Origin: Mesoplasma coleopterae
GTDB lineage: Bacteria; Bacillota_I; Bacilli_A; Mycoplasmatales; Mycoplasmataceae
Direction of reading: 5' to 3'
DNA length: 64,000 bases
Assembly: GCF_002804245.1 (NCBI RefSeq)
Contig: NZ_CP024968.1
Span: 620,001 to 684,000 of the forward strand
Of this stretch, positions 1 through 64,000 are shown piece by piece. A program made the position numbers and the translations under genes. The stretch's first letter is position 1, and each line of letters starts with the position of its first letter. The notes under the pieces are model-generated. The model did not search any database. It worked only from the letters and a program-made list of their open reading frames with translations, and was not told where the DNA came from.

Positions 1-1172
1 TGTAATACTTGGTGACAACCAGTAATAACAATACCTTGTAAAAGACCCGCAATAATAGCTGTTCCAAACCCATATTTAATTCCTAATATCGCTTTTGTTG
101 CAATTAATATCCCTTGTTCAACCATTAATAAAATTGGTCCAAAGAAGAATAAGGCAATTAATAAGGCAATTGAAATAGTTAAGAATGGTGTAAAAATCAT
201 ATTAACTGATTTTGGCATTCATGATTTAATTCATTTTTCTAAGTATGCAACTACAATCCCTATTATTAAAGCTGGTAAAACTGAACCTTGGTAACCTGTA
301 ATAGGTATTATTCAAAATTTTATAGCTGTTATTGGTGCACCCATTGTTGCATCAACTAAAATTTCCTTTGTCTTATCATCAATTATTGTCGCAGTTCCCA
401 TTCATTTTAATCCTGCTTTATCTCAAGCTGCATATATTTGATTTATATTTAAACCTTTACTTGATTGAACATTAAAGAAATCTAATTGTGCATTGTATGA
501 TGCAATTGATCCTTTGTTTGGCAATAACGGACTAACTAACATTAATCCAATAATAATACCTAATACAGGATTACCACCAAATCTTTTAACAGTTGATCAA
601 CAAACAAGAACTGCTAGTGAATCAAATGCTGTTTTTGTAATTATGTCCACAACGATTCAAAGCAATGAATCTTGTAATTCAGAACCTTTTGGGTTTAAAA
701 TTTGTTTTAGTAATGCAGAAACCCCCATCGCTAATCCAGCTGCTACAATAGCAGGAATGATAGGAACAAATATGTCTCCTAAAACTCTCATACCTTTTTG
801 GATTTGTCCAAAAAATCCTGATTTATTCCTTAAAGCTTCTTTATTGGCTTTAGCTTGTAATTTAAAGTCTTCTAATTTATCATTACTTATTTTTTCGTCT
901 AATGATAAATTGCTTACTTCCATTTCATTTTGAACTTCTTCATAAACAGCTTCAACAACACCACTACCTAAAATAATTTGTAGTTGATTTTGTGAATAAT
1001 TTATTCCTTTTGTTAATGGAGATGCTTTTATTTCAGCTTCATTAACTTTTGTTTTATCGATAAGATTTAATCTTAATCTTGTAACACAGTGAAGATAAGA
1101 TTCAATGTTTGACTTACCTCCAACTGCTTCGATAAAACGTTTGGCTTCAAACGCATAATCTTTCTTTTTCAT
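1..1172 (-). CDS. PTS sugar permease, EIIBC subunit (sucrose/trehalose-type), 3' end outside window
   Basis: Membrane permease of the phosphoenolpyruvate sugar phosphotransferase system that imports and phosphorylates a disaccharide. An EIIB domain covers about residues 5-85, with phospho-acceptor Cys29 in HCVTRLR. An EIIC membrane domain starts near residue 125, and ITGCHQ close to the window edge corresponds to the family's ITGxHH motif. The reading frame runs off base 1, so the C-terminus is unseen. UGA-encoded Trp occurs within the frame. It begins 27 bases after the GntR-type regulator and is probably co-transcribed with it. The exact sugar cannot be set: trehalose is favoured because a separate sucrose-type operon lies at 10-13 kb, but sucrose or a beta-glucoside is possible. 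Confidence 0.85.
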
Positions 1173-1199
1173 TTTTTCCTCTTTATATTTTTATTTTCT

Positions 1200-1889
1200 T
1201 CACTCTATAAAATCCCATTTAAAGAATTTAGGTTTATATCTACTTAATCTATACTCAAGTAGCTCTCCAAAAATTCCGTAAACATTTCCCTCATCAACAA
1301 TAAAACCATTCAAACTATCATCATTAAAAATATGAAGTAATTCGTTTTCTCTTGTATCTTCAAAATATATTTTTTTTGAAGAGTGACTAACTTTAGAAGG
1401 CGTTTCAGACTCAACAAATTTCATTAGACCATTTTCGTTTAAGTAATTTAATGTTAAATTTTTATAAATTGATTTAGGTACATAACTTTCTTGGTATAAA
1501 ATAACCTCGTTTGTATCTTTGTCTTTTCTCACACATTTAAAAAAGCAAACATCTGTTCCAACATAAAAATTTGTTTTTTTAGCTAACGATTCGTCTACTT
1601 TAATTTCTTTAAGTTCGTAATATTTATTTATTGAATTAGGGAATAATTCTCTAAAACTAAATAATAAGTTATTTTTTATTTTTTCTTGGACCACATATCC
1701 TTTACCATTAACTGGCTTAACAATTTGTAATTCTATTAGTTTATTAAATGCTATTCTTATTGGCTGTTCACTATACTTAAATTTTGTTTTAAGCATATTT
1801 TGACTAGGTAATACTTCACCTGGCTGAACCTTATTTTCTCTAATTAGATGCATCAAATAATCAAATACTATCTCTCATTTTTTATTCAT
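1200..1889 (-). CDS. GntR-family transcriptional regulator with UTRA-like domain
   Basis: A 229-aa regulator. The N-terminal winged helix-turn-helix spans about residues 1-70 and carries the GntR pattern PGEVLPSQNMLKTKF followed by NGKGYVV. The C-terminal two thirds resembles a UTRA effector domain (FKCVRKDK, YQESYVP). The start chosen is the ATG at 1887-1889, which lies behind a GAGG ribosome site. An in-frame TGA (Trp5) follows immediately, so a standard-code reading would start 11 codons too late. It lies directly upstream of the PTS permease and probably controls it in response to the phosphorylated sugar, as TreR does. An 8-bp inverted repeat 31 bases ahead of the start may be its own operator. 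Confidence 0.85.
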
Positions 1890-1919
1890 TTATTTTTCCT
1901 CATTTAATAAAATTAATTA

Positions 1920-1938
1920 TACTTTTTTTGAAAAAGTA
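1920..1938. promoter_or_regulatory. Candidate operator of the GntR-PTS operon
   Basis: Perfect inverted repeat TACTTTTT-TTG-AAAAAGTA, 31 bases upstream of the regulator start codon. GntR proteins of the TreR type commonly bind short palindromes over their own promoter. AT-rich DNA yields chance palindromes, so binding is inferred. Confidence 0.4.
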
Positions 1939-2103
1939 AATTATATATTTTTAATCAAATATTCAAATAGAATAAAAATTGATTTAACTTAATATTTATT
2001 TTTCTCTTTTAATGCAAAACATTGTATTAAACACTATTTTTGCTATTTTAATTTTATTAAATTAAATAATTATTAAAATACCTATGATTATAACTTTTGC
2101 TAT

Positions 2104-2126
2104 AAAAAAAGAAGCTCTTAAGCTTC
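2104..2126 (-). terminator. Rho-independent terminator
   Basis: On the minus strand GAAGCT-TAAG-AGCTTC is followed by a run of T. It overlaps the stop codon of the upstream membrane-protein gene. Confidence 0.75.
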
Positions 2127-2591
2127 TTCGATTAGATCATTTGATTTTTTAGTTTCATTTTTAAAGAATATTATTTTGATTTGTGGTTGTATTGTAATAC
2201 TGTAACCAACAAGTAATAACAACATTACACCAAAGATGTTTCAAAAAGATGTTCCCTCTTCAATATTAATTGCAAATGTTATAATTGAAGCCATCATCAT
2301 AGTTGTTGCCGCTGTTAGAACAACTAAGATTGTAATTGTAATAATTTTTGTTTGGAAATCTTTTCTAAAAAATAACTTAAGTACAGGTAAGATCATTGAA
2401 CATCACACTAGAATTATTCCTGATAAGGCTAAAGCAAAATATTTTGTTCCATTTTCTACATCTTTTACATTTGATAGAATGTAAGTTCTATTGAAACCAA
2501 TGCTATAGAAAGCAACTAATGTCAAAATACCAAATATCATAACATTAACGCAAACTGCCATGTTTAAAATGACTTTTTTAAAATTTTTCAT
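2118..2591 (-). CDS. Hypothetical four-helix membrane protein
   Basis: A 157-aa protein not recognised as a member of a named family. Four hydrophobic segments at about residues 10-30, 48-70, 82-100 and 115-135 suggest an integral membrane protein with a short Lys/Glu-rich C-terminal tail ending NDLIEEA. One internal Trp is coded by UGA. It is flanked by terminators on both sides and is therefore probably a single-gene transcript between the PTS-regulator operon and ptsI. No catalytic or binding motif is visible, and function is unknown. Confidence 0.7.
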
Positions 2592-2665
2592 AATTCTCCT
2601 TTTTTATCTTTAATTTATATTAACACACAACTCTTCCTTTATCTATTGCTTAGGCATTTGGGTGC

Positions 2666-2691
2666 AAAAAAAGTAATGCATAAAACATTAC
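2666..2691 (-). terminator. Terminator of ptsI
   Basis: Minus-strand hairpin GTAATG-TTTTATG-CATTAC followed by seven T, located 12 bases after the ptsI stop. Confidence 0.85.
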
Positions 2692-2703
2692 TTTCATTAA
2701 AAA

Positions 2704-4425
2704 TTATTTATTTGCTAAGAATGATTCAACTAACTCAACAACTTCAGGAGTATCATCAGATGCTAATGCTTTATTTGCTAATTCTTCTGCTTCTGCCATA
2801 GTAATTTTGCTCATTAAAGCTCTTGCTCTTAACATTGAAGTTGCACTCATTGAGAATGCATCTAGACCCATTCCTAAAAGTAATGGTAAAGCTTGAATAT
2901 CTCCAGCCATTTCTCCACACATACCAACTCACTTATTGTTTTTATGTGCCCCTTTAATAGTTAAATCAATTAATTTTAAGATAGCTGGGTTTAATGGTTG
3001 GTATAAGTATGAAACATTTTCACTCATACGGTCAGCAGCCATTGAATATTGAATTAAATCGTTTGTTCCGATTGAAAAGAAATCAGCGTATTTACTGAAT
3101 TTATCTGCATTAACTGCAGCAGCAGGAATTTCAACCATCATTCCAACTTGAACATTTTCATCAAATGCGATGTTTTCATTTCTTAATTCGTCTTTGCATT
3201 CTTCTACGATTGCTTTAGCACGTTTAAATTCATCAACAGTTGCAATCATTGGGAACATAATTCCTAGTTCGCCATGTGCACTAGCTCTTAGTAAAGCTCT
3301 TAACTGATCTTTAAAAATATCTTTTCTATCTAATGTAAAACGAACTGCTCTATATCCTAAGAATGGGTTCATTTCATGTGGGAATTCAAAGTATGATAAT
3401 TTTTTATCTCCACCAATATCTAGTGTACGAATAACAACTAATTTGGCTTTCATTGCATCCATTACTTGTTTGTAAGCAACATATTGTTCTTCTTCTGTTG
3501 GGAAGTGATCATTGTCCATATATAGGAATTCTGAACGGAATAACCCAATTCCTTCTCCACCATTTTCAATAACTGATTCAACATCAGTTGGAGAACCAAT
3601 ATTAGCTTCAATTAATTTTTCTTGACCATCAGCAGTTTTTGAAGGTAAATCTTTAAATTTTTGTAATTCAGCTTTTAAATCAGCAAATTCTTTTGCTAAT
3701 TTTTCATATTCAGATTTAATTGCGTCTGTTAGATCTAATTCAACAACACCTGTTGTTCCATTTAATGCAAAAACTTCACCGTTTTTAACATCTGATGTAA
3801 TTGTTCTTAAACCTAAAACTGCAGGAATTTCTAAACTTCTTGCCATAATAGCAGCGTGTGAAGTTCTTCCTCCAATATTTGTAGCAAAACCTTTTACAAA
3901 TTGTTTGTTTAATTGAGCAGTTTGTGAAGGTGTTAAATCTTCAGCAACAATAATAACCTCTTCACTAATTGTTGATAAGTCGACAATAGCAATTCCTAAG
4001 ATATGTTTAATAATTCTTGAAGCAACATCTTTAATATCAGCACTTCTTTCTTTAAAATATGGATCATCCATTGAGGCAAACATTTCATAAAAGTTATTAG
4101 TTACTTGTTGAGCTGCAAATTCAGCACAAACAGATTCAGATTTAATAACATTTATAATTTCGTCTTTAATAGCTGGATCTGATGCAATTTCTTTATGAGC
4201 ATCAAAGATAGCCGCTTTTTCAGCGCCTAATTTTTCTAATGTAGTAATTTTTAAATTTTCTAAATCTTCAATTGATTTATTAACTGCGTTTTCTAATTTT
4301 AATACTTCAGCATCAATATCAGAAACTTTTGTGTTTTTGATTTCTACGTGTTCTTCAGCTAGAACTAAAGCTTTTGCTACTGCAATACCTTCACTAGCTC
4401 CGATACCTTTAAATTGTTTACTCAT
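2704..4425 (-). CDS. ptsI: PTS enzyme I (phosphoenolpyruvate-protein phosphotransferase)
   Basis: Cytoplasmic enzyme that takes phosphate from phosphoenolpyruvate and passes it to HPr, feeding all PTS permeases. Its 573 aa match the family length. The phospho-histidine is His190 in [12 protein letters not shown]. The PEP-binding barrel shows [30 protein letters not shown] and, after a UGA-coded Trp, the C-terminal [10 protein letters not shown] motif. The start is supported by an AGGAG site. ptsH is not adjacent but lies at 57 kb, and no crr gene is seen in the window. A strong terminator follows. Confidence 0.97.
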
Positions 4426-4533
4426 ATTTTTTTCTCCTGTTTAAGTTATTTCATAACATATATAATTATAATATTTAATTGCTATCTTTTATATTAAAAA
4501 TATTAAAAATTGGAAAAAATTATTAGATTAAAA

Positions 4534-4558
4534 ATAAAAAATGATGGAAAACCATCAT
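4534..4558 (-). terminator. Terminator after the 46-aa gene
   Basis: Minus-strand hairpin ATGATGG-TTTT-CCATCAT followed by a T-rich run, starting at the stop codon of the small gene upstream. Confidence 0.8.
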
Positions 4559-4698
4559 TAAACTTCTTTAAAAACTACTGAATCAACAGGAATATTATTA
4601 CCTACGCAAAAATCATATAGCATTTGATCTACAGCTTGTTGGTTATCTGCTTCGGCAGTAAATAAAATTTCTGCACCTCTCATAATTACTTTTTTCAT
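4558..4698 (-). CDS. Small conserved-looking hypothetical protein (46 aa)
   Basis: A 46-aa frame beginning MKKVIMRGAEILF with a strong GGAGG site eight bases ahead of the ATG and a terminator directly after the stop. These signals make a real gene likely despite the size. The product is acidic and contains a single cysteine (Cys31). No signal peptide or membrane segment is visible. It lies 19 bases downstream of nadE and probably ends the obg-nadE transcript. No family was recognised and no function is proposed. Confidence 0.65.
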   Translation of the reverse strand: MKKVIMRGAEILFTAEADNQQAVDQMLYDFCVGNNIPVDSVVFKEV

Positions 4699-4717
4699 GA
4701 TTATTCCTCCTATAATT

Positions 4718-5452
4718 TTATTTTCTTTTGAATTCATTTGGCGCTACTGCACCGTTTCTTTTGTGCTCACTTATTTTATGTAAATGATCAACTTTTGTTT
4801 TAACAACTTCATCATTTATTTCACCAGCTAAGTACGCATCAATTTGATCATAAGTAATTCCTAACTCACTTTCATCAGTTTGATTTTCTCATAAACTTGC
4901 AGTTGGTGCACGATTAATAATTGAAACAGGAACACCCAATATTCTTGCAGCTTCTCTTACTTCTCTTTTTAATAAATGAACTAATGGAACCATATCAACT
5001 CCACCATCACCAAATTTAGTAAAATATCCAATATGTCACTCATCAAGATTGTCAGTTCCTAAAACTAAGTATGAATTTGTCTGAGCAACAGTATAAAGAG
5101 TTGTCATTCTCAAACGAGCTTTTGCATTAGCTATTGCTAATTTATGATCAGGAGTTGTTGATTCATTAATTGCTTTTTTAAATGATAAAAAAGTTTCTTT
5201 TAATTCAACATCAATAGCTTTAATTCCACATTGATCAATCAATTCTTGTTTACATTTGTAATCTTCTTCACTAGATTCAATTGGCATTCAAACAGCTGTG
5301 TAATTATTTGGGAAAGCTTTTTTTGCTAGACAAGCAACAACAGCAGAATCAATTCCTCCACTTATTCCAATAACAACACCTTTAGCATTTGCATTTTTAA
5401 CTGTTTCTCTAATAAATTCAACTAAATATTCTAAATATTCTTTTAATTCCAT
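4718..5452 (-). CDS. nadE: Ammonia-dependent NAD synthetase
   Basis: Makes NAD from deamido-NAD, ATP and ammonia, the last step of NAD synthesis. The 244-aa protein has the ATP-pyrophosphatase P-loop SGGIDS at residues 31-36, ANAKARLRM, and GTDNLDE followed by the synthetase-specific segment [12 protein letters not shown]. There is no glutaminase domain, so it uses free ammonia. Two Trp codons are UGA, one of them just after the GTDNLDE motif. It follows obg by 19 bases with a GGAG site and sits in the same direction, so the two are probably co-transcribed. Confidence 0.95.
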
Positions 5453-5471
5453 AATATTACTCCTTTATAAA

Positions 5472-6770
5472 TTAATCCATTCATTCAAGTTCATATTCAA
5501 ATACCTTAACGATATCTCCAGCCCCTACTCCACGTTCTCTTAACATGTCATATACTCCTGATTTTTTAAGTTTTTCATTAAATAGTAATAAGTTATCATC
5601 AGTAGTGATTGGGAACTTTTGATAAATTTTATAAATTGTATCTCCTGCAACTTCTCACCTACCATTACCTTTATTAAGAATTTGAATATCTTCCTCATCC
5701 TCTTCAAGGCGATAAACTTTGACTCCTTCATAAATATCTTGTTCCATTTCTCATAGTGGAACATATTTCGCTGTTTCAAGCTCTTTAGCAATTTTTAATA
5801 ATAACTCATCAACATTATCTTTTAATAATCCTGATACAAAGACAACTTTCTTATTTTTAAAATAATCTTTAATATGCTCTTCCATCATATTTAATTGTGC
5901 TTCATCTGTGTCCATTTTGTTAGCTACAATAATTTCGGGTCTTTCATCCAGTTTATAATTATATTTAACTAATTCACTTCTAATTAATTCATAATTTCTA
6001 ATTACATCTTCTTGCCCGTAATTTCCACTCATGTCCAGTACATGACAAATTACTCTACATCTTTCAATATGTTTTAAGAATTGATGACCTAATCCTTTTC
6101 CCAGACTTGCTCCTTCAATTAATCCAGGTAAGTCTGCAACAACGAATGTTGAACCATCTTTTGCTCTAGAAACTCCTAATTGAGGATTTAAAGTTGTAAA
6201 TGCATAATCTGCAACTTCTGGTTTTGAATTTGAAATAGCTCTAAGCAGTGTTGATTTACCAGCATTTGGTAATCCAACAAATCCCACATCAGCTAAAACT
6301 TTTAACTCAGCCTTAACTTCAAAGAATTGACCAATTTCACCAGCTTCAAATATGGTTGGTGCTTTATTTCTGGAGTTCGCAAATCTTGCATTTCCTTTTC
6401 CACCTTTTCCGCCTTTAGCTACTAAAACTTGTTTCTTGTCTTCATCCATATCAGCCAAAATTGTTCCAGTTCTATTATCAATAATTAATGTGCCTACAGG
6501 AACTCGAACAATAAGATCTTTACCTTGCGCTCCATGCATATTTTTAATGTCACCCTTGAATCCATCTTGTGCGCTAATTTGTTTTTGAAGTTTTAAATCT
6601 AAAAGTGAATGTTTTCCACCATCGGCTTCAAATATAACACTTCCACCATTTCCACCATCTCCACCGTTTGGACCACCATTAGGTACAAAAAGGGCAGTAT
6701 GGAAACTAACTGCACCATTTCCTCCATTACCGGCTTTGATAGTAAATTTAGCTGTATCAATAAATTTCAT
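5472..6770 (-). CDS. obg: Obg GTPase
   Basis: Essential GTPase tied to 50S ribosome assembly and stress signalling. Its 432 aa comprise a Gly-rich Obg fold (residues 1-158), a G domain with P-loop GLPNAGKST at 166-174, DLPG at 213-216 and NKMD at 284-287, and a C-terminal OCT domain (about 360-432). A standard-code reading loses the OCT domain because a UGA Trp follows YVPL. The chosen start (MKFIDTAKF) has an AAGGAG site. An in-frame ATG eight codons earlier would place that ribosome site inside the coding region and is less likely. Confidence 0.95.
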
Positions 6771-6795
6771 ATATTCCAGCTCCTTTCTTTTCATA

Positions 6796-7104
6796 TTATC
6801 AAATCATTTGGTTTCAACATTCATCACATAAGAATGTTGGTTTTTGATTTTCAAAATTAATATCTTCAAATTTTTGTCATTCTTGAATTGGTTTTTCTAT
6901 TAGTTTTTCAACTTCTAAATCTGTTAAATTTTTACTTTGTTCTTTAATTAGACTGCCAATTGGTTTTGGATGTCCTTTTAAAACAAAACTTATTTGTGGT
7001 TCATAACATAATGAACAACCGATTCCAAAAGCTTGTATCATTACATCATTAAAATCATTAAACTCAAGATAGTTATCTCTATCAAAAATTATTTTATTAT
7101 TCAT
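6796..7104 (-). CDS. Hypothetical protein with two Cys-x2-Cys pairs
   Basis: A 102-aa protein without a family assignment. It has two cysteine pairs, GCSLC near residue 30 and CDEC near residue 94, spaced as in small zinc-binding folds. It overlaps the upstream gene by eight bases in an ATGAATAA arrangement, indicating translational coupling, and lies just ahead of obg. The three probably form one transcript. Three Trp codons are UGA, and standard-code reading would cut off the second cysteine pair. Zinc binding is inferred from spacing only. Confidence 0.7.
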
Positions 7105-7831
7105 AACCCTTAATCTCCTTTAATAATTCTGATGCTTTTTCTTCGTCAAAATCAAATCATTGCTTGATATAAGACATCTCCTTTTTTTCTTCTAACATTT
7201 CTATTGCAAATAGAATAAATGCTGCAGCTTTTTCATTTAAGAATAAGGTGTTGAAATTATCTAAATTATTTAAATAAAAATTAATATTTAACATCTTTGC
7301 ATCATGTGCTATTCCTGGGTTTTCGTTTTCAATACTTTTTGAAATAACTTCATCAATTTTAGTTATAAATTTGAAATTATTTTCAAAATCAATTTCTGAA
7401 GGATTTCATTTTTTTTGGACACCACTGTATAAAACATCAAAAATTTTATTTATTTCTTGTTCTTTTAATGTAAAAAGAATCAAAGTTTTTATTGAATTAT
7501 CAATTCTTTCTAAAAGAAGAATTTCAGAAACTTCATCTAGTTTATCTCTTAAATTAATTTTATTTAAAAAATTTATACCAAATGCTTGTTGTTCTCTGTC
7601 ATTAGACTTCAATAATTGCAAAATATATTCAGCATTTAGATTATTGTTGCCATTGGCAGTATTTGAAATTTTTTCAAATACTTCAACTTTAAATTTCATA
7701 AGTTGTTCTTCAATATCTGAAGGAACATATGGCATTGCTAACTCCTGATTAATTTTTAGCAAGGCAGTTTCAAAATCATTTTTCAGAACCAGTTCTTTTA
7801 GTTCAATAATTAGCTCATCATAAAAATTCAT
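7097..7831 (-). CDS. DUF3196-like mollicute protein
   Basis: A 244-aa soluble, mostly helical protein. It begins MNFYDELIIELKELV and contains the segment LAMPYVPSDIEEQL typical of the DUF3196 proteins found in mollicutes and some Firmicutes, whose role is not established. It ends ELLKEIKGYE, overlapping the next gene by eight bases. The frame contains UGA Trp codons in its C-terminal half. Assignment to DUF3196 is from memory of the family and moderately certain. Confidence 0.7.
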
Positions 7832-7890
7832 AAAACCTCTTTCTAATAAAAAATCATGCCTTTTATAGCATGATTGATGTTTTCGAGTGG

Positions 7891-7964
7891 TGCCCACGAG
7901 AAGGCTCGAACTTCCGACCTCACGCTTAGAAGGCGCGTGCTCTATCCAACTGAGCTACATGGGC
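7891..7964 (-). tRNA. tRNA-Arg, anticodon UCU
   Basis: A 74-nt cloverleaf: acceptor GCCCATG/CGTGGGC, D-arm GCTC/GAGC, anticodon stem CGCGC/GCGTG around loop CTTCTAA, T-arm GGAAG-TTCGAGC-CTTCT and discriminator A. The anticodon TCT reads AGA and AGG, the dominant arginine codons in this AT-rich genome. CCA is not fully encoded. Confidence 0.97.
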
Positions 7965-8041
7965 AATTAATAATTACATATATAAATATAACATAAATAT
8001 TAATAAAATTAAAAGCAATTTTGCAAAAAGTTTAATATTTG

Positions 8042-8089
8042 AATAAAAAATAAATAAAACAAACAACTTTTAAATAGTAGTTTGTTTTA
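8042..8089 (-). terminator. Terminator of the DEAD-box helicase gene
   Basis: Minus-strand arms AAACAAACTAC and GTTGTTTGTTT form a stem with one mismatch, followed by a T-rich tract just downstream of the helicase stop. Confidence 0.7.
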
Positions 8090-8098
8090 GTTGAATTA

Positions 8099-10030
8099 TT
8101 ATCATTTATTTCTTGATTTTTTAGATGAACTATTTGATGAAGAATTTCTTCTGTTACGTGTTCCTGAACCTTTATTTTCTCTCGGACCTGAGTGAACTCA
8201 TTCACCTCTACCTGAACTTCTTCTATTTCTTCTTTCGTCTCCACCACGGTTTGAATCAGATCCACCTTTTTTATCATTAAATGATGCAGGTCTTTTGTCT
8301 TTTCCTGTTACTCTTTCTCAACGACCTGAATCTTGTTTTGAGTAATCTGTTTTAACATCTCATGAAGAATGTCTAGTTCCTTCAAAATTATTATTTTTTC
8401 TGTCTCCACGATTTGAATCTCTTTTGTCTCCACGGCCTGAGCTTCTTCTATCATCGCGTCCTGAACTTCTTCTGTCATCACGACCACGGTTTGAACTTCT
8501 TCTGTCATCACGCCCACGATTTGAACCTCTTCTGCCTGAATTTTCAGAGTTATTAGATGAGTTTCCATTACTTGAATAATCATCAACTAGAGATAAAGCT
8601 TTTTTAGCAAATTCTTTTTCTTCAGGTGATAAAGATAACATTCTTTCTTCTCATGATTGTGAAGTTCAAGCGCTACTTCTGCTATCTAGTCTTTCACTTG
8701 TTCTTTTTCTTTCGCCATGAGCAAAGTCTTTTCTATCATTGTGTCCAGCATTTCTTCTGTCATCACGACCACGATTTGAATCTCTTCTGTCTCCGCGACC
8801 TGAATCTCTTCTGTCTCCACGATTTGAATCTCTTCTATCTCCACGACCTGAATCTCTTCTATCTCCGCGTGAACTTCTATTTGAGTTTCCTCTTCCTTCT
8901 TGCTTGTCTACTTCACCATATTCAGAAATTTGCATTTCATCAATAATTAAATTAAAGTTTTTTTCTATTCCTTTTATTTGTCTTAAAACATTTTGATTTT
9001 GTACAAAAGTAATTGAATCACCTTTTGTATTATTTCTTCCTGTTCTACCAATTCTATGAACAAAATGTTCGTCTTCCATTGATACATCATAGTTAATTAC
9101 GTAGTCAACACCTGTAATATCAATTCCACGAGCAACAACATCAGTTGCAACTAAAACTGATATTTCATTGTTTCTAAATTTTGCAATAGCTCTTGATCTT
9201 TGTGATTGTCTTTTATCACCATTAATAACTATAGCTCTAATTCCTGCTGCTTCTAAATTGTCTGCAATTTTATCTGTATGGTTTTTTGTGTTTGAAAAAA
9301 CAATAGCTCTTTTAGGTTTGTGTTTTTTAAATACTTTAACAATTAAATCTTCTTTGCTAAAACCTTTTGTGAAAATAAAGGTATTTGTAATATTAGCATT
9401 AACTTCTATTTGATTTTCAATTTCAATAACGTCATATTCATTCATATAATCATTAGCAATTTGCATTACTTTTGGTGATGTTGTAGCTGAAAATAAACCA
9501 ATTTGAACATCTGGTGAAACTCTTTCAAATAATGCATCAATTTCGTTTTTAAATCCCATTTTTAGCATTTCATCAGCTTCATCTAAAATGATTGTTCTAA
9601 CATCATCTAATTTTAAAGTTTTTCTATTTAAGTGGTCATTAACCCTTCCTGGAGTTCCCACAACTATTTGTGAGTCTTTCAGTCTTTTAATTTGATCTCG
9701 CATATCAGCTCCACCTATTAATGGTGCTATTACTAGATTTTCTATTCTTGATCCAAATATTCTAATTTGGTTAACAATTTGCATTGCTAATTCTCTTGTT
9801 GGTGCCATTATAACGGCTTGAACTCTTCTTTTGTTTGGTTCTATTTTTTCTAAGATTGGTAATACGAATGAGGCTGTTTTACCTGTACCAGTGCTTGATT
9901 TACCAAAAATGTTTTTTCCTTCTAGGAAAAGTGGTATTGCTCTAGCTTGAATTTCTGTAGCTTCGTTAAAATTAGCTTTTTCCAGTGCGACTAATACTTT
10001 GTCGCTTAATTGTAATTCTTTAAATGTCAT
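8099..10030 (-). CDS. DEAD-box RNA helicase with long Arg/Ser/Asp-rich tail
   Basis: ATP-dependent RNA helicase, 643 aa. The core (about residues 1-370) has GKSSTGTGKTASF (Walker A), PTRELA, VGTPGR, DEADEML, SATTS, ATDVVARGID and HRIGRTGR. The remaining 270 residues are low complexity: a first block of GDRRDSNRGDRRDSGR-type repeats, a short ordered segment (SPEEKEFAKKALSLVDD), then a second RGRDDRRSS block and a Lys/Arg/Ser end. Such tails bind RNA non-specifically or drive condensation. The closest known relatives are CshA-type cold-shock and mRNA-decay helicases. A UGA Trp separates the two tail blocks, so standard-code reading truncates the protein by about 190 residues. Confidence 0.92.
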
Positions 10031-10141
10031 TTTCTATCCTTTTTCTATACTCAGGATCAAAAAATCAGCATTTTAAATCACAAGTCATTTATATATTATA
10101 GCATAGTTGCTTGTAATTAAAGAAATTAAAATTTTTATTAT

Positions 10142-10163
10142 AAAAAGCAGCCTAAAAGTTGCT
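10142..10163 (-). terminator. Terminator of the sucrose operon
   Basis: Minus-strand hairpin AGCAACT-TTTA-GGCTGCT (one mismatch) followed by TTTTTA, ten bases after the GH32 gene stop. Confidence 0.7.
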
Positions 10164-10173
10164 TAATTATTTA

Positions 10174-11613
10174 TTATTTTAATTTCATTTCTTTAATATC
10201 AGATAGTAACATTTCATGTTCTTTATTTAATTGAATTTTATTAAAGTTTTTTACAAAAAATCTTGAAGTAAAAATTGTTTCATAATTATCCGCAAATATT
10301 TCAATTGATGATGAATCAATAAATATTTCAACTTTTTGATTTTTGAATTTTCTTAATGCTTTTCTTGGTGTTTCAAAATTTCAATCAACTTTTGCAGTTT
10401 GATTTGTTCTATCTAAAATTATTTCTTTATCAGTAAATTTTATTTCTATAAATTCATTTTTTTCGTTAAGAATTTTAATGTCTAAATTATCGCTTAAATC
10501 AAACTCTAAATGTATTGCTTTGTTTACACTTAATTCTTTAAATGCTTCTTTAGTTGTTTTAGTTAAAACATTTTTTTTGAATTCTGAGTAAGGTTTTTGA
10601 ACTAAAATTTCTTTTGATCAGCTTAGTTCTCTTGGTATTGTTAACATTGAGTGTCATGAGTATTCATCTGTTGGATATTGAACATCAACCGCACCTAATC
10701 AACCTATCATTAAAAGTTTTTTATCAACTCAATAAGTTTGCGGTGCATAAAAATCATGTCCGAAATCCATTGTTTTTAAAATTGATTTTTCATTCAATTT
10801 ATTGTTTTCAAAATCTAATTTATCTATTTGAGTATAAACAACATTTCTTGAACTATTTAGTTCATAAGGATTTTCTTCATTAAATCACCCTTCTGATGAT
10901 TGCATAAATAGCATTTTTCCTTCTAGATAATCTAAATTAGGGCATTCTCACATGTATCCATAAGTTTGGTCTAATGATGGTTTTAGTATTCTATCAAAAG
11001 TATATTTTTCCATATCGTCAGTTTTGTAGAAAACTAACCCACCAAGCATATCAGCTTTACACTGAGCACCAAAAATCATATATTTGTTATTTTCATATTC
11101 AAATATTTTTGGATCTCTTACGTGAGGTGTGAAAAGATTTTTATCGTGCTCTACAACAACTCTTTTATTTACAATTTTTTCATCAATGAAGTCCGCTTTG
11201 ATTTGCACTTCTTCAATCATTTCGCCATTTTCTTCAATATTACCTGTGTAGTAAATTTTTACTCCGTCTTTTTCTTTAAAAGCTGAGCCAGAAAATGCTC
11301 CTGTTCTTTCGAATTCTTCTGTTGGTATTATTGATACACCTAAATCATCATAATTAACAAAGTCTTTAGTTTTAACTAAACGTCAATGTTTCATTCCATG
11401 ATATGGTTGAAGTGGTGATCATTGATAATGAATATAATGTTCTCCATCTACATAAACTAATCCATTTGGATCATTCAATAATCCATTTGGAGGTGCTATA
11501 TGATATGTTGGTCTATAATATTTATCACTTGCTACTAATTCATTTGCTTTTTTAATATCATCTTGATTATGTTCTGTTATTAAATTTAATATTGTTTCTT
11601 TATTTAATTTCAT
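10174..11613 (-). CDS. scrB: Sucrose-6-phosphate hydrolase (GH32)
   Basis: Cleaves sucrose-6-phosphate imported by the PTS into glucose-6-phosphate and fructose. The 479-aa length fits bacterial GH32 enzymes. Visible signatures are LLNDPNGL near residue 43 with the nucleophile Asp, FSGSA, RDPKIF containing the transition-state Asp, and WECPNLD with the acid/base Glu. A beta-sandwich-like C-terminal domain ends IEIFADNYETIFTSRFF. There is no signal peptide, so it acts in the cytoplasm. It begins one base after the stop of the PTS permease gene, indicating a tight operon. Confidence 0.92.
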
Positions 11614-11614
11614 G

Positions 11615-13147
11615 TTAATTCACCGAAAAATCTCTTTCTAAAACTTTTGCATTCATTTCTTTGAAAACTTTAATTTTTGATAAACCAATTGTTGCAAAGA
11701 AAGTTGTTATAAATGTTGCCACAATAGCTATTGCCATTCATAAGTATGGCCCACCCGCTATTGTGTGTATGTTAAATTTATCTAATATTTCAGGTTTAGT
11801 TGTAATTGATAAAAATACTAACAATGAAGCATTACCATTTGTACAAATCACTCCAGCAAATGTTGTTATTATAATACCAACAGTTGCACCAATACTTGCT
11901 GCAATCACTGGATAAACAAATTTTAATCCTACACCAAATAATGCTGGTTCAGTTGATCCACTTACATATGCTAATGAATATGAAGGTATTGCTGTTCTTT
12001 TTAATTCTTTATTATGTCGATTTATAATTGTTACAGCTAAGATTGAAGTTGCTACTGCAATATTTAATTGTGTAAACATCGGCATCATTGTTGTTCCACC
12101 AAATGTAGTAAACTGTTGTAAGTTAATAACTACCAAGACTTGAATTAATCCGGTAATAACTAACCAAGGTAAGGCTAATCCTAAAATTGGATTAAATATA
12201 TATTTAGCAACATTATCTGTAGTTGCTCAAACCACACCTTCATTCATTCCATATGTTAATAATAAGCCTAAAGGACCTACCAATAAAATACCAATAAAGA
12301 ATGTAGAAATTGTAATCATTGGTATTGCAACCATTTCTTTAAATACAGGTATATCAAATTTGTTTGCAAATCTTTCAATATAGACTGCAATAAAACTCAT
12401 TGCAACTATAGGAAGTATTTGACCAACATATGATATTTTTCAAGGATATCCTGATTCAAGGAATGATGCATCTCCAAATCATTTAAATATGTCACCATAT
12501 TCTCCACTCATAATGTCATTTGTGCTTATCAAATCATGGAAACATAATACAATACCAATTGATATACCAATTGCTTGACTACCTTTCATAAGTTTAAAAA
12601 TTGATCAAGGAATCATTATTGAGAAAGCTAAGTTTAATGCTTTTTGTAAAATATCAAACATTTCCCCAACTGCTTTTGCAAATTGACCAGTTTCTGATAA
12701 AGTTCCTGATCCAAAATCTATACCATTAAATACATTTGATAATGTAGCTACTATGGCCATTGTTATCAAAAGAGGTATAAGAGGTTTTACAATAACAGAA
12801 ATCCCATCAGTTACTACTTTAAAAAAGTTCCCCTCTTTATTAACTCTTACTTCAAAATCATTAGGAATCTCTTCATATGAAATTTTTAGCGATTTTAATA
12901 AATTTAAAAAAACTTCATCAATATTCTCGTTAACAATCAATTGAACAAAGTCATCTTTTAGTAATGTTTTAACAAAAATTTTAGAACCTTCAAGTTTATT
13001 CAAATTTAATTTTGTTATGTCAATAACTTTGATTCTGATTCTTGTTGAACATCTATTAATTAACTCGATGTTTTTTATTCCACCGACAGCTTCTCTTACT
13101 TTTTTACATTCGTCGTAAAAGTGGCTGTTTATTTTTGCATGTTTCAT
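11615..13147 (-). CDS. PTS permease EIIBC of the sucrose operon
   Basis: A 510-aa membrane permease expected to import and phosphorylate sucrose, judged from the GH32 gene that follows. The EIIB domain (residues 1-90) has phospho-acceptor Cys33 in NRCSTRIRIK. About ten membrane segments of EIIC follow, with the family motif SGSTEPALFGVGLKF. The usual ITGxHH motif reads ITGLIQ here, so the conserved histidines are absent. The start chosen is the ATG of MKHAKIN behind AAAGGTG; a TTG five codons upstream is less likely. An 11-bp inverted repeat precedes the gene. Confidence 0.85.
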
Positions 13148-13167
13148 TTTTTCACCTTTCAAAAAAT

Positions 13168-13205
13168 AATAATTTCTATTTATTTTTACCTTTTTAGAAA
13201 TTATT
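13168..13205. promoter_or_regulatory. 11-bp inverted repeat before the sucrose operon
   Basis: Arms AATAATTTCTA (13168-13178) and TAGAAATTATT (13195-13205) are perfectly complementary with a 16-base spacer, and end about 20 bases ahead of the permease start. It could be a split operator or an mRNA hairpin near the ribosome site. No regulator gene lies beside the operon. Confidence 0.45.
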
Positions 13206-13289
13206 CTAAACTTATTATAAGTCTAATTTAACCTACAATGAGTTGTTAAAAGTAAAAACCTATAATCATAAGTTGGATAAAATGCAAAC

Positions 13290-13314
13290 AAAAAAAGTGG
13301 CTAATAACCACTTA
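13290..13314 (-). terminator. Terminator of the nrd operon
   Basis: Minus-strand hairpin AAGTGG-TTATTAG-CCACTT followed by seven T, shortly after the nrdE stop codon. Confidence 0.88.
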
Positions 13315-13322
13315 GTTTTTTA

Positions 13323-15488
13323 TTAAATTACACATGCATCACATTCATAGTTTTCACTATCTTCTAATACTTCTTGTCTTACACGTACGTAGTAGATTGA
13401 TGCACATTTTTTCTTGAATGCATGAATGTATGCTTTGTTTAAGTCACGAGTTGTAACTTGGTCTGTCATAAATAAAGTTAATGAAATAGCTTGATCAACA
13501 TGTTGTTGAGCTGCAGCAACAATATCAATAATTGGCATTGGCCCAACTTCATATGCTCCTAAAGCATAGTAAGCCATGTTATCAAAATTGATGTTGTATG
13601 CTGGAACGTAAATTCTACCTAATTTACCTTCTTTACGTACTTCAATTGGTGCTACAACTGGTTGTAAGCTTGGAGTACATGAAGATAAGTAACTAATTGA
13701 TCCTGTAGGAGCAACAGCCATTAAGTGTGAATTTGCGATTCCATCTTTTTTAATTAATTCAACTAATTCAATTCAATCTTGTTGAGTTGGAATAGTTACA
13801 TTGTATTGGGCAAATAATTCTTTAACTCTTTGTGTTTCAGGAGTTCATTTATCTTCTGCACATTTAGTATATTTATTAAATCAACTTCCATCAGCAAATT
13901 GTGATGTTTCAAATCCATCAAATGTGTCATATTGTAAAGCCAATTTATGTGATGCTTTAAATGCATTATATGCCATTGCATAGAAGAACATATTTGTAAA
14001 ATCAACAGCTTCAATTGAATTATATCAAATAAAGTTTGTTGCTAAGAAACCATGTAAGTTCATTGCTCCCAAACCGACAGCATGATTTTTTTTGTTTCCT
14101 TGTTGAATTGAAGGAGCACTACTTAAATCACTTGTTCTTGAAACTAAATCTAAAGCATTAATTGAGTGTTCAATAACTTCTCCAAATTCAGCTCCACTTT
14201 CCATTACTTTAGCAATGTTAAGACTTCCTAAATTACAACAGATATCGTCTCCCATAGTTTTAAAACTTAAATCATCGTTAAAAGTACTTGGTGTTGAAAC
14301 TTGAGCAATTTCACTACACAAGTTACTCATAACAATTCTTCCAGTTGCTGCATGAGCATTGTTATTATTTACAGTATCATCAAACAAGATGTATGGGTAT
14401 CCACTTTCAAAATGCAATTCTGCAACAGTTAAAAAGAATTTTCTTGCATTAATATAAGTTTTTTTGATGTTTGGGTTTTCAATTAAATTATAGTATTCTT
14501 TAGTAATTGAAATATCTGACATTGCTTTTCCATATTCTCTTTCAACATCATAAGGACTGAATAAAGCCATTTCTTCATTTTTTTGAGCTAATTCAAAAGT
14601 AATATCTGGAATAACTAATCCTAATGATAATGATTTAATACGAATTTTTTCATCAGCATTTTCTCTTTTTGTGTCTAAGAATGACATAACATCTGGGTGG
14701 TGAGCATTTAAGTAAACTGCACCAGCACCTTGTCTTTGTCCTAGTTGGTTAGCATATGAGAATGAATCTTCTAAAATTTTCATAACAGGGATAACACCAG
14801 TTGCCTGGTTAGCAATGTGTTTAATTGGTGCTCCTAATTCACGTAGATTAGTTAAACATAAAGCAACTCCACCACCTCGTTTTGATAATTGCAATGATGT
14901 TGTAACAGCACGACAAATTGATTCCATGTTGTCTTCTACTCTTAATAGATAACAAGAAACATATTCACCACGTTGTTTTTTACCAGCATTTAAAAATGTT
15001 GGTGTAGCTGGTTGGAATCTTCCTAACATTAATTGTCTTAATGTTTTTTTTGCAGATTCAAAATTTCCATTTCCCAAGAATAAAGCATTCATAACTGCTC
15101 TATCTTCAAAATTTTCCAAATATTTTTGACCATCAAATGTTTTTAAACCATATGAATTATAAAACTTCATCGCTCCCATAAAACTTGGAAATTCACGATT
15201 GAATCCATAAGCGATATCAGTAATTTCTTCAATTTGTTCAATACTATATTTGTTAATAACTTCTTCTTCATAGTATCCATTAGAAACTAAGTATTCAATT
15301 CTTTCTTTAACTGAATCGAACTTTACTAATCTTGGTTCAACATGATGTTTTAAGTAAGCTTTAGCAGCTTCTACATCTAGTTTAAAATTATCTGATCCAG
15401 CAGCTAATATTTTAGCTCTGGCATTTAACGTAACATATTCATCACTTTCTTCTGTACCAGATAATGTATTTATTTTTTTATCTTCCAT
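13323..15488 (-). CDS. nrdE: Class Ib ribonucleotide reductase, large subunit NrdE
   Basis: Catalytic subunit that reduces ribonucleoside diphosphates using a radical passed from NrdF. Of 721 aa, the active-site features visible are the cysteine in GEYVSCYLL, the NLCSEIAQ motif with radical Cys and Glu, the second redox Cys in [11 protein letters not shown], and the C-terminal electron-relay pair in [15 protein letters not shown] marks the substrate phosphate site. The start is the ATG of MEDKK behind GAGG, lying only two bases from the nrdI stop. It is the last gene of nrdF-nrdI-nrdE. Confidence 0.97.
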
Positions 15489-15490
15489 CT

Positions 15491-15946
15491 TTATTTTCCT
15501 CAAAAGTCTTTCAATATTTTATTAATTTTGTCTACGTCACCTTGAGTTCCCAATAATTCAAATTGATATAACAATGGAACATTAAGTTTTTTTGATAAAA
15601 TTGGTCCTGCCATTGCAAAAGTATTACCAAAGTTAGTATTACCTGAAGCAATTACGCCCCTACAAAAACTTCTGTTGTTTTCATTGTTTAAAAATTTAAT
15701 AACTTGTTTTGGAACTGCGCCTGAAGTAAATTCTCCACCACCACTGTATGTTGGAGTTATTAATACATAATCAGAATCAACAATAATTTCTTCTTCTAAT
15801 TCGTATGGTATTCTTGAATTTTCAACACCAAGTTTTTGAATAAATCTATGTGTATTGTTTGATATTGATGAAAAGTAAACAACATGTACTTTTCCTGTAG
15901 GTTTAACAATTTCTTCACCCGAAACTAATTTAATATCATCATGCAT
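15491..15946 (-). CDS. nrdI: Flavodoxin-like ribonucleotide reductase activator NrdI
   Basis: A 151-aa flavoprotein. The FMN phosphate loop is [14 protein letters not shown], and TPTYSGGG and ASGNTNFGN line the flavin site. In class Ib systems NrdI supplies superoxide to activate NrdF. In the metal-free NrdF group it is thought to support hydroxylation of the radical tyrosine. The last codons include a UGA Trp (KDFWGK). It starts three bases after nrdF, which implies co-translation. Confidence 0.95.
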
Positions 15947-15949
15947 AAT

Positions 15950-16972
15950 TTAAAACTCCCAATCTTCGTCTTCTGTTTCTTCTGAAACACCCATAATGTA
16001 TGATGAACCATTTCCTGAGAAGAAATCGTGGTTTTCATCAGCTCTAGCAGATAACTGAGTAAAGATTTCTGGTTCTATTTTTGTTTCTTCTTCTGTGAAT
16101 GGTGAATCATAACCTAAATTTTGCAAGAATTTACCTGCGTTGTACACACTGAATCTGATTGCATCTTCAGCAAGTCCAAAACCATCATATAATTCTTTTA
16201 AATAAGCTGTTTCTAAATCAATTAGTTCGTATAATAATTTAAATACGAAGTCTTTCATTTCGGCTTGTTTTTCTGGAGAAAGTTTAGCTACTTTCTTTTG
16301 GTATTTGTATCCACTGTAGTAGTTGTGAATAACTTTATCTCTTAAAATTAATCTAATAATATCTGAAGTATTAGGCAATTTACCTCTAGCTGATAGATAG
16401 AATGGTAAATAGAAACCTCCATATAGTAAGAAGCCTGGCATTAATGCTGCTGCAACTTTTGATTTTAAAGGATCATCATTAACATAGTAAGGAATTAATG
16501 CTTTTGCTCTTTCTTGTAATGTTTCTGTATTAATAACTCATTCATGAGCTTCTTCAATTTGTTCACTTGAACATAATGTTGAGAAAATTGATCCATATGA
16601 TCTAGCATGAACAGCAACCATGAATGCAAAGTTTGTATAAATAACTTGTTCGTGATCTGTTAATGAGTTAGGTACTTGTGCAACGTCTCCAACTGTTGCT
16701 TGGATTGTATCTAATAAAGTCAATCCAGTAAAAGTTCTCGTAATTAATTCTTGTCATTCTGGTGTTAATGTTCTTCATGATGTTAAATCATTTGAAACTG
16801 GTATTTTTTCTGGTAATCAGAAGTTTTGTGTGATTCTATTTCATACTTCTAAATCTTTTTCATCGTTTACTACGTTTCAATTAACTGAACGCATTTTACC
16901 CTTGAATCCTTGTTGCGCATATTCAATAGGCGAAACAGATTCGTTATAATATTGGTTTTTTATTTTAGCCAT
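15950..16972 (-). CDS. nrdF: Ribonucleotide reductase small subunit NrdF, metal-free (VPK) type
   Basis: Radical-generating subunit, 340 aa. Asp88 (LLDTIQ), His122 (AVHARSY), His216 and radical Tyr126 are kept, but the three glutamates that bind metal in normal NrdF are Val119 (FMVAVH), Pro179 (LMPGFL) and Lys213 (RDKVIH). This is the VPK pattern of the R2e subclass characterised in 2018 from Mesoplasma florum, where Tyr126 is hydroxylated to a stable DOPA radical and no metal is needed. The C-terminal anchor ETEDEDWEF for NrdE is intact. It is first in the operon, 111 bases downstream of the riboswitch. Confidence 0.95.
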
Positions 16973-17044
16973 ATATATCCTTTCGTTTTTTCTCTATTAT
17001 AAAAGTCAACTAAATAAAAAAGTTTCTTTTTTGTCATTAGGACG

Positions 17045-17072
17045 TAAAAAGAAACTTTAATTAATATAAAGA
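17045..17072 (-). terminator. Putative intrinsic terminator of the riboswitch expression platform
   Basis: Minus-strand CTTTA-TATTAAT-TAAAG followed by TTTCTTTTT lies between the aptamer and nrdF. A weak stem with a U-run at this position suits a ligand-controlled attenuator, with the 3' strand of P1 as the switching element. The pairing partners were not folded computationally. Confidence 0.5.
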
Positions 17073-17082
17073 GTGGTTTTTC

Positions 17083-17146
17083 ACTTATAGTCTTCAAATT
17101 GGTTTGAAGGCGGGGTCAGTAGCCCATTATGCTACCCTGTATAAGT
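17083..17146 (-). promoter_or_regulatory. 2'-deoxyguanosine riboswitch (2'-dG-I) controlling nrdFIE
   Basis: Purine-type aptamer. P1 is ACTTATA/TATAAGT; P2 is GTAGC/GCTAC around loop ATAATGG; P3 is CTTCAAA/TTTGAAG. The GACTATAAGT 3' junction keeps the cytosine that pairs the ligand. The J2/3 strand reads TGACCCCGCC rather than the TTTCTACC of guanine aptamers, matching the M. florum variants shown in 2007 to prefer 2'-deoxyguanosine. It lies upstream of ribonucleotide reductase, the location of the type I-A element. Expected action is to stop transcription when 2'-dG is plentiful. Confidence 0.92.
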
Positions 17147-17228
17147 TTCTTTTATATTCAGTTGTAAGATAATAATAATTTTTTATTTTTTAAAAATCTT
17201 AAAATTAACTATTGATTTTATTTTTTTT

Positions 17229-18812
17229 CTATTTAAAATGTTGTAATTTGTATAACACTCCAATAGAATCAATAACTTTTTCCTTTTGTTGAAGTTTTTT
17301 ATATTGTGTTAACAGCTTATTGATTTTAAATTCTATTAATTCAAGATCTTTATATGTATAAGACATCATATTTTTTTTGTAAGGTCCAAAAGCTATGATG
17401 TAGTATTTAATTAATGTTTCTCATGAATATTCAAAAGTTTTTGGTGCTTTTGGGTCAATGGTTATGGTCAAAGAAAGTATTTTTAACATAATTGACATTT
17501 GAGAATTATAATCAGCTATTTCTTCGAATCGATCTGCCTTAGTTAACAATTTTTGAAAGTTTTTTGTATCTAAATTTATTGATTTAAATTTTACATTTTT
17601 ATAATTAAACTCAAATTTCCCATCAATCTCACTATAAAAGTTCATAGTTTTCACTATTCCAACTTTTTTAAATGATATTAGACAGTCTCCTAAAACACCA
17701 TTATTTCGCTTTGTTTTATTAACCATTTCCATGTAATAAGTTGAATATCTTACTCTAGCTACAAAATCCATCAACTTCTCAGCTCTAAATTTTATTTTTT
17801 TGTATTCTTTAAACTTTTTAGAGTGTTTTATTGTTCAAGCAGGATTAAAGTCCTTTTGATTTATAGGACACATGCTGTGAACTGTTTTAAGAGCTCCATC
17901 AAAGGTTTTAATATTTATTTTACCTTGTTCCTTAGATGAACTTAAAAAGAGTGGTAAATAAGCGTATAGAGCTTCATAAACCTCATCTCCTTCAGATATA
18001 ACTGAAATATTCTTTAAATTATCTCTCAAAAATATAGTTGTTATTTTTGAAAGTTCATGAATTATTTTAAACTTTTGTTTAATATTAATATTTTCTCAAT
18101 TATCTTTTTTAAAATTCAAAATAAAAGCATTTAATTCATCTTCATTTTTTAAAAATTGAATTGTTGGGGCAAGCCATTCTTTTTCTTCAGAACTCAGTTC
18201 TCTGCCTTTTTTATATGCTTCAGATATGTTTTTTCTTGTAAATACTTTTTTGATCTTATCTACCATATCAGCAGGTTTAAGAACATCTATCATAACCATT
18301 GTTATTAAAAATGGGTAAACAATTGAATAATAATATTTGCTTTCTTTATCATTTTTAAAATTTATATCATATTCAAATTTACTTGTTAGAGCACATAAAC
18401 TTGCGAAATTTCAATAATAATTTTGACTGATATCTTCCGAACTAATAAATGATGTTTTAATAATATGATTTAAAACAAATTCTTCAATCACTTCTTTAAT
18501 AAATGATTTTTGAATTTCGTCAATTTCTTTAAATTTTGATTCTACATTCTTATCTTGAAATGTAAAAGTGAAAAGTTCTTTATAATTTTCAATTATGTAA
18601 TTAGATATTTCAGTATACTTTTCAGGTTCTATATTAATCAATGACTCATTTTTTCATAATTGAAATTGAAAAAGAGAATAATAGGTAACATCATAAATTT
18701 CGTTAACTTTTTCTTTCAAATCATTATTAATTTTTTTAAAAATTTGAGATGAATCTTTTTTAATATATTCGTTAAAATATGCTCAAAAAATAGTGTCTAA
18801 ACGATTTATCAT
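17229..18812 (-). CDS. Hypothetical 527-aa protein
   Basis: A long frame starting MINRLDTIFWAYF, containing several UGA Trp codons and running unbroken to TAG. The product is rich in Lys, Ile, Asn and Phe, is mostly helical in character and has no signal peptide. One hydrophobic stretch near residue 150 (YSIVYPFLITMVMI) could be buried or membrane-associated. No catalytic motif was recognised. It follows trmFO by 14 bases and so probably ends the ABC-ABC-trmFO transcript, a placement that gives no clear hint of function. Confidence 0.75.
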
Positions 18813-18826
18813 GTTTTTTCTTCTTT

Positions 18827-20167
18827 CTATATATTTTTAATGTAGTCTTTAATAGAATTAATCGCTAATTCTGAAAAGTATTCATTTTTTAGTTTTTTAA
18901 TTTCTTGTTTTGTTACTTTTCTGCTAGGTCTTTTAAAATCAATTTCATCTACAATACCTCAATTTGCTTTCATGGGTTGAAAGTTTGTTATTGATGCCTT
19001 GTTAATATAATTTAGTAAAGCTCCTGATACAGTTTTAGAAGATGGAATACTCATTTCCTTATCTTCTATAAAATTTGCTATGTTGATTGCAGTTATTAAT
19101 CCTGAAACACTAGATTCAACATATCCTTCAACACCTGTTATTTGACCAGCAAAAAATATATTTTCATTTGATTTAAGTTGTAAGTATTTGTTAAGAACTT
19201 TTGGTGAATTAATAAAGTTATTTTTATGCATAACACCATATCTAACAAACTTAGCATTTTCTAATCCTGGTATCATAGAAAAAACTCTTTTTTGTTCAGG
19301 TCATTTTAAATTTGTTTGAAATCCAACAATATTATAAAGTCTGTCATTTGCATCATCTTGTCGCAATTGCACAACAGCATGATTTCTTGTGCCATCAGGT
19401 TTGTCTAAACCTCTAGGTTTCATTGGACCAAATAATAATGTTTCAATACCTCTTTTAGCCATAGCTTCAACTGGCATACATCCTTCAAAATATTTTAATT
19501 CAGCTTCTCCTGGTAAATGACCAATAGCAATTTCTGCTTTAATTAGTTCATTATAAAAATTTAAATATTCTTCTTTTGACATTGGACAATTTATATAATC
19601 ACTAGTTTCCCCTTTGTCATATCTGTTTTTTTGATAAGCTACGCTCATGTCAATTGAATCTTTTTCAATTATTGGTGCAACAGCATCATAAAAGTAAAAA
19701 TCATCACTACCAATAATTTTAGTAATTTCTGATTGTAGTTTATCAGTGGTTAATGGTCCAGAAGCAATTAGAGTTATTTCGCTTGGGTCAATATTTTCGA
19801 CCTCCTGATCAATTACTTCAATATTTTTATTTGAACTAATTTCATTTGTAATGTATTCTGAAAATAAAACTCTATCAACTGCTAGACTTCCTCCAGCTGG
19901 AACTTGTGCGTATTCTGCCGCTCTAATTATTAAAGAATCTAAAAGTCTCATTTCTTCTTTTAGAGTACCAACTGCATTAGTCATTTCATTGCTTCTTAAA
20001 GAATTAGAGCAAACTAATTCAGCAAACCCGTCCAAGTTTTGGACGGGGTTTTTTGTTATTCTTTTTACTTCATAAAGTTTAACTTTTATATTTCTTTTTG
20101 CTAATTGATAAGCAGCTTCTGTGCCTGCTAAACCAGCTCCAATAATATTTACTGTTTTATTTTTCAT
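18827..20167 (-). CDS. trmFO: Folate/FAD-dependent tRNA(uracil-54) methyltransferase TrmFO
   Basis: Forms 5-methyluridine at position 54 of tRNA using methylene-tetrahydrofolate and FADH2. The 446-aa protein has the FAD-binding [10 protein letters not shown] near residue 10, the family signature [24 protein letters not shown] and, in the C-terminal part, [14 protein letters not shown]. One UGA Trp splits the frame in the middle (NLKWPEQ) and another precedes GIVDEIDF. Its start codon overlaps the stop of the ABC transporter gene by one base, so they are translationally coupled. Confidence 0.95.
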
Positions 20168-22068
20168 TAATTCATCAATCCTGCTTCATATAATTTTTTA
20201 AATCTACCAGGAGTTGATATTAATTCATCATAAGTTCCTTGTTGAACAATACCTTTTCCATTTGCTCCAAGAACGATGATTTGATCTACATTTTTAATTG
20301 TTGATAAACGGTGAGCAATAGTAACACTTGTTCTACCTTTCATCAATTTATCTAATTCACCTTGAATTTCTTTTTCTACAATATTATCTAAAGCTGATGT
20401 AGCTTCATCTAATATTAAGAAGTCAGGGTTTTTCAAGAATACTCTTGCAATAACTAAACGTTGTTTTTGTCCACCTGATAATAAGAAACCTCTTTGACCT
20501 AAGATTGTATTATATCCATCTTTTAATGAAATAATAAAGTCGTGTAAATTAGCTTTTTTACATGCTTTCATAATTTCTTCATCAGTTGCATCAAATTTAG
20601 CATATCTAATGTTTTCAAAGAAATCACCAAATAAAATTTGTGGTTCTTGTTCTACATATCCAACTCTACTTAAGTATGCTGGTAAGTTAATTGTATTTAA
20701 ATCATGTGAATCTTTTACTAAAGAATCTTCATTTTTATATTTACCTTCAACCATTATTTGCCCATCTACTGGCATGTAAAATCTCAATAATAATTTAGCA
20801 ATTGTTGATTTACCGCTACCTGTTTCACCAACAAAAGCATAAGATTTACCTTTTTCAAACGTAATATTCATTTTTGGCAAAATAGTTTTTTCTGGTTTTT
20901 TAGGATAAGCAAATGAAACATTTTCAAATGTAATTGAATTAATTTTTTCAATTTCAGGACCTTGAGGGTTTGGTTTAATTGTTGGTTCAGGGTCAGTTAA
21001 CTCTGAAATTCTCTGAGCCGCATTTTGTGCTCTTGTAGCTGATCTTAATGTTGGAATTAACATGGCAATAGCACCAACAACAAATGATACTAAAACTTGG
21101 GCTAAAGGCATTTTAACTAATAATAGTTCAGTATTACCATTTTTTAAGAAAGCAACGCAAAATATGATAACAAATAAAGGCATCATTGCTGAAGCTGTTA
21201 TTTGAATTCATTGAGTTAATAAAGCTGATCATTGAACAGCTTTATCACCAGCTCTATTATAAATTTCATTTAAGTCTTCAACTCTTTTAACCTCATATTC
21301 TTCAAGACCAGAAGATTTAATTAAAGATATATTTGAAATTCTATCTGTCATATCTTGATCAACTTCACGTTTTCTGTCAAAAGCTGCAATTAGTTTTCTT
21401 CTATTTTGAATAAAAATTAATACAGCAATACCAATTGAGAAAACCATATAGACAGCCATAATAACTGCGACATATCAAATTCCTGATAGTATCATGATTA
21501 TTACAGCCATGATTATTCCAGTTAAGAAATAAATTATATTTGTAAAGAATTGTTGAATACCAAACGCTAATGATTGTGTATCACCAACAAGTCTTGTCAA
21601 AATATTTCCTGATACATGATCAAAGAAGAAATCAACATCTTGTTGTGCTAATCTAATCAACATTTTTTGTCTTTGATTAATTTCAACATGTAAAGAAAAT
21701 TGAGCGACACTTCAGTTAACAACATACTCAGATATGAATAAAAGTACAAGAGTTGCTAATGTTATATATAATCAAATTTCTCAATCTATAACAGATACTT
21801 GTCATGCTAAAAAGCTTAAAGTTTCTTTTTTTTCTGGTCCTGCTAAATCATTCATGATACCTGAAATCATCATTGTTGCAAATACGGGTAAGAATGTTGA
21901 AATTATTGCATCTAACATTGTAAAAAAACAAACAGCAAAGAAAAGAGTTTTATTTTGGCCTGCTGATTCAAATATTTGCTTCATAAAAACACCAAGTTTT
22001 TTAAATGAAAATTCCATATTTACATCAAAACCATGTTTGTTTAATTGTTTTTGATTATTATTGCTCAT
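20167..22068 (-). CDS. ABC transporter, permease-ATPase fusion (exporter half 2)
   Basis: A 633-aa half transporter of the multidrug/lipid exporter type. Six membrane segments (about residues 40-330) precede an ATPase domain with Walker [11 protein letters not shown]-loop GYVEQEPQ, signature LSGGQKQR, Walker [13 protein letters not shown] and H-loop TIAHRLS. Both ATP-site halves are consensus. It overlaps the upstream paralogue by 11 bases, so the pair almost certainly forms a heterodimer. The substrate is unknown; drug, lipid or peptide export are all possible. UGA Trp codons break the membrane domain in standard code. Confidence 0.93.
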
Positions 22069-24031
22069 TACTTATTACACCCTTTCCATCATTTTTTGAA
22101 TTACCTGCATCATATAAATCTTTAAAATGACCTGGCACTTTTTTAAGTTCATTGAAAGTTCCTCTTTGAACTATTCCTTGCTTAGGAGCTAGAACTAAGA
22201 TTTCATCAACATTTTTAATTGTAGATAGACGGTGTGCAATTGTTACACTTGTTCTACCTTTCATTAATTCATTTAATTTTGCTTGAATTTCTTTTTCTAC
22301 AATATTATCTAAAGCAGAAGTTGCTTCATCTAATATTAATAATTGAGGGTTTTTTAAGAACATTCTAGCAATTACTAAACGTTGTTTTTGCCCACCAGAT
22401 AGCATAAATCCTCTTTCACCAAGAATTGTTTCATATCCGTCTGGTCAACTCATAATTAATTCATGTAATTCAGCTTTTTTACAAGCAGCTATAACTTGTT
22501 TATCGGTTGCATCAAATCTTCCGTATCTTACGTTGTCATAAACATTACCTAAGAAAATAGCAGGTTCTTGCTCAACATATCCTACTTTGTCTAAATAACT
22601 TGATAATACAACATCTTTTAAATCGACATTTTCATTAATTAAAACTTGTCCAATAGTCGGATCATAAAATCTTAATAACAATTTTGAAATTGTTGATTTA
22701 CCAGCACCTGTAGTTCCTACGAATGCATATGATTTACCTTGTTCAAAAGTAAAATCAAATTTTGGTAAAATAAGTTCTGTTGGTTTTTCAGGATAAGCAA
22801 ATGCTACATCTCTAAAATAAATATTTCCTTGAATTTTATCAATTACCACACCTTCTTTATCCTCAAAGTGATTATTGAATCTTGGCTCTTGTTCTAAGAT
22901 TTCACCAACTCTTTTTGAAGCTACGTTTGATTGTGTTAATCCAACTAAAACTCTTAAGAAAGACATCAGTGGACCAATCATTAAAGCTGAAGCTGAAATC
23001 ATACCTGGTAAAACTGCGGCTACATGTGAAGCATCATAAATTAATACGGTAGCAATAATCATAACTGTTTCAATTGCATTAATGATTAAGAAAATTAAAG
23101 ACAATATCATTGCTTGATAGTAGTTCATATGTGTTGATTGTTTAAAATAAGGAACGTGCTTTTCAATAAATCTATTTTCTTCATATTCTTCAGTTCCTGA
23201 AGCTTTAATTAGTTTAACATTACTAATTCTGTCAGTAACATCACCATTAACTTCTGTAACAATTTTTCTTGTTTTATATGCAATTGGTTTCATTGGAATA
23301 AATAAAACTGCAAAAATTATAAACATTACTACAAATACAGAAAATAATACAATTGTTAAAGACCCTGAAATTGTTGACATAACAATTATTGAAGCAACGG
23401 TTGTTAAAACTCCATTTAAGAAAGTAATTGGAATAATTCCAGTTTGCTCCCCAATAATTTGAGTATCAGATACAACTTTGGTCAAAATTTCACCAATTTT
23501 TTTATCTGAATAATAAGACATATCCATTGAAACTAATTTCTTGTTTAAATCATTTCTTAAGTCCACTTCGATTTTTTTACCTAGCATACCTGCTGTTCAT
23601 TGAGAAACAAAAGTAGCTAGAGCCATAAATAATATAATACCTATTTCAATTCCCAATAAAGGATAGAATTTTAGGCCTCATCATTTTTTCATTGCTGAAT
23701 CAATCATTTCTTGAAGTTGGTTTGGTAAGTTTGCTACATTACCATATTTTTCAATAGTTACAGCTGCACTCATTTGTTCAATAATTTTAGGTGTCATCGC
23801 TGTTGAAATTGATAAAATAATAACTGAAACTAACATAAGCGTTGTTCATAATTTATTTTTTTTCATATATCTAATTAATAAACCAATATATGTAGTTTTT
23901 TTCTTAGATTTACTTGTATCTAATTCTGTATTTAAGTCAGATTTTTTTAATCATCTTGAAACTCTAACTTGTGGTGTTGAAGATTCATTTAGCTTTTCAT
24001 TGTCAAGCATCTGTTGTTCTTCTCTATCCAT
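22058..24031 (-). CDS. ABC transporter, permease-ATPase fusion (exporter half 1)
   Basis: A 657-aa paralogue of the following gene. A charged N-terminal tail ([16 protein letters not shown]) precedes six membrane segments, then Walker [10 protein letters not shown], signature [20 protein letters not shown] and TIAHRLS. It begins with ATG behind GAGGGG after a hairpin that follows the dprA-like gene. The intracellular loop motif [17 protein letters not shown] is shared with its partner in similar form, consistent with duplication of one ancestral half. Likely works as a heterodimeric exporter. Confidence 0.93.
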
Positions 24032-24093
24032 ATAATCCCCTCATTTCTAAAAAATACCATTGCGTATTTTAAATATTTTACCACCAAAAGACA

Positions 24094-24119
24094 AAATAAA
24101 AAACACCAAAAGTGTTTTT
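24094..24119 (-). terminator. Terminator after the dprA-like gene
   Basis: Minus-strand hairpin AAACAC-TTTTG-GTGTTT with a following T-run at the dprA-like stop. A second hairpin (AAAATAC/GTATTTT, 24051-24070) lies between it and the ABC gene and may also terminate or attenuate. Confidence 0.7.
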
Positions 24120-24897
24120 AAATTTGATTTAAAATATCTGTTGCATTTTCCAATAATTTTGCACCATTTTTAAGTAAATTATTACTTGATGATTTAGAGT
24201 TTTTTAAATTTTGAGGTATTGCAAAATAAGGTTTGTTTTCATTGATTACTGCATTTACTAGTGGTTCAATTTCACTAAAGTTTGAATGTTCTAAGAATAT
24301 CACTGCTTTTGATAACCCATTAATAATTCTAATATTCATTTCATTTTTATTATTAATTGATTTATATTTAAAATTGTTTGATTCTTCATATTCACTAATC
24401 ACCAAGAAATCATAATAATCAATGTTTTTGTATTTGCTTCAATATTCACTTTCAACAAACTTTTGAAGAGGCTCTTTAGTTAATATTATTAGTTTTCCTT
24501 TTTTTGCAATTATGAAATCAATTATTCTATGATCAGAATCACTTTCTGCTGAAATTAAAACTGTTCTTTTTTCTTTTATCAAATCATTAACGACTGCCTT
24601 TATCGCATTATCATTATATTCGTCAAGATTATCAGAACTGCTAATATAAATAGTTTGAAAGTAGTTTTGTAATAATGAAATATTACCTAAATAATAAATA
24701 ATGAATGAAGGTTTCATTATTTGCTTAAGATTATTGGGATACAATGGATTAATTATTGAAATGAAATTATTTGGTATTGAATTAGGAACCTGAATTAATT
24801 CCTGAGTTTCTATTTTTTCTTTTCTGTCTAATGCATCATAAATTTGTTCTCAATCTCCATGATACTTTAATGAGAAATATAATAAAACATTATCCAT
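24118..24897 (-). CDS. dprA: Divergent DprA/Smf-like DNA-processing protein
   Basis: A 259-aa protein with the layout of DprA: the family lead-in (YPNNLKQIMKPSFIIYYLGN), a Rossmann-like middle, and an end resembling the DprA tail (FAIPQNLKNSKSSSNNLLKNGAKLLENATDIL), comparable to the usual VPG..GSNxLIxxGA pattern. The usual GSR nucleotide motif reads ISSSDN and is degenerate. DprA loads RecA on incoming single strands during transformation, but no other competence genes are visible here. It follows ssb by two bases, which fits a single-strand DNA role. Assignment is moderately certain. Confidence 0.7.
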
Positions 24898-24899
24898 TA

Positions 24900-25205
24900 T
24901 TAGTTTAAATACATTATTCTATTTGCAATAATTTCATTAAAGACATTAGCATTCTCTTTATTAATAGATGAATGCACTCTTGCTTCGATACCAACAACAG
25001 CTTGATCATGTAATGCAAACTCATCATTAATAGCAGAAGACCAAGCTTTAACGTTAATTAAATCGTCTTCATTTTTTCCCGTTTTTGATTTATAAGAGTT
25101 GGGGACTCTAACTACAAATTTGTATAACTTTGCGTTACCATCTTTTGAAGTATAAGCAACTTGTGCATCTCCTTCAATTTGTCCAATTATATTTACTAGA
25201 TTCAT
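24900..25205 (-). CDS. ssb: Short single-stranded DNA-binding protein
   Basis: A 101-aa OB-fold protein starting MNLVNIIGQIEGDAQVAYT, with the SSB strand pattern KFVVRVPNSYKSKTGKNEDD and NVKAWSS. The acidic C-terminal tail that recruits partner proteins in normal SSB is missing; the protein ends ANRIMYLN. It is therefore probably a secondary SSB, as in several mollicutes, with a full-length one elsewhere. It is transcribed with the dprA-like gene. A GTCAG-ACAC-CTGAC inverted repeat lies 22 bases upstream. Confidence 0.85.
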   Translation of the reverse strand: MNLVNIIGQIEGDAQVAYTSKDGNAKLYKFVVRVPNSYKSKTGKNEDDLINVKAWSSAINDEFALHDQAVVGIEARVHSSINKENANVFNEIIANRIMYLN

Positions 25206-25226
25206 ATGAACTCCTTTTTGTTATTC

Positions 25227-25240
25227 GTCAGACACCTGAC
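25227..25240. promoter_or_regulatory. Inverted repeat upstream of ssb
   Basis: GTCAG-ACAC-CTGAC, perfect 5-bp arms with unusually high GC for an intergenic stretch, between the rnhB stop and the ssb start. It may be an operator. No cognate regulator is identified. Confidence 0.35.
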
Positions 25241-25276
25241 ACAATATAATTAAGGAAAAAATAAAAAAAAATAACA

Positions 25277-25903
25277 TTAAAAGTTATTTTCTAAAATATC
25301 TTTAATCGGTTTATAGCTTTTTCTATGAATTGGCAACACACCAAATTTTTTAGTTTTTTCTACATGCTCTTTAACACAATAACCTTTATGCAAATCAAAA
25401 TTATATTCAGGATAAACTTTTGCATATTCAATCATTATGTTATCTCTTGTTGTTTTGGCTAAAATTGAAGCAGCTGCAATCGATTGACTTAAATCATCTC
25501 CTTTAATAAATGGTAAACAATTGTAATTCTCAATAACAATTTTTTCAGCATCAATTAAGCTTACAACTGGCTTTGGTTTTAAATTCATAATTGAATTAAC
25601 CATTCCAACTCTACTTGCCTGTTTTGGATTTAATATATCAACATCACTAGCTTCAATTATTTCAATAGCGTAGCTTATCGCAATTGCTTTAATTTCTTCA
25701 AAAAGTAATTCTCTTTGTTTCTTAGATAATTTTTTTGAATCTCTAATTAATGGATTCTGATAATCACTTGGCAAGATAACACTTGCAACTACAATTGGTC
25801 CTGCCATTGCTCCTCTGCCAGCTTCATCACTACCACTAATAAATTTTGTTTTATTTTCAAACCTAATTTGACTATCAAATAAGATTCTTGACTCATCTAT
25901 CAT
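25277..25903 (-). CDS. rnhB: Ribonuclease HII
   Basis: Removes RNA primers and single ribonucleotides from DNA. The 208-aa length is typical. Active-site acidic residues are Asp26 and Glu27 in GSDEAGRG and Asp118 in SLIDAE, with another in the GDDLSQSIAAASILAK segment. The C-terminal KGYCVKEHVE is typical of the family. Its start overlaps the rbgA stop, so the genes are translationally coupled. No UGA codon interrupts it. Confidence 0.95.
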   Translation of the reverse strand: MIDESRILFDSQIRFENKTKFISGSDEAGRGAMAGPIVVASVILPSDYQNPLIRDSKKLSKKQRELLFEEIKAIAISYAIEIIEASDVDILNPKQASRVGMVNSIMNLKPKPVVSLIDAEKIVIENYNCLPFIKGDDLSQSIAAASILAKTTRDNIMIEYAKVYPEYNFDLHKGYCVKEHVEKTKKFGVLPIHRKSYKPIKDILENNF

Positions 25904-26844
25904 AAATCTGAAATATCCTCAATTGCTTTTTCATTTTTAACTTTTGAAGCTTTTTCCATTTCTTCAGGAACAACTTCTAATATTCTTTCAAATGAAACTT
26001 TAGTAAATTCATTCCCAATAATATCTCGCATAAATGTATCAATAACACGATCATAATCAAGTAAGTCATCATTCATGTATCATTTTCTAACTTTTGCTAT
26101 CATTTCAAAAATAATAAATGTATCAGCAATTTGAATAGGTCTTTGTAATCTTGGAGAAATCTTATAATGGTTTTCAATTAATCCTTCATAGTGGTTGAAT
26201 AAATATTGCATTAATTTCCCAGCAACTCTTTCTTTTGGGTAAACATCTTCTTTAATAGAATTTATTGCACAAATATTTGTAGCAACTGTTTCATTTTCTA
26301 ATTTAGCTGGTAAAACTCCAGGTGTGTCTAATAATGAAATAAATTGTGATAAATGAATTAATTGAATTCCTCTTGTTAATCCAGGTTTATTTCCAGCTTT
26401 AACACTTTTGTTTTTAATTAATCTATTGATAAAAGTTGATTTTCCAACGTTTGGAATTCCAATAACTAAAACATTAATTAATGAATTAACCATTCCCTTT
26501 GCTTTATCTTTTTCTTGTTTTTCTTTTGTTGCTTTATTAATTAAATCAATTAGTGGTTTAACAATATTTTTTTGTTTATCATCTAATACCATTACAGTGT
26601 TATTTTTTTTCTCATAGTATTCAACTCATTCCTGAGTTATTTTTGGATCTGCAATATCTGCTTTTGATAAAACATATAAAACTGGTTTATTTTTTAGTAT
26701 TTTTGAAAAAGTTAAATTACGAGATGAATATGGAGCACGAGCATCCAAAATTTCAATTACTAAATCAACCACAGGAATTTTTTCTTCAATATTTTTTAAA
26801 GTCTTATTCATATGACCTGGAAATCAGTTAAATTCTGCACTCAT
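25897..26844 (-). CDS. rbgA: Ribosome biogenesis GTPase RbgA
   Basis: Circularly permuted GTPase acting late in 50S assembly. The 315-aa protein starts FNWFPGHMNKT, then has G4 LSKADIAD before G1 GIPNVGKST and G3 LDTPGVL, the diagnostic permuted order. The C-terminal ANTAR-like helical part is retained and ends just over the rnhB start. UGA Trp codons occur at the N-terminus and twice more. It lies downstream of the rplS terminator and shares its direction. Confidence 0.95.
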
Positions 26845-26882
26845 GTTATTTCTCCTTTTAATCTTTTTATATTATAACAAAT

Positions 26883-26909
26883 AAAAAAACCCTCATTTGA
26901 CATGAGAGT
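26883..26909 (-). terminator. Terminator of the rpsP-rimM-trmD-rplS operon
   Basis: Minus-strand hairpin CTCTCAT-GTCA-AATGAGGG followed by seven T, 20 bases after the rplS stop. Confidence 0.88.
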
Positions 26910-26931
26910 TATATTGTTTAATAATTGACAA

Positions 26932-27318
26932 CTATTTTTTATCAGCTTTTGTTGGTAAGATTTCTTTAATTCTTGCAGCTTTACCTGATAATTTTCTGAT
27001 GTAGTAAATTCTAGCTCTACGTACACGTCCACGTTTAACGATAGTAACTTTATCAATGATTGGTGAGTGTAGTGGGAATGTTCTTTCTACGAATACACCG
27101 TTTGATAATTTTCTAACAACAACAGAATAAGTAATACCTGAACCTTGAGTTTTGATTACTAATCCTTCAAATGTTTGAATACGGAATTTTTCTCCCTCTT
27201 TAATTTTAACGTCAACTTTAATAGTATCCCCTGATGTAAAATCTGGTAAGTCGTTACGTAATTGGTTGTTAATAATAGCGTATTTTGATTGTGTTGTTTT
27301 TGTTGCTTTTGATGCCAT
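26932..27318 (-). CDS. rplS: Ribosomal protein L19
   Basis: Large-subunit protein at the 30S-50S interface. The 128-aa length is normal. It shows the family pattern [25 protein letters not shown], the ERTFPLHSP signature and [15 protein letters not shown]. It begins one base after the trmD stop and closes the classic rpsP-rimM-trmD-rplS operon. Lysine-rich start [13 protein letters not shown] hairpin terminator follows. Confidence 0.97.
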
Positions 27319-27319
27319 A

Positions 27320-28051
27320 TTATTTATCTCCTTTCGATTTTCTAAGATTTTCTAATAATTGTATTTGTACTTTGTTTAATTTTGATTCATCAATTAAATC
27401 TGGTCTTTTATTAAAAGTAGATATTAATTGTTGTTCATCTCTTCACTTTTGAATATTAGCATGGTGTCCACTTAAAAGGACTTCAGGAACTTTGTCTCCC
27501 CTATAATCATGGGGTTTGGTGTATACTGGATAATCCAATAAGTTATTTTCAAAACTTTCTTGTTCATGTGATTCTGTATTTATAACTCCTGGTAGGATTC
27601 TAGTAATTGAATCTAACATTATTAATGAAGGCAATTCTCCACCAGTTAATACATAATCACCAATTGAAATTTCAATATCAATATATTTCAATATTCTTTC
27701 ATCAAAACCTTCATAATGTCCACAAACAATAATAATGTGATCATATTCAGCTGCAAATGACTTTGCAATATTTTGATTTCAAGTTTTCCCTTGTGGAGAA
27801 GTTAATACAACAATTGAGTTTTCTGTTTTAACAGATTCAATTGCACTGACAACTGGATCACACATTAAAACCATTCCTCTCCCTCCACCAAATTGATACT
27901 CATCAACTTGATTATGAGGTAATGTCGTAAAATCTCTTATATCAATAATTTCTAATTCAATCTTTTCACGCTCTAAAGCTTTTTTAATAATTGACTCAGA
28001 AATATAAGACTTAATGATATTTGGGAATAATGTTAGAATTGAATATTTCAT
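27320..28051 (-). CDS. trmD: tRNA (guanine-37-N1) methyltransferase
   Basis: Methylates G37 of tRNAs reading CNN codons, preventing frameshifts. The 243-aa SPOUT enzyme shows [13 protein letters not shown], the trefoil-knot segments [18 protein letters not shown] and [14 protein letters not shown], and the catalytic region [17 protein letters not shown] Trp residues lie at NQNIAK and before RDEQQL. Its first base overlaps the rimM stop codon. Order and spacing within the operon are typical of Firmicutes and mollicutes. Confidence 0.97.
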
Positions 28052-28551
28052 TATTTTAATCCTTCAATGTTTTTTAAAGTTATAATTCTAGATTCATCAT
28101 CAATGTTTTCAGTATACACATCAACTAAAGGCACTCAAAATGTTTTTTCTTCATTTTCTAATAAAACTTTAATTAAATCGTGATTACCATTGAACATTGT
28201 TTCAATAACTTTACCATTTTGATTGTTGTATACAACAGAATAGTAAGTTAAATCATAGAATATTGAAAATGCATTGTTATCATTTAAATATTTAATTTTT
28301 TTGCCTTTAAATGTTTCAACCTCATTAATGTGATTGTGTTCTTTAAAGTAAACAACTAAATGACTTTTTTGCATGCTTATTGAGTCAACCTGTTTTGGAA
28401 TAATTACATTGTTTGTATTTTGAATAAATAAAAGTTTAATTTCATTTATATCGTTAACTTCAATGTTTTTTTCTAAAGCTATTTTAACAGCCCCTTTTAT
28501 ACCAAATGTGTTGACAATTTTTCCAATAGATAATAAGTTTTTATTTTCCAT
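28051..28551 (-). CDS. rimM: 16S rRNA processing protein RimM
   Basis: Helps mature the 30S head with S19. The 166-aa protein has the N-terminal RimM fold starting [17 protein letters not shown] and a PRC-like C-terminal half that ends with a UGA-coded Trp then [12 protein letters not shown]. Sequence is divergent in the middle, as is usual for mollicutes. It sits between rpsP and trmD, which strongly supports the assignment. Confidence 0.93.
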
Positions 28552-28611
28552 TTTACTTCCTTGCTAAAAATTTAAAGTGGTTTTAAAACAAATTCTTAAT
28601 TCTGATTTGAA

Positions 28612-28881
28612 TTATTTTTTATTAGCAAGTTTTGCTTCGTGTAATGCTTTCATTACACCTTGTTGTGATAATAATTCTCTAACAGTTTCAGTTGGTTGAG
28701 CTCCATTTTGTAATCATTTTAAAGCTAATTCATTGTTAATTTTAACTTCTGATTTTAATGGATCAAATGTTCCAATTAATTCTATGTATTGACCATTACG
28801 GTTAACTCTTGAATCAGCAGCAACGATTCTGTAGAAAGGTGCTTGTTTTTTACCAATTCTTTTTAATCTAATTTTTACCAT
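28612..28881 (-). CDS. rpsP: Ribosomal protein S16
   Basis: Small-subunit assembly protein of 89 aa: [20 protein letters not shown], then [20 protein letters not shown]. The start is the ATG behind GGAGG at 28879-28881; an upstream in-frame ATG would add 20 hydrophobic residues foreign to the family and is rejected. First gene of the operon. It ends [17 protein letters not shown]. Confidence 0.96.
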
Positions 28882-28926
28882 GTTTCCTCCTATAATTTTT
28901 AAAACCTTATTTAATTTTACTAAAAA

Positions 28927-28962
28927 TAAAAAGGGTGTCAAGTAAAACTACTTAACTTCCCT
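28927..28962 (-). terminator. Terminator after the ECF-like gene
   Basis: Minus-strand arms GTTAAGTA and TACTTGAC form a stem followed by CCCTTTTTATTTTT, directly after the membrane-protein gene and before rpsP. Confidence 0.7.
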
Positions 28963-28967
28963 ATTTT

Positions 28968-29837
28968 TTATTTATATCTATGGTTTATTGGTCTCATTCT
29001 TCATTCAACAATACTGAATATTGAGAAAGCAACTGTATATCTAAGTATATTTCATGCAAATATTGATAAAAGTATAATGAAGTTGATATCCGTAACATCT
29101 TCCAATTTACCATCTGAATGATGGTGTCCTTCATGAAACAACTGTATTGAGTGTTCATGAATGTGGTCATGATTACTTGTTAAACCATCTAAATACATTC
29201 CTAATATAAATATACCTGTTGTAATCACAGATGCTAATATAATCATTACTGGTATTGGTGTAAACCTTTTAAACCTTGCTTTTGATTTATCGGTATCTCT
29301 ATGTATTGGTGAATTATTAAATAATACATTAAACACAGCTCATACCATTCAAACTATCAAGATATTTTGAGGTGCTTCAATAACTGTTGATCAAATACCA
29401 TGCTCTCCACCGTGAATTGCAAAATGGATAAAAGGGTTTAAAAATCCTATAATTGATGAAAAAATTGGACCAAGTGTAGCAATTGAAATACAAATAAATG
29501 CAATATCCAAAAATCTAAAATCAATTCATAATTGACCTGAACCAACTGGCAATGCAATTTTTTCAAAGAAAATATCTATAGCACTAACCGTTGCTGTTAA
29601 AGCTAAAAATACAGAAGTAAGTACCATTTTATAAATAAGTCTTCTTCTAGACATTTTAAACTCAATAGATAATTTAAATTCGTTTTTTTCAATATGATCA
29701 TGTTGACCTCTATCATCAAAATGATGTATACCATGATAATGATCTTCTTTTTTATGCTCCAAATTGTTAATTTCTTCTTCCTCAAGCAGACTTATATCTT
29801 TTAAGTAAGTCCCATATTCTTTTTTATTCTTTTTCAT
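28968..29837 (-). CDS. ECF transporter S component-like membrane protein, His-rich
   Basis: A 289-aa membrane protein. The N-terminal 70 residues are soluble, acidic and His-rich (HYHGIHHFDDRGQHDH). Hydrophobic segments then follow the S-component style seen in vitamin transporters: an ALTATVSAI helix, a conserved-looking WIDFRFLDIAFICIS strand and SIATLGPIFSSIIGFLN. A second His cluster (HDHIHEHSIQLFHEGHHH) sits in a late loop. ECF S components bind a vitamin or metal and share an energising module, which is not in this window. The His clusters suggest metal binding, but substrate is unknown. Confidence 0.65.
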
Positions 29838-29946
29838 GTTTCTCCTAATTTATAAAAATTATAAATAAGATTTTTAACTTTTTCAAGTAAATATTAAAAA
29901 ATAAATTAATATAAGATAAAATAAAAAAAGAAAAGAGGAAATTAAT

Positions 29947-30510
29947 ATGTCAAAAAACAATGTATTAGATATGATCGTTGAAATTCCTAAAGGTTCATCT
30001 AATAAATATGAAGTAGATGCAAAAACTGGAAGAATTATTTTGGATAGAGTTTTATATGGAGCTAACTTTTATCCAGGTGAATATGGAATGGTTGAAAACA
30101 CACTTGATTGAGATGGAGATCCATTAGATGTTATTAGTTTATGTACATACCCAACAATGCCAGGTGTTCAAGTAAGCGTTAGAATCTTAGGTTCAATAAA
30201 AATGATTGATGCGGGAGAAATTGATACTAAACTATTTGGAGTATTTAACGATGACCCAAGATTTAGTTCTTATGAAAAATTAGAAGATGTACCTCAACAT
30301 TTACGTGATGAAATTGAAAACTTCTTCTTACAATACAAAGCTTTACAAAAAAAATCAGTAAAAATCAATGGTTGAGGAACTTTAGAAGAGGCAATCGAAG
30401 AATTACATGAATGTAAAGAAAGATTTGCTGAATACAAAGACAGACTTGAAGCTGGTGAAAGAGACTTAATCTTAGCTGAGTGAAAAGCAAAAGGAATTGG
30501 ACAAGGATAA
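29947..30510 (+). CDS. ppa: Inorganic pyrophosphatase
   Basis: Hydrolyses pyrophosphate to drive biosynthesis. The 187-aa family I enzyme shows VEIPKGSSNKYEVD, RVLYGANFYPGEYG, the metal site DWDGDPLDV, then DDPRF and LQYKALQKKS. It carries three UGA Trp codons. It has its own AGAGG site and promoter region in a 109-base gap shared with the divergent ECF-like gene, and a terminator after its stop. Confidence 0.96.
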
Positions 30511-30513
30511 TTT

Positions 30514-30538
30514 AAACAACTTTAAGTTGTTTTTTTTA
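30514..30538 (+). terminator. Terminator of ppa
   Basis: Plus-strand AAACAAC-TTTAA-GTTGTTT followed by TTTTTT, four bases after the ppa stop. Confidence 0.88.
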
Positions 30539-30607
30539 TTTAGCACAAAGAAAAAAACATAAATAAGATATTAATAATGCATTAGATTATCTTCAACTCA
30601 TGAAAAA

Positions 30608-30633
30608 TAGCTTAAGTCAAAAAACTTAAGCTA
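30608..30633 (-). terminator. Terminator after DUF285 gene 1
   Basis: Perfect hairpin TAGCTTAAG / CTTAAGCTA followed on the minus strand by TTTTTC. It is about 100 bases downstream of the repeat gene stop and could act in both directions. Confidence 0.75.
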
Positions 30634-30734
30634 CCTTCATTTTTTTATTTGTCTATTTTTAAATATTTTTTTATTTTAAAAATTTCAATTCTAATTCATA
30701 TACTTTCATACGAATCACAAATATATTTCAATAA

Positions 30735-32627
30735 TTAATTATTTTCACTAAATTTAGGTTGTAATTCCTTTCCTCAAACTCCATTATCATGATAAAAGTC
30801 AGAATAATATTGTACTTTTTTAACATCCCATTTAGAAATATCTTTATTGAACTCATTAGCTCCATTGAACATACCAGACATATCAGTTACATTTGAAGTA
30901 ATCCATCCAGAAATATCCTGATTAAACTCATTAGCTCCATTGAACATACCAGACATATCAGTTACATTTGAAGTAATCCATCCAGAAATATCCTGATTAA
31001 ACTTATTAGATCCTTTGAACATACCAGACATATCAGTCACATTTGAAGTATTCCAACTTGAAATATTTTGATTAAATTCATAATTATACCAAAACATGTA
31101 CCTCATATTAGTCACATTTGAAGTATCTCAAGCCTTATATTTTATACCATTTTTTACTATTTCCTTTGTTGAAATATCCTTATTGAAAATAGATCTAGAA
31201 AACATGTAACTCATATTAGTCACATTTGAAGTATTCCAACTTGAAATATCCTGATTAAATTTTTGGCTTCAAGAAAACATGTAACTCATGTCAGTTACAT
31301 TTGAAGTATCCCATTTAGAAATATCTTGATCAAAATTATTGGTTCAATAAAACATGTAACTCATGTTAGTCACATTTGAAGTATTCCAACTTGAAATATC
31401 CTGATTAAATTTAGCTGCAAAGCTGAACATACCAGACATATTAGTCACATTTGAAGTATTCCAACTTGAAATATTATGATCAAAATTAGAATAAGAAAAC
31501 ATGTAACTCATGTTAGTCACATTTGAAGTATTCCAACTTGAAATATCCTTATTAAATTTTTGGCTTCAAGAAAACATGTAACTCATGTTAGTCACATTTG
31601 AAGTATTCCAACTTGAGATATCCTGATTAAATTCAGTTGCATTATAGAACATATAAGACATATCAGTCACATTTGAAGTATTCCAACTTGAAATATAACT
31701 CAAATCAGTATCAAATGAAAAATTATAAAATAAATAACTCAATGATGTTATGTTTTTATTTAATTTTTCTGGGAAATTTATTTTTGTTGAATACTGACTA
31801 AAAACAGAATATGCTCGATTTACATCATCAAAGAATATTCCACAAACTTGACCATTGCTATATCAACCAAACTCAATTATTTCAGTTATTTCAATATTTT
31901 TTCAATCATCAATACTTGTTCCTCTAAAATCTTTTGAAAGAATTTCATTGTTATCTTTTTCTTTATAAAACATCATTGTTGAATTCAAAGCAGTTTGTAT
32001 CTTGAATTCACCATTAAATTCTGATGCTCATTTATACTCATCTTGATTTAATTCAATTTTTATTTTGATTTCAAATTCTTTATCCCATTTTTCAGTTCCT
32101 AATTTTTCAATTTTAATAGACGGCGGAGGTGTTAATTTTGAATCTACTTTTTCATTAAACACTCTTAAAATTGCTTCTTTAGCTTCTGCCTCATTGTATT
32201 CCTGAAGGATAGCTGACTTAAAAGTTTTTTCCATTTCATTTTGATCTATTGTTGAAACTTTTTTAACATTTGCTGTTACTTTAAATTGCCCATCAAAGTT
32301 GTCAACATCTCACTTGTAATCAGATTCAAGCACAACTTTAACATTATAGGTTTTATTTTCAAACGCAAAAGTACTTGGTTTACCAACTTGTACACTACTA
32401 ATTCCTTTAACATCATTAAGTGCTGAATTCAATGCAGCGATAGCTTGTTCATCAGTCATTTGTTTATTTTGAACTGAAGCATCAAGTTTTGACTGAATAT
32501 CATTTTTTTTAATTTCATATTTTATTGATACTTTGTTTAAATGTTTGAAAGACTGGTATGAAACTATTCCTATAACTACACTTGAAGTTAGAGAAACTAC
32601 AGCTAATAATTGTAATAATTTTTTCAT
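30735..32627 (-). CDS. DUF285 (BspA-like) surface repeat protein 1
   Basis: A 630-aa protein. Residues 1-25 ([20 protein letters not shown]) form a signal or anchor helix with no lipobox cysteine. The next 270 residues hold two related [17 protein letters not shown] and [16 protein letters not shown] segments. From about residue 310, roughly a dozen copies of a 25-aa DUF285 unit follow, with consensus NVTDMSxMFxxAxxFNxDISSW. It ends [21 protein letters not shown]285 proteins are exported repeat proteins of mollicutes with presumed adhesive or surface roles. It is a close paralogue of the gene at 33.6-35.7 kb. Confidence 0.85.
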
Positions 32628-32661
32628 TTTTTTCTCCTTAATTGTTTAAAAAATATTTTTT

Positions 32662-32878
32662 TAATCAGTAATTTGATTTTTTACATTCTTCTTGCAATCA
32701 ATCACTTTTTGGTTAAATCTTTTTAGTTAACTTCTTGTAATTTTTTTGATATTTTTTTAATTGGAATTGCTCTTAATTTATTTGAACATTTTTGTAGCTC
32801 ATATCTTTTTTCACTTCTTTTGTCTGAATTTTCTATTTAGATATTTGTAATATTGAAAAATTTTTTATATTTTAAAAG
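32662..32878 (-). pseudogene. Remnant of the two-helix membrane gene (copy of 35704-36507)
   Basis: The sequence closely matches the last quarter of the 267-aa gene next to DUF285 gene 2, including the parts coding TKREL, LQEV and KRYELQKYSNK, but has frameshifts and no start. Upstream of about 32878 it jumps to sequence matching 36567 onwards, so the N-terminal three quarters were deleted. Confidence 0.75.
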
Positions 32879-32960
32879 TTAATATTAACTTCTTTTAATT
32901 CTTATTTTCTTGCTAAAGTAAACTGTGCTACACTTATAGGTGTATATACATAATGCTAAC

Positions 32961-32998
32961 AAAAAAAAAAAAAAAAGCAAATTTTTAAGTGAATTTGC
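32961..32998 (-). terminator. Terminator with A16 tract, duplicated copy 1
   Basis: On the minus strand GCAAATTCACTTAAAAATTTGC is followed by 16 T. Nearly identical to the hairpin at 36686-36723, showing it belongs to the segmental duplication. Confidence 0.8.
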
Positions 32999-33312
32999 TT
33001 TTTCTTTATTTTATTTAAACTTTTTTCTTATATTAAGACTAAAAGCATTACAAAATACTTTGCTTCAGTTTCTAAAATTTTTGCTCAAAATCGAAATTGT
33101 GATTTTATATATTATGCTGAAAATATTAAGAAGCTGACAACTACATAATATTAAGTTGAAAATGAATTAAAAAACTTAAACAACTTAATAATACAAAATT
33201 TATAAATCAATTACATTTAAAAATATAAATATAAAATATTCCTTACTCGCTGATAGTTCTGATTTTAAACTTAAAGATAAATAACATAAGATTATAAACG
33301 TCTTCTCTTTTC

Positions 33313-33520
33313 TTACATATAAACAAAAGGTCCAACTCATTTAGAATTTTCTCAAAAAATCAGCATTTTTGATTAAAGGTAAATACCTTATTTTAATGTT
33401 TTGTGCATAAGTTCTAGCACTTACAAAATCTTGTGGTAATCTTCCAATGCTAATTTAACTAATAAATTAATTTTATCTCTATAAGTTATGCTCAATTACT
33501 TCTTTTGCTTTAAAACACAA
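33313..33520 (-). pseudogene. Remnant of the membrane gene at 37069-37863
   Basis: Matches the C-terminal coding part of the intact gene (segments coding WVGPF, RTYAQNIKI) with substitutions, a one-base insertion in an A-run and a missing 5' two thirds. It follows DUF285 gene 2 in the same relative position as the intact gene precedes its own unit. The remaining bases between 32999 and 33312 are AT-rich and non-coding. Confidence 0.75.
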
Positions 33521-33569
33521 AATGAATTCATATGTTTTTTAATTTTTTGATACTTTCGTAATTCTTAAA

Positions 33570-35663
33570 TTAACTATTTCCAGCAAATTTAGGTTGTCAT
33601 TCTTTTTTTCAAATTCCATTATCATGATAAAAGCCAAAATAATTTTTTACTTTTTTAACATCCCACTTAGAAATATCCTGATCAAACACTCAAGCTTCAG
33701 AGAACATACCAGACATATCAGTTACATTTGAAGTATCCCATCCAGAAATATCCTGATTAAACGCGCCAGCAGCAGTAAACATACTAGACATATCAGTTAC
33801 ATTTGAAGTATCCCATCCAGAAATATCGTGATTAAACGCGCGAGCACCAAAGAACATACTAGACATATTAGTTACATTTGAAGTATCCCATCCAGAAATA
33901 TCCTGATCAAACACTCAAGCTTCAGAGAACATACCAGACATATCAGTTACATTTGAAGTATCCCATCCAGAAATATCCTGATTAAACATAGAAGCAGAGC
34001 CAAACATATAAGACATATCAGTTACATTTGAAGTATCCCATCCAGAAATATCCTGATTAAACGCGCGAGCACCAAAGAACATACTAGACATATTAGTTAC
34101 ATTTGAAGTATCCCATCCAGAAATATCATGATTAAACGCTGAAGCACTGTAGAACATACCAGACATATCAGTTACTTTGCTTGTATCTCACCCTGAAATA
34201 TCCTGATTAAACGCGTGAGCATTAGAGAACATATCAGACATATTAGTTACATTTGAAGTATCCCATCCAGAAATATCATGATTAAACATAGAAACTTCAA
34301 GGAACATACCAGACATATCAGTTACATTTGAAGTATCCCATCCAGAAATATCATGATTAAACATAGAAGCATAGCTGAACATATCAGACATATTAGTTAC
34401 TTTGCTTGTATCTCACCCTGAAATATCCTGATTAAACATAGAAGCATAGCTGAACATATCAGACATATTAGTTACTTTGCTTGTATCTCACCCTGAAATA
34501 TCCTGATCAAAATCAAGAGCATTCTTGAACATACCAGACATATCAGTTACATTTGAAGTATCCCATCCAGAAATATCATGATTAAACATAGAAGCATAGC
34601 TGAACATATCAGACATATTAGTTACATTTGAAGTATCCCATCCAGAAATATCATGATTAAACGCGTGAGCACCAAAGAACATACCAGACATATTAGTTAC
34701 ATTTGAAGTATCTCAATTTGAAATATAACTAAAATTAGTAGCAAAAGCAAAATCGTAAAATAAATAACTCAATGATGTTATGTTTTTATTTAATTTTTCT
34801 GGAAAAATTATATTTTGTGAATATTGACTAAAAATAGAAGAAACTGATTTGTTATTTTCATCATCAAAGAATATTCCACAAACTTGACCATTGCTATATC
34901 AACCAAACTCAATTATTTCAGTTATTTTAATATCTTCTCAATCTTCAATACTTGTTTCTTTAAAATCTTTTGAAAGAATTTCATTCTTTCCCTCCACTTT
35001 ATAAAACATCATTGTTGAATTTAAAGCAGTTTGTATTTTGAATTCACCACTAAATTCTGATGCTCATTTATATTCATCTTGATTTAATTTAATTTTTATT
35101 GTAATTTCAAATTCTTTATCCCATTCTTCAGTGCCTATTTTTTTGAATTCAATAAGCGGAAGAGCTGTTAATTTTGAATCAATTTTTTCATTAAATACTC
35201 TTAAAATTGCTTCTTCAGCTTCTTTCTGGTTGTATTCCTGAAGAATACCTGACTTAAAAGCTTTTTCCAATTCATTTTGATCTATTGTAGTAATTTTTTT
35301 AACATTTGCTGTTACTTTGAATTGCCCATCAAAGTTGTCAACATCTCATTTGTAGTCAGATTTAAGTACAACTTTAACATTATAAGTTTCATCCTCAAAC
35401 GCGAAAGTACTTGGCTTATCAACTTCTACACTACTAATTCCTTCAACATCATTAAGTGCTGAATTCAATGCAGCAACAGCTTCCTCATCAGTCATTTGTT
35501 TGTTTTGAACTGAAGCATTAAGTATTGACTGAATATCATTTTTTTTAATTTCAGATTTTATTGATACTTTGTTTAAGTGCTTCAGAGATTGATATGAAAC
35601 AATTCCTGTAACAACACTTGAAGTTAGAGAAACTATAGCTAATAATTGTAATAATTTTTTCAT
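33570..35663 (-). CDS. DUF285 (BspA-like) surface repeat protein 2
   Basis: A 697-aa paralogue of protein 1. It has the same signal-like start [20 protein letters not shown] without a lipobox cysteine, the same two-module N-terminal region, and about 14 tandem 25-aa DUF285 units coded by 75-bp DNA repeats (about 33650-34730). The typical unit reads [21 protein letters not shown]. The DNA repeats are much more alike than in protein 1, indicating recent expansion or homogenisation. Trp in the repeats is mostly TGG, whereas neighbouring genes mostly use TGA. It starts 40 bases after the two-helix membrane gene and is probably co-transcribed with it. Confidence 0.87.
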
Positions 35664-35703
35664 TTTATTCTCCTTTGACTAGTTAAAAAATAATTTTTCT
35701 TTT

Positions 35704-36507
35704 TTAATTTGTAATTTCATTTTTTACATTTTTCATGTAAGTAATTAATTCTCTTTTAGTTAAATCTCTTAAGTTAACTTCTTGTAATTTTTTTGATAAG
35801 TTCTTTTCGATTGCAACACTTCTTAATTTATTTGAATATTTTTGTAACTCATATCTTTTTTCACTTATTTTATCTGAACCATCTATTTTAGATCTTTCTG
35901 ATATTGAAAGTTTTTTATCTTTCTTAAATTCTATTTGATCTTCATTCAATTCTTTTTCATACTTTTCTTCCATTTTTGAAATAAACATTGTTGCTGATAC
36001 TTCAGAAATTTTAGAGTCTTTTTTAGAATTAATTTTTCTTGCTTTTCCATTTACATTATTTGACTTTTTAATTTCATCTTGTTGTTTAGAAATACTTTTA
36101 ATTTTTAATATTTTATTATCTTTAAAAAATTCATAAATGATAAAACCAAGAATAAATGCAATACCAACTATTAAAACTCAGTTAAATAGTAAGTCTCAAA
36201 AAATTGGAAGCAAAAATATATATCCGCCATTTACACTGTATAATAAATTAAATTCTGAAAAAGACTTTGAACCTATTGGCCCTGTAAAAAAAGAACTTGT
36301 TATTTTTCCATTAGCAAACCAACTATGATCTGTTCTGTTTACTAAATTAACTTGTGATTCAAATATTTCTTTTCATTCGCTAGTTCCATTTATAGCTTGA
36401 TTTATCATTTTAAACATAAATGCTAAAATTAATAAAATAACCATGATTACTAATCAAAAAAAGATATTTTTAAATTTATTCTGTTTTATTTTTATCATTG
36501 TTTTCAT
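35704..36507 (-). CDS. Two-helix membrane protein with charged coiled tail
   Basis: A 267-aa protein not assigned to a family. The first membrane segment lies at about residues 15-35 and the second near 110-135 (LLFNWVLIVGIAFILGFIIY); the loop between carries RTDHSWFANGK. The C-terminal half is highly charged and helical (KMEEKYEKELNEDQ, KRYELQKYSNKLR) and probably cytoplasmic. It is first in a two-gene transcript with DUF285 protein 2 and has a TTGACA promoter. A decayed copy lies beside DUF285 protein 1, so the two genes belong together evolutionarily; an anchoring or export partnership is only a guess. Confidence 0.72.
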
Positions 36508-36521
36508 TTTGTTTCCTCTTT

Positions 36522-36550
36522 ATAATCTTTTATTTATTTTTTGTTGTCAA
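36522..36550 (-). promoter_or_regulatory. Promoter of the two-helix gene / DUF285-2 operon
   Basis: Minus strand TTGACA, 17-base spacer, GATTAT, ending about 15 bases before the start codon. The -35 box is perfect consensus; the short leader leaves just room for the AGAGG ribosome site. Confidence 0.6.
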
Positions 36551-36685
36551 TTTTATCTTTTTTATAAGTTAATAATTAACTTCTTTAAATTCTTATTTTT
36601 TAAAATCTAAGTCTTTGTAATAGATTTTTTTTGCTAAAATAGACTACACTACACTACACTTATAAGTGGTTATGTATATCGTAAC

Positions 36686-36723
36686 AAAAAAAAAAAAAAA
36701 GCAAATTTTTAAGTGAATTTGCT
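36686..36723 (-). terminator. Terminator with A15 tract, duplicated copy 2
   Basis: Minus-strand GCAAATTCACTTAAAAATTTGC followed by 15 T, between the membrane gene at 37069 and the two-helix gene. The bases 36724-37068 between this hairpin and the upstream stop hold no gene and are duplicated in decayed form at 33000-33312. Confidence 0.8.
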
Positions 36724-37068
36724 TTTTTGAATTTAAACTTTAAACTTTTTTCTTATATAAAATCTAAAAGTGTGGCAAAATACTTTTTTCAGTTTTAAAA
36801 TTTTGTACAAATTGTAACCACAATTTCATATATTATTTTTATTATAATTAAGTTATATAATTAATACTTAAAAATATTTAGAACCAACAATTAGATAATA
36901 GCTGTACATGAATTAAAAAATAGCAAACTTTATAATATAAAGAATTATAAATAAGTCTGCATTTTAAAAATACAAAATAAATTATGCTTGACTGGCTGAC
37001 AGTTCTAATTTTAAACTTGAGATAATTTTAATAATATGATAAAAGACTATAAACGCCTTATCTTTCTC

Positions 37069-37863
37069 TTACATATATACGAATGGACCAACTCATTTAG
37101 AATTTTCTCAAAAATCAGAATTTTTGATTAACGGTAAATAACTAATTTTAATGTTTTGTGCATAAGTTCTAGCACTTACAAAATCTTGTACGTATTCTTC
37201 TAAAGCTATTTTAACTAATGAACTAATTTCATTACTATAGTTATACTCAATTGTTTCTTTTACCTTAAATGAAAATAAATAAGATATGATCATTGAAATC
37301 AAGCCAATAAAGAATAAAATTGAAAACATTGGTATTTTTCAAACCCAAAGAATAATCTTATCTGTATTTTCGTTTGTTCTTCCACTCATATATCCAAATA
37401 AAACACAATTCATTAATAAGCATATACACATTAGTGCCAATGATAAGAATGGAATAGTTACTAATAATCATTTATATCCTCTAACTAAGCCATTTTTTTC
37501 ATTTATTTTTGATGCAATTCATAGTCTTGAAATAATATAATCAATTTCATAACCTACTGACTCAAATATTTTTTTTGAAATTACTATTTGTTTTTTATTT
37601 TTATTTAAGTTTCTAAAAAGATTAATATAATTTTCTGTACTTGCATAAATAATTTCATAATCAGCCAAATTATATATTCTTTTAAACTGCTCTATTATTC
37701 TTTCAATTTCCTTTGAACTAATTACATCATTATATGAATTGATCCTTGGTACCTGATAATTGATGTATGCTCTATTAAAATACAACACTGAAAATAGCAA
37801 CGATATCATTACAATAAAGTTAACTATTAGTAGCATTAAATTTATAACAAATAAACTATCCAT
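37069..37863 (-). CDS. Membrane protein, possibly a degenerate zinc-peptidase-like fold
   Basis: A 264-aa protein. It has an N-terminal membrane helix (MDSLFVINLMLLIVNFIVMI), a soluble stretch, two central helices (LLVTIPFLSLALMCICLL and PMFSILFFIGLISMIISYL) and a cytoplasmic-looking end. The order helix, EIERII, KKQIVISKKIFES, then paired helices recalls the membrane zinc peptidase family of B. subtilis YugP, but no HExxH is present, so no catalytic activity is claimed. Its 5' flank and first codons are almost identical to those of the HNH gene next door. A truncated copy lies at 33313-33520. Confidence 0.65.
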
Positions 37864-37928
37864 TTTATCACCTATAATGATTATAAAAAAAATAACACCT
37901 AAGTGTCATAAAAAGATTTTTATTAATT
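37843..37928. repeat. 86-bp direct repeat, copy A
   Basis: Nearly identical to 38775-38861. It spans the stop of the HNH gene, a TGACAC-TTAG-GTGTTA hairpin with T-run (37893-37908), the ribosome site GGTGATAAA and the first codons MDSLFVI of the following gene. It indicates duplication of an intergenic module. Confidence 0.85.
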
Positions 37929-38795
37929 TATTATATTTTCAAGAATTAAATCACTTTTACCTAAATTACATCTTTTGCATAATGTTCATAAATTAGATAA
38001 ATCAGAATTTCCACCTTTTGCAATAGGAACTTTATGATCAATATGTAGTACAAGTGAACTATCATTTTTCTTTGATTCACCGCAAACTTGACAAGTTAAA
38101 TTATCTCTATTAAGAATTTGAATGCGAACTCTATCACTGACAAGACTTCTTTCATATTTTCTTCTAAATTCTTCTGAAGATCTTTTAACTTTTTCGTTTT
38201 CGACACTTTCTAAGATATCAAATATTTGTTCAAAAGTTTTAATCATATTTTCTTTATAACTATTTCGTCCAGCAGGTGTCACATATTCTTTCGATAAGTT
38301 AATGTTAAAATCGATATCTGGTTTAATATAATTAGAAAAATAAATTTCCTTTTCATATTTGTAAAATTTTTTAGGTTTTATTTTTGAAGTCAAAATAACT
38401 TCTAAATTTGTTTGAATAAATGATTCACTAATTTCTTTTTCATATTCTTCTTTAAATTGTCTATTAGCTATTATAGTTCCAATAATATTTTTAATTTGAA
38501 TTTCATTTTCATATAAATAATTGTAACAAGCACTATAAAGTGAGAAATTATCATAAGTTCTTTTTCCATTAAAGTGATTAAATTGAAGCGCTATGTTTTT
38601 AGTATTTAGCTCTTTAAATCTTTCTTTATAAAATAAATCAATTTCATTTCTTCTTTTTATTGCTTCACTTAATCCAATTATTTTGTCTCTTATTTTTTTA
38701 GTTTTATGAGAAAAATAAGAAGAAATTACTAAGGAAATTACAACTATTAAAATTAAACCTATTAGAAAAAATCCTATAACAAATAAACTATCCAT
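37923..38795 (-). CDS. Membrane-anchored HNH endonuclease
   Basis: A 290-aa protein. One N-terminal membrane helix (residues 4-27) is followed by the positive HKTKKIRDK, predicting the rest is cytoplasmic. A helical middle region (30-215) leads to a C-terminal HNH nuclease domain: zinc cysteines Cys235 and Cys238 (CQVC), catalytic HIDH at 251-254, KGGNSDLSNL, and Cys273/Cys276 with Asn277 (CKRCN). All key HNH residues are present, so an active DNase is likely. Anchored HNH domains occur in restriction-like and competition systems; the role here is unknown. Start is the ATG behind GGTGATAAA. Confidence 0.85.
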
Positions 38796-38861
38796 TTTAT
38801 CACCTATAATGATTATAAAAAAAAATAACACCTAAGTGTCATAAAAAGATTTTTATTAATT
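38775..38861. repeat. 87-bp direct repeat, copy B
   Basis: Partner of 37843-37928, differing mainly by one extra A in a homopolymer. It contains the yebC stop, the same terminator hairpin (38826-38841), the GGTGATAAA ribosome site and the MDSLFVI start of the HNH gene. Confidence 0.85.
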
Positions 38862-39573
38862 AAATAGCTGCATTATGATATACGTTTTGTACATCTTCTA
38901 ATTCATCAAGTTTGTCCAATAGTGTTTGTAATTGTTGTTTTAATTCAGCATCAGTAACTTCAATATAATCATCAGTTGGAATTAATTTAATTTCTGCCAT
39001 TAAATATTCTTCAATTCCTAATTCATCTAATGAATGTTTAACTGCATTAAATGATTTGTAAGGAGCTGTAACAATAATCATATCTTCTTCAACTTCAACA
39101 TCATTAACATCAACTTCACTCATCATTAATTGTTCAAGCACCTCTTCTTCTGTTTTGCCTTTAAAAGCAAACATTGAAACTTCCTCAAACATAAATGCAA
39201 CTTTACCTTCTGGATTACCATTGTTTTTGTTAAAAACTTCTCTAATGTTTGCTGCTGCACGGTTAACATTACTTGTTAATGCATCAACAATAATAGCTAT
39301 GTTTCCTGGACCCATTCCTTCATATCTATTTGATACATAGTTTTCAGCATCTCCACCAGTTGCTCTTTTAATAGCTCTATCAATAACATCTTTTGGAATT
39401 TGATTTGATTTTGCTTTATCAATTAGAGCTCTTAATGCTAAGTTTGATGTTGGATCTGCACCACCAGCTTTAGCTGCCATATAAATTTCTTTACTTGCTC
39501 TACCATTAGCTGCAGATTTTTTAGCAGCTGTTTTCGCCATTGACGCGGCGCGTACTTCATGTGCTCTTCCCAT
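38860..39573 (-). CDS. yebC: YebC/PmpR family protein (TACO1-like)
   Basis: A 237-aa cytoplasmic protein of the YebC family, which eases translation of difficult sequences such as proline stretches and has been described as a transcription regulator in other bacteria. The start MGRAHEVRAASMAKTAAKKS is the family hallmark, followed by GGADPTSNLALRALIDKAKS, PKDVIDRAIKRATGG and YEGMGPGNIAIIVDALT. It contains no UGA codon. It starts one base after the deoxynucleoside kinase stop and is the last gene of that transcript, ending at a hairpin shared with the direct repeat. Confidence 0.95.
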   Translation of the reverse strand: MGRAHEVRAASMAKTAAKKSAANGRASKEIYMAAKAGGADPTSNLALRALIDKAKSNQIPKDVIDRAIKRATGGDAENYVSNRYEGMGPGNIAIIVDALTSNVNRAAANIREVFNKNNGNPEGKVAFMFEEVSMFAFKGKTEEEVLEQLMMSEVDVNDVEVEEDMIIVTAPYKSFNAVKHSLDELGIEEYLMAEIKLIPTDDYIEVTDAELKQQLQTLLDKLDELEDVQNVYHNAAI

Positions 39574-39574
39574 A

Positions 39575-40195
39575 TTAAATCTCCTTCTTAATTTTTTCTA
39601 TAGTTCTAATAACTTCTTCAACTTTCTCATCTAAGTTGTTGTTGTTAGCATCAATAACTAAAAATGGAAAATCATTTTTGTGTTCTTGGTAATATTCTTC
39701 ATATGATTCATTTAAAATTTTCCAGTATTCTTTATCGATGCTTAACTCTGCTGATCTTCCACGTTCATTAATTCTTCTAATTGAAGTTTCATCAGAAACT
39801 TTTAAGTAAACAACTAAATCAAATTTTAATCTGTCGTTTGGATATTTCAAGTTTTCAGAAACTACATATTGAAAGAAATCGCAATATGTTTTGTAATCTG
39901 TATCATCAACATTCCCCATTTTATGACCAACATTCATGAATATTGGATCCTCAATAATTGTTCTATCAAAAATTTTGTTTTTTAAATCTTTCGCTGCAAA
40001 TAATTGTTTTGATCTTGCTGTTAACATAAATATTTGCATTCTGAAAGCATAAGCTTTAATATCTTTATAATAATTTTCAAAGTATGGGTTTTCATCGATT
40101 GGTTCGGGAAAAATTTCATAATTTAATCTGTTTGATAATTCCTGAGAAATTGATGATTTTCCAGCTCCAACTGTTCCAAAAATAGCTATTTTCAT
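39575..40195 (-). CDS. Deoxynucleoside kinase (copy 1)
   Basis: Phosphorylates salvaged deoxynucleosides with ATP. The 206-aa enzyme has P-loop GTVGAGKSS, FPEPIDENPY, the substrate motif DRTIIEDPIF, RINERGRSAE (LID) and ends DANNNNLDEKVEEVI. It resembles the deoxyadenosine/deoxyguanosine kinases of mollicutes and Firmicutes. No UGA codon. It lies three bases after a paralogue, so the pair are tandem duplicates with possibly different base preference. It fits with the 2'-deoxyguanosine riboswitch on nrd in this window. Confidence 0.92.
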   Translation of the reverse strand: MKIAIFGTVGAGKSSISQELSNRLNYEIFPEPIDENPYFENYYKDIKAYAFRMQIFMLTARSKQLFAAKDLKNKIFDRTIIEDPIFMNVGHKMGNVDDTDYKTYCDFFQYVVSENLKYPNDRLKFDLVVYLKVSDETSIRRINERGRSAELSIDKEYWKILNESYEEYYQEHKNDFPFLVIDANNNNLDEKVEEVIRTIEKIKKEI

Positions 40196-40197
40196 AA

Positions 40198-40812
40198 TTA
40201 TTCCTTTAATCTTTCTATTTCTTTCAAAATTTCATTTACTTTAGCTTCTAAACTATCATTATTTGCGTCAATAACAATAAATGGTAATTTATCTTTGTAT
40301 TCTTGATATTGTTTTTCATATAAGGAATTTAAATTCATTCAAAATTCATTATCAATTTTTAATTCAGTTTCTCTTGCTCTTTCATGTATTCTTTTAAGAC
40401 AAACTTCATTGCTTGCTTTTAAATATATAACTAAATCAAAATTTATTTTATTTGATGAATTTGCCATTGTTTCTAAAATAACATTATTAAAGAAACTTAA
40501 ATATGTGGCAAAATCTAAATCAGTAATTAAACCATTTTGATTTTTTAACTTCATAAAAATTGGATCTTCTATAATAGTTCTATCAAATATTATATTGTCT
40601 TGATTTTTTGTCTCATACATTTGTTCAGCTCTAAGAGTTAACATAAATATTTGCATTTTAAATGCGTTTTGAGAAACATCTTTATAAAAATCATCAAAAT
40701 ATGGATTCTTATGAATTGGTTCCAAAATTAAGTCATAATTTAAAGTTTTCGATAAAGCTTTTGCAAGGGTTGTTTTACCAGCTCCTGTAGTTCCAAAAAT
40801 TGCAATTCTCAT
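40198..40812 (-). CDS. Deoxynucleoside kinase (copy 2)
   Basis: A 204-aa paralogue of the next gene: P-loop GTTGAGKTT, EPIHKNPYFDDFYKDV, DRTIIEDPIFM, RIHERARETELKI and ending VIDANNDSLEAKVNEIL. One UGA Trp (NEFWMNL) lies where copy 1 has DKEYWKI. The shared EPI, DRT and ERxRxxEL motifs put both in the dNK/dGK/dAK family. Substrate choice cannot be read from sequence by eye. Confidence 0.9.
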
Positions 40813-40830
40813 CTTTAAATCCCTTCTTAA

Positions 40831-41583
40831 TTATTTTTTTACATCTTCTTTTCTTTTCGTTGCATGATAAATACCATAGAATTTTTTAACTTCATGAGGT
40901 TTCAATTCTCTGTATCTCCCAACTTCTAAATCATCCACTTCCAAAAATTCAATTTTTGTTCTTTTTAACTTCATTAAATTTGCTTCAATAGCTGAAAACA
41001 TTTGCTTAACGTGGTGTTTTTTACCTTCAGCAATTGTCATCTCAACAATTGATTGATCTTTTTCTTGATCATAATTTAATAATTCGGCTTCAATAGCTTT
41101 CGTAAAGTATTCGTCTTCAATCTTTACACCTTTTAACAATTGATTAACTTGTTGCTTTGTGACTTTTCCTTTACATAATCCTTGATATGTTTTAAAAAAC
41201 TCATATCTTGGGTGCATAACAAAGTTTGCAAATTCTCCATCATTAGTCATAATAATTAATCCACTAACATCATAATCAAGTCTTCCAACTGGATAAACTC
41301 GTGTTGGCACATCTTTAAAATAATCTGCAACTGTTTTACGTTGTTTTGGATCATACATTGTAGTTAGAACTAATCTTGGTTTATTAAATAAATAATAAAA
41401 CTTTTCATTATTTTTAGTTGTTTGTTTGCCATTAACTTCAATGTCAGCATCAGGACTTGTTTTGAAACCAAGTTCAGTAATTACTACGCCATTAACTTTA
41501 ACTTTACCTTCAACAATTAATTTTTCAGCATTCCTTCTTGAAGTTACTCCCCTAGCTGAAATAATTTTTTGTAATCTTTCCAT
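40831..41583 (-). CDS. rluB: Pseudouridine synthase RluB/RsuA family
   Basis: Modifies a uridine in rRNA. The 250-aa protein has an N-terminal S4 RNA-binding domain (MERLQKIISARGVTSRRNAEKLI, then GKVKVNGV) and the catalytic signature VYPVGRLDYDVSGLIIMTNDG with Asp nucleophile. The segment EGKKHHVKQMF corresponds to the family's EGRNRQVRRM. No UGA codon is present. Start overlaps the scpB stop (sharing one base), the common scpA-scpB-rluB arrangement of Firmicutes, which supports RluB over RsuA. Confidence 0.92.
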   Translation of the reverse strand: MERLQKIISARGVTSRRNAEKLIVEGKVKVNGVVITELGFKTSPDADIEVNGKQTTKNNEKFYYLFNKPRLVLTTMYDPKQRKTVADYFKDVPTRVYPVGRLDYDVSGLIIMTNDGEFANFVMHPRYEFFKTYQGLCKGKVTKQQVNQLLKGVKIEDEYFTKAIEAELLNYDQEKDQSIVEMTIAEGKKHHVKQMFSAIEANLMKLKRTKIEFLEVDDLEVGRYRELKPHEVKKFYGIYHATKRKEDVKK

Positions 41584-42212
41584 TAAAAAATTCCCTCTGA
41601 ATCATCTTCATTAAAGACATCATCTTCTGAAAGCATTTCTTCAGTTACTTTTTCGTTTTCATCAAAATCATTTTCATCATTTACATTTTTATATGAAGCA
41701 AAATCAATTTGAGGTAGTGCTTCAAATCCACCTGTAATATTGAATAACTTGAAGAAGTTATCTGTAATTGTATATAGGTTTGCTCCTGTTGAAGTTTTAC
41801 CAACTGCTTTGATTAATTTTTTTTGTCTTAATCTATAAATTTGGTATGAACATTCAGCCTGTCTTATTAACTCAATATCATGCTTTGAAATTGGACCTTT
41901 ATAAACAATTATTGATAGAACTTCAATACTTGAATTTGATAATCTAGAGTTGTTAACTTCTAATTCTAGCTTTGCAAAATATTCATGCAACTCTGGTTTA
42001 GTTTGCAATCTATATTTATTTTTTCCAAATTTTTGAATTGAAAATGCAGAATCAACATCTGAAGAATATTTTTTTTCTAGTTCCAAAATAGTTTCTTGAA
42101 TCGTTACTGGTCTAACATCTTCTAATACATTTTGCAAATCTAGTAAACTAATACCTTCATCACCATAAACAAATAATAAACCTTCAACTATCGCTTTAAT
42201 ATTATTATTCAT
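41583..42212 (-). CDS. scpB: Segregation and condensation protein B
   Basis: Regulatory winged-helix subunit of the SMC-ScpAB chromosome condensin. The 209 aa show an ScpB lead-in KAIVEGLLFVYGDEGISL and two winged helices (NSSIEVLSIIVYKGPISKHD, YRLRQKKLIKAVGK), with TGANLYTIT matching the family's LGRPxLYxTT. The acidic tail (DENDFDENEKVTEE) is unusual in length. It overlaps scpA by eight bases. Confidence 0.92.
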   Translation of the reverse strand: MNNNIKAIVEGLLFVYGDEGISLLDLQNVLEDVRPVTIQETILELEKKYSSDVDSAFSIQKFGKNKYRLQTKPELHEYFAKLELEVNNSRLSNSSIEVLSIIVYKGPISKHDIELIRQAECSYQIYRLRQKKLIKAVGKTSTGANLYTITDNFFKLFNITGGFEALPQIDFASYKNVNDENDFDENEKVTEEMLSEDDVFNEDDSEGIF

Positions 42213-43038
42213 ATTCTTCTACCTCTTCTATTCTTTTTAAAATTGATTCATCAGCTAACGCTTCAGAAGTGAATCTAAATTCCAATGTGTCATTTTTTTG
42301 GTTAATAACTGCAACTTGATGTCTAACCATATCTAATACAGCTAAGAAAGTGGAAATTAAGTTAATTAAATTTAATTCATATCCACTAATAACTTCTTCA
42401 AGTTTTCATTCTTTGTGTCTGTTTGTTTTCATAACATCAACAATTGTTCTAGCAATTACTTGTGGAGAAATAATTTCATTTTGAATTGGTGCGTATGCAT
42501 CTTCTAAAAGCATGTTTTCATCATATTCAAAATCTTCATCAAAATTTTGTGCTCTTTGCAATATAGATTCAAAGATTTCAGCAAATTCATCAATACCTAT
42601 ATTTAAAGGATCAACCATTAATTCATCATTTCTGTCAGCAATTGATTGAACAAATGATTTTTTAGTTTTTGGTTTTGAATAAGTGTTTAAATATTCTTCT
42701 TGCTTATTATAAAAATACTCACTAACTTCTTTAATTTGTCCATATTGATTAATTTGTTCAAGCAAATCTTCAAACATAAACTCATCTTGCAATTCTTCTT
42801 CATCTTTTGGAAGCAAAATTCTTGATTTCATTTCAATCATTTGAGCTGCCATAACTAAGTATTCACTTGCTAATTCAATGTCTAATTTTTGTTGGCTTTC
42901 AATGTATTTTAAATACTGATCAATTATTTCACTTAAGTTAATTTCGAAAATATCAATTTTTTTATCCTTAACCATATTTCATAACAAGTCTAAAGGACCT
43001 GAGAAATTGGAAATATTTAGTTCGTCTCAATGTTGCAT
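42205..43038 (-). CDS. scpA: Segregation and condensation protein A
   Basis: Kleisin subunit joining the two SMC heads. The 277-aa protein starts MQHWDELNISNFSGPLDLLW, which matches the ScpA lead F.GPLDLLL, continues KKIDIFEINLSEIIDQYL and YLVMAAQMIEMKSRILLP, and ends with the C-terminal winged helix (TFLAVLDMVRHQVAVINQ). Two early UGA Trp codons hide the true start in standard code. The ATG at 43036-43038 has a GGAG site. Confidence 0.93.
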
Positions 43039-43100
43039 GTTATTTCTCCTTAGTTATTTATTATTTTATAATAAATTGACCCTTTTTTCCTATTTATTAA

Positions 43101-43157
43101 CTTGATTTAACTTTATTAACTTGATTTAACTTTATTAACTTGATTTAACTTTATTAA
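43101..43157. repeat. Three tandem copies of a 19-bp repeat at a gene end
   Basis: Perfect triplication of CTTGATTTAACTTTATTAA at 43101-43119, 43120-43138 and 43139-43157. It spans the 3' end and stop codon of the HEPN-like gene and the gap before scpA. Since 19 is not a multiple of three, each copy gain or loss shifts the C-terminal frame. Confidence 0.9.
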
Positions 43158-43967
43158 TTTTATTAACTCGTCATCATTTTTTAAATCTCTATGCATTTGA
43201 ATTAATGTTCTTGATACTAAAATAAAAAGTAATTCAGTTTCTAACGCTATATTGTATTTTGATTTGGGATCTGTGAAAGAGTGTTCAAGATTATTTCTTA
43301 ACTTTCTAATATAATGGAAAGATACAGACTTGTTTAATGTTTTTAAATATTCAGCAAATGCTAATTTTCTAACTGTTGTTTTAAATAAAGGCATTGATAC
43401 AGAATCGAAATCTTTTGTAAAAATATAATTGCTCTTTATGTCAATGGTTTTAAGGTTATACTTGTTAACAAGAAAAACATTAATAAACATTAATTTATCA
43501 AAAATTGAATACAAGTATTTATATATTACTAACTGATCATGAAATTCTAATTCATTGACTGCAAAGCGTTCATTAACACTATCATAATACTTATTTTTTG
43601 TTGATTTGTTTATGTAATAATTAACAATCATTTTAATTTCTGAATAAATATAAAAATTAAAAAAGTAGTTTTTAATTGTCATTAATGAAAGCAGAGTTTT
43701 TAAAAGATATAAAAACTCGTGAGTATCTTTTGTTGAAGGAATAATTTTATTTGGCTTTATGTCGATTTCAAGAATTCGATTATTTTTAATTAAATTAATA
43801 TTTAATCTATGAGAAATTGTTGAATCTTTTAAAATTACTTCATCAATCATATTACCTATAAAAAATAATATATCATCAGCTTCAGACTGTTTAATTCTTT
43901 TGTTTTTAACAATTTTAATTAATTGCTTTATTTTTTCACAATGCTCATTAAGCTTTAATTCATTCAT
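43116..43967 (-). CDS. HEPN-like protein (Rx4H motif), mollicute-specific
   Basis: A 283-aa helical protein with no UGA codon. The segment LRNNLEHSF (Arg224 to His229) matches the R-N-x3-H core of HEPN-domain ribonucleases, embedded in helices as expected. HEPN proteins act in anti-phage defence, toxin-antitoxin systems and RNA processing. The N-terminal 130 residues are not recognised. It is the last of the argS, MFS-like and 189-aa genes and ends inside 19-bp tandem repeats. The motif is short, so assignment is tentative. Confidence 0.6.
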   Translation of the reverse strand: MNELKLNEHCEKIKQLIKIVKNKRIKQSEADDILFFIGNMIDEVILKDSTISHRLNINLIKNNRILEIDIKPNKIIPSTKDTHEFLYLLKTLLSLMTIKNYFFNFYIYSEIKMIVNYYINKSTKNKYYDSVNERFAVNELEFHDQLVIYKYLYSIFDKLMFINVFLVNKYNLKTIDIKSNYIFTKDFDSVSMPLFKTTVRKLAFAEYLKTLNKSVSFHYIRKLRNNLEHSFTDPKSKYNIALETELLFILVSRTLIQMHRDLKNDDELIKLIKLNQVNKVKSS

Positions 43968-43987
43968 ATAATTTCTCCCTTCTTGTT

Positions 43988-44557
43988 TTATTTAGTCATT
44001 ACTTCAAATACATTTGCATGTCATTTATATATTTTTATAAAAATTTCATTTTGTTCTCTGAAAAATTCCTTAACAACTTCACCAGTTATTTTATTTTGTA
44101 GTTGAGGATTTTCATTGATTAGTTTTTCATTTGAAAATATTTCAACTTGATTTCTTATTCATTTAACTAATTTAGAGGCATGTTCTTTTTCTTCTTTTGT
44201 TAAAGTCTTTTTATTGTATTTTATTTCAAATTCATCTTTTAAGTTTGAATTTAATGTTTGATAATGAATAACTTCTTTAAACATCGTTTCTCTTATAGCT
44301 TCTTTAAATTTTTCTGAAAAATTTACTATTTCATTTTGTTCTATAAATAACATTCCAAATAAATCAGATTGTTTAACAAATTCATGATCATTATATGTTG
44401 CTATTTTATTTACTGTCGATTCAAACTTAGTTAAAAGATTTTCGCTTATTTTTAACTTATTTTTACTTTCAAAATACTTAATAAAATCACGAAAAACTTT
44501 ATTATTTAGCTCTTCATTAATTTTAATCTCACTTAATTTTTCTAAATTGTTTTTCAT
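43988..44557 (-). CDS. Hypothetical 189-aa protein
   Basis: Acidic and basic residues alternate in a helical pattern (KLSEIKINEELNNKVFRDF, KKTLTKEEKEHASKLVKW). There is no membrane segment or signal, and no family was recognised. Two UGA Trp codons lie near the end. It lies nine bases after the MFS-like gene behind a GGAGG site and 20 bases ahead of the HEPN-like gene, so the two unknown proteins are probably made together. A partner or antitoxin relation is possible but has no direct support. Confidence 0.68.
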
Positions 44558-44566
44558 GATTCCTCC

Positions 44567-46051
44567 TTATTCAATAATGATTCTTGAATTAATTTTTTTC
44601 TCCACAGATTGTTTTTCATATTCTGAAAAAATGTGTTTTATGTTTGTATAATCAATAAACTCTGCAATCACTTGATCTATTCATAATACTGTTAAGAATA
44701 AATAAATACTATTTATAAAGAATAAAGCTGCAGCCATTATTCTAATAACTTTTTTTAAGTTTTTTACAAATGCAATAATATTTTCAATATTTGTTTCAGT
44801 TATGATTGATTGAATTGATTGATATGTAAATAATCCTGTTTTTGTATAAATAATAGAATTAAAAATAAAAATAACTGAAAATTGTCCAAGTAGTAATGCT
44901 GAAGCTATAAAGCCTGTAACTGGTATACCTTTTGATGCACGATAGTTTCACATAATTGCAAAACCAAATCACATGTAGAATAAAACAAAATATGCAGATC
45001 CAAAAATTAAGTTGGAAATAATTATTCATACTGAATTAATAACAAATGTTGAAATTAACAGTGTTAAACCTGAAATAACAATTAATGCAAAAATTAAATT
45101 TTTTACACCTATTTTAGGTAACATAATTTTATATAATGTATATCCTATTGCAAACTGACCTAAAATAAATAATACTTGGTATTTTCTATCTAATGTTTCA
45201 AGTCATTCTACACTATCATTACCAATTTTTGAATTGGCAACAAAATACATTCTAAATATTGGGGATTGTACAAAACCATAAATAATACCTAATATCAAAG
45301 TAAGTATGATTAATTTTACCAATGTTGATTTTGAATATTTTATTAATTCTTCTTTTAAAACTAGTCTGAATTCTCCGATTTTATTTTTATTTTCTGAACC
45401 ATTTTTAAAACTAATTAATAATGACAGTAACAAAAGAATAACTACTAAAATATTTAAAACAATTATTTTATCTGTAACAAAATAATTCATATTTAAAATT
45501 CAGTTACCTATAAAAGTTGCAAATGTAATTACAAATCCAATAGCGAATGAAACTTTTAAGGCAAATAGTCTATTATATTTTTGTTCATTTAAATATAAGA
45601 AATATAAACTCTGTGATGAAATACTAATACCTAATATAATTGCTTGTAAGATAATTATTATTTTAAATCAAACCGCATCATTTGAAGGGATCAATAATAA
45701 CATAGATGCAATAATTGAAGCTAAAATTGAAGCTCTTATTCAAATATTTCTGCTTTTTATTTTTCCTGTTATTCATGTTGCAACAGGTTTAAGTAAAATT
45801 GCAAACAACATTGAACTACCAAACAATAGTAAAATTACAACCGTTGCTGATGGCATTTTATGAAATGCTTCAGTTAATATGTTTGAGTTTTCCTGAATTA
45901 AGATTGCATTAATAACTCAAACAATCAATGTTTGAATATAAAACCAAAATAACTTCTTTTCAAAATTTTGTTTTTTATAAATAAAATATAAAAAGGCCAA
46001 TCCTAAAATAATAATTAAAGGAACTACAAAAATTAAATCTCAATTATTCAT
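44567..46051 (-). CDS. MFS-like membrane transporter
   Basis: A 494-aa polytopic protein with about 12 hydrophobic segments and a central charged loop (KNGSENKNKIGEFR) dividing two halves, as in major facilitator transporters. No substrate motif is visible. Many Trp are UGA. It starts one base after the argS stop. The C-terminal tail ends EYEKQSVEKKINSRIIIE. It could be a sugar or nucleoside carrier; the family assignment is by architecture only. Confidence 0.62.
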
Positions 46052-46052
46052 A

Positions 46053-47714
46053 TTACATTGTTTCTAAAGCACTAACACCAATAACAGTAAATGCATTAGT
46101 TAATACTTGTAAAACTGCTAAAACTAATCCTAGTCTTGCTTCACTTATTGGTAAATCTTTTTCATCAAGAATTTTTGTATCAGCATAGTATGAATGAAAT
46201 TGCTTACATATAGTTTGAATGTATTCACAAATCAATTGTGGTGCTCTATTCTTAGCTGCCATTTGAATTACTTGGTTAAAATTATCTAAAGTTAATAATA
46301 ATTCTACTTCTTTTTTATTTGATAATAAATTTGTTTCTTCTAAATTAGCTTTAATATTTTTTTGTTCAGCTTGATTTAAAATTGAATGACATCTTGCTGT
46401 TGCATATTGTGCATAGTAAACTGGGTTAGTTGCATTTTTTTGTTGAACTAGGTCTAAGTCTAAGTCCATATGTGAACTACTTGATTTAGATGCTAACATA
46501 TATCTTAAAGCATCTTTTCCAACCATTTCCATAATATCAACTAATCAAACAGCAGTTCCTTTTCTTTTACTCATTTTGTATTCTTGACCGTCCTTGATCA
46601 ATCTTACCATTTGTACCATTTCAATTTCTAAAATGTCTGGATTATGACCTAATAATTGTAAACCAGCTCTCATTCTTTGAATATAACCATGGTGGTCTCC
46701 ACCTCAAATATTAATTAGTACATCAGCTTTGGTTCTATCAATTCTGATATTATGTGTTGCTAAATCTGGAACAATGTAAGTTAAGGAACCATCTTTTTTA
46801 ATTAACACACGATCTTTGTCATCACCAAATTCAGTTGTTTTTAATCATAAAGCTCCATCAGCTTCATAAATTGCATTTTTTTCTTTGTACTCTTCTAAAA
46901 GTTTTTCAATTTGATTTGTATCATACATTTCTTGTTCACTTGAATAGTGATCAATTACAACTCCAAAATCTTTTAATTGTTTTTTAATTTCAGCTAAGAA
47001 ATATTCTGTAGCTTCTTTTCTAAAAATTTGATGAACTTCAGGATCAGAAATTGCAGTTTCTGTAAAAGTTAAATTTTTAAATTTATCTCCATATTTTTCA
47101 ATCATAGTATTAGCTAAATCATCATAGAAAGTTCCACCATAAGTATTAGCTGGTTTTTCCGCTTCAATTCCCAGTGCTCATAGATAATGAACAAAAACAG
47201 TAACAGCTAAAATATTAATTTGATTTCCTGCATCATTTGTATAATATTCAGTTTGCACTTCATAACCATCAAATTTTAAAACTTCTTCTAATACAGAACC
47301 AGTTACAGCATTTCTTGCATGCCCAACGTGTAAATATCCTGTAGGATTTGCTGAAACATATTCAATATTTATAATTTTATTTTTACTTTTATTTTTACCA
47401 TATGCTTCTTTTAAAGTTGTTATGTTTTTAATAGTTCTTGAAAGCAATTCTGTTTTTACTTTAATATTAATAAAACCAGGTCCTGCTATTTCAATTTGAT
47501 CATAATAATCTTTTTGCATTAATTCTTCTTTAATAGTTTCTGCTAATTGAACCGGATTTTGTTTTAGTTCTTTTGCACTCATTAAGGCAAGAGTTGTAGA
47601 AAAATGACTATCAATATTATTTTTGTTTATTTCAACAATTGGTTCCTTTGTTATATTCATTTTTTTAGTTATTGCTTTTAAATCCTCTTTAACGATATTA
47701 ATTATGTTATTCAT
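46053..47714 (-). CDS. argS: Arginyl-tRNA synthetase
   Basis: Charges tRNA-Arg. The 553 aa include the N-terminal additional domain, the class I signature [17 protein letters not shown] (HxGH), [18 protein letters not shown] and the KMSKR loop ([10 protein letters not shown]), followed by the DALR-type C-terminal domain ending [15 protein letters not shown] Trp residues are frequent. Start is the ATG behind GAAAGGGAAA. Confidence 0.96.
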
Positions 47715-47732
47715 TTTGTTTCCCTTTCTAAG

Positions 47733-47757
47733 GAAAAAACATTTGCTGAACAAATGT
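47733..47757 (-). terminator. Terminator of pyrH-frr
   Basis: Minus-strand AACATTTG-TTCAG-CAAATGTT followed by TTTTCC, a few bases after the frr stop. Confidence 0.85.
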
Positions 47758-47764
47758 TTTATCT

Positions 47765-48310
47765 CTATATTGACATTAATTCTTTTTCTTTAATTTTTGA
47801 TATCTCATCTAATTTTTTGATATTTGAATCTGTTAATTTTTGCACGTCAGTTTCAATGCCTTTAACAACATCTTCACTAATTGATTTATCTTTTTTAGCT
47901 GCATCAATTGAATCTCTACGTATATTTCTAATACGCACTTTAAAGTTTTCTAATTCTTTATTCATTTTTTTAACTAAGTCTTTTCTAATTTCTTCTGTTA
48001 ATGCAGGAATATTAATTCTTACAACTTCAGCATCAGAAACTGGATTTAAATTTAAATCTGATTTGTTGATTGCAGCCACTACTTCTTGAATTAAACTTTT
48101 ATCTCAAGGTTTAATTACTAATAGTTGAGGTTCTGGTGTTGAGATTTGTGCAGTTTGGTTAACTGGTGTTGGAGTTCCATAGTAATTAACCATAACTTTA
48201 TCTAACATTGTAGCACTTGCTCTACCTGTTCTAATTGTTTTAATGTGATCTTGTCACGCAGCAACTGTTTCTTCCATTTGTTGTTCTGCTAATAATAAAA
48301 TTTCATCCAT
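47765..48310 (-). CDS. frr: Ribosome recycling factor
   Basis: Splits post-termination ribosomes together with EF-G. The 181 aa read [20 protein letters not shown] at the start, [17 protein letters not shown] in the small domain, then [25 protein letters not shown] in the helical bundle. The two UGA Trp codons lie in the N-terminal third. It follows pyrH by 11 bases, the standard Firmicutes arrangement. Confidence 0.96.
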
Positions 48311-48321
48311 ATTTATTTCCC

Positions 48322-49038
48322 CTATTCTTCTATAATTGTTGATTCTAAAGAACCTTCCATAACTTTAATAATGTTATTTGGTCCTTGCATGTCAAATACT
48401 TCGATTGGAAGTTTTGCATCTTTTGCTAATGTTGCTGCTGTTAAATCCATTACACGTAATTGTTTATCAGCTATTTCACGATGAGTTAATTTTTCATAAA
48501 ATTTCGCATTAGAATTTAAGTTTGGATCTGAATCATAAACTCCTTTAACTCCATTTTTTGCCATTAATACTGCATCAGCATCAATTTCGATTGCACGAAT
48601 TACTGAATTAGTATCTGTTGTAAAGTAAGCGAATCCTGTACCTCCAACAAAAATTGAAATGTAACCTTCATTCATTTTTAATCTAGCTCTTTTAAAGTTA
48701 TAATCATCTGTCACTGTTTCAATTGGTAAAGATGAATAAACATTAACTTTGTCATAGCCTAAACGTTTGATAGTTGATTCTAAAGCTAGACCATTCATAA
48801 CTGTTGCTAACATTCCCATGTAATCAGCGTTGATTTGTGGCATGTCAATATCAGTTCCAAGTTTACCTCTTCAGATATTTCCTCCACCAATAACAATTCC
48901 TAATTTTAATCCATTTTTTGCTAATTCAACAATTTGTTTAGCAATGTCTTCCAATTTTTCTTTGTTGTAAATTTCATTTTCACTTTTTAAAGCTTCACCA
49001 CTAAGTTTTAATAAAACTGTACTATATTTATATTTCAT
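48322..49038 (-). CDS. pyrH: UMP kinase
   Basis: Converts UMP to UDP. The 238-aa amino-acid-kinase-fold enzyme has LLKLSGEALK, VIGGGNIWRGK, the ADYMGMLATVMNGLAL segment, VGGTGFAYFTTDT and KNGVKGVYDSDPN. Its start is at 49036-49038. It stands upstream of frr, and the spacing suggests a two-gene operon. Confidence 0.96.
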
Positions 49039-49084
49039 TTAAAATACCTCATTCATCTTATTTATTATACCCAAAAACACTAAT

Positions 49085-49110
49085 AAAAAAAGTATTCATA
49101 ATTGAATACT
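49085..49110 (-). terminator. Terminator after the 106-aa membrane gene
   Basis: Minus-strand AGTATTCA-ATTA-TGAATACT followed by seven T, ten bases downstream of the stop. Confidence 0.87.
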
Positions 49111-49120
49111 TAGCAATATA

Positions 49121-49441
49121 TTATGTCTTACAAACGTTTTCTTGTTTGTTGTTAAAAAATAATAAATATATTATTAAAATAATACTCAAACTTTCTAATG
49201 ATAAAGTTAGTCAGTTTAATAAAACCCAAGTATTATAAAGTAAATTCATAGAAATTATAGTGTAGATAAATAATATTATTGAAATTACCAATAGAATAAT
49301 AGCACTTCAAAAATTGATTATTATTTTTTTACTTTTATTAGTCTTTATCTTTATAATATTAAAAATTGATACATATAAACCAATAACAACAATAAATAGA
49401 GCACTAATTATTTGAATGATTTCTATTGCAGAGTATTTCAT
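49121..49441 (-). CDS. Small three-helix membrane protein
   Basis: A 106-aa frame with three hydrophobic segments (about residues 8-29, 44-65 and 75-97) and short Lys-rich loops; it ends NNKQENVCKT. UGA Trp codons are used twice and TGG once. Start ATG lies two bases from the stop of the polysaccharide deacetylase gene, so the pair are probably co-transcribed. No family was recognised. Confidence 0.65.
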
Positions 49442-49443
49442 AA

Positions 49444-50184
49444 TTAACTACCTAACTTTCCATAATTTTGATAATAATGATTTGTATTTTGCGTAAAGTT
49501 AGCAAACTTATATCCTTCACTTTGTAATGTTTCTAAAAATTCTGGTAGTCAAACTTTTGCATATTCTCTTGTGTGCGCAACTAGTATTTTTCCATTTGAT
49601 AAATGTGAATAATATTGTTTTAATATTTTGTCTTTCCCTGTTTCTTCTCCTAAATAATCTGTTCCTAAATATCCTCTAACTCAATAAGGATTACCAACTT
49701 TTTTCTGAACATAACCTAAACCCCTATAGTATTGTAAATAAGGCATTCTTATAGGTATATCTTTAGTTTCAATTGAAATTCCATTTTGTTCATATATACC
49801 TTTGATTAAATTATTAACATCATTTAGTTCTTTAACAAGTTGTGTTTGATTGTTTGTATATTTATTATGATAATATGAATGATTTCCTAAGGAATGTCCA
49901 TCTTTTATCATTCTGTCAACAACTTTTTTAATTCCTGGATCACTATCATATTTTTCCAAATTGACACCTGTCATAAAAAATGTAGCCTTAACGTTATATT
50001 GATCCAAAATATTCATTATTTCTCAATCTTCAGTTGCAGATGGCCCATCATCAAATGTTAGCATTAAAACTTTTTCTTTTGTTACAATTTTGCCAACTTC
50101 TTTATTACTTTTAAATGAAGATAAACTAAAAATAAAACCTGCAAGTATTGTAAAAACGATTAATATTTTAATTGATTTTTTCAT
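49444..50184 (-). CDS. Polysaccharide deacetylase (NodB/CE4 family), exported
   Basis: A 246-aa protein with an N-terminal signal or anchor (MKKSIKILIVFTILAGFIFS). The CE4 motifs are present: TFDDGPS with catalytic base Asp45 and metal Asp46, ATFFMTG, and GNHSYYH giving metal ligands His102 and His106. The later RMPYLQYYRG and LVAHTRE segments resemble motifs 3 and 5. The family removes acetyl groups from N-acetylglucosamine polymers. As the cell has no peptidoglycan, a capsular or host glycan is the likely target. Confidence 0.88.
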
Positions 50185-50201
50185 AATATATTTTCCTTTT
50201 T

Positions 50202-50225
50202 AAAAAGCACTCATGGGAGTGCTTT
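50202..50225 (-). terminator. Terminator after the 186-aa membrane gene
   Basis: Minus-strand hairpin AAAGCACTC-CCAT-GAGTGCTTT followed by a short T/A tract, just after the stop codon upstream. Confidence 0.8.
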
Positions 50226-50228
50226 AAG

Positions 50229-50789
50229 TTATTTATTTCTAATTGTTTTATTATGATATGCTAATGCATCTTCACTATCAACTTTAATACCTGTGATTTT
50301 TTCATCAAAGAATGACGCATCAACCATTTTTGTACTAAATTTAACTTTTTTGACTACTCTTTTACCTTGTTTATAAAAAACAAAAATATTTGGTGTTCTA
50401 GTATCACTAATAATTTTAACAATGTTTTTATTATCTATTTTTTCTCCAATTAAGTTGATTGATTCTTTTGTTAAAGCAACCCCATAGTATGGGATAAAAA
50501 AGAACAATGAAATAACTGAAGCAGCAATACAAATCATTCCAATAATTGTTGTTATCATTGCACCTGTATTTGAATTTAAAATATCTGGTTTGTAAATGAC
50601 TGCAGTAACAATTCCCATAATTTCAGCAATTGAAATTAAAGAAACAGTAATGATTGGTAAAATTAAACCATATTTTTTTGACTTAGTATCAATTTTTTTA
50701 AATTGGTAATAGTAGAATGTAAGTGTTAATAATAATAGTGATGAAATACCAATTAACACAATGCTCATAATTAAAAATTTTGAACTCAT
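50229..50789 (-). CDS. Hypothetical membrane protein (186 aa)
   Basis: Three hydrophobic segments (about residues 5-27, 42-65 and 75-103) are followed by a soluble C-terminal domain of about 80 residues with alternating beta-type sequence (NIFVFYKQGKRVVKKVKF). No UGA codon. It begins two bases after tsf and is probably co-transcribed with rpsB-tsf. It resembles bacterial membrane PH-like proteins in layout, but this is not firm. Confidence 0.7.
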   Translation of the reverse strand: MSSKFLIMSIVLIGISSLLLLTLTFYYYQFKKIDTKSKKYGLILPIITVSLISIAEIMGIVTAVIYKPDILNSNTGAMITTIIGMICIAASVISLFFFIPYYGVALTKESINLIGEKIDNKNIVKIISDTRTPNIFVFYKQGKRVVKKVKFSTKMVDASFFDEKITGIKVDSEDALAYHNKTIRNK

Positions 50790-50791
50790 AA

Positions 50792-51685
50792 TTAGTTACC
50801 TAATTGAGCAGCTACTTCACTTGCAAAGTCAGTAACTACTTTTTCAATTCCTTCTCCAACTTCATATCTAATCATGTCAATTAAAGTCACTTTTTTAGAT
50901 TCTAAGAATTGTCCTACTTTGAAACTTTCATCAACAACATATTGTTGGTCTACTAAACTAATTTCTGATAAACGTTTTGATAATTTTCCTTTTAAAATGT
51001 TTTCTAAAACATTTTCAGGTTTACCTTGTAATTTTGGATCTTCTTTAGCCTCAGCTTTGATGATGCTAAACTCTGATTCTTTAAATTCAGCAGGAATTTC
51101 TTCCATACTTTTGTATTGTGGACTCATTGCTGCCACGTGCATAGCTAAGTTATATGCATCTGATGCATCAAGAGTTCCTTTAAAGTTTAATACAACTGAA
51201 ACTCTTTTGTTTGCATGGTTGTATAAAGTAGTTGTGTTTCCAGCTTCTTTTGCAATTAAAGTAAATCTTCTTAATTGAATTTTTTCTCCAATTGTTGCTG
51301 TAGCATTTACTAATACTTGTTCAATTGTTTCACCTGAATTTGTTGTTAATGCTAATCCTTCTTCTAAAGTTTTCGCATCTGATGCCAATAATACATTAGC
51401 AATTTCATCAATTAAGCTGATGAATTTTTCGTTTTGAGCAACGAAGTCAGTTTCTGAGTTAACTTCAAGAATAACAACTTTTTTGTCATCTTCTTTAGCT
51501 AAAGATACACCTTCAGCAGCTACACGGTCTGATTTTTTAGCAGCTTTTGCTAATCCGTTTTCTCTTAATCAAACGATAGCGTCATCGATGTTTCCATCTG
51601 TTGCTTCTAATGCTTTTTTACAGTCCATCATACCAGCTTGTGTAATTTCTCTTAATTCTTTAATTAATTGTGCGTTTACAGCCAT
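50792..51685 (-). CDS. tsf: Elongation factor Ts
   Basis: Guanine-nucleotide exchange factor for EF-Tu. The 297-aa protein starts [20 protein letters not shown], with the UBA-like domain and the TDFVAQN exchange motif. A UGA Trp (VWLRENG... in the family position) breaks it early. The C-terminal domain ends SEVAAQLGN. It lies 34 bases downstream of rpsB. Confidence 0.96.
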
Positions 51686-51719
51686 ATATGTTTTCTCCTT
51701 TTGTTTTTAGTTTATTTTA

Positions 51720-52520
51720 TTAGTTATTTGTTTTTTCAGGTCTATTTCAACTTCTGTTGTTTGAGTAGTTATTTTCGCCTTCTGTTCTTTCACGTTTAAC
51801 AACAACTGTTTTTAAAACTGAAGGTGCTAATTTTAAGTTAGCTCCATCAGCGAATGCGTCAACTAAAGCGTTGATCATAATATTTACTGATTCTTGTAAA
51901 TCATCGTTTGCAGGAATTGGTAAAGTTACGATATCTGGATCAACGTTTGTGTCACATAGTCCGATTACTGGAATGTTTAATTTAATTGCTTCTTTAACAG
52001 CAATTTCATCTGATTTAGGATCTACAACAATTAATGCAGCAGGTAATTTACGCATTTGTTTGATTCCACCTAATGATTTTTCTAAGTTAGCTTTTTCTTT
52101 TAAAATTAAGATTTGTTCTTTTTTAGTTCTTAAAGCTAATTGTCCATTTTTTTCTGATTCTTCAATTTCTCATAAAGCTTTGATTCTTTTTACGATTGTT
52201 TTGAAGTTTGTTAAAGTTCCACCTAATCATCTTTGGTTAACGTAGTAGTTACCTGATCTTAATGCAGCTTCTTTAACAGCTAATTTAGCTGAACGTCTTG
52301 TTCCTACGAATAAAACTTTTTCACCTTTAGCCCCGATTGATTGAACTAATTTTTCAGCTTGTCTTAATTGAATTAAAGTTTTTTCTAAGTCAATTACGTG
52401 GTTTTTTGATTTTGACCCATAAATAAATGGTGCCATTTTTGGATTTCATCTTTTTGTTTGGTGACCATATTGAACACCAGCAGCAGATAATTCATCTCTT
52501 GTTACTTCTTTGTATGCCAT
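51720..52520 (-). CDS. rpsB: Ribosomal protein S2
   Basis: Small-subunit protein of 266 aa: [21 protein letters not shown], the RRSAKLAVKEAA segment, NQRWLGGTLTNFKT, and PAALIVVDPKSDEIAVKEA. Several UGA Trp codons occur, including two in conserved motifs. The C-terminal tail (NNYSNNRSWNRPEKTNN) is rich in Asn. A structured leader lies upstream and may mediate autoregulation by S2. Confidence 0.96.
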
Positions 52521-52556
52521 GTTTGTACTCCTTCTTTTTTGTATTTGTTAGGCTTC

Positions 52557-52621
52557 CAAGTGATTCGAACACTACCACCCTTTTTACTAATTTGGGCACT
52601 GGGTAAATGAATTCTCACTTG
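52557..52621 (-). promoter_or_regulatory. Structured rpsB leader, candidate S2 autoregulatory element
   Basis: On the minus strand, CAAGTGA (5' side) and TCACTTG (3' side) form a perfect 7-bp closing stem around about 50 bases containing ACCC/GGGT pairing and GGTGGTAGTGTTCGAA. It is unusually GC-rich for an untranslated region and sits 37 bases ahead of the rpsB start, where ribosomal protein leaders occur. S2 binding is inferred. Confidence 0.55.
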
Positions 52622-52672
52622 TGATTGAATATCTATTAATTTTGTTAAATAATCAACTTATAAAATTATAGC

Positions 52673-52700
52673 AAAAAAAGCCCAATTTTTAAAGGACTTT
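52673..52700 (-). terminator. Terminator of the flippase-like gene
   Basis: Minus-strand AAAGTCC-TTTAAAAATT-GGGCTTT followed by five T, shortly after the stop codon at 52719. Confidence 0.82.
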
Positions 52701-52718
52701 TATTTTTAAGATATGTAG

Positions 52719-54764
52719 TTATTTCTTACTTTTAGTTTTTACTGGTGTTTTTTCATCACCTTTTAAAGTATAAACCTTAGGTGTATTTTTGTATTTATAT
52801 CTTTTTTCAAAATAACTTTCATTATCAAGAACTTCATTATTTTCTTCGATTTGATCATATAAAGATTTAATTATTTGATCATTTTGTACTGATTCTTCCT
52901 CTGCATTTATACCTGCATCAATGAATCTAGCAATCTTAAGTTTACTACTATTTTTTTGAACAATTTGTTTAATAATAGGTAAGTTAACTATAATATTTAA
53001 TCCAATTTTTGGTCTAAATATTAAAGGTAAAATAATACAAATTGGTAAACTTGTTATTCCTGTTATAACAAGAACACTAACAATCGTTGGAATAGATATA
53101 GATTCAACAATAACTTTAATTTCATCTCCAGTAGGATCTGATATTGTAATATTAATTAAAGCAAACTTACTTAATCCGTAGTTAATAAATAAAGATGTTG
53201 CGATAATCGGAACTAATAAGAAAATAAAATTAGGTAATACGTTTTTTAGTGATGAATTATATGTTATATGAGTTCATGTAAATGATCACAAGAAAAAATA
53301 TGCAATCATCATGAACACTAATTTAATTATGTAAAAATATTTAATCATTTTAGGGATTCAGTTAGTTTTATTTCCTGCATTAAATGCAAAGAAATATAAA
53401 AGAACCAAAGTTAATCCAGCAATTACTAGGTATCAAATAGCAATTAAATTTAATCATTTAGTTGTTCTACTTTCAATTCCTTTTGCTTGAACTAAAACAT
53501 ACTGTCCTTGAACAATAATAATTGCACTAGTTGATAAACCAAATAAAATTGAGAACTCTTGTCCTGAAAAAATGTATTTTAAAGCTTCTGCTTGATAAAT
53601 TGCGCTTGTTGGTTCAGTTCCAGCAAAATCCTTAGCTATAACGCTTCCAAATAGACCTGTTGTTACAAATGGAGTTAATATAGAAATCATAACAAAACTA
53701 AATGCAGCTACTATATACGTATATAATTCATAGTTAGTATAAGTTTTTCATTCAATTCTTCCTTCTTTTAAAATTTGAGAAATAAAATATTCTCTGAATG
53801 AAACAATGAAGTTCAACATGATTATTCTAATATTGATACCAACAATCATATAAATTGAAAGCATAGATGTGGTTTTAAGTCCTGATGCCCCTAAAACAAC
53901 TAAAAGTATAATAATGTCTGCATTCATTAAAATATTAATTCCCAATGAAGAGAAGAATAATTTTGATGATTTTCTAACTAAGTTGTGATCATTAAAATCT
54001 GAATAAAATTTAATTCATGGATACTTTCTTTTTACATAAACCATTATCATGAAACCACGAATAAATGGATAAATAACAATTGGTAAAAATACTAATACCG
54101 GACTAATATAAATTCCTTTAAAGTTGATCCAACTTAGCAGTGAAATGATTAACATATAAACAATTACGTCAGTGAAAAGTATAATAGCTCTTCTTAAATA
54201 GTTTTGTTTATCTGCTTCAAGAACATTTTCATAAATACCAAATATTGATGAATTAACAACTTGTTTGAATCCAAAGAAGAAACAAACAAAACCTAATTCT
54301 CATAAATGTATTGTTCCATTTTTTGCTGGTGTTGTTAAACTAGTCATAATTGGATCACCTTGTAAGAAATGAGGTGCCAGAGCGATTTCAAGTGGATATA
54401 AAATTGAAATTAATGTTACAAATAATAATCCTCTTCAAAGTTTATTACGATATTTCCTTTTTGCTGTTGAGAAAGATTCATTTGCTGTAATTCAATCTTT
54501 TTCCATTATTGGCTTAGCCATTAAAATAACTGTTGTTATCCCCAAGGCTCCTTCACACGTACCTCCGATGATAGCAACTGACATAGAAATTCTTACGAAT
54601 CCGTTAAATTCAGTACCATAGGCACTCAAGATTCAATAAATCATAAGAATTTGAATAATAGTATTAGTTAAAGAAATTGCAACTCCTACTAATGCACTTC
54701 ATACACTAGTTCTTGCCGATGTCTTTATAACAACATTATCTGTTGCTGTAGCTTCAAGTTGCAT
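52719..54764 (-). CDS. Polysaccharide flippase-like membrane protein (MOP/Wzx superfamily)
   Basis: A 681-aa protein with about 14 hydrophobic segments and a charged 90-residue C-terminal tail (EENNEVLDNESYFEKRYKY, KGDEKTPVKTKSKK). The first two helices and the following loop (GTEFNGFVRISMSVAIIGG, KPIMEKDW, RKYRNKLWR) resemble Wzx/MATE-type lipid-linked sugar exporters. About a dozen Trp are UGA. It is preceded by an RluA-family synthase at 17 bases. Substrate not known; glycolipid or polysaccharide precursor transfer is a reasonable guess given the deacetylase and glycosyltransferase in the window. Confidence 0.6.
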
Positions 54765-54781
54765 TTCTCCACCTCCTATTC

Positions 54782-55690
54782 TTATCAGGTTGGTTCTATT
54801 TCTATAATTTTACCATTTAGATTTTCTAAATTTCCTTCAAAACCATTGAACACTAATTTATTAGCAAATAAGAAAATCATTTTATTATTGTTAATAATTG
54901 TTCCTGAATATCTTGAATCATTAATGATTGATGCTCCATAGTATTCTAAAGTAGCTCTAATTTGATGTTTTCTACCTGTTAGAATTTGAACTTCTAATTC
55001 TGTTTGTTCATTTGTTACATCTAAACTAACAACATTAAATATTGTTGTTGCTTCCTTATAATCTGTTCTAAATTCTTCGCTAAAAACTGATTTTTGAATA
55101 ATAGGATCATACTTAATTCATCCTTTAGCGACTAAGCTTTCAGTAACTGGAACATCAATTCTACAACGATAGTATTTTTCAATTTTATCTTTGTCTTGAA
55201 TTGCTTCAATCATAACATCATGAGTTTGCTTGTTTTTGGCATACATTATTAAACCTGATGTTAATTTATCTAATCTATGAATATGACTAATTACATATGA
55301 ATTTTCTTCACTTGGATTATATTGTTTTGTATCAAATAGATAATTTTTAACAATATCATCCATACTTGTTTTAACTGGTGAATGGACTTCAACATTATAT
55401 GGTTTTTTAACTATTAATAAATTTGTATCTTCGTAAATAACATCAATATCATAATTCGACAATTTTTTAAAATCATCTCTTAATACTGGTTTATTGTTAT
55501 CATAAACTACAATTACATCATTAGTTTTGATTATATAATCTTTATCCTTAATTCTTTTATCGTTAATTTTAATATCACCTTTTCTTAGTCATTTGTAAAT
55601 AACTGAAAGTGGTGTTGTTTTATAGTTCTTTTTTAAGAACTTAAATAATGTTTGATTATCATCATTTTGGTTTGCAATAAATTTGTTCAT
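54782..55690 (-). CDS. RluA-family pseudouridine synthase
   Basis: A 302-aa protein. An S4-like start (LFKFLKKNYKTTPLSVIYKW) precedes the catalytic ISHIHRLDKLTSGLIMYAK (Asp nucleophile) and the later GRKHQIRATL. This arrangement fits RluA/RluC/RluD synthases acting on rRNA or tRNA; which uridine is modified cannot be told. UGA Trp codons lie at three places, including the final residue (IEPTW). It overlaps the CPBP protease stop by one base. Confidence 0.9.
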
Positions 55691-56676
55691 TAGTTTCTCC
55701 CTGCAATCATTAAAATAAAAGTAATAAGGTTTGATCCTAAATGAACTAATCATGAATAGGTTATGTTACCTTCTGTATAAATAAAAGTTGTTGATAAGAT
55801 AATTCCTGGTATTAAGTAAATATAAATGTTTTCTATATCACCCATACCTACATGAACCATAGCAAATGCTAGTGATGAAACTACCATTGCAAATCATTTA
55901 TTTCCAACTCCTGTAAAGATTGAATCTCTAAATGCTAGTTCTTCAACCATTGGTGCTACTATAACGCTAAAAATAAAAAGTAAAATAGAATAGAAAATTT
56001 TAACTGTCATTGAAGAATTTTTATAAATATCTTCAAGTGCAGATTGATTAGCTGTTTGTGTTTCAATAAAACTTAAAGCATAAGATGTTCCAAATAAAAT
56101 TGCAGTCATTATTAAAACTACTATTAAAATTCTTTTTCATTCTTTTTTTAAAGTTAAAAATATTCTATCTTTTAAAAATGGTACTTTTATGAATAATATT
56201 ATTCCAACAATTATCTCAGCAATTATTTGTAGTGTCATTGATACAAATTGTGCAGCTACCTTATTACCATTTAAACCAGATAAACCTAAAATTAATGAAC
56301 CTAATATAATCACAAATAAAAATGGTAATACTATAAAAGCATATATACCAAATGCATTTGTTCTAGTGAAAAGCTCATTATCTCTTTTATATAAAATAAA
56401 ACAACCAATTGCTGAACAAATGATCTGAACTGAAACAAATACAAGATTTATAATGTTTTGAGTATCATCAATTGTGCTTGCATTTACTGTAAATTTTAAA
56501 ATTATTAGAATTAATAAAGGCACAAATAAAACTGAACTAGCAAATATTATTCCATCAATTAAAGGATTGAAAACATTAAACTTAAATTTAACTTCTTGTG
56601 GTAATTCATCATGAAATTTAACTTTATTTATTGTTGATTTCATAAAGTTTTTAAATTTATTTATTTTTACTTTCAT
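55690..56676 (-). CDS. CPBP-family intramembrane metalloprotease
   Basis: A 328-aa membrane protein with about eight hydrophobic segments. The CPBP/Abi motifs are complete: Glu245-Glu246 and Arg250 (EELAFR), His275 (FAMVHVG) and His312/Asn316 (VHLGSN). Family members process prenylated or secreted peptides and can give bacteriocin immunity. Residues 1-35 are basic and cytoplasmic. Substrate here is unknown. Starts behind GGAG. Confidence 0.87.
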
Positions 56677-56715
56677 GTTTCTCCTTTTTATCTTTGTCTA
56701 ATTAATTAAAACATA

Positions 56716-56740
56716 TAAAAAAATTGCTTAAAGCAATTTT
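56716..56740 (-). terminator. Terminator of ptsH
   Basis: Minus-strand AAATTGCTT-AAGCAATTT-type hairpin followed by a T-run, 14 bases after the ptsH stop. Confidence 0.83.
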
Positions 56741-56753
56741 AATTAATTTTTTA

Positions 56754-57023
56754 TTAACCTTCAATTAATGCTGCTGAAATCATTGCTTCTTTAATTCCTG
56801 CAACAGCTGCATCAGCATCTGAACCTTCAGCAATAATAGTAACTTCGTCACCACTTTTAATTTGCATTGATAAGATATTCATAATTGATCTTAAATTTCC
56901 AGTTTTTGATCCTGAAACAATTTTAACATCAGATTCAAATTTAGAAGCTGCAGAAATAATTGCAGTTGCTGGTCTTGCGTGTAATCCAATTTTGTCAGTA
57001 ATAACTGCTGTAAATTGTGCCAT
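56754..57023 (-). CDS. ptsH: Phosphocarrier protein HPr
   Basis: Carries phosphate from enzyme I to the EIIA domains. The 89 aa show GLHARPAT with phospho-His15 and the regulatory Ser46 (NLRSIMNIL) that HPr kinase modifies in Firmicutes. It is a single-gene unit with its own ribosome site (GGAGG) and terminator, 52 kb from ptsI. Confidence 0.97.
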   Translation of the reverse strand: MAQFTAVITDKIGLHARPATAIISAASKFESDVKIVSGSKTGNLRSIMNILSMQIKSGDEVTIIAEGSDADAAVAGIKEAMISAALIEG

Positions 57024-57098
57024 TTAAATTTCCTCCTGTATTTTTTAATACCTTATAATTATAACAATAAGTTCTATCTTTTATCAATTCTTGTTAAA

Positions 57099-59270
57099 TT
57101 AATTTTTCTTTGATATAGTTGAATCATTAACAGATATAGGCATAATTCCATAACTTGAACTAAAAGCTACTTTCATAGTTTGTCCATTTATTTCAACAAT
57201 TACACCATCTCCAAAAATCATATGTTCAATGATATCATTTTTTTCATAACCTATATTTGCTTTATTTTGCAAGCTTGAGTTAGTTTTTCCAAGATGGCTA
57301 ATGTTTGCAAATGGGTTTGAACTTTTTTGATACTTACCTTCAAAGTGATATAAATCTTGATCAAACTCTTTAATGAATTTTGAAGGTGCTAATTCTGATT
57401 GAGAAATAAATGAAAATTCCCCTTTTATGTATGTAATGAATACTTTTTCTTCAGCACGAGTAATAGCTACATATAAAGTTCTACGTTCTTCTTCTATTTC
57501 TTTAGCAGAGTTAGCTGATAATCTTCCGGGGAATACATCCTGATTTAACCCAACAACAAAAACAACTTTATTTTCTAAACCTTTTGCTGCATGCACTGTT
57601 AATAAAGTTACTTTTTGAGCTTCAATATCATCTGCATCAGAATTTAATAAAGCTTCTTCTTGTAAATATGAAACAATTTTTTCAATTGAATTTTCTTCAA
57701 AGTCAGCTGGTTGATAAGATTTATCAAAGTTTTCTAATTGGTCATATAATGATTCAATGTAGCTTATATCTTCTTTTTTTTCTGTATCGATTAATTTCTG
57801 CATATAACCAGACTCAACAAGCATATATTGTAATGTTATTCTAATATTTTTGCTTTCTTTGTAAACATTAACAGATTTTGAAAGTACATTTCTTATAGTT
57901 GTTAAATGTTTTGAGACTTGATTGATATGTAATTCATCCTCGTTAACAATTAAATCATAAAGTGATACATTCATATCGTTTGCTTTTTCTTTAAGTTTCT
58001 TAATTGTTACATCACCGACTTTTGGAATACTTTTTAAAACTCTTTCAACAGCCTGTTCGTCTTGAGTAGCCAATGTTCTCAAAAATGCATTTGCCTCTTT
58101 AATAACTTTTCTATCTTTAAAACGAATTCCTCCAATTAATTGAAAAGGTATTTTATTGTTTTGAAATTCTTTTTCAAATTCTTGTGATCATGCATTAAGT
58201 CTATATAAAACAAAGATATCTTTATATTCATATCCTTCACTAATTAATTCTTTAATCTTTAATGTCACATATCTTGCTTCATCATTTCTTGTTTCGCATT
58301 CTTTAACTATAGGTAAATCACCTGAAGCATTATTTGTAAAAATATCTTTTGCTTCACGATTCTTGTTATTATTGATAAAATCATTTGCTAAATCTAATAT
58401 TTTTTGAGTTGATCTATAATTTTGATTTAGTGTGATACTTACCCCATTTGAGAAAGCTTTTGTAAAGTTTAAAATAATATCTACTTTAGCTCCTCTTCAC
58501 GAATAAATAGTTTGATCTGGGTCTCCAACAACAGTTAAATTATTCTTATCTCTTGTTAAAAACTTAATTAAATCAAATTGTAAATCATTTGTATCTTGAA
58601 ACTCATCTACCATAACATAATCATATCTATTTCTTCATTTTTCAAGAGCTTCAGGGTACTCATTAAAAAGTTTAAATACCAATACTTGCAAGTCATTAAA
58701 ATCAATTGAATTTATTGTTTTTAAGTAATCTTCATACTTTTGGTATAGTGTTGCAATTGCTCTTTCAAGTCCACTGTAGCATTCTTCCATTGCTTCAATT
58801 GGTGAAATTAAATCATTTTTTCAATTTCCTATTCTGTAAATTATTTTCTTCTCTGTATATTTTTTTAATTCTGTTAAATGACTGAAGTGTTCATTTATTA
58901 AGCTTCTAATGATTGCAATTTGATCTCCTTGATCAATGATTAAAAAGTTTTTATTTAGTCCGATTAGTTCAAAATCTTCTCTTAAAACTCTTGAACATCA
59001 AGCATGAAATGTTGAAATATGTGGGTTACTTGTTAAATCAGGTATAATTTTTGCAACTCTATCACGCATTTCTCTAGCTGCTTTATTTGTAAATGTAACA
59101 GCAAGTATTTTATAGGGAGGCATTTTTAATTTATCTATTAAATATGCAATTTTAGTTGTGATAACTTTAGTTTTTCCTGAACCTGCTCCTGCAACTATTC
59201 TCAACGGTTTATCTGTGATTGTTACAGCCGCCAATTGTTGTTCATTTAATTGCACTAATAAATTATTCAT
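57099..59270 (-). CDS. pcrA: UvrD/PcrA-type DNA helicase
   Basis: A 723-aa 3'-5' helicase for repair and replication restart. Motifs in order: LNEQQLAAV (Q), AGAGSGKT (Walker A), [29 protein letters not shown] (II), [13 protein letters not shown] (III), LNQNYRST (IV), TVHAAKGLE (V) and [10 protein letters not shown] (VI). The C-terminal part ends with a short Tudor-like segment ([14 protein letters not shown]) that in PcrA binds RNA polymerase. Start is the ATG behind GGAG at 59268-59270; a longer frame would add basic residues belonging to the overlapping gene. Confidence 0.95.
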
Positions 59271-60099
59271 GACTTTCTCCTTTTTCTTTTTGATCAATTT
59301 GTTTTTGATTTTTCTTTTCAAGTTTTAAGTTCTCAGTTAGGCTTGGTTTATCAACTTGTATCGAACTGTAAAATTCCTTTTCTTCAGAATTACCAATTTG
59401 ATTCAATATTTCTTCGCTAAATTTACCTGGTGTTTCTTGCAGAACAGATTTATCTGATATTTTGGCATACCTTTTTATTTGTTTTGATTTTTCTAAAACA
59501 ACAATTATTTTGTTTTTCATGTCTACAGATGATTGATGATTTTTTTGTAGTTTAATTGATAATCCTATCGCTACGTTTCAAATCATAAAAATTCAATAAT
59601 TCAATTGATAAATTATGTAACCTGAATTAACAAAAATATCATTTTTAGTTTCATCATATTTCATCATTAAGAATAAAAATAAAATATTACCTAAATATAA
59701 TAGGCATCAAGGCATTAAAATGAATCATAATTCGCGTTCAAATACATCTTTAAATCTTATTTTTTCGTCTACTTTAAATTTCACTAGCTTTATTTTAAAA
59801 ATAATTTTTCCTACTGTTTTACCCTTTAAAAAATAGGGAAATAAAACAAAGTAGGAAAAATTTCATATTAAAGCTGTTGAAAAAATTATAAATAAGAAAA
59901 TTCAATTACCTTCCTTAGCTTGATCTTTAAAAATATATCCTAAAATTAAAAATAATAAAGAACTAATAATTAAATCTGTAAGTCTTGCAAAAAATACTTT
60001 TCATAAACTTGGTAAATAAAATTCATTTTCCCTTAATGCATTTTTTTCTACCTTAGATAATTCATAATTTATATCAACAGTTTTTTTTACTTCTAACAT
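59263..60099 (-). CDS. RDD-family membrane protein
   Basis: A 278-aa protein. The RDD core has the first Arg/Asp motif (FFARLTDLIISSLL), then KGKTVGKIIFKIKLV, with three to four membrane segments ending near residue 185. A charged 90-residue cytoplasmic tail ([21 protein letters not shown]) overlaps the helicase start by eight bases. Function of RDD proteins is mostly unknown; some act as ion or metal transporters. Confidence 0.8.
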
Positions 60100-60104
60100 A
60101 ACAA

Positions 60105-61064
60105 CTATCCTATTTTTTTAAGTTGTTCATTAATAAAGCTATTGAAATTTTCCATTCTGATTGTGAAGTCTGGATTTGCGTTTTCTAAGAAAATTGCATT
60201 TTGTGTAGTGAATTCTTTTACTTTTCTATCAAGTTTTGTATTAACAAATAAAATAGCTTTTTTGTTAATAACAGGATTTTTGATTCTTTTTGATAAGTTC
60301 AAGAAGTTATAAGCCATACAGTAATTTGCTGCATAGTTTAATTCATCTTTAAATTCTTTGTATGTTCCTATTCTTCTGTAGTAATTTAAAACATGAGGTC
60401 ATTGGTTAACAATATCGAAGATTGAATATTTTGGTACAGATACTTTGTGTTTAAATAAAGAATCTCCTGATAAGTAAAAGTTTCTTGAATGAGCAAGTGA
60501 CATGAATAAAAATAACATATCAAATCTAACATTTTTTTTAAAAGTAATTCTAAAGTCTTTAATAAATTTACTTCTGAATAATTTACCATATATTTCTTGA
60601 GTTATGTAAGCAAAAACTTCTCTATTTTCTTGTAAATCGTATAATTTATTTGTTTCTAATAAAGGTTGTGTTTCACCTTCAAATAAATTTGATTGTTCAT
60701 ATTGAACTTCAATTAAATCTATTTTGTTTTCACTTGATTCAATAATGTCTTGAACTTTTTGAACATAGTTTTCATTAATTAAGTCTCCTTCTTTTAAGAA
60801 GGAAACGTACTCTCCACGAGCTAGTTCAATTGCATTATTTCAGTTTAAAGATTCCCCTTGACCTTTAGAATTAAAAATTAATATGATTTTGTCGTTTTCA
60901 ATAAATTGATCTCTAACAAAATCTATAGCTTCTTTTTCTATGTTTGGTTCATCAACTATTATAATTAGCTCATATGAGTCATTAGTTTGTTTTTTTAATG
61001 TATTAATTGTTTTAAATAATTTTTCTTCTCTAGCTTGACTAGATATAATAAATGAAACTAACAT
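60105..61064 (-). CDS. Family 2 glycosyltransferase
   Basis: A 319-aa GT-A fold enzyme. The start LVSFIISSQAREEKLFKTINTLKKQT and ELIIIVDEPN, then GQGESLNWNNAIELARGEYVSFL match GT2 enzymes, with an EGD motif (LKEGDLIN) standing for the usual DDD/DDD metal site. No membrane segment or signal is present. Sugar and acceptor are unknown. It shares direction with the RDD gene, which follows five bases after its stop. Confidence 0.85.
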
Positions 61065-61235
61065 TCTTTCACCTCTCTTGAATATAACTATATATATTTT
61101 ACACTAAAAGGTATTTTTTTGTTATTTATTCTTTTAACTACTTATCAATATATGCAGTAATTTTTTTAAATTAAATTTCATATATAATATTTAAAAGCAA
61201 AAATATATATTTTTTTAAATTATGAAAGGAATAAA

Positions 61236-61838
61236 ATGAGCATTAAAAATTATTTATTACAAACTGAAATACCAACAAACAAATGACTTACAAAAGATGA
61301 TAACAAAGAAATTATTAGATCTGTTTCTTCAAAAGTTAATGATGTTAATAATTTAACTGAAGACGAAGAATTAACAATGAAAAAATTAATTGATTTTGTT
61401 GTTGCTAGTCAAGATGAAAAATTTAACTATGAAGGCAAAGAAGACTATTTAAGACCTGCTGTGGGGCTAGCTGCTCCACAAATTGGGGTCAATAAAGACA
61501 TGTTTTACATCAGATTTAATTTACCTAATGACAAAATTGAAGAATATGCAATGATCAACACTGAATACATCGCTAAGTCTTCAAGATTAGCTGCTCTTGA
61601 AGAAGGTGAAGGATGTTTAAGTGTTGATGAAGATAAACATGGAATAGTTCCAAGAGCCTGAATAATTTCTGTTAAAGGATTTGATTGATTAAAAAAAGAA
61701 TGAATTGAATTAAAACTTAAAGACTACCGTTCTATTGTTTTTCAACATGAAATGGATCACAATATTGGTAATCTATACTATGATCACATAAATAAAGAAG
61801 ATCCTGAGTTTATTGGTGATGATTGAGTTATCCTTTAA
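61236..61838 (+). CDS. def: Peptide deformylase
   Basis: Removes the formyl group from new proteins. The 200-aa type 2-like enzyme has GLAAPQIG (motif 1), EGEGCLS (motif 2, metal Cys) and QHEMDH (motif 3, two metal His). Six Trp are UGA, including the two in GFDWLKKEW. A TATAAT box lies at 61183-61188, about 48 bases ahead of the start, behind a region diverging from the glycosyltransferase gene. ATG is preceded by AAAGGA. Confidence 0.96.
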
Positions 61839-61935
61839 TTTGTGATAATATCAATTTAACAAAAAAGCAAAATACATATTTGAATGTTAAATCATTATAT
61901 TTTAATTAATAATTAGAAAAAAATTTAATAGTTAA

Positions 61936-61950
61936 AACATAAGTTATGTT
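61936..61950. promoter_or_regulatory. Palindrome before rnjA
   Basis: AACATAA-G-TTATGTT, perfect 7-bp arms, 33 bases ahead of the rnjA start in an otherwise AT-rich leader. It may be an operator or a 5'-end stabilising hairpin for the mRNA. No protein is assigned. Confidence 0.35.
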
Positions 61951-61983
61951 TATGTATGTTTATTTTATGTAAATGGAGGAAAA

Positions 61984-63750
61984 ATGGAAAAGGAAAAAAA
62001 TATTTCTACAAATCAAATTATTGAAAAAGAAGATTTTGAACCTTTTGTTTTTAAACAAAAAGAAGTTCAAAGAAAATATATTAAAACTGAATCACCAACT
62101 AAAGTGTTTGCTTTGGGTGGGCTTGAAGAAATTGGTAAGAACACTTACTGTATAGAACATGAAAATGAAATTATCATGATTGACGCAGGAGTTAAGTTTC
62201 CTGATGATTCAATGTTAGGAATTAACGCTGTTATTCCTGATTACTCATATTTAAAAGAAAATGAATCAAAAATTAAAGCTTTATTTATTACTCATGGGCA
62301 TGAGGATCACATTGGTGGAATACACTATTTAGTTAAACAAGTTAATATACCTGTTATTTATGCACCTGAATTAGCTGCTGCCCTAATTAGAGACAGATTA
62401 AAAGAACACAAATTAACAGATAAAACAATTGTTAAAGAATATGTTGCTGATGATATTTGAGCAACCAAAAACTTACGTGTTAGTTATGCTGCTTTAAACC
62501 ACTCTATTCCAGATGCATTTGGTATTTTAGTTGAAACTCCTAATGGAAATATTTTTTCAACAGGGGATTATAAATTTGACTGGTCACCTTTAGGACACTT
62601 TGCCGAATTGAGTAAATTAGCAAGTATGGGTGATAAAGGGATTGAACTTTTGATGTCAGACTCAACAAATGCTGAGGTTGAAGGTTATACACCTGGTGAA
62701 AAAGGAATCATTGAAAACATTGATAAACTTTTCTTAAAAGCAAAAGGAAGAATCTTTATTACAACTTTTGCCTCAAACGTTCACCGTATTCAACAAATTG
62801 TTGAATTAGCTAATAAATATGATAAAAAAGTTGTTATCCTTGGTAGATCTATTGAAAGAATTATTAAAATAATTCGTCAAATGGGTCACTTAAAAATTAA
62901 TGACAAAATGTTTATTAAAGCTAATGATATTGATAAATATCCGGCTAATAAAATTATGATTATCTCAACAGGTAGTCAAGGTGAGCCGATGGCTGCACTT
63001 TCAAGGATTGCTACAAATAGACACCAATCTATTTCAATAATTCCTGGTGACACTGTAATTTTCTCATCATCACCAATTCCAGGAAATAGAGCTGATGTTG
63101 AAATCTTAATTAATAGATTAACTAGAATAGGCGCTAATGTTATTGAATCTTCACCAAACAATAGAATTCATACTTCTGGTCACGCTAGTCAAGAAGAACA
63201 AAAATTATTATTTACATTATTAAGACCTAATTATTTTATGCCAATGCATGGTGAATTCAGAATGTTAAAAAAACACATCGAAACAGCTGAATCAGTAAAT
63301 TTAAGACCTGGGCATGGATTTGTAATGGCGAATGGTGATCAATTAGAATTATTACAAGGTAATGCTCAAATTGGTAAACGAGTTGACGCTGATGCAATTT
63401 ATGTAGATGGAAAAGATATGACTGCTCATGCTTCAAATATAATTAGAGAACGTGATATTTTAAGTAAAGATGGATTAATATCAGTTGTTGTTTCAATTGA
63501 CTCACAAACCAACAAACTATTATGTGCGCCAAGAATAATTTCACGTGGAAGTTTTTATGTAAAAGATTCAGGAAATATTATTAGTGAGGCAATTACAATT
63601 GTTACAGAAGCAATAAATGAAGTATTAAATTCTTCTAAACCAACTTTTGGGGCAATTAAGAAAGCAATTAAACAATCACTTTCACCTTACATTTTTAAAA
63701 CAAAACGCAGAAATCCATTAATTATTCCAGTTATATTGAACAAAAAATAA
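61984..63750 (+). CDS. rnjA: Ribonuclease J1
   Basis: 5'-3' exonuclease and endonuclease central to mRNA turnover in Firmicutes and mollicutes. The 588-aa beta-CASP protein shows [17 protein letters not shown], the metallo-beta-lactamase motif [31 protein letters not shown], and the beta-CASP part [24 protein letters not shown] and [12 protein letters not shown]. The C-terminal domain is present and ends [15 protein letters not shown]. Start ATG directly follows GGAGGAAAA. Confidence 0.96.
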
Positions 63751-63773
63751 AAAACGATTAGATCGTTTTTTTT
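63751..63773 (+). terminator. Terminator of rnjA
   Basis: Plus-strand AAAACGAT-TAG-ATCGTTTT followed by TTTT, beginning at the base after the stop codon. Confidence 0.87.
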
Positions 63774-63839
63774 ATTAACTTATACATTTATAAATAAAAA
63801 TATTATAATTAATCTAACCATGAAAGGAGATTATCAAAT

Positions 63840-64000
63840 ATGGCTATAAATAGAAATTATGGTAGAAGTTATATTCCTAGAGGGTTCATAAAGTTTGCTC
63901 AAATATTAGGAACAGCTGTTACTGCCCTTATATTAATAATGACAATTTACTTTTTCTCAAGCGATGAGTTCTTAGCTTCAGGAGATCCAACTACAGTTAC
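63840..64000 (+). CDS. Hypothetical membrane-anchored protein, 5' part only
   Basis: Frame from an ATG behind AAAGGAG to the window edge, 53 residues visible. It starts MAINRNYGRSYIPRGFIKFA, then one hydrophobic helix (LGTAVTALILIMTIYFF) and SSDEFLASGDPTTVT. The helix with a short basic cytoplasmic lead is typical of a signal anchor. The rest is outside the window, so no function is given. Confidence 0.6.
   Translation, partial: MAINRNYGRSYIPRGFIKFAQILGTAVTALILIMTIYFFSSDEFLASGDPTTV

Follow-up and report, generated by a model that had tools for sequence, protein, structure and literature searches.

The leader of the nrdFIE operon in Mesoplasma coleopterae contains what is, with very little doubt, the orthologue of the 2'-deoxyguanosine (2'-dG-I) riboswitch known from Mesoplasma florum; as a transcriptional OFF switch, it would lower nrdFIE expression when 2'-deoxyguanosine is plentiful. 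The element is already known, in the sense that it is an orthologue of the 2'-dG-I type example. The M. florum riboswitch (RF01510) goes back to Kim, Roth and Breaker 2007, as cited in PMC9295807 and PMC12268651, and it lies before the reductase beta-subunit gene, where it acts via transcription termination (PMC8872408, PMC5838219, PMC12268651). The stretch of M. coleopterae DNA that was analysed, called the window here, is 64,000 nucleotides long, and the features of the nrd leader and its genes are collected in the table below with their window positions.

The aptamer, when the window was searched with cmscan, matches the Rfam model 2dG-I (RF01510) end to end, over model positions 1-63 of 63, with a score of 88.7 bits (E 3.2e-18) where the gathering score is 51 bits. 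The guanine/adenine model RF00167 gave no match at the nrd site even at E <= 10, its two matches in the genome being at 489659 and 58391, and the 2dG-II model RF03165 gave no match anywhere in the genome at E <= 1. Assignment of the nrd site to either of these classes was rejected: the purine class calls for more than 37 bits together with U51 and U22-A52, where the site has C58 and C31-G59, and the 2'-dG-II class calls for more than 60 bits. Other Rfam models, SpR14, MIR781 and SNORA32 among them, match the leader at levels far under their gathering scores that resemble chance. As for the other purine aptamers of the genome, C1:489659 (L015) has U at the ligand-pairing position and is adenine-like, and C1:58409 (L012) is guanine-like and lies before an hpt-like gene.

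The published pocket of the M. florum switch is listed in PMC8872408, which also describes C58 as critical in the choice between nucleoside and nucleobase. With the first base of the M. coleopterae aptamer numbered as A24, a numbering fitted to that list, all of the published pocket nucleotides are present (A30, C31, C56, C58, G59, C80 and U81; 7/7), and J2/3 reads GACCCC-G. The case for the 2'-dG class is made by this fit of the pocket nucleotides and not by the family score, although model score, pocket, stem covariation and reductase gene context all agree on membership of 2'-dG-I. An earlier reading made from the letters of the window (the sequence-only reading) had placed a 2'-dG-class aptamer before nrdFIE, with an altered J2/3 and a retained ligand-pairing cytosine, and had proposed as its check a better score with 2dG-I than with the purine families; the full-length RF01510 score, the empty RF00167 search, the Pfam gene order (nrdF, nrdI, nrdE) and the presence of C80 as that cytosine all bear it out. 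Its distance of 111 bases to nrdF needs correction, the true gap to the ATG being 110 bases (17082..16973). The class, gene context and feedback logic that it proposed are likewise supported, whilst the identity and affinity of the ligand, and the regulation in vivo, are presumed from the work on M. florum.

Features of the nrdFIE leader and operon of M. coleopterae (window positions)
Feature	Position	Strand	Evidence or remark
2'-dG-I aptamer (P1, P2, P3)	17083..17146	-	RF01510 match, fold, compensatory changes; equals 24-87 in published M. florum numbering
J2/3 and start of P3, UGACCCCGCCUU	17107..17118	-	Sequence; C56 = 17114, C58 = 17112, G59 = 17111
J3/1: C80 = 17090 (predicted pairing with ligand guanine), U81 = 17089	17089..17090	-	Sequence, PMC8872408
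Antiterminator 5' strand (P strand), overlapping the P1 5' strand, AAAAGAAACUU	17143..17153	-	11 unbroken pairs, -10.6 kcal/mol duplex
Switching (T) strand, AAGUUUCUUUU; partner is the P strand or the terminator 3' strand	17047..17057	-	Pairing, folds, conservation
Intrinsic terminator hairpin (T and H strands)	17019..17058	-	z = -5.17; U-tract 17018..17011; 8 orthologous leaders
nrdF, class I ribonucleotide reductase R2, by its residues metal-free class Ie (V/P/K variant)	15950..16972	-	PF00268; PDB 6gp2; V/P/K
nrdI, flavodoxin-like activator of NrdF	15491..15946	-	PF07972
nrdE, ribonucleotide reductase large subunit	13323..15503	-	PF02867; sole PF02867 match in the genome

The minimum-free-energy fold of the aptamer forms P1 (7 bp), P2 (6 bp) and P3 (7 bp), the three stems that the sequence-only reading had drawn. 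Folding energy by itself does not set the aptamer apart (z = -1.37), and because of this the structural evidence for the aptamer is comparative. Among 8 orthologous leaders, 7/20 aptamer pairs have changed on both sides, a count equalled in 0/500 shuffles, and standard pairs occupy 96.9% of the aptamer pair cells, compared with at most 41% when the partner strand is slid. Named relatives among the genomes of the analysis are M. florum L1 (G159), M. tabanidae (G162), M. chauliocola (G157), M. entomophilum TAC (G158), Entomoplasma melaleucae (G161) and M. grammopterae (G160). When named genomes were scanned with a DNA pattern, M. grammopterae was the only match, and records near the window's genome may lie outside that scan.

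The aptamer before nrdF in M. florum L1 (L049) is identical to that of M. coleopterae at 62/64 bases, with the same pocket and the same controlled gene; one of the two differences is found in loop L3 and the other turns a P3 U-G into U-A. The leaders share the P-A-T-H layout with near-identical strand positions, and differ slightly in the terminator loop and the downstream flank. Guanine/adenine riboswitches (RF00167) have in common with the nrd aptamer the three-stem fold and the ligand-pairing J3/1 pyrimidine, but possess U51 and U22-A52 in place of C58 and C31-G59. The 2'-dG-II class (RF03165) resembles it in the C at the nucleoside-selecting position and in the C pairing with guanine, but has U-A at positions 31-59 where the nrd aptamer has C-G. 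The 2'-dG-II pocket (U22, C51) is closer to a set of U31-C58-A59 aptamers of other Mollicutes, which score with 2dG-I and are described below.

Three mutually exclusive helices can form in the leader, namely P1, an 11-pair antiterminator (17153..17143 with 17057..17047) and the terminator hairpin at 17058..17019. These helices, predicted from sequence and folding, and their conservation come from the present analysis, as do the leader sequence, the pocket nucleotides and the aptamer structure with its covariation. The hairpin, which had been noticed earlier as a possible terminator between aptamer and nrdF, is confirmed by its folding energy (-12.7 kcal/mol, z = -5.17, with 0/200 shuffles as good); UUUAUUUA follows it directly, and it is conserved in 8 species, across which its stem is 95% paired. 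A standard terminator scan missed it, probably owing to the A/T-rich stem with few G-C pairs, and it was found by folding with shuffles. The antiterminator is paired in 98.9% of cells in the 8 species but is near-invariant and without compensatory change, so that its support comes from complementarity and from analogy. A consensus promoter scan gave no hit on the minus strand, and the transcription start is therefore a guess.

At transcript lengths of 87, 125 and 151 nt, the predicted minimum-energy fold is the aptamer, the antiterminator and the terminator, respectively. This order is close to that published for M. florum, in which transcripts of 113-137 nt hold a stable antiterminator and strand H is synthesised at 139-144 nt (PMC5838219), and sequence and folding together predict transcriptional switching through competition between antiterminator and terminator. 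The aptamer would be transcribed first. Without ligand, P1 would open and its 5' strand, together with the preceding flank, would pair with the T strand to form the antiterminator, allowing RNA polymerase to read on into nrdFIE. With 2'-deoxyguanosine bound, P1 would retain its 5' strand and the T strand would pair with the H strand, such that transcription would end at the U-tract and nrdFIE would be off. Elsewhere in the leader, the 5' end CAACUGAAU (17164..17156, minus strand) is complementary, with one G-U, to AUUUAGUUG (17015..17007, minus strand) just past the terminator U-tract; this complementarity is kept in most of the 8 leaders, and similar CAACUUAAU starts lie before several other aptamers of the genome.

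An alternative explanation is that the nrd aptamer is a guanine sensor of the same fold that happens to score well with the 2dG-I model, in which case nrd would be repressed by guanine. A match to RF01510 does leave the ligand unfixed, because the family includes U58 aptamers. The model has ten sites in the 800,407-base M. coleopterae genome and is found in 35/320 genomes of the order, and in M. coleopterae it also scores the U58 leaders of guaA (L013, 70.8 bits) and of a gene for a PnrA-like nucleoside-lipoprotein (L014, 71.2 bits). These two aptamers are probably without 2'-dG specificity and sense guanine, a view that draws on what is reported for C58 and on the presence of U51 in guanine riboswitches, and the Rfam name 2dG-I overstates what a match means. 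Position 58 speaks against the guanine explanation. When 99 RF01510 aptamers were typed at positions 31, 58, 59 and 80, C58 was found in 11/11 nrdF leaders and U58 in 26/26 leaders of guaA (10), purine permease (12) and hpt (4), with the downstream ORFs called automatically, such that some starts are internal and three aptamers are without an ORF. Fisher's exact test gives 1.2e-9 for this split by gene, a value that overstates independence as the sequences are related. Moreover, positions 31 and 59 covary perfectly among the C58 aptamers, being C-G or U-A in 37/37 distinct sequences. Given that the nrd site has the C58 reported to select nucleoside over nucleobase (PMC8872408), and that its near-identical M. 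florum counterpart is described as sensing 2'-dG (PMC8872408, PMC12268651), guanine sensing at this site is considered very unlikely.

It is also highly improbable that the nrd element works through translation or mRNA stability instead of transcription termination. The leader does run for about 40 bases beyond the terminator and, in the genome G202, the partner of the T strand extends, as judged by eye, into the ribosome-binding site, so that other members may act on translation; however, the nrd hairpin is strong, is followed by its U-tract, and is kept in 8 species, and for the M. florum switch, control by transcription termination has been demonstrated (PMC5838219). That the nrd aptamer is present but has lost its switching is scarcely credible: whilst another aptamer of the same genome, at C1:49597, has a decayed-looking pocket, in all 8 species the nrd site has retained every pocket base, its stems and the two alternative helices, and compensatory changes are present.

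The R2 protein of M. florum has been shown to contain a metal-free DOPA radical. The structure of this class Ie protein (6gp2) is the best PDB match of M. coleopterae NrdF, end to end, and the two are a few substitutions apart and share V, P and K where three glutamates formerly stood; in M. coleopterae these residues are found in the motifs MVAVHARSY, MPGFLLYGG and RDKVIH. The replacement of three metal-binding glutamates by V/P/K or Q/S/K is what defines class Ie R2 proteins (PMC11846895), and on these residues M. coleopterae NrdF is assigned to the metal-free class Ie. Since searches of the genome gave a single large-subunit gene and a single NrdF match, nrdFIE is apparently the only reductase of its kind in the cell. 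No paper linking a 2'-dG riboswitch with a class Ie reductase was found, a result that reflects the literature covered as much as a gap. The genome also contains two adjacent deoxynucleoside kinase genes (PF01712; window 39593..40806, minus strand), which are likely duplicates, and because of these two predicted kinases 2'-deoxyguanosine is plausibly a salvage metabolite in M. coleopterae.

The C58 pocket is present at six M. coleopterae sites, the nrd leader and five within C1:36256..41538 (L011). These five aptamers, packed into 5.3 kb, each precede a lipoprotein gene and all have the C31-C58-G59-C80 pocket; those at 36256 and 40490 are identical. The first gene of the cluster encodes an endonuclease I domain (PF04231), and the last aptamer precedes an operon in which the gene for a solute-binding lipoprotein is accompanied by those for an ABC ATPase, two permeases and a ComEC-like metallo-hydrolase. 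Some of the further RF01510 sites may already be listed in the 2007 discovery paper. At L011:9754..12141 there is a gene for a 795-aa ABC transporter ATPase, in which about 430 residues are inserted between the N-terminal part and the signature motif region. A further RF01510 match over the cut-off, C1:49597 (L011:15598..15659), has a broken pocket, CACCUUCUU, without C58-G59; it precedes a DUF1904 gene and a dus-like gene, and is possibly decayed.

In genera outside the M. florum group, U31-C58-A59 aptamers are located before nrdF (G202, G204 and M. syrphidae), the B12-dependent reductase nrdJ (W. somnilux), an NrnA-type DHH nuclease (G201, W. somnilux), a PD-(D/E)XK nuclease (M. lactucae, a weak match) and PnrA-like nucleoside-binding lipoproteins (loci L027, L036, L037, L026, L034, L033, L068, L078, L084, L028, L100, L072 and others). 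RF03165 gave no match in the searched genomes that carry these aptamers, G204 being outside that search. Judged from the predicted functions of the genes, the common theme of those linked to C58 is the making, releasing and importing of deoxynucleosides.

The base at position 58 also differs between species at matching loci. The leader of the ABC-lipoprotein gene has U58 in M. florum (L055) and C58 in M. coleopterae (C1:41476, L011) and M. tabanidae (L047). The P3 and 5' flank of these aptamers are near-identical and the difference sits in the J1/2-P2-J2/3 half, which looks, from the alignment, to have been exchanged. The PnrA-like lipoprotein leader has C58 in M. tabanidae (L057) and U58 in the other aligned species (L062, L058, L063 and L014). 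Such differences at matching positions are predicted to be flips in ligand specificity between 2'-dG and guanine.

Taken as a whole, we lean slightly towards the view that the nrd switch belongs to a deoxyguanosine regulon spanning the M. coleopterae genome, whereby six C58 aptamers would respond to a common signal and shut down both deoxynucleotide synthesis (by the class Ie reductase) and the scavenging of outside material (endonuclease I, the other lipoproteins and the ABC operon with its ComEC-like hydrolase), and that C58/U58 flips at matching positions across related genera would allow ligand changes to be followed locus by locus. A well-studied switch is extended to a sister species of M. 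florum with all its working parts conserved, and two separate bodies of work, on the model 2'-dG switch and on the metal-free reductase under its control, are joined. Mesoplasma and its relatives carry the same fold dozens of times, with position 58 following gene function, providing a natural series for how an RNA changes its ligand from guanine to 2'-deoxyguanosine. It also leads to the testable claim that these small genomes may drive DNA-precursor synthesis and DNA scavenging by one signal.
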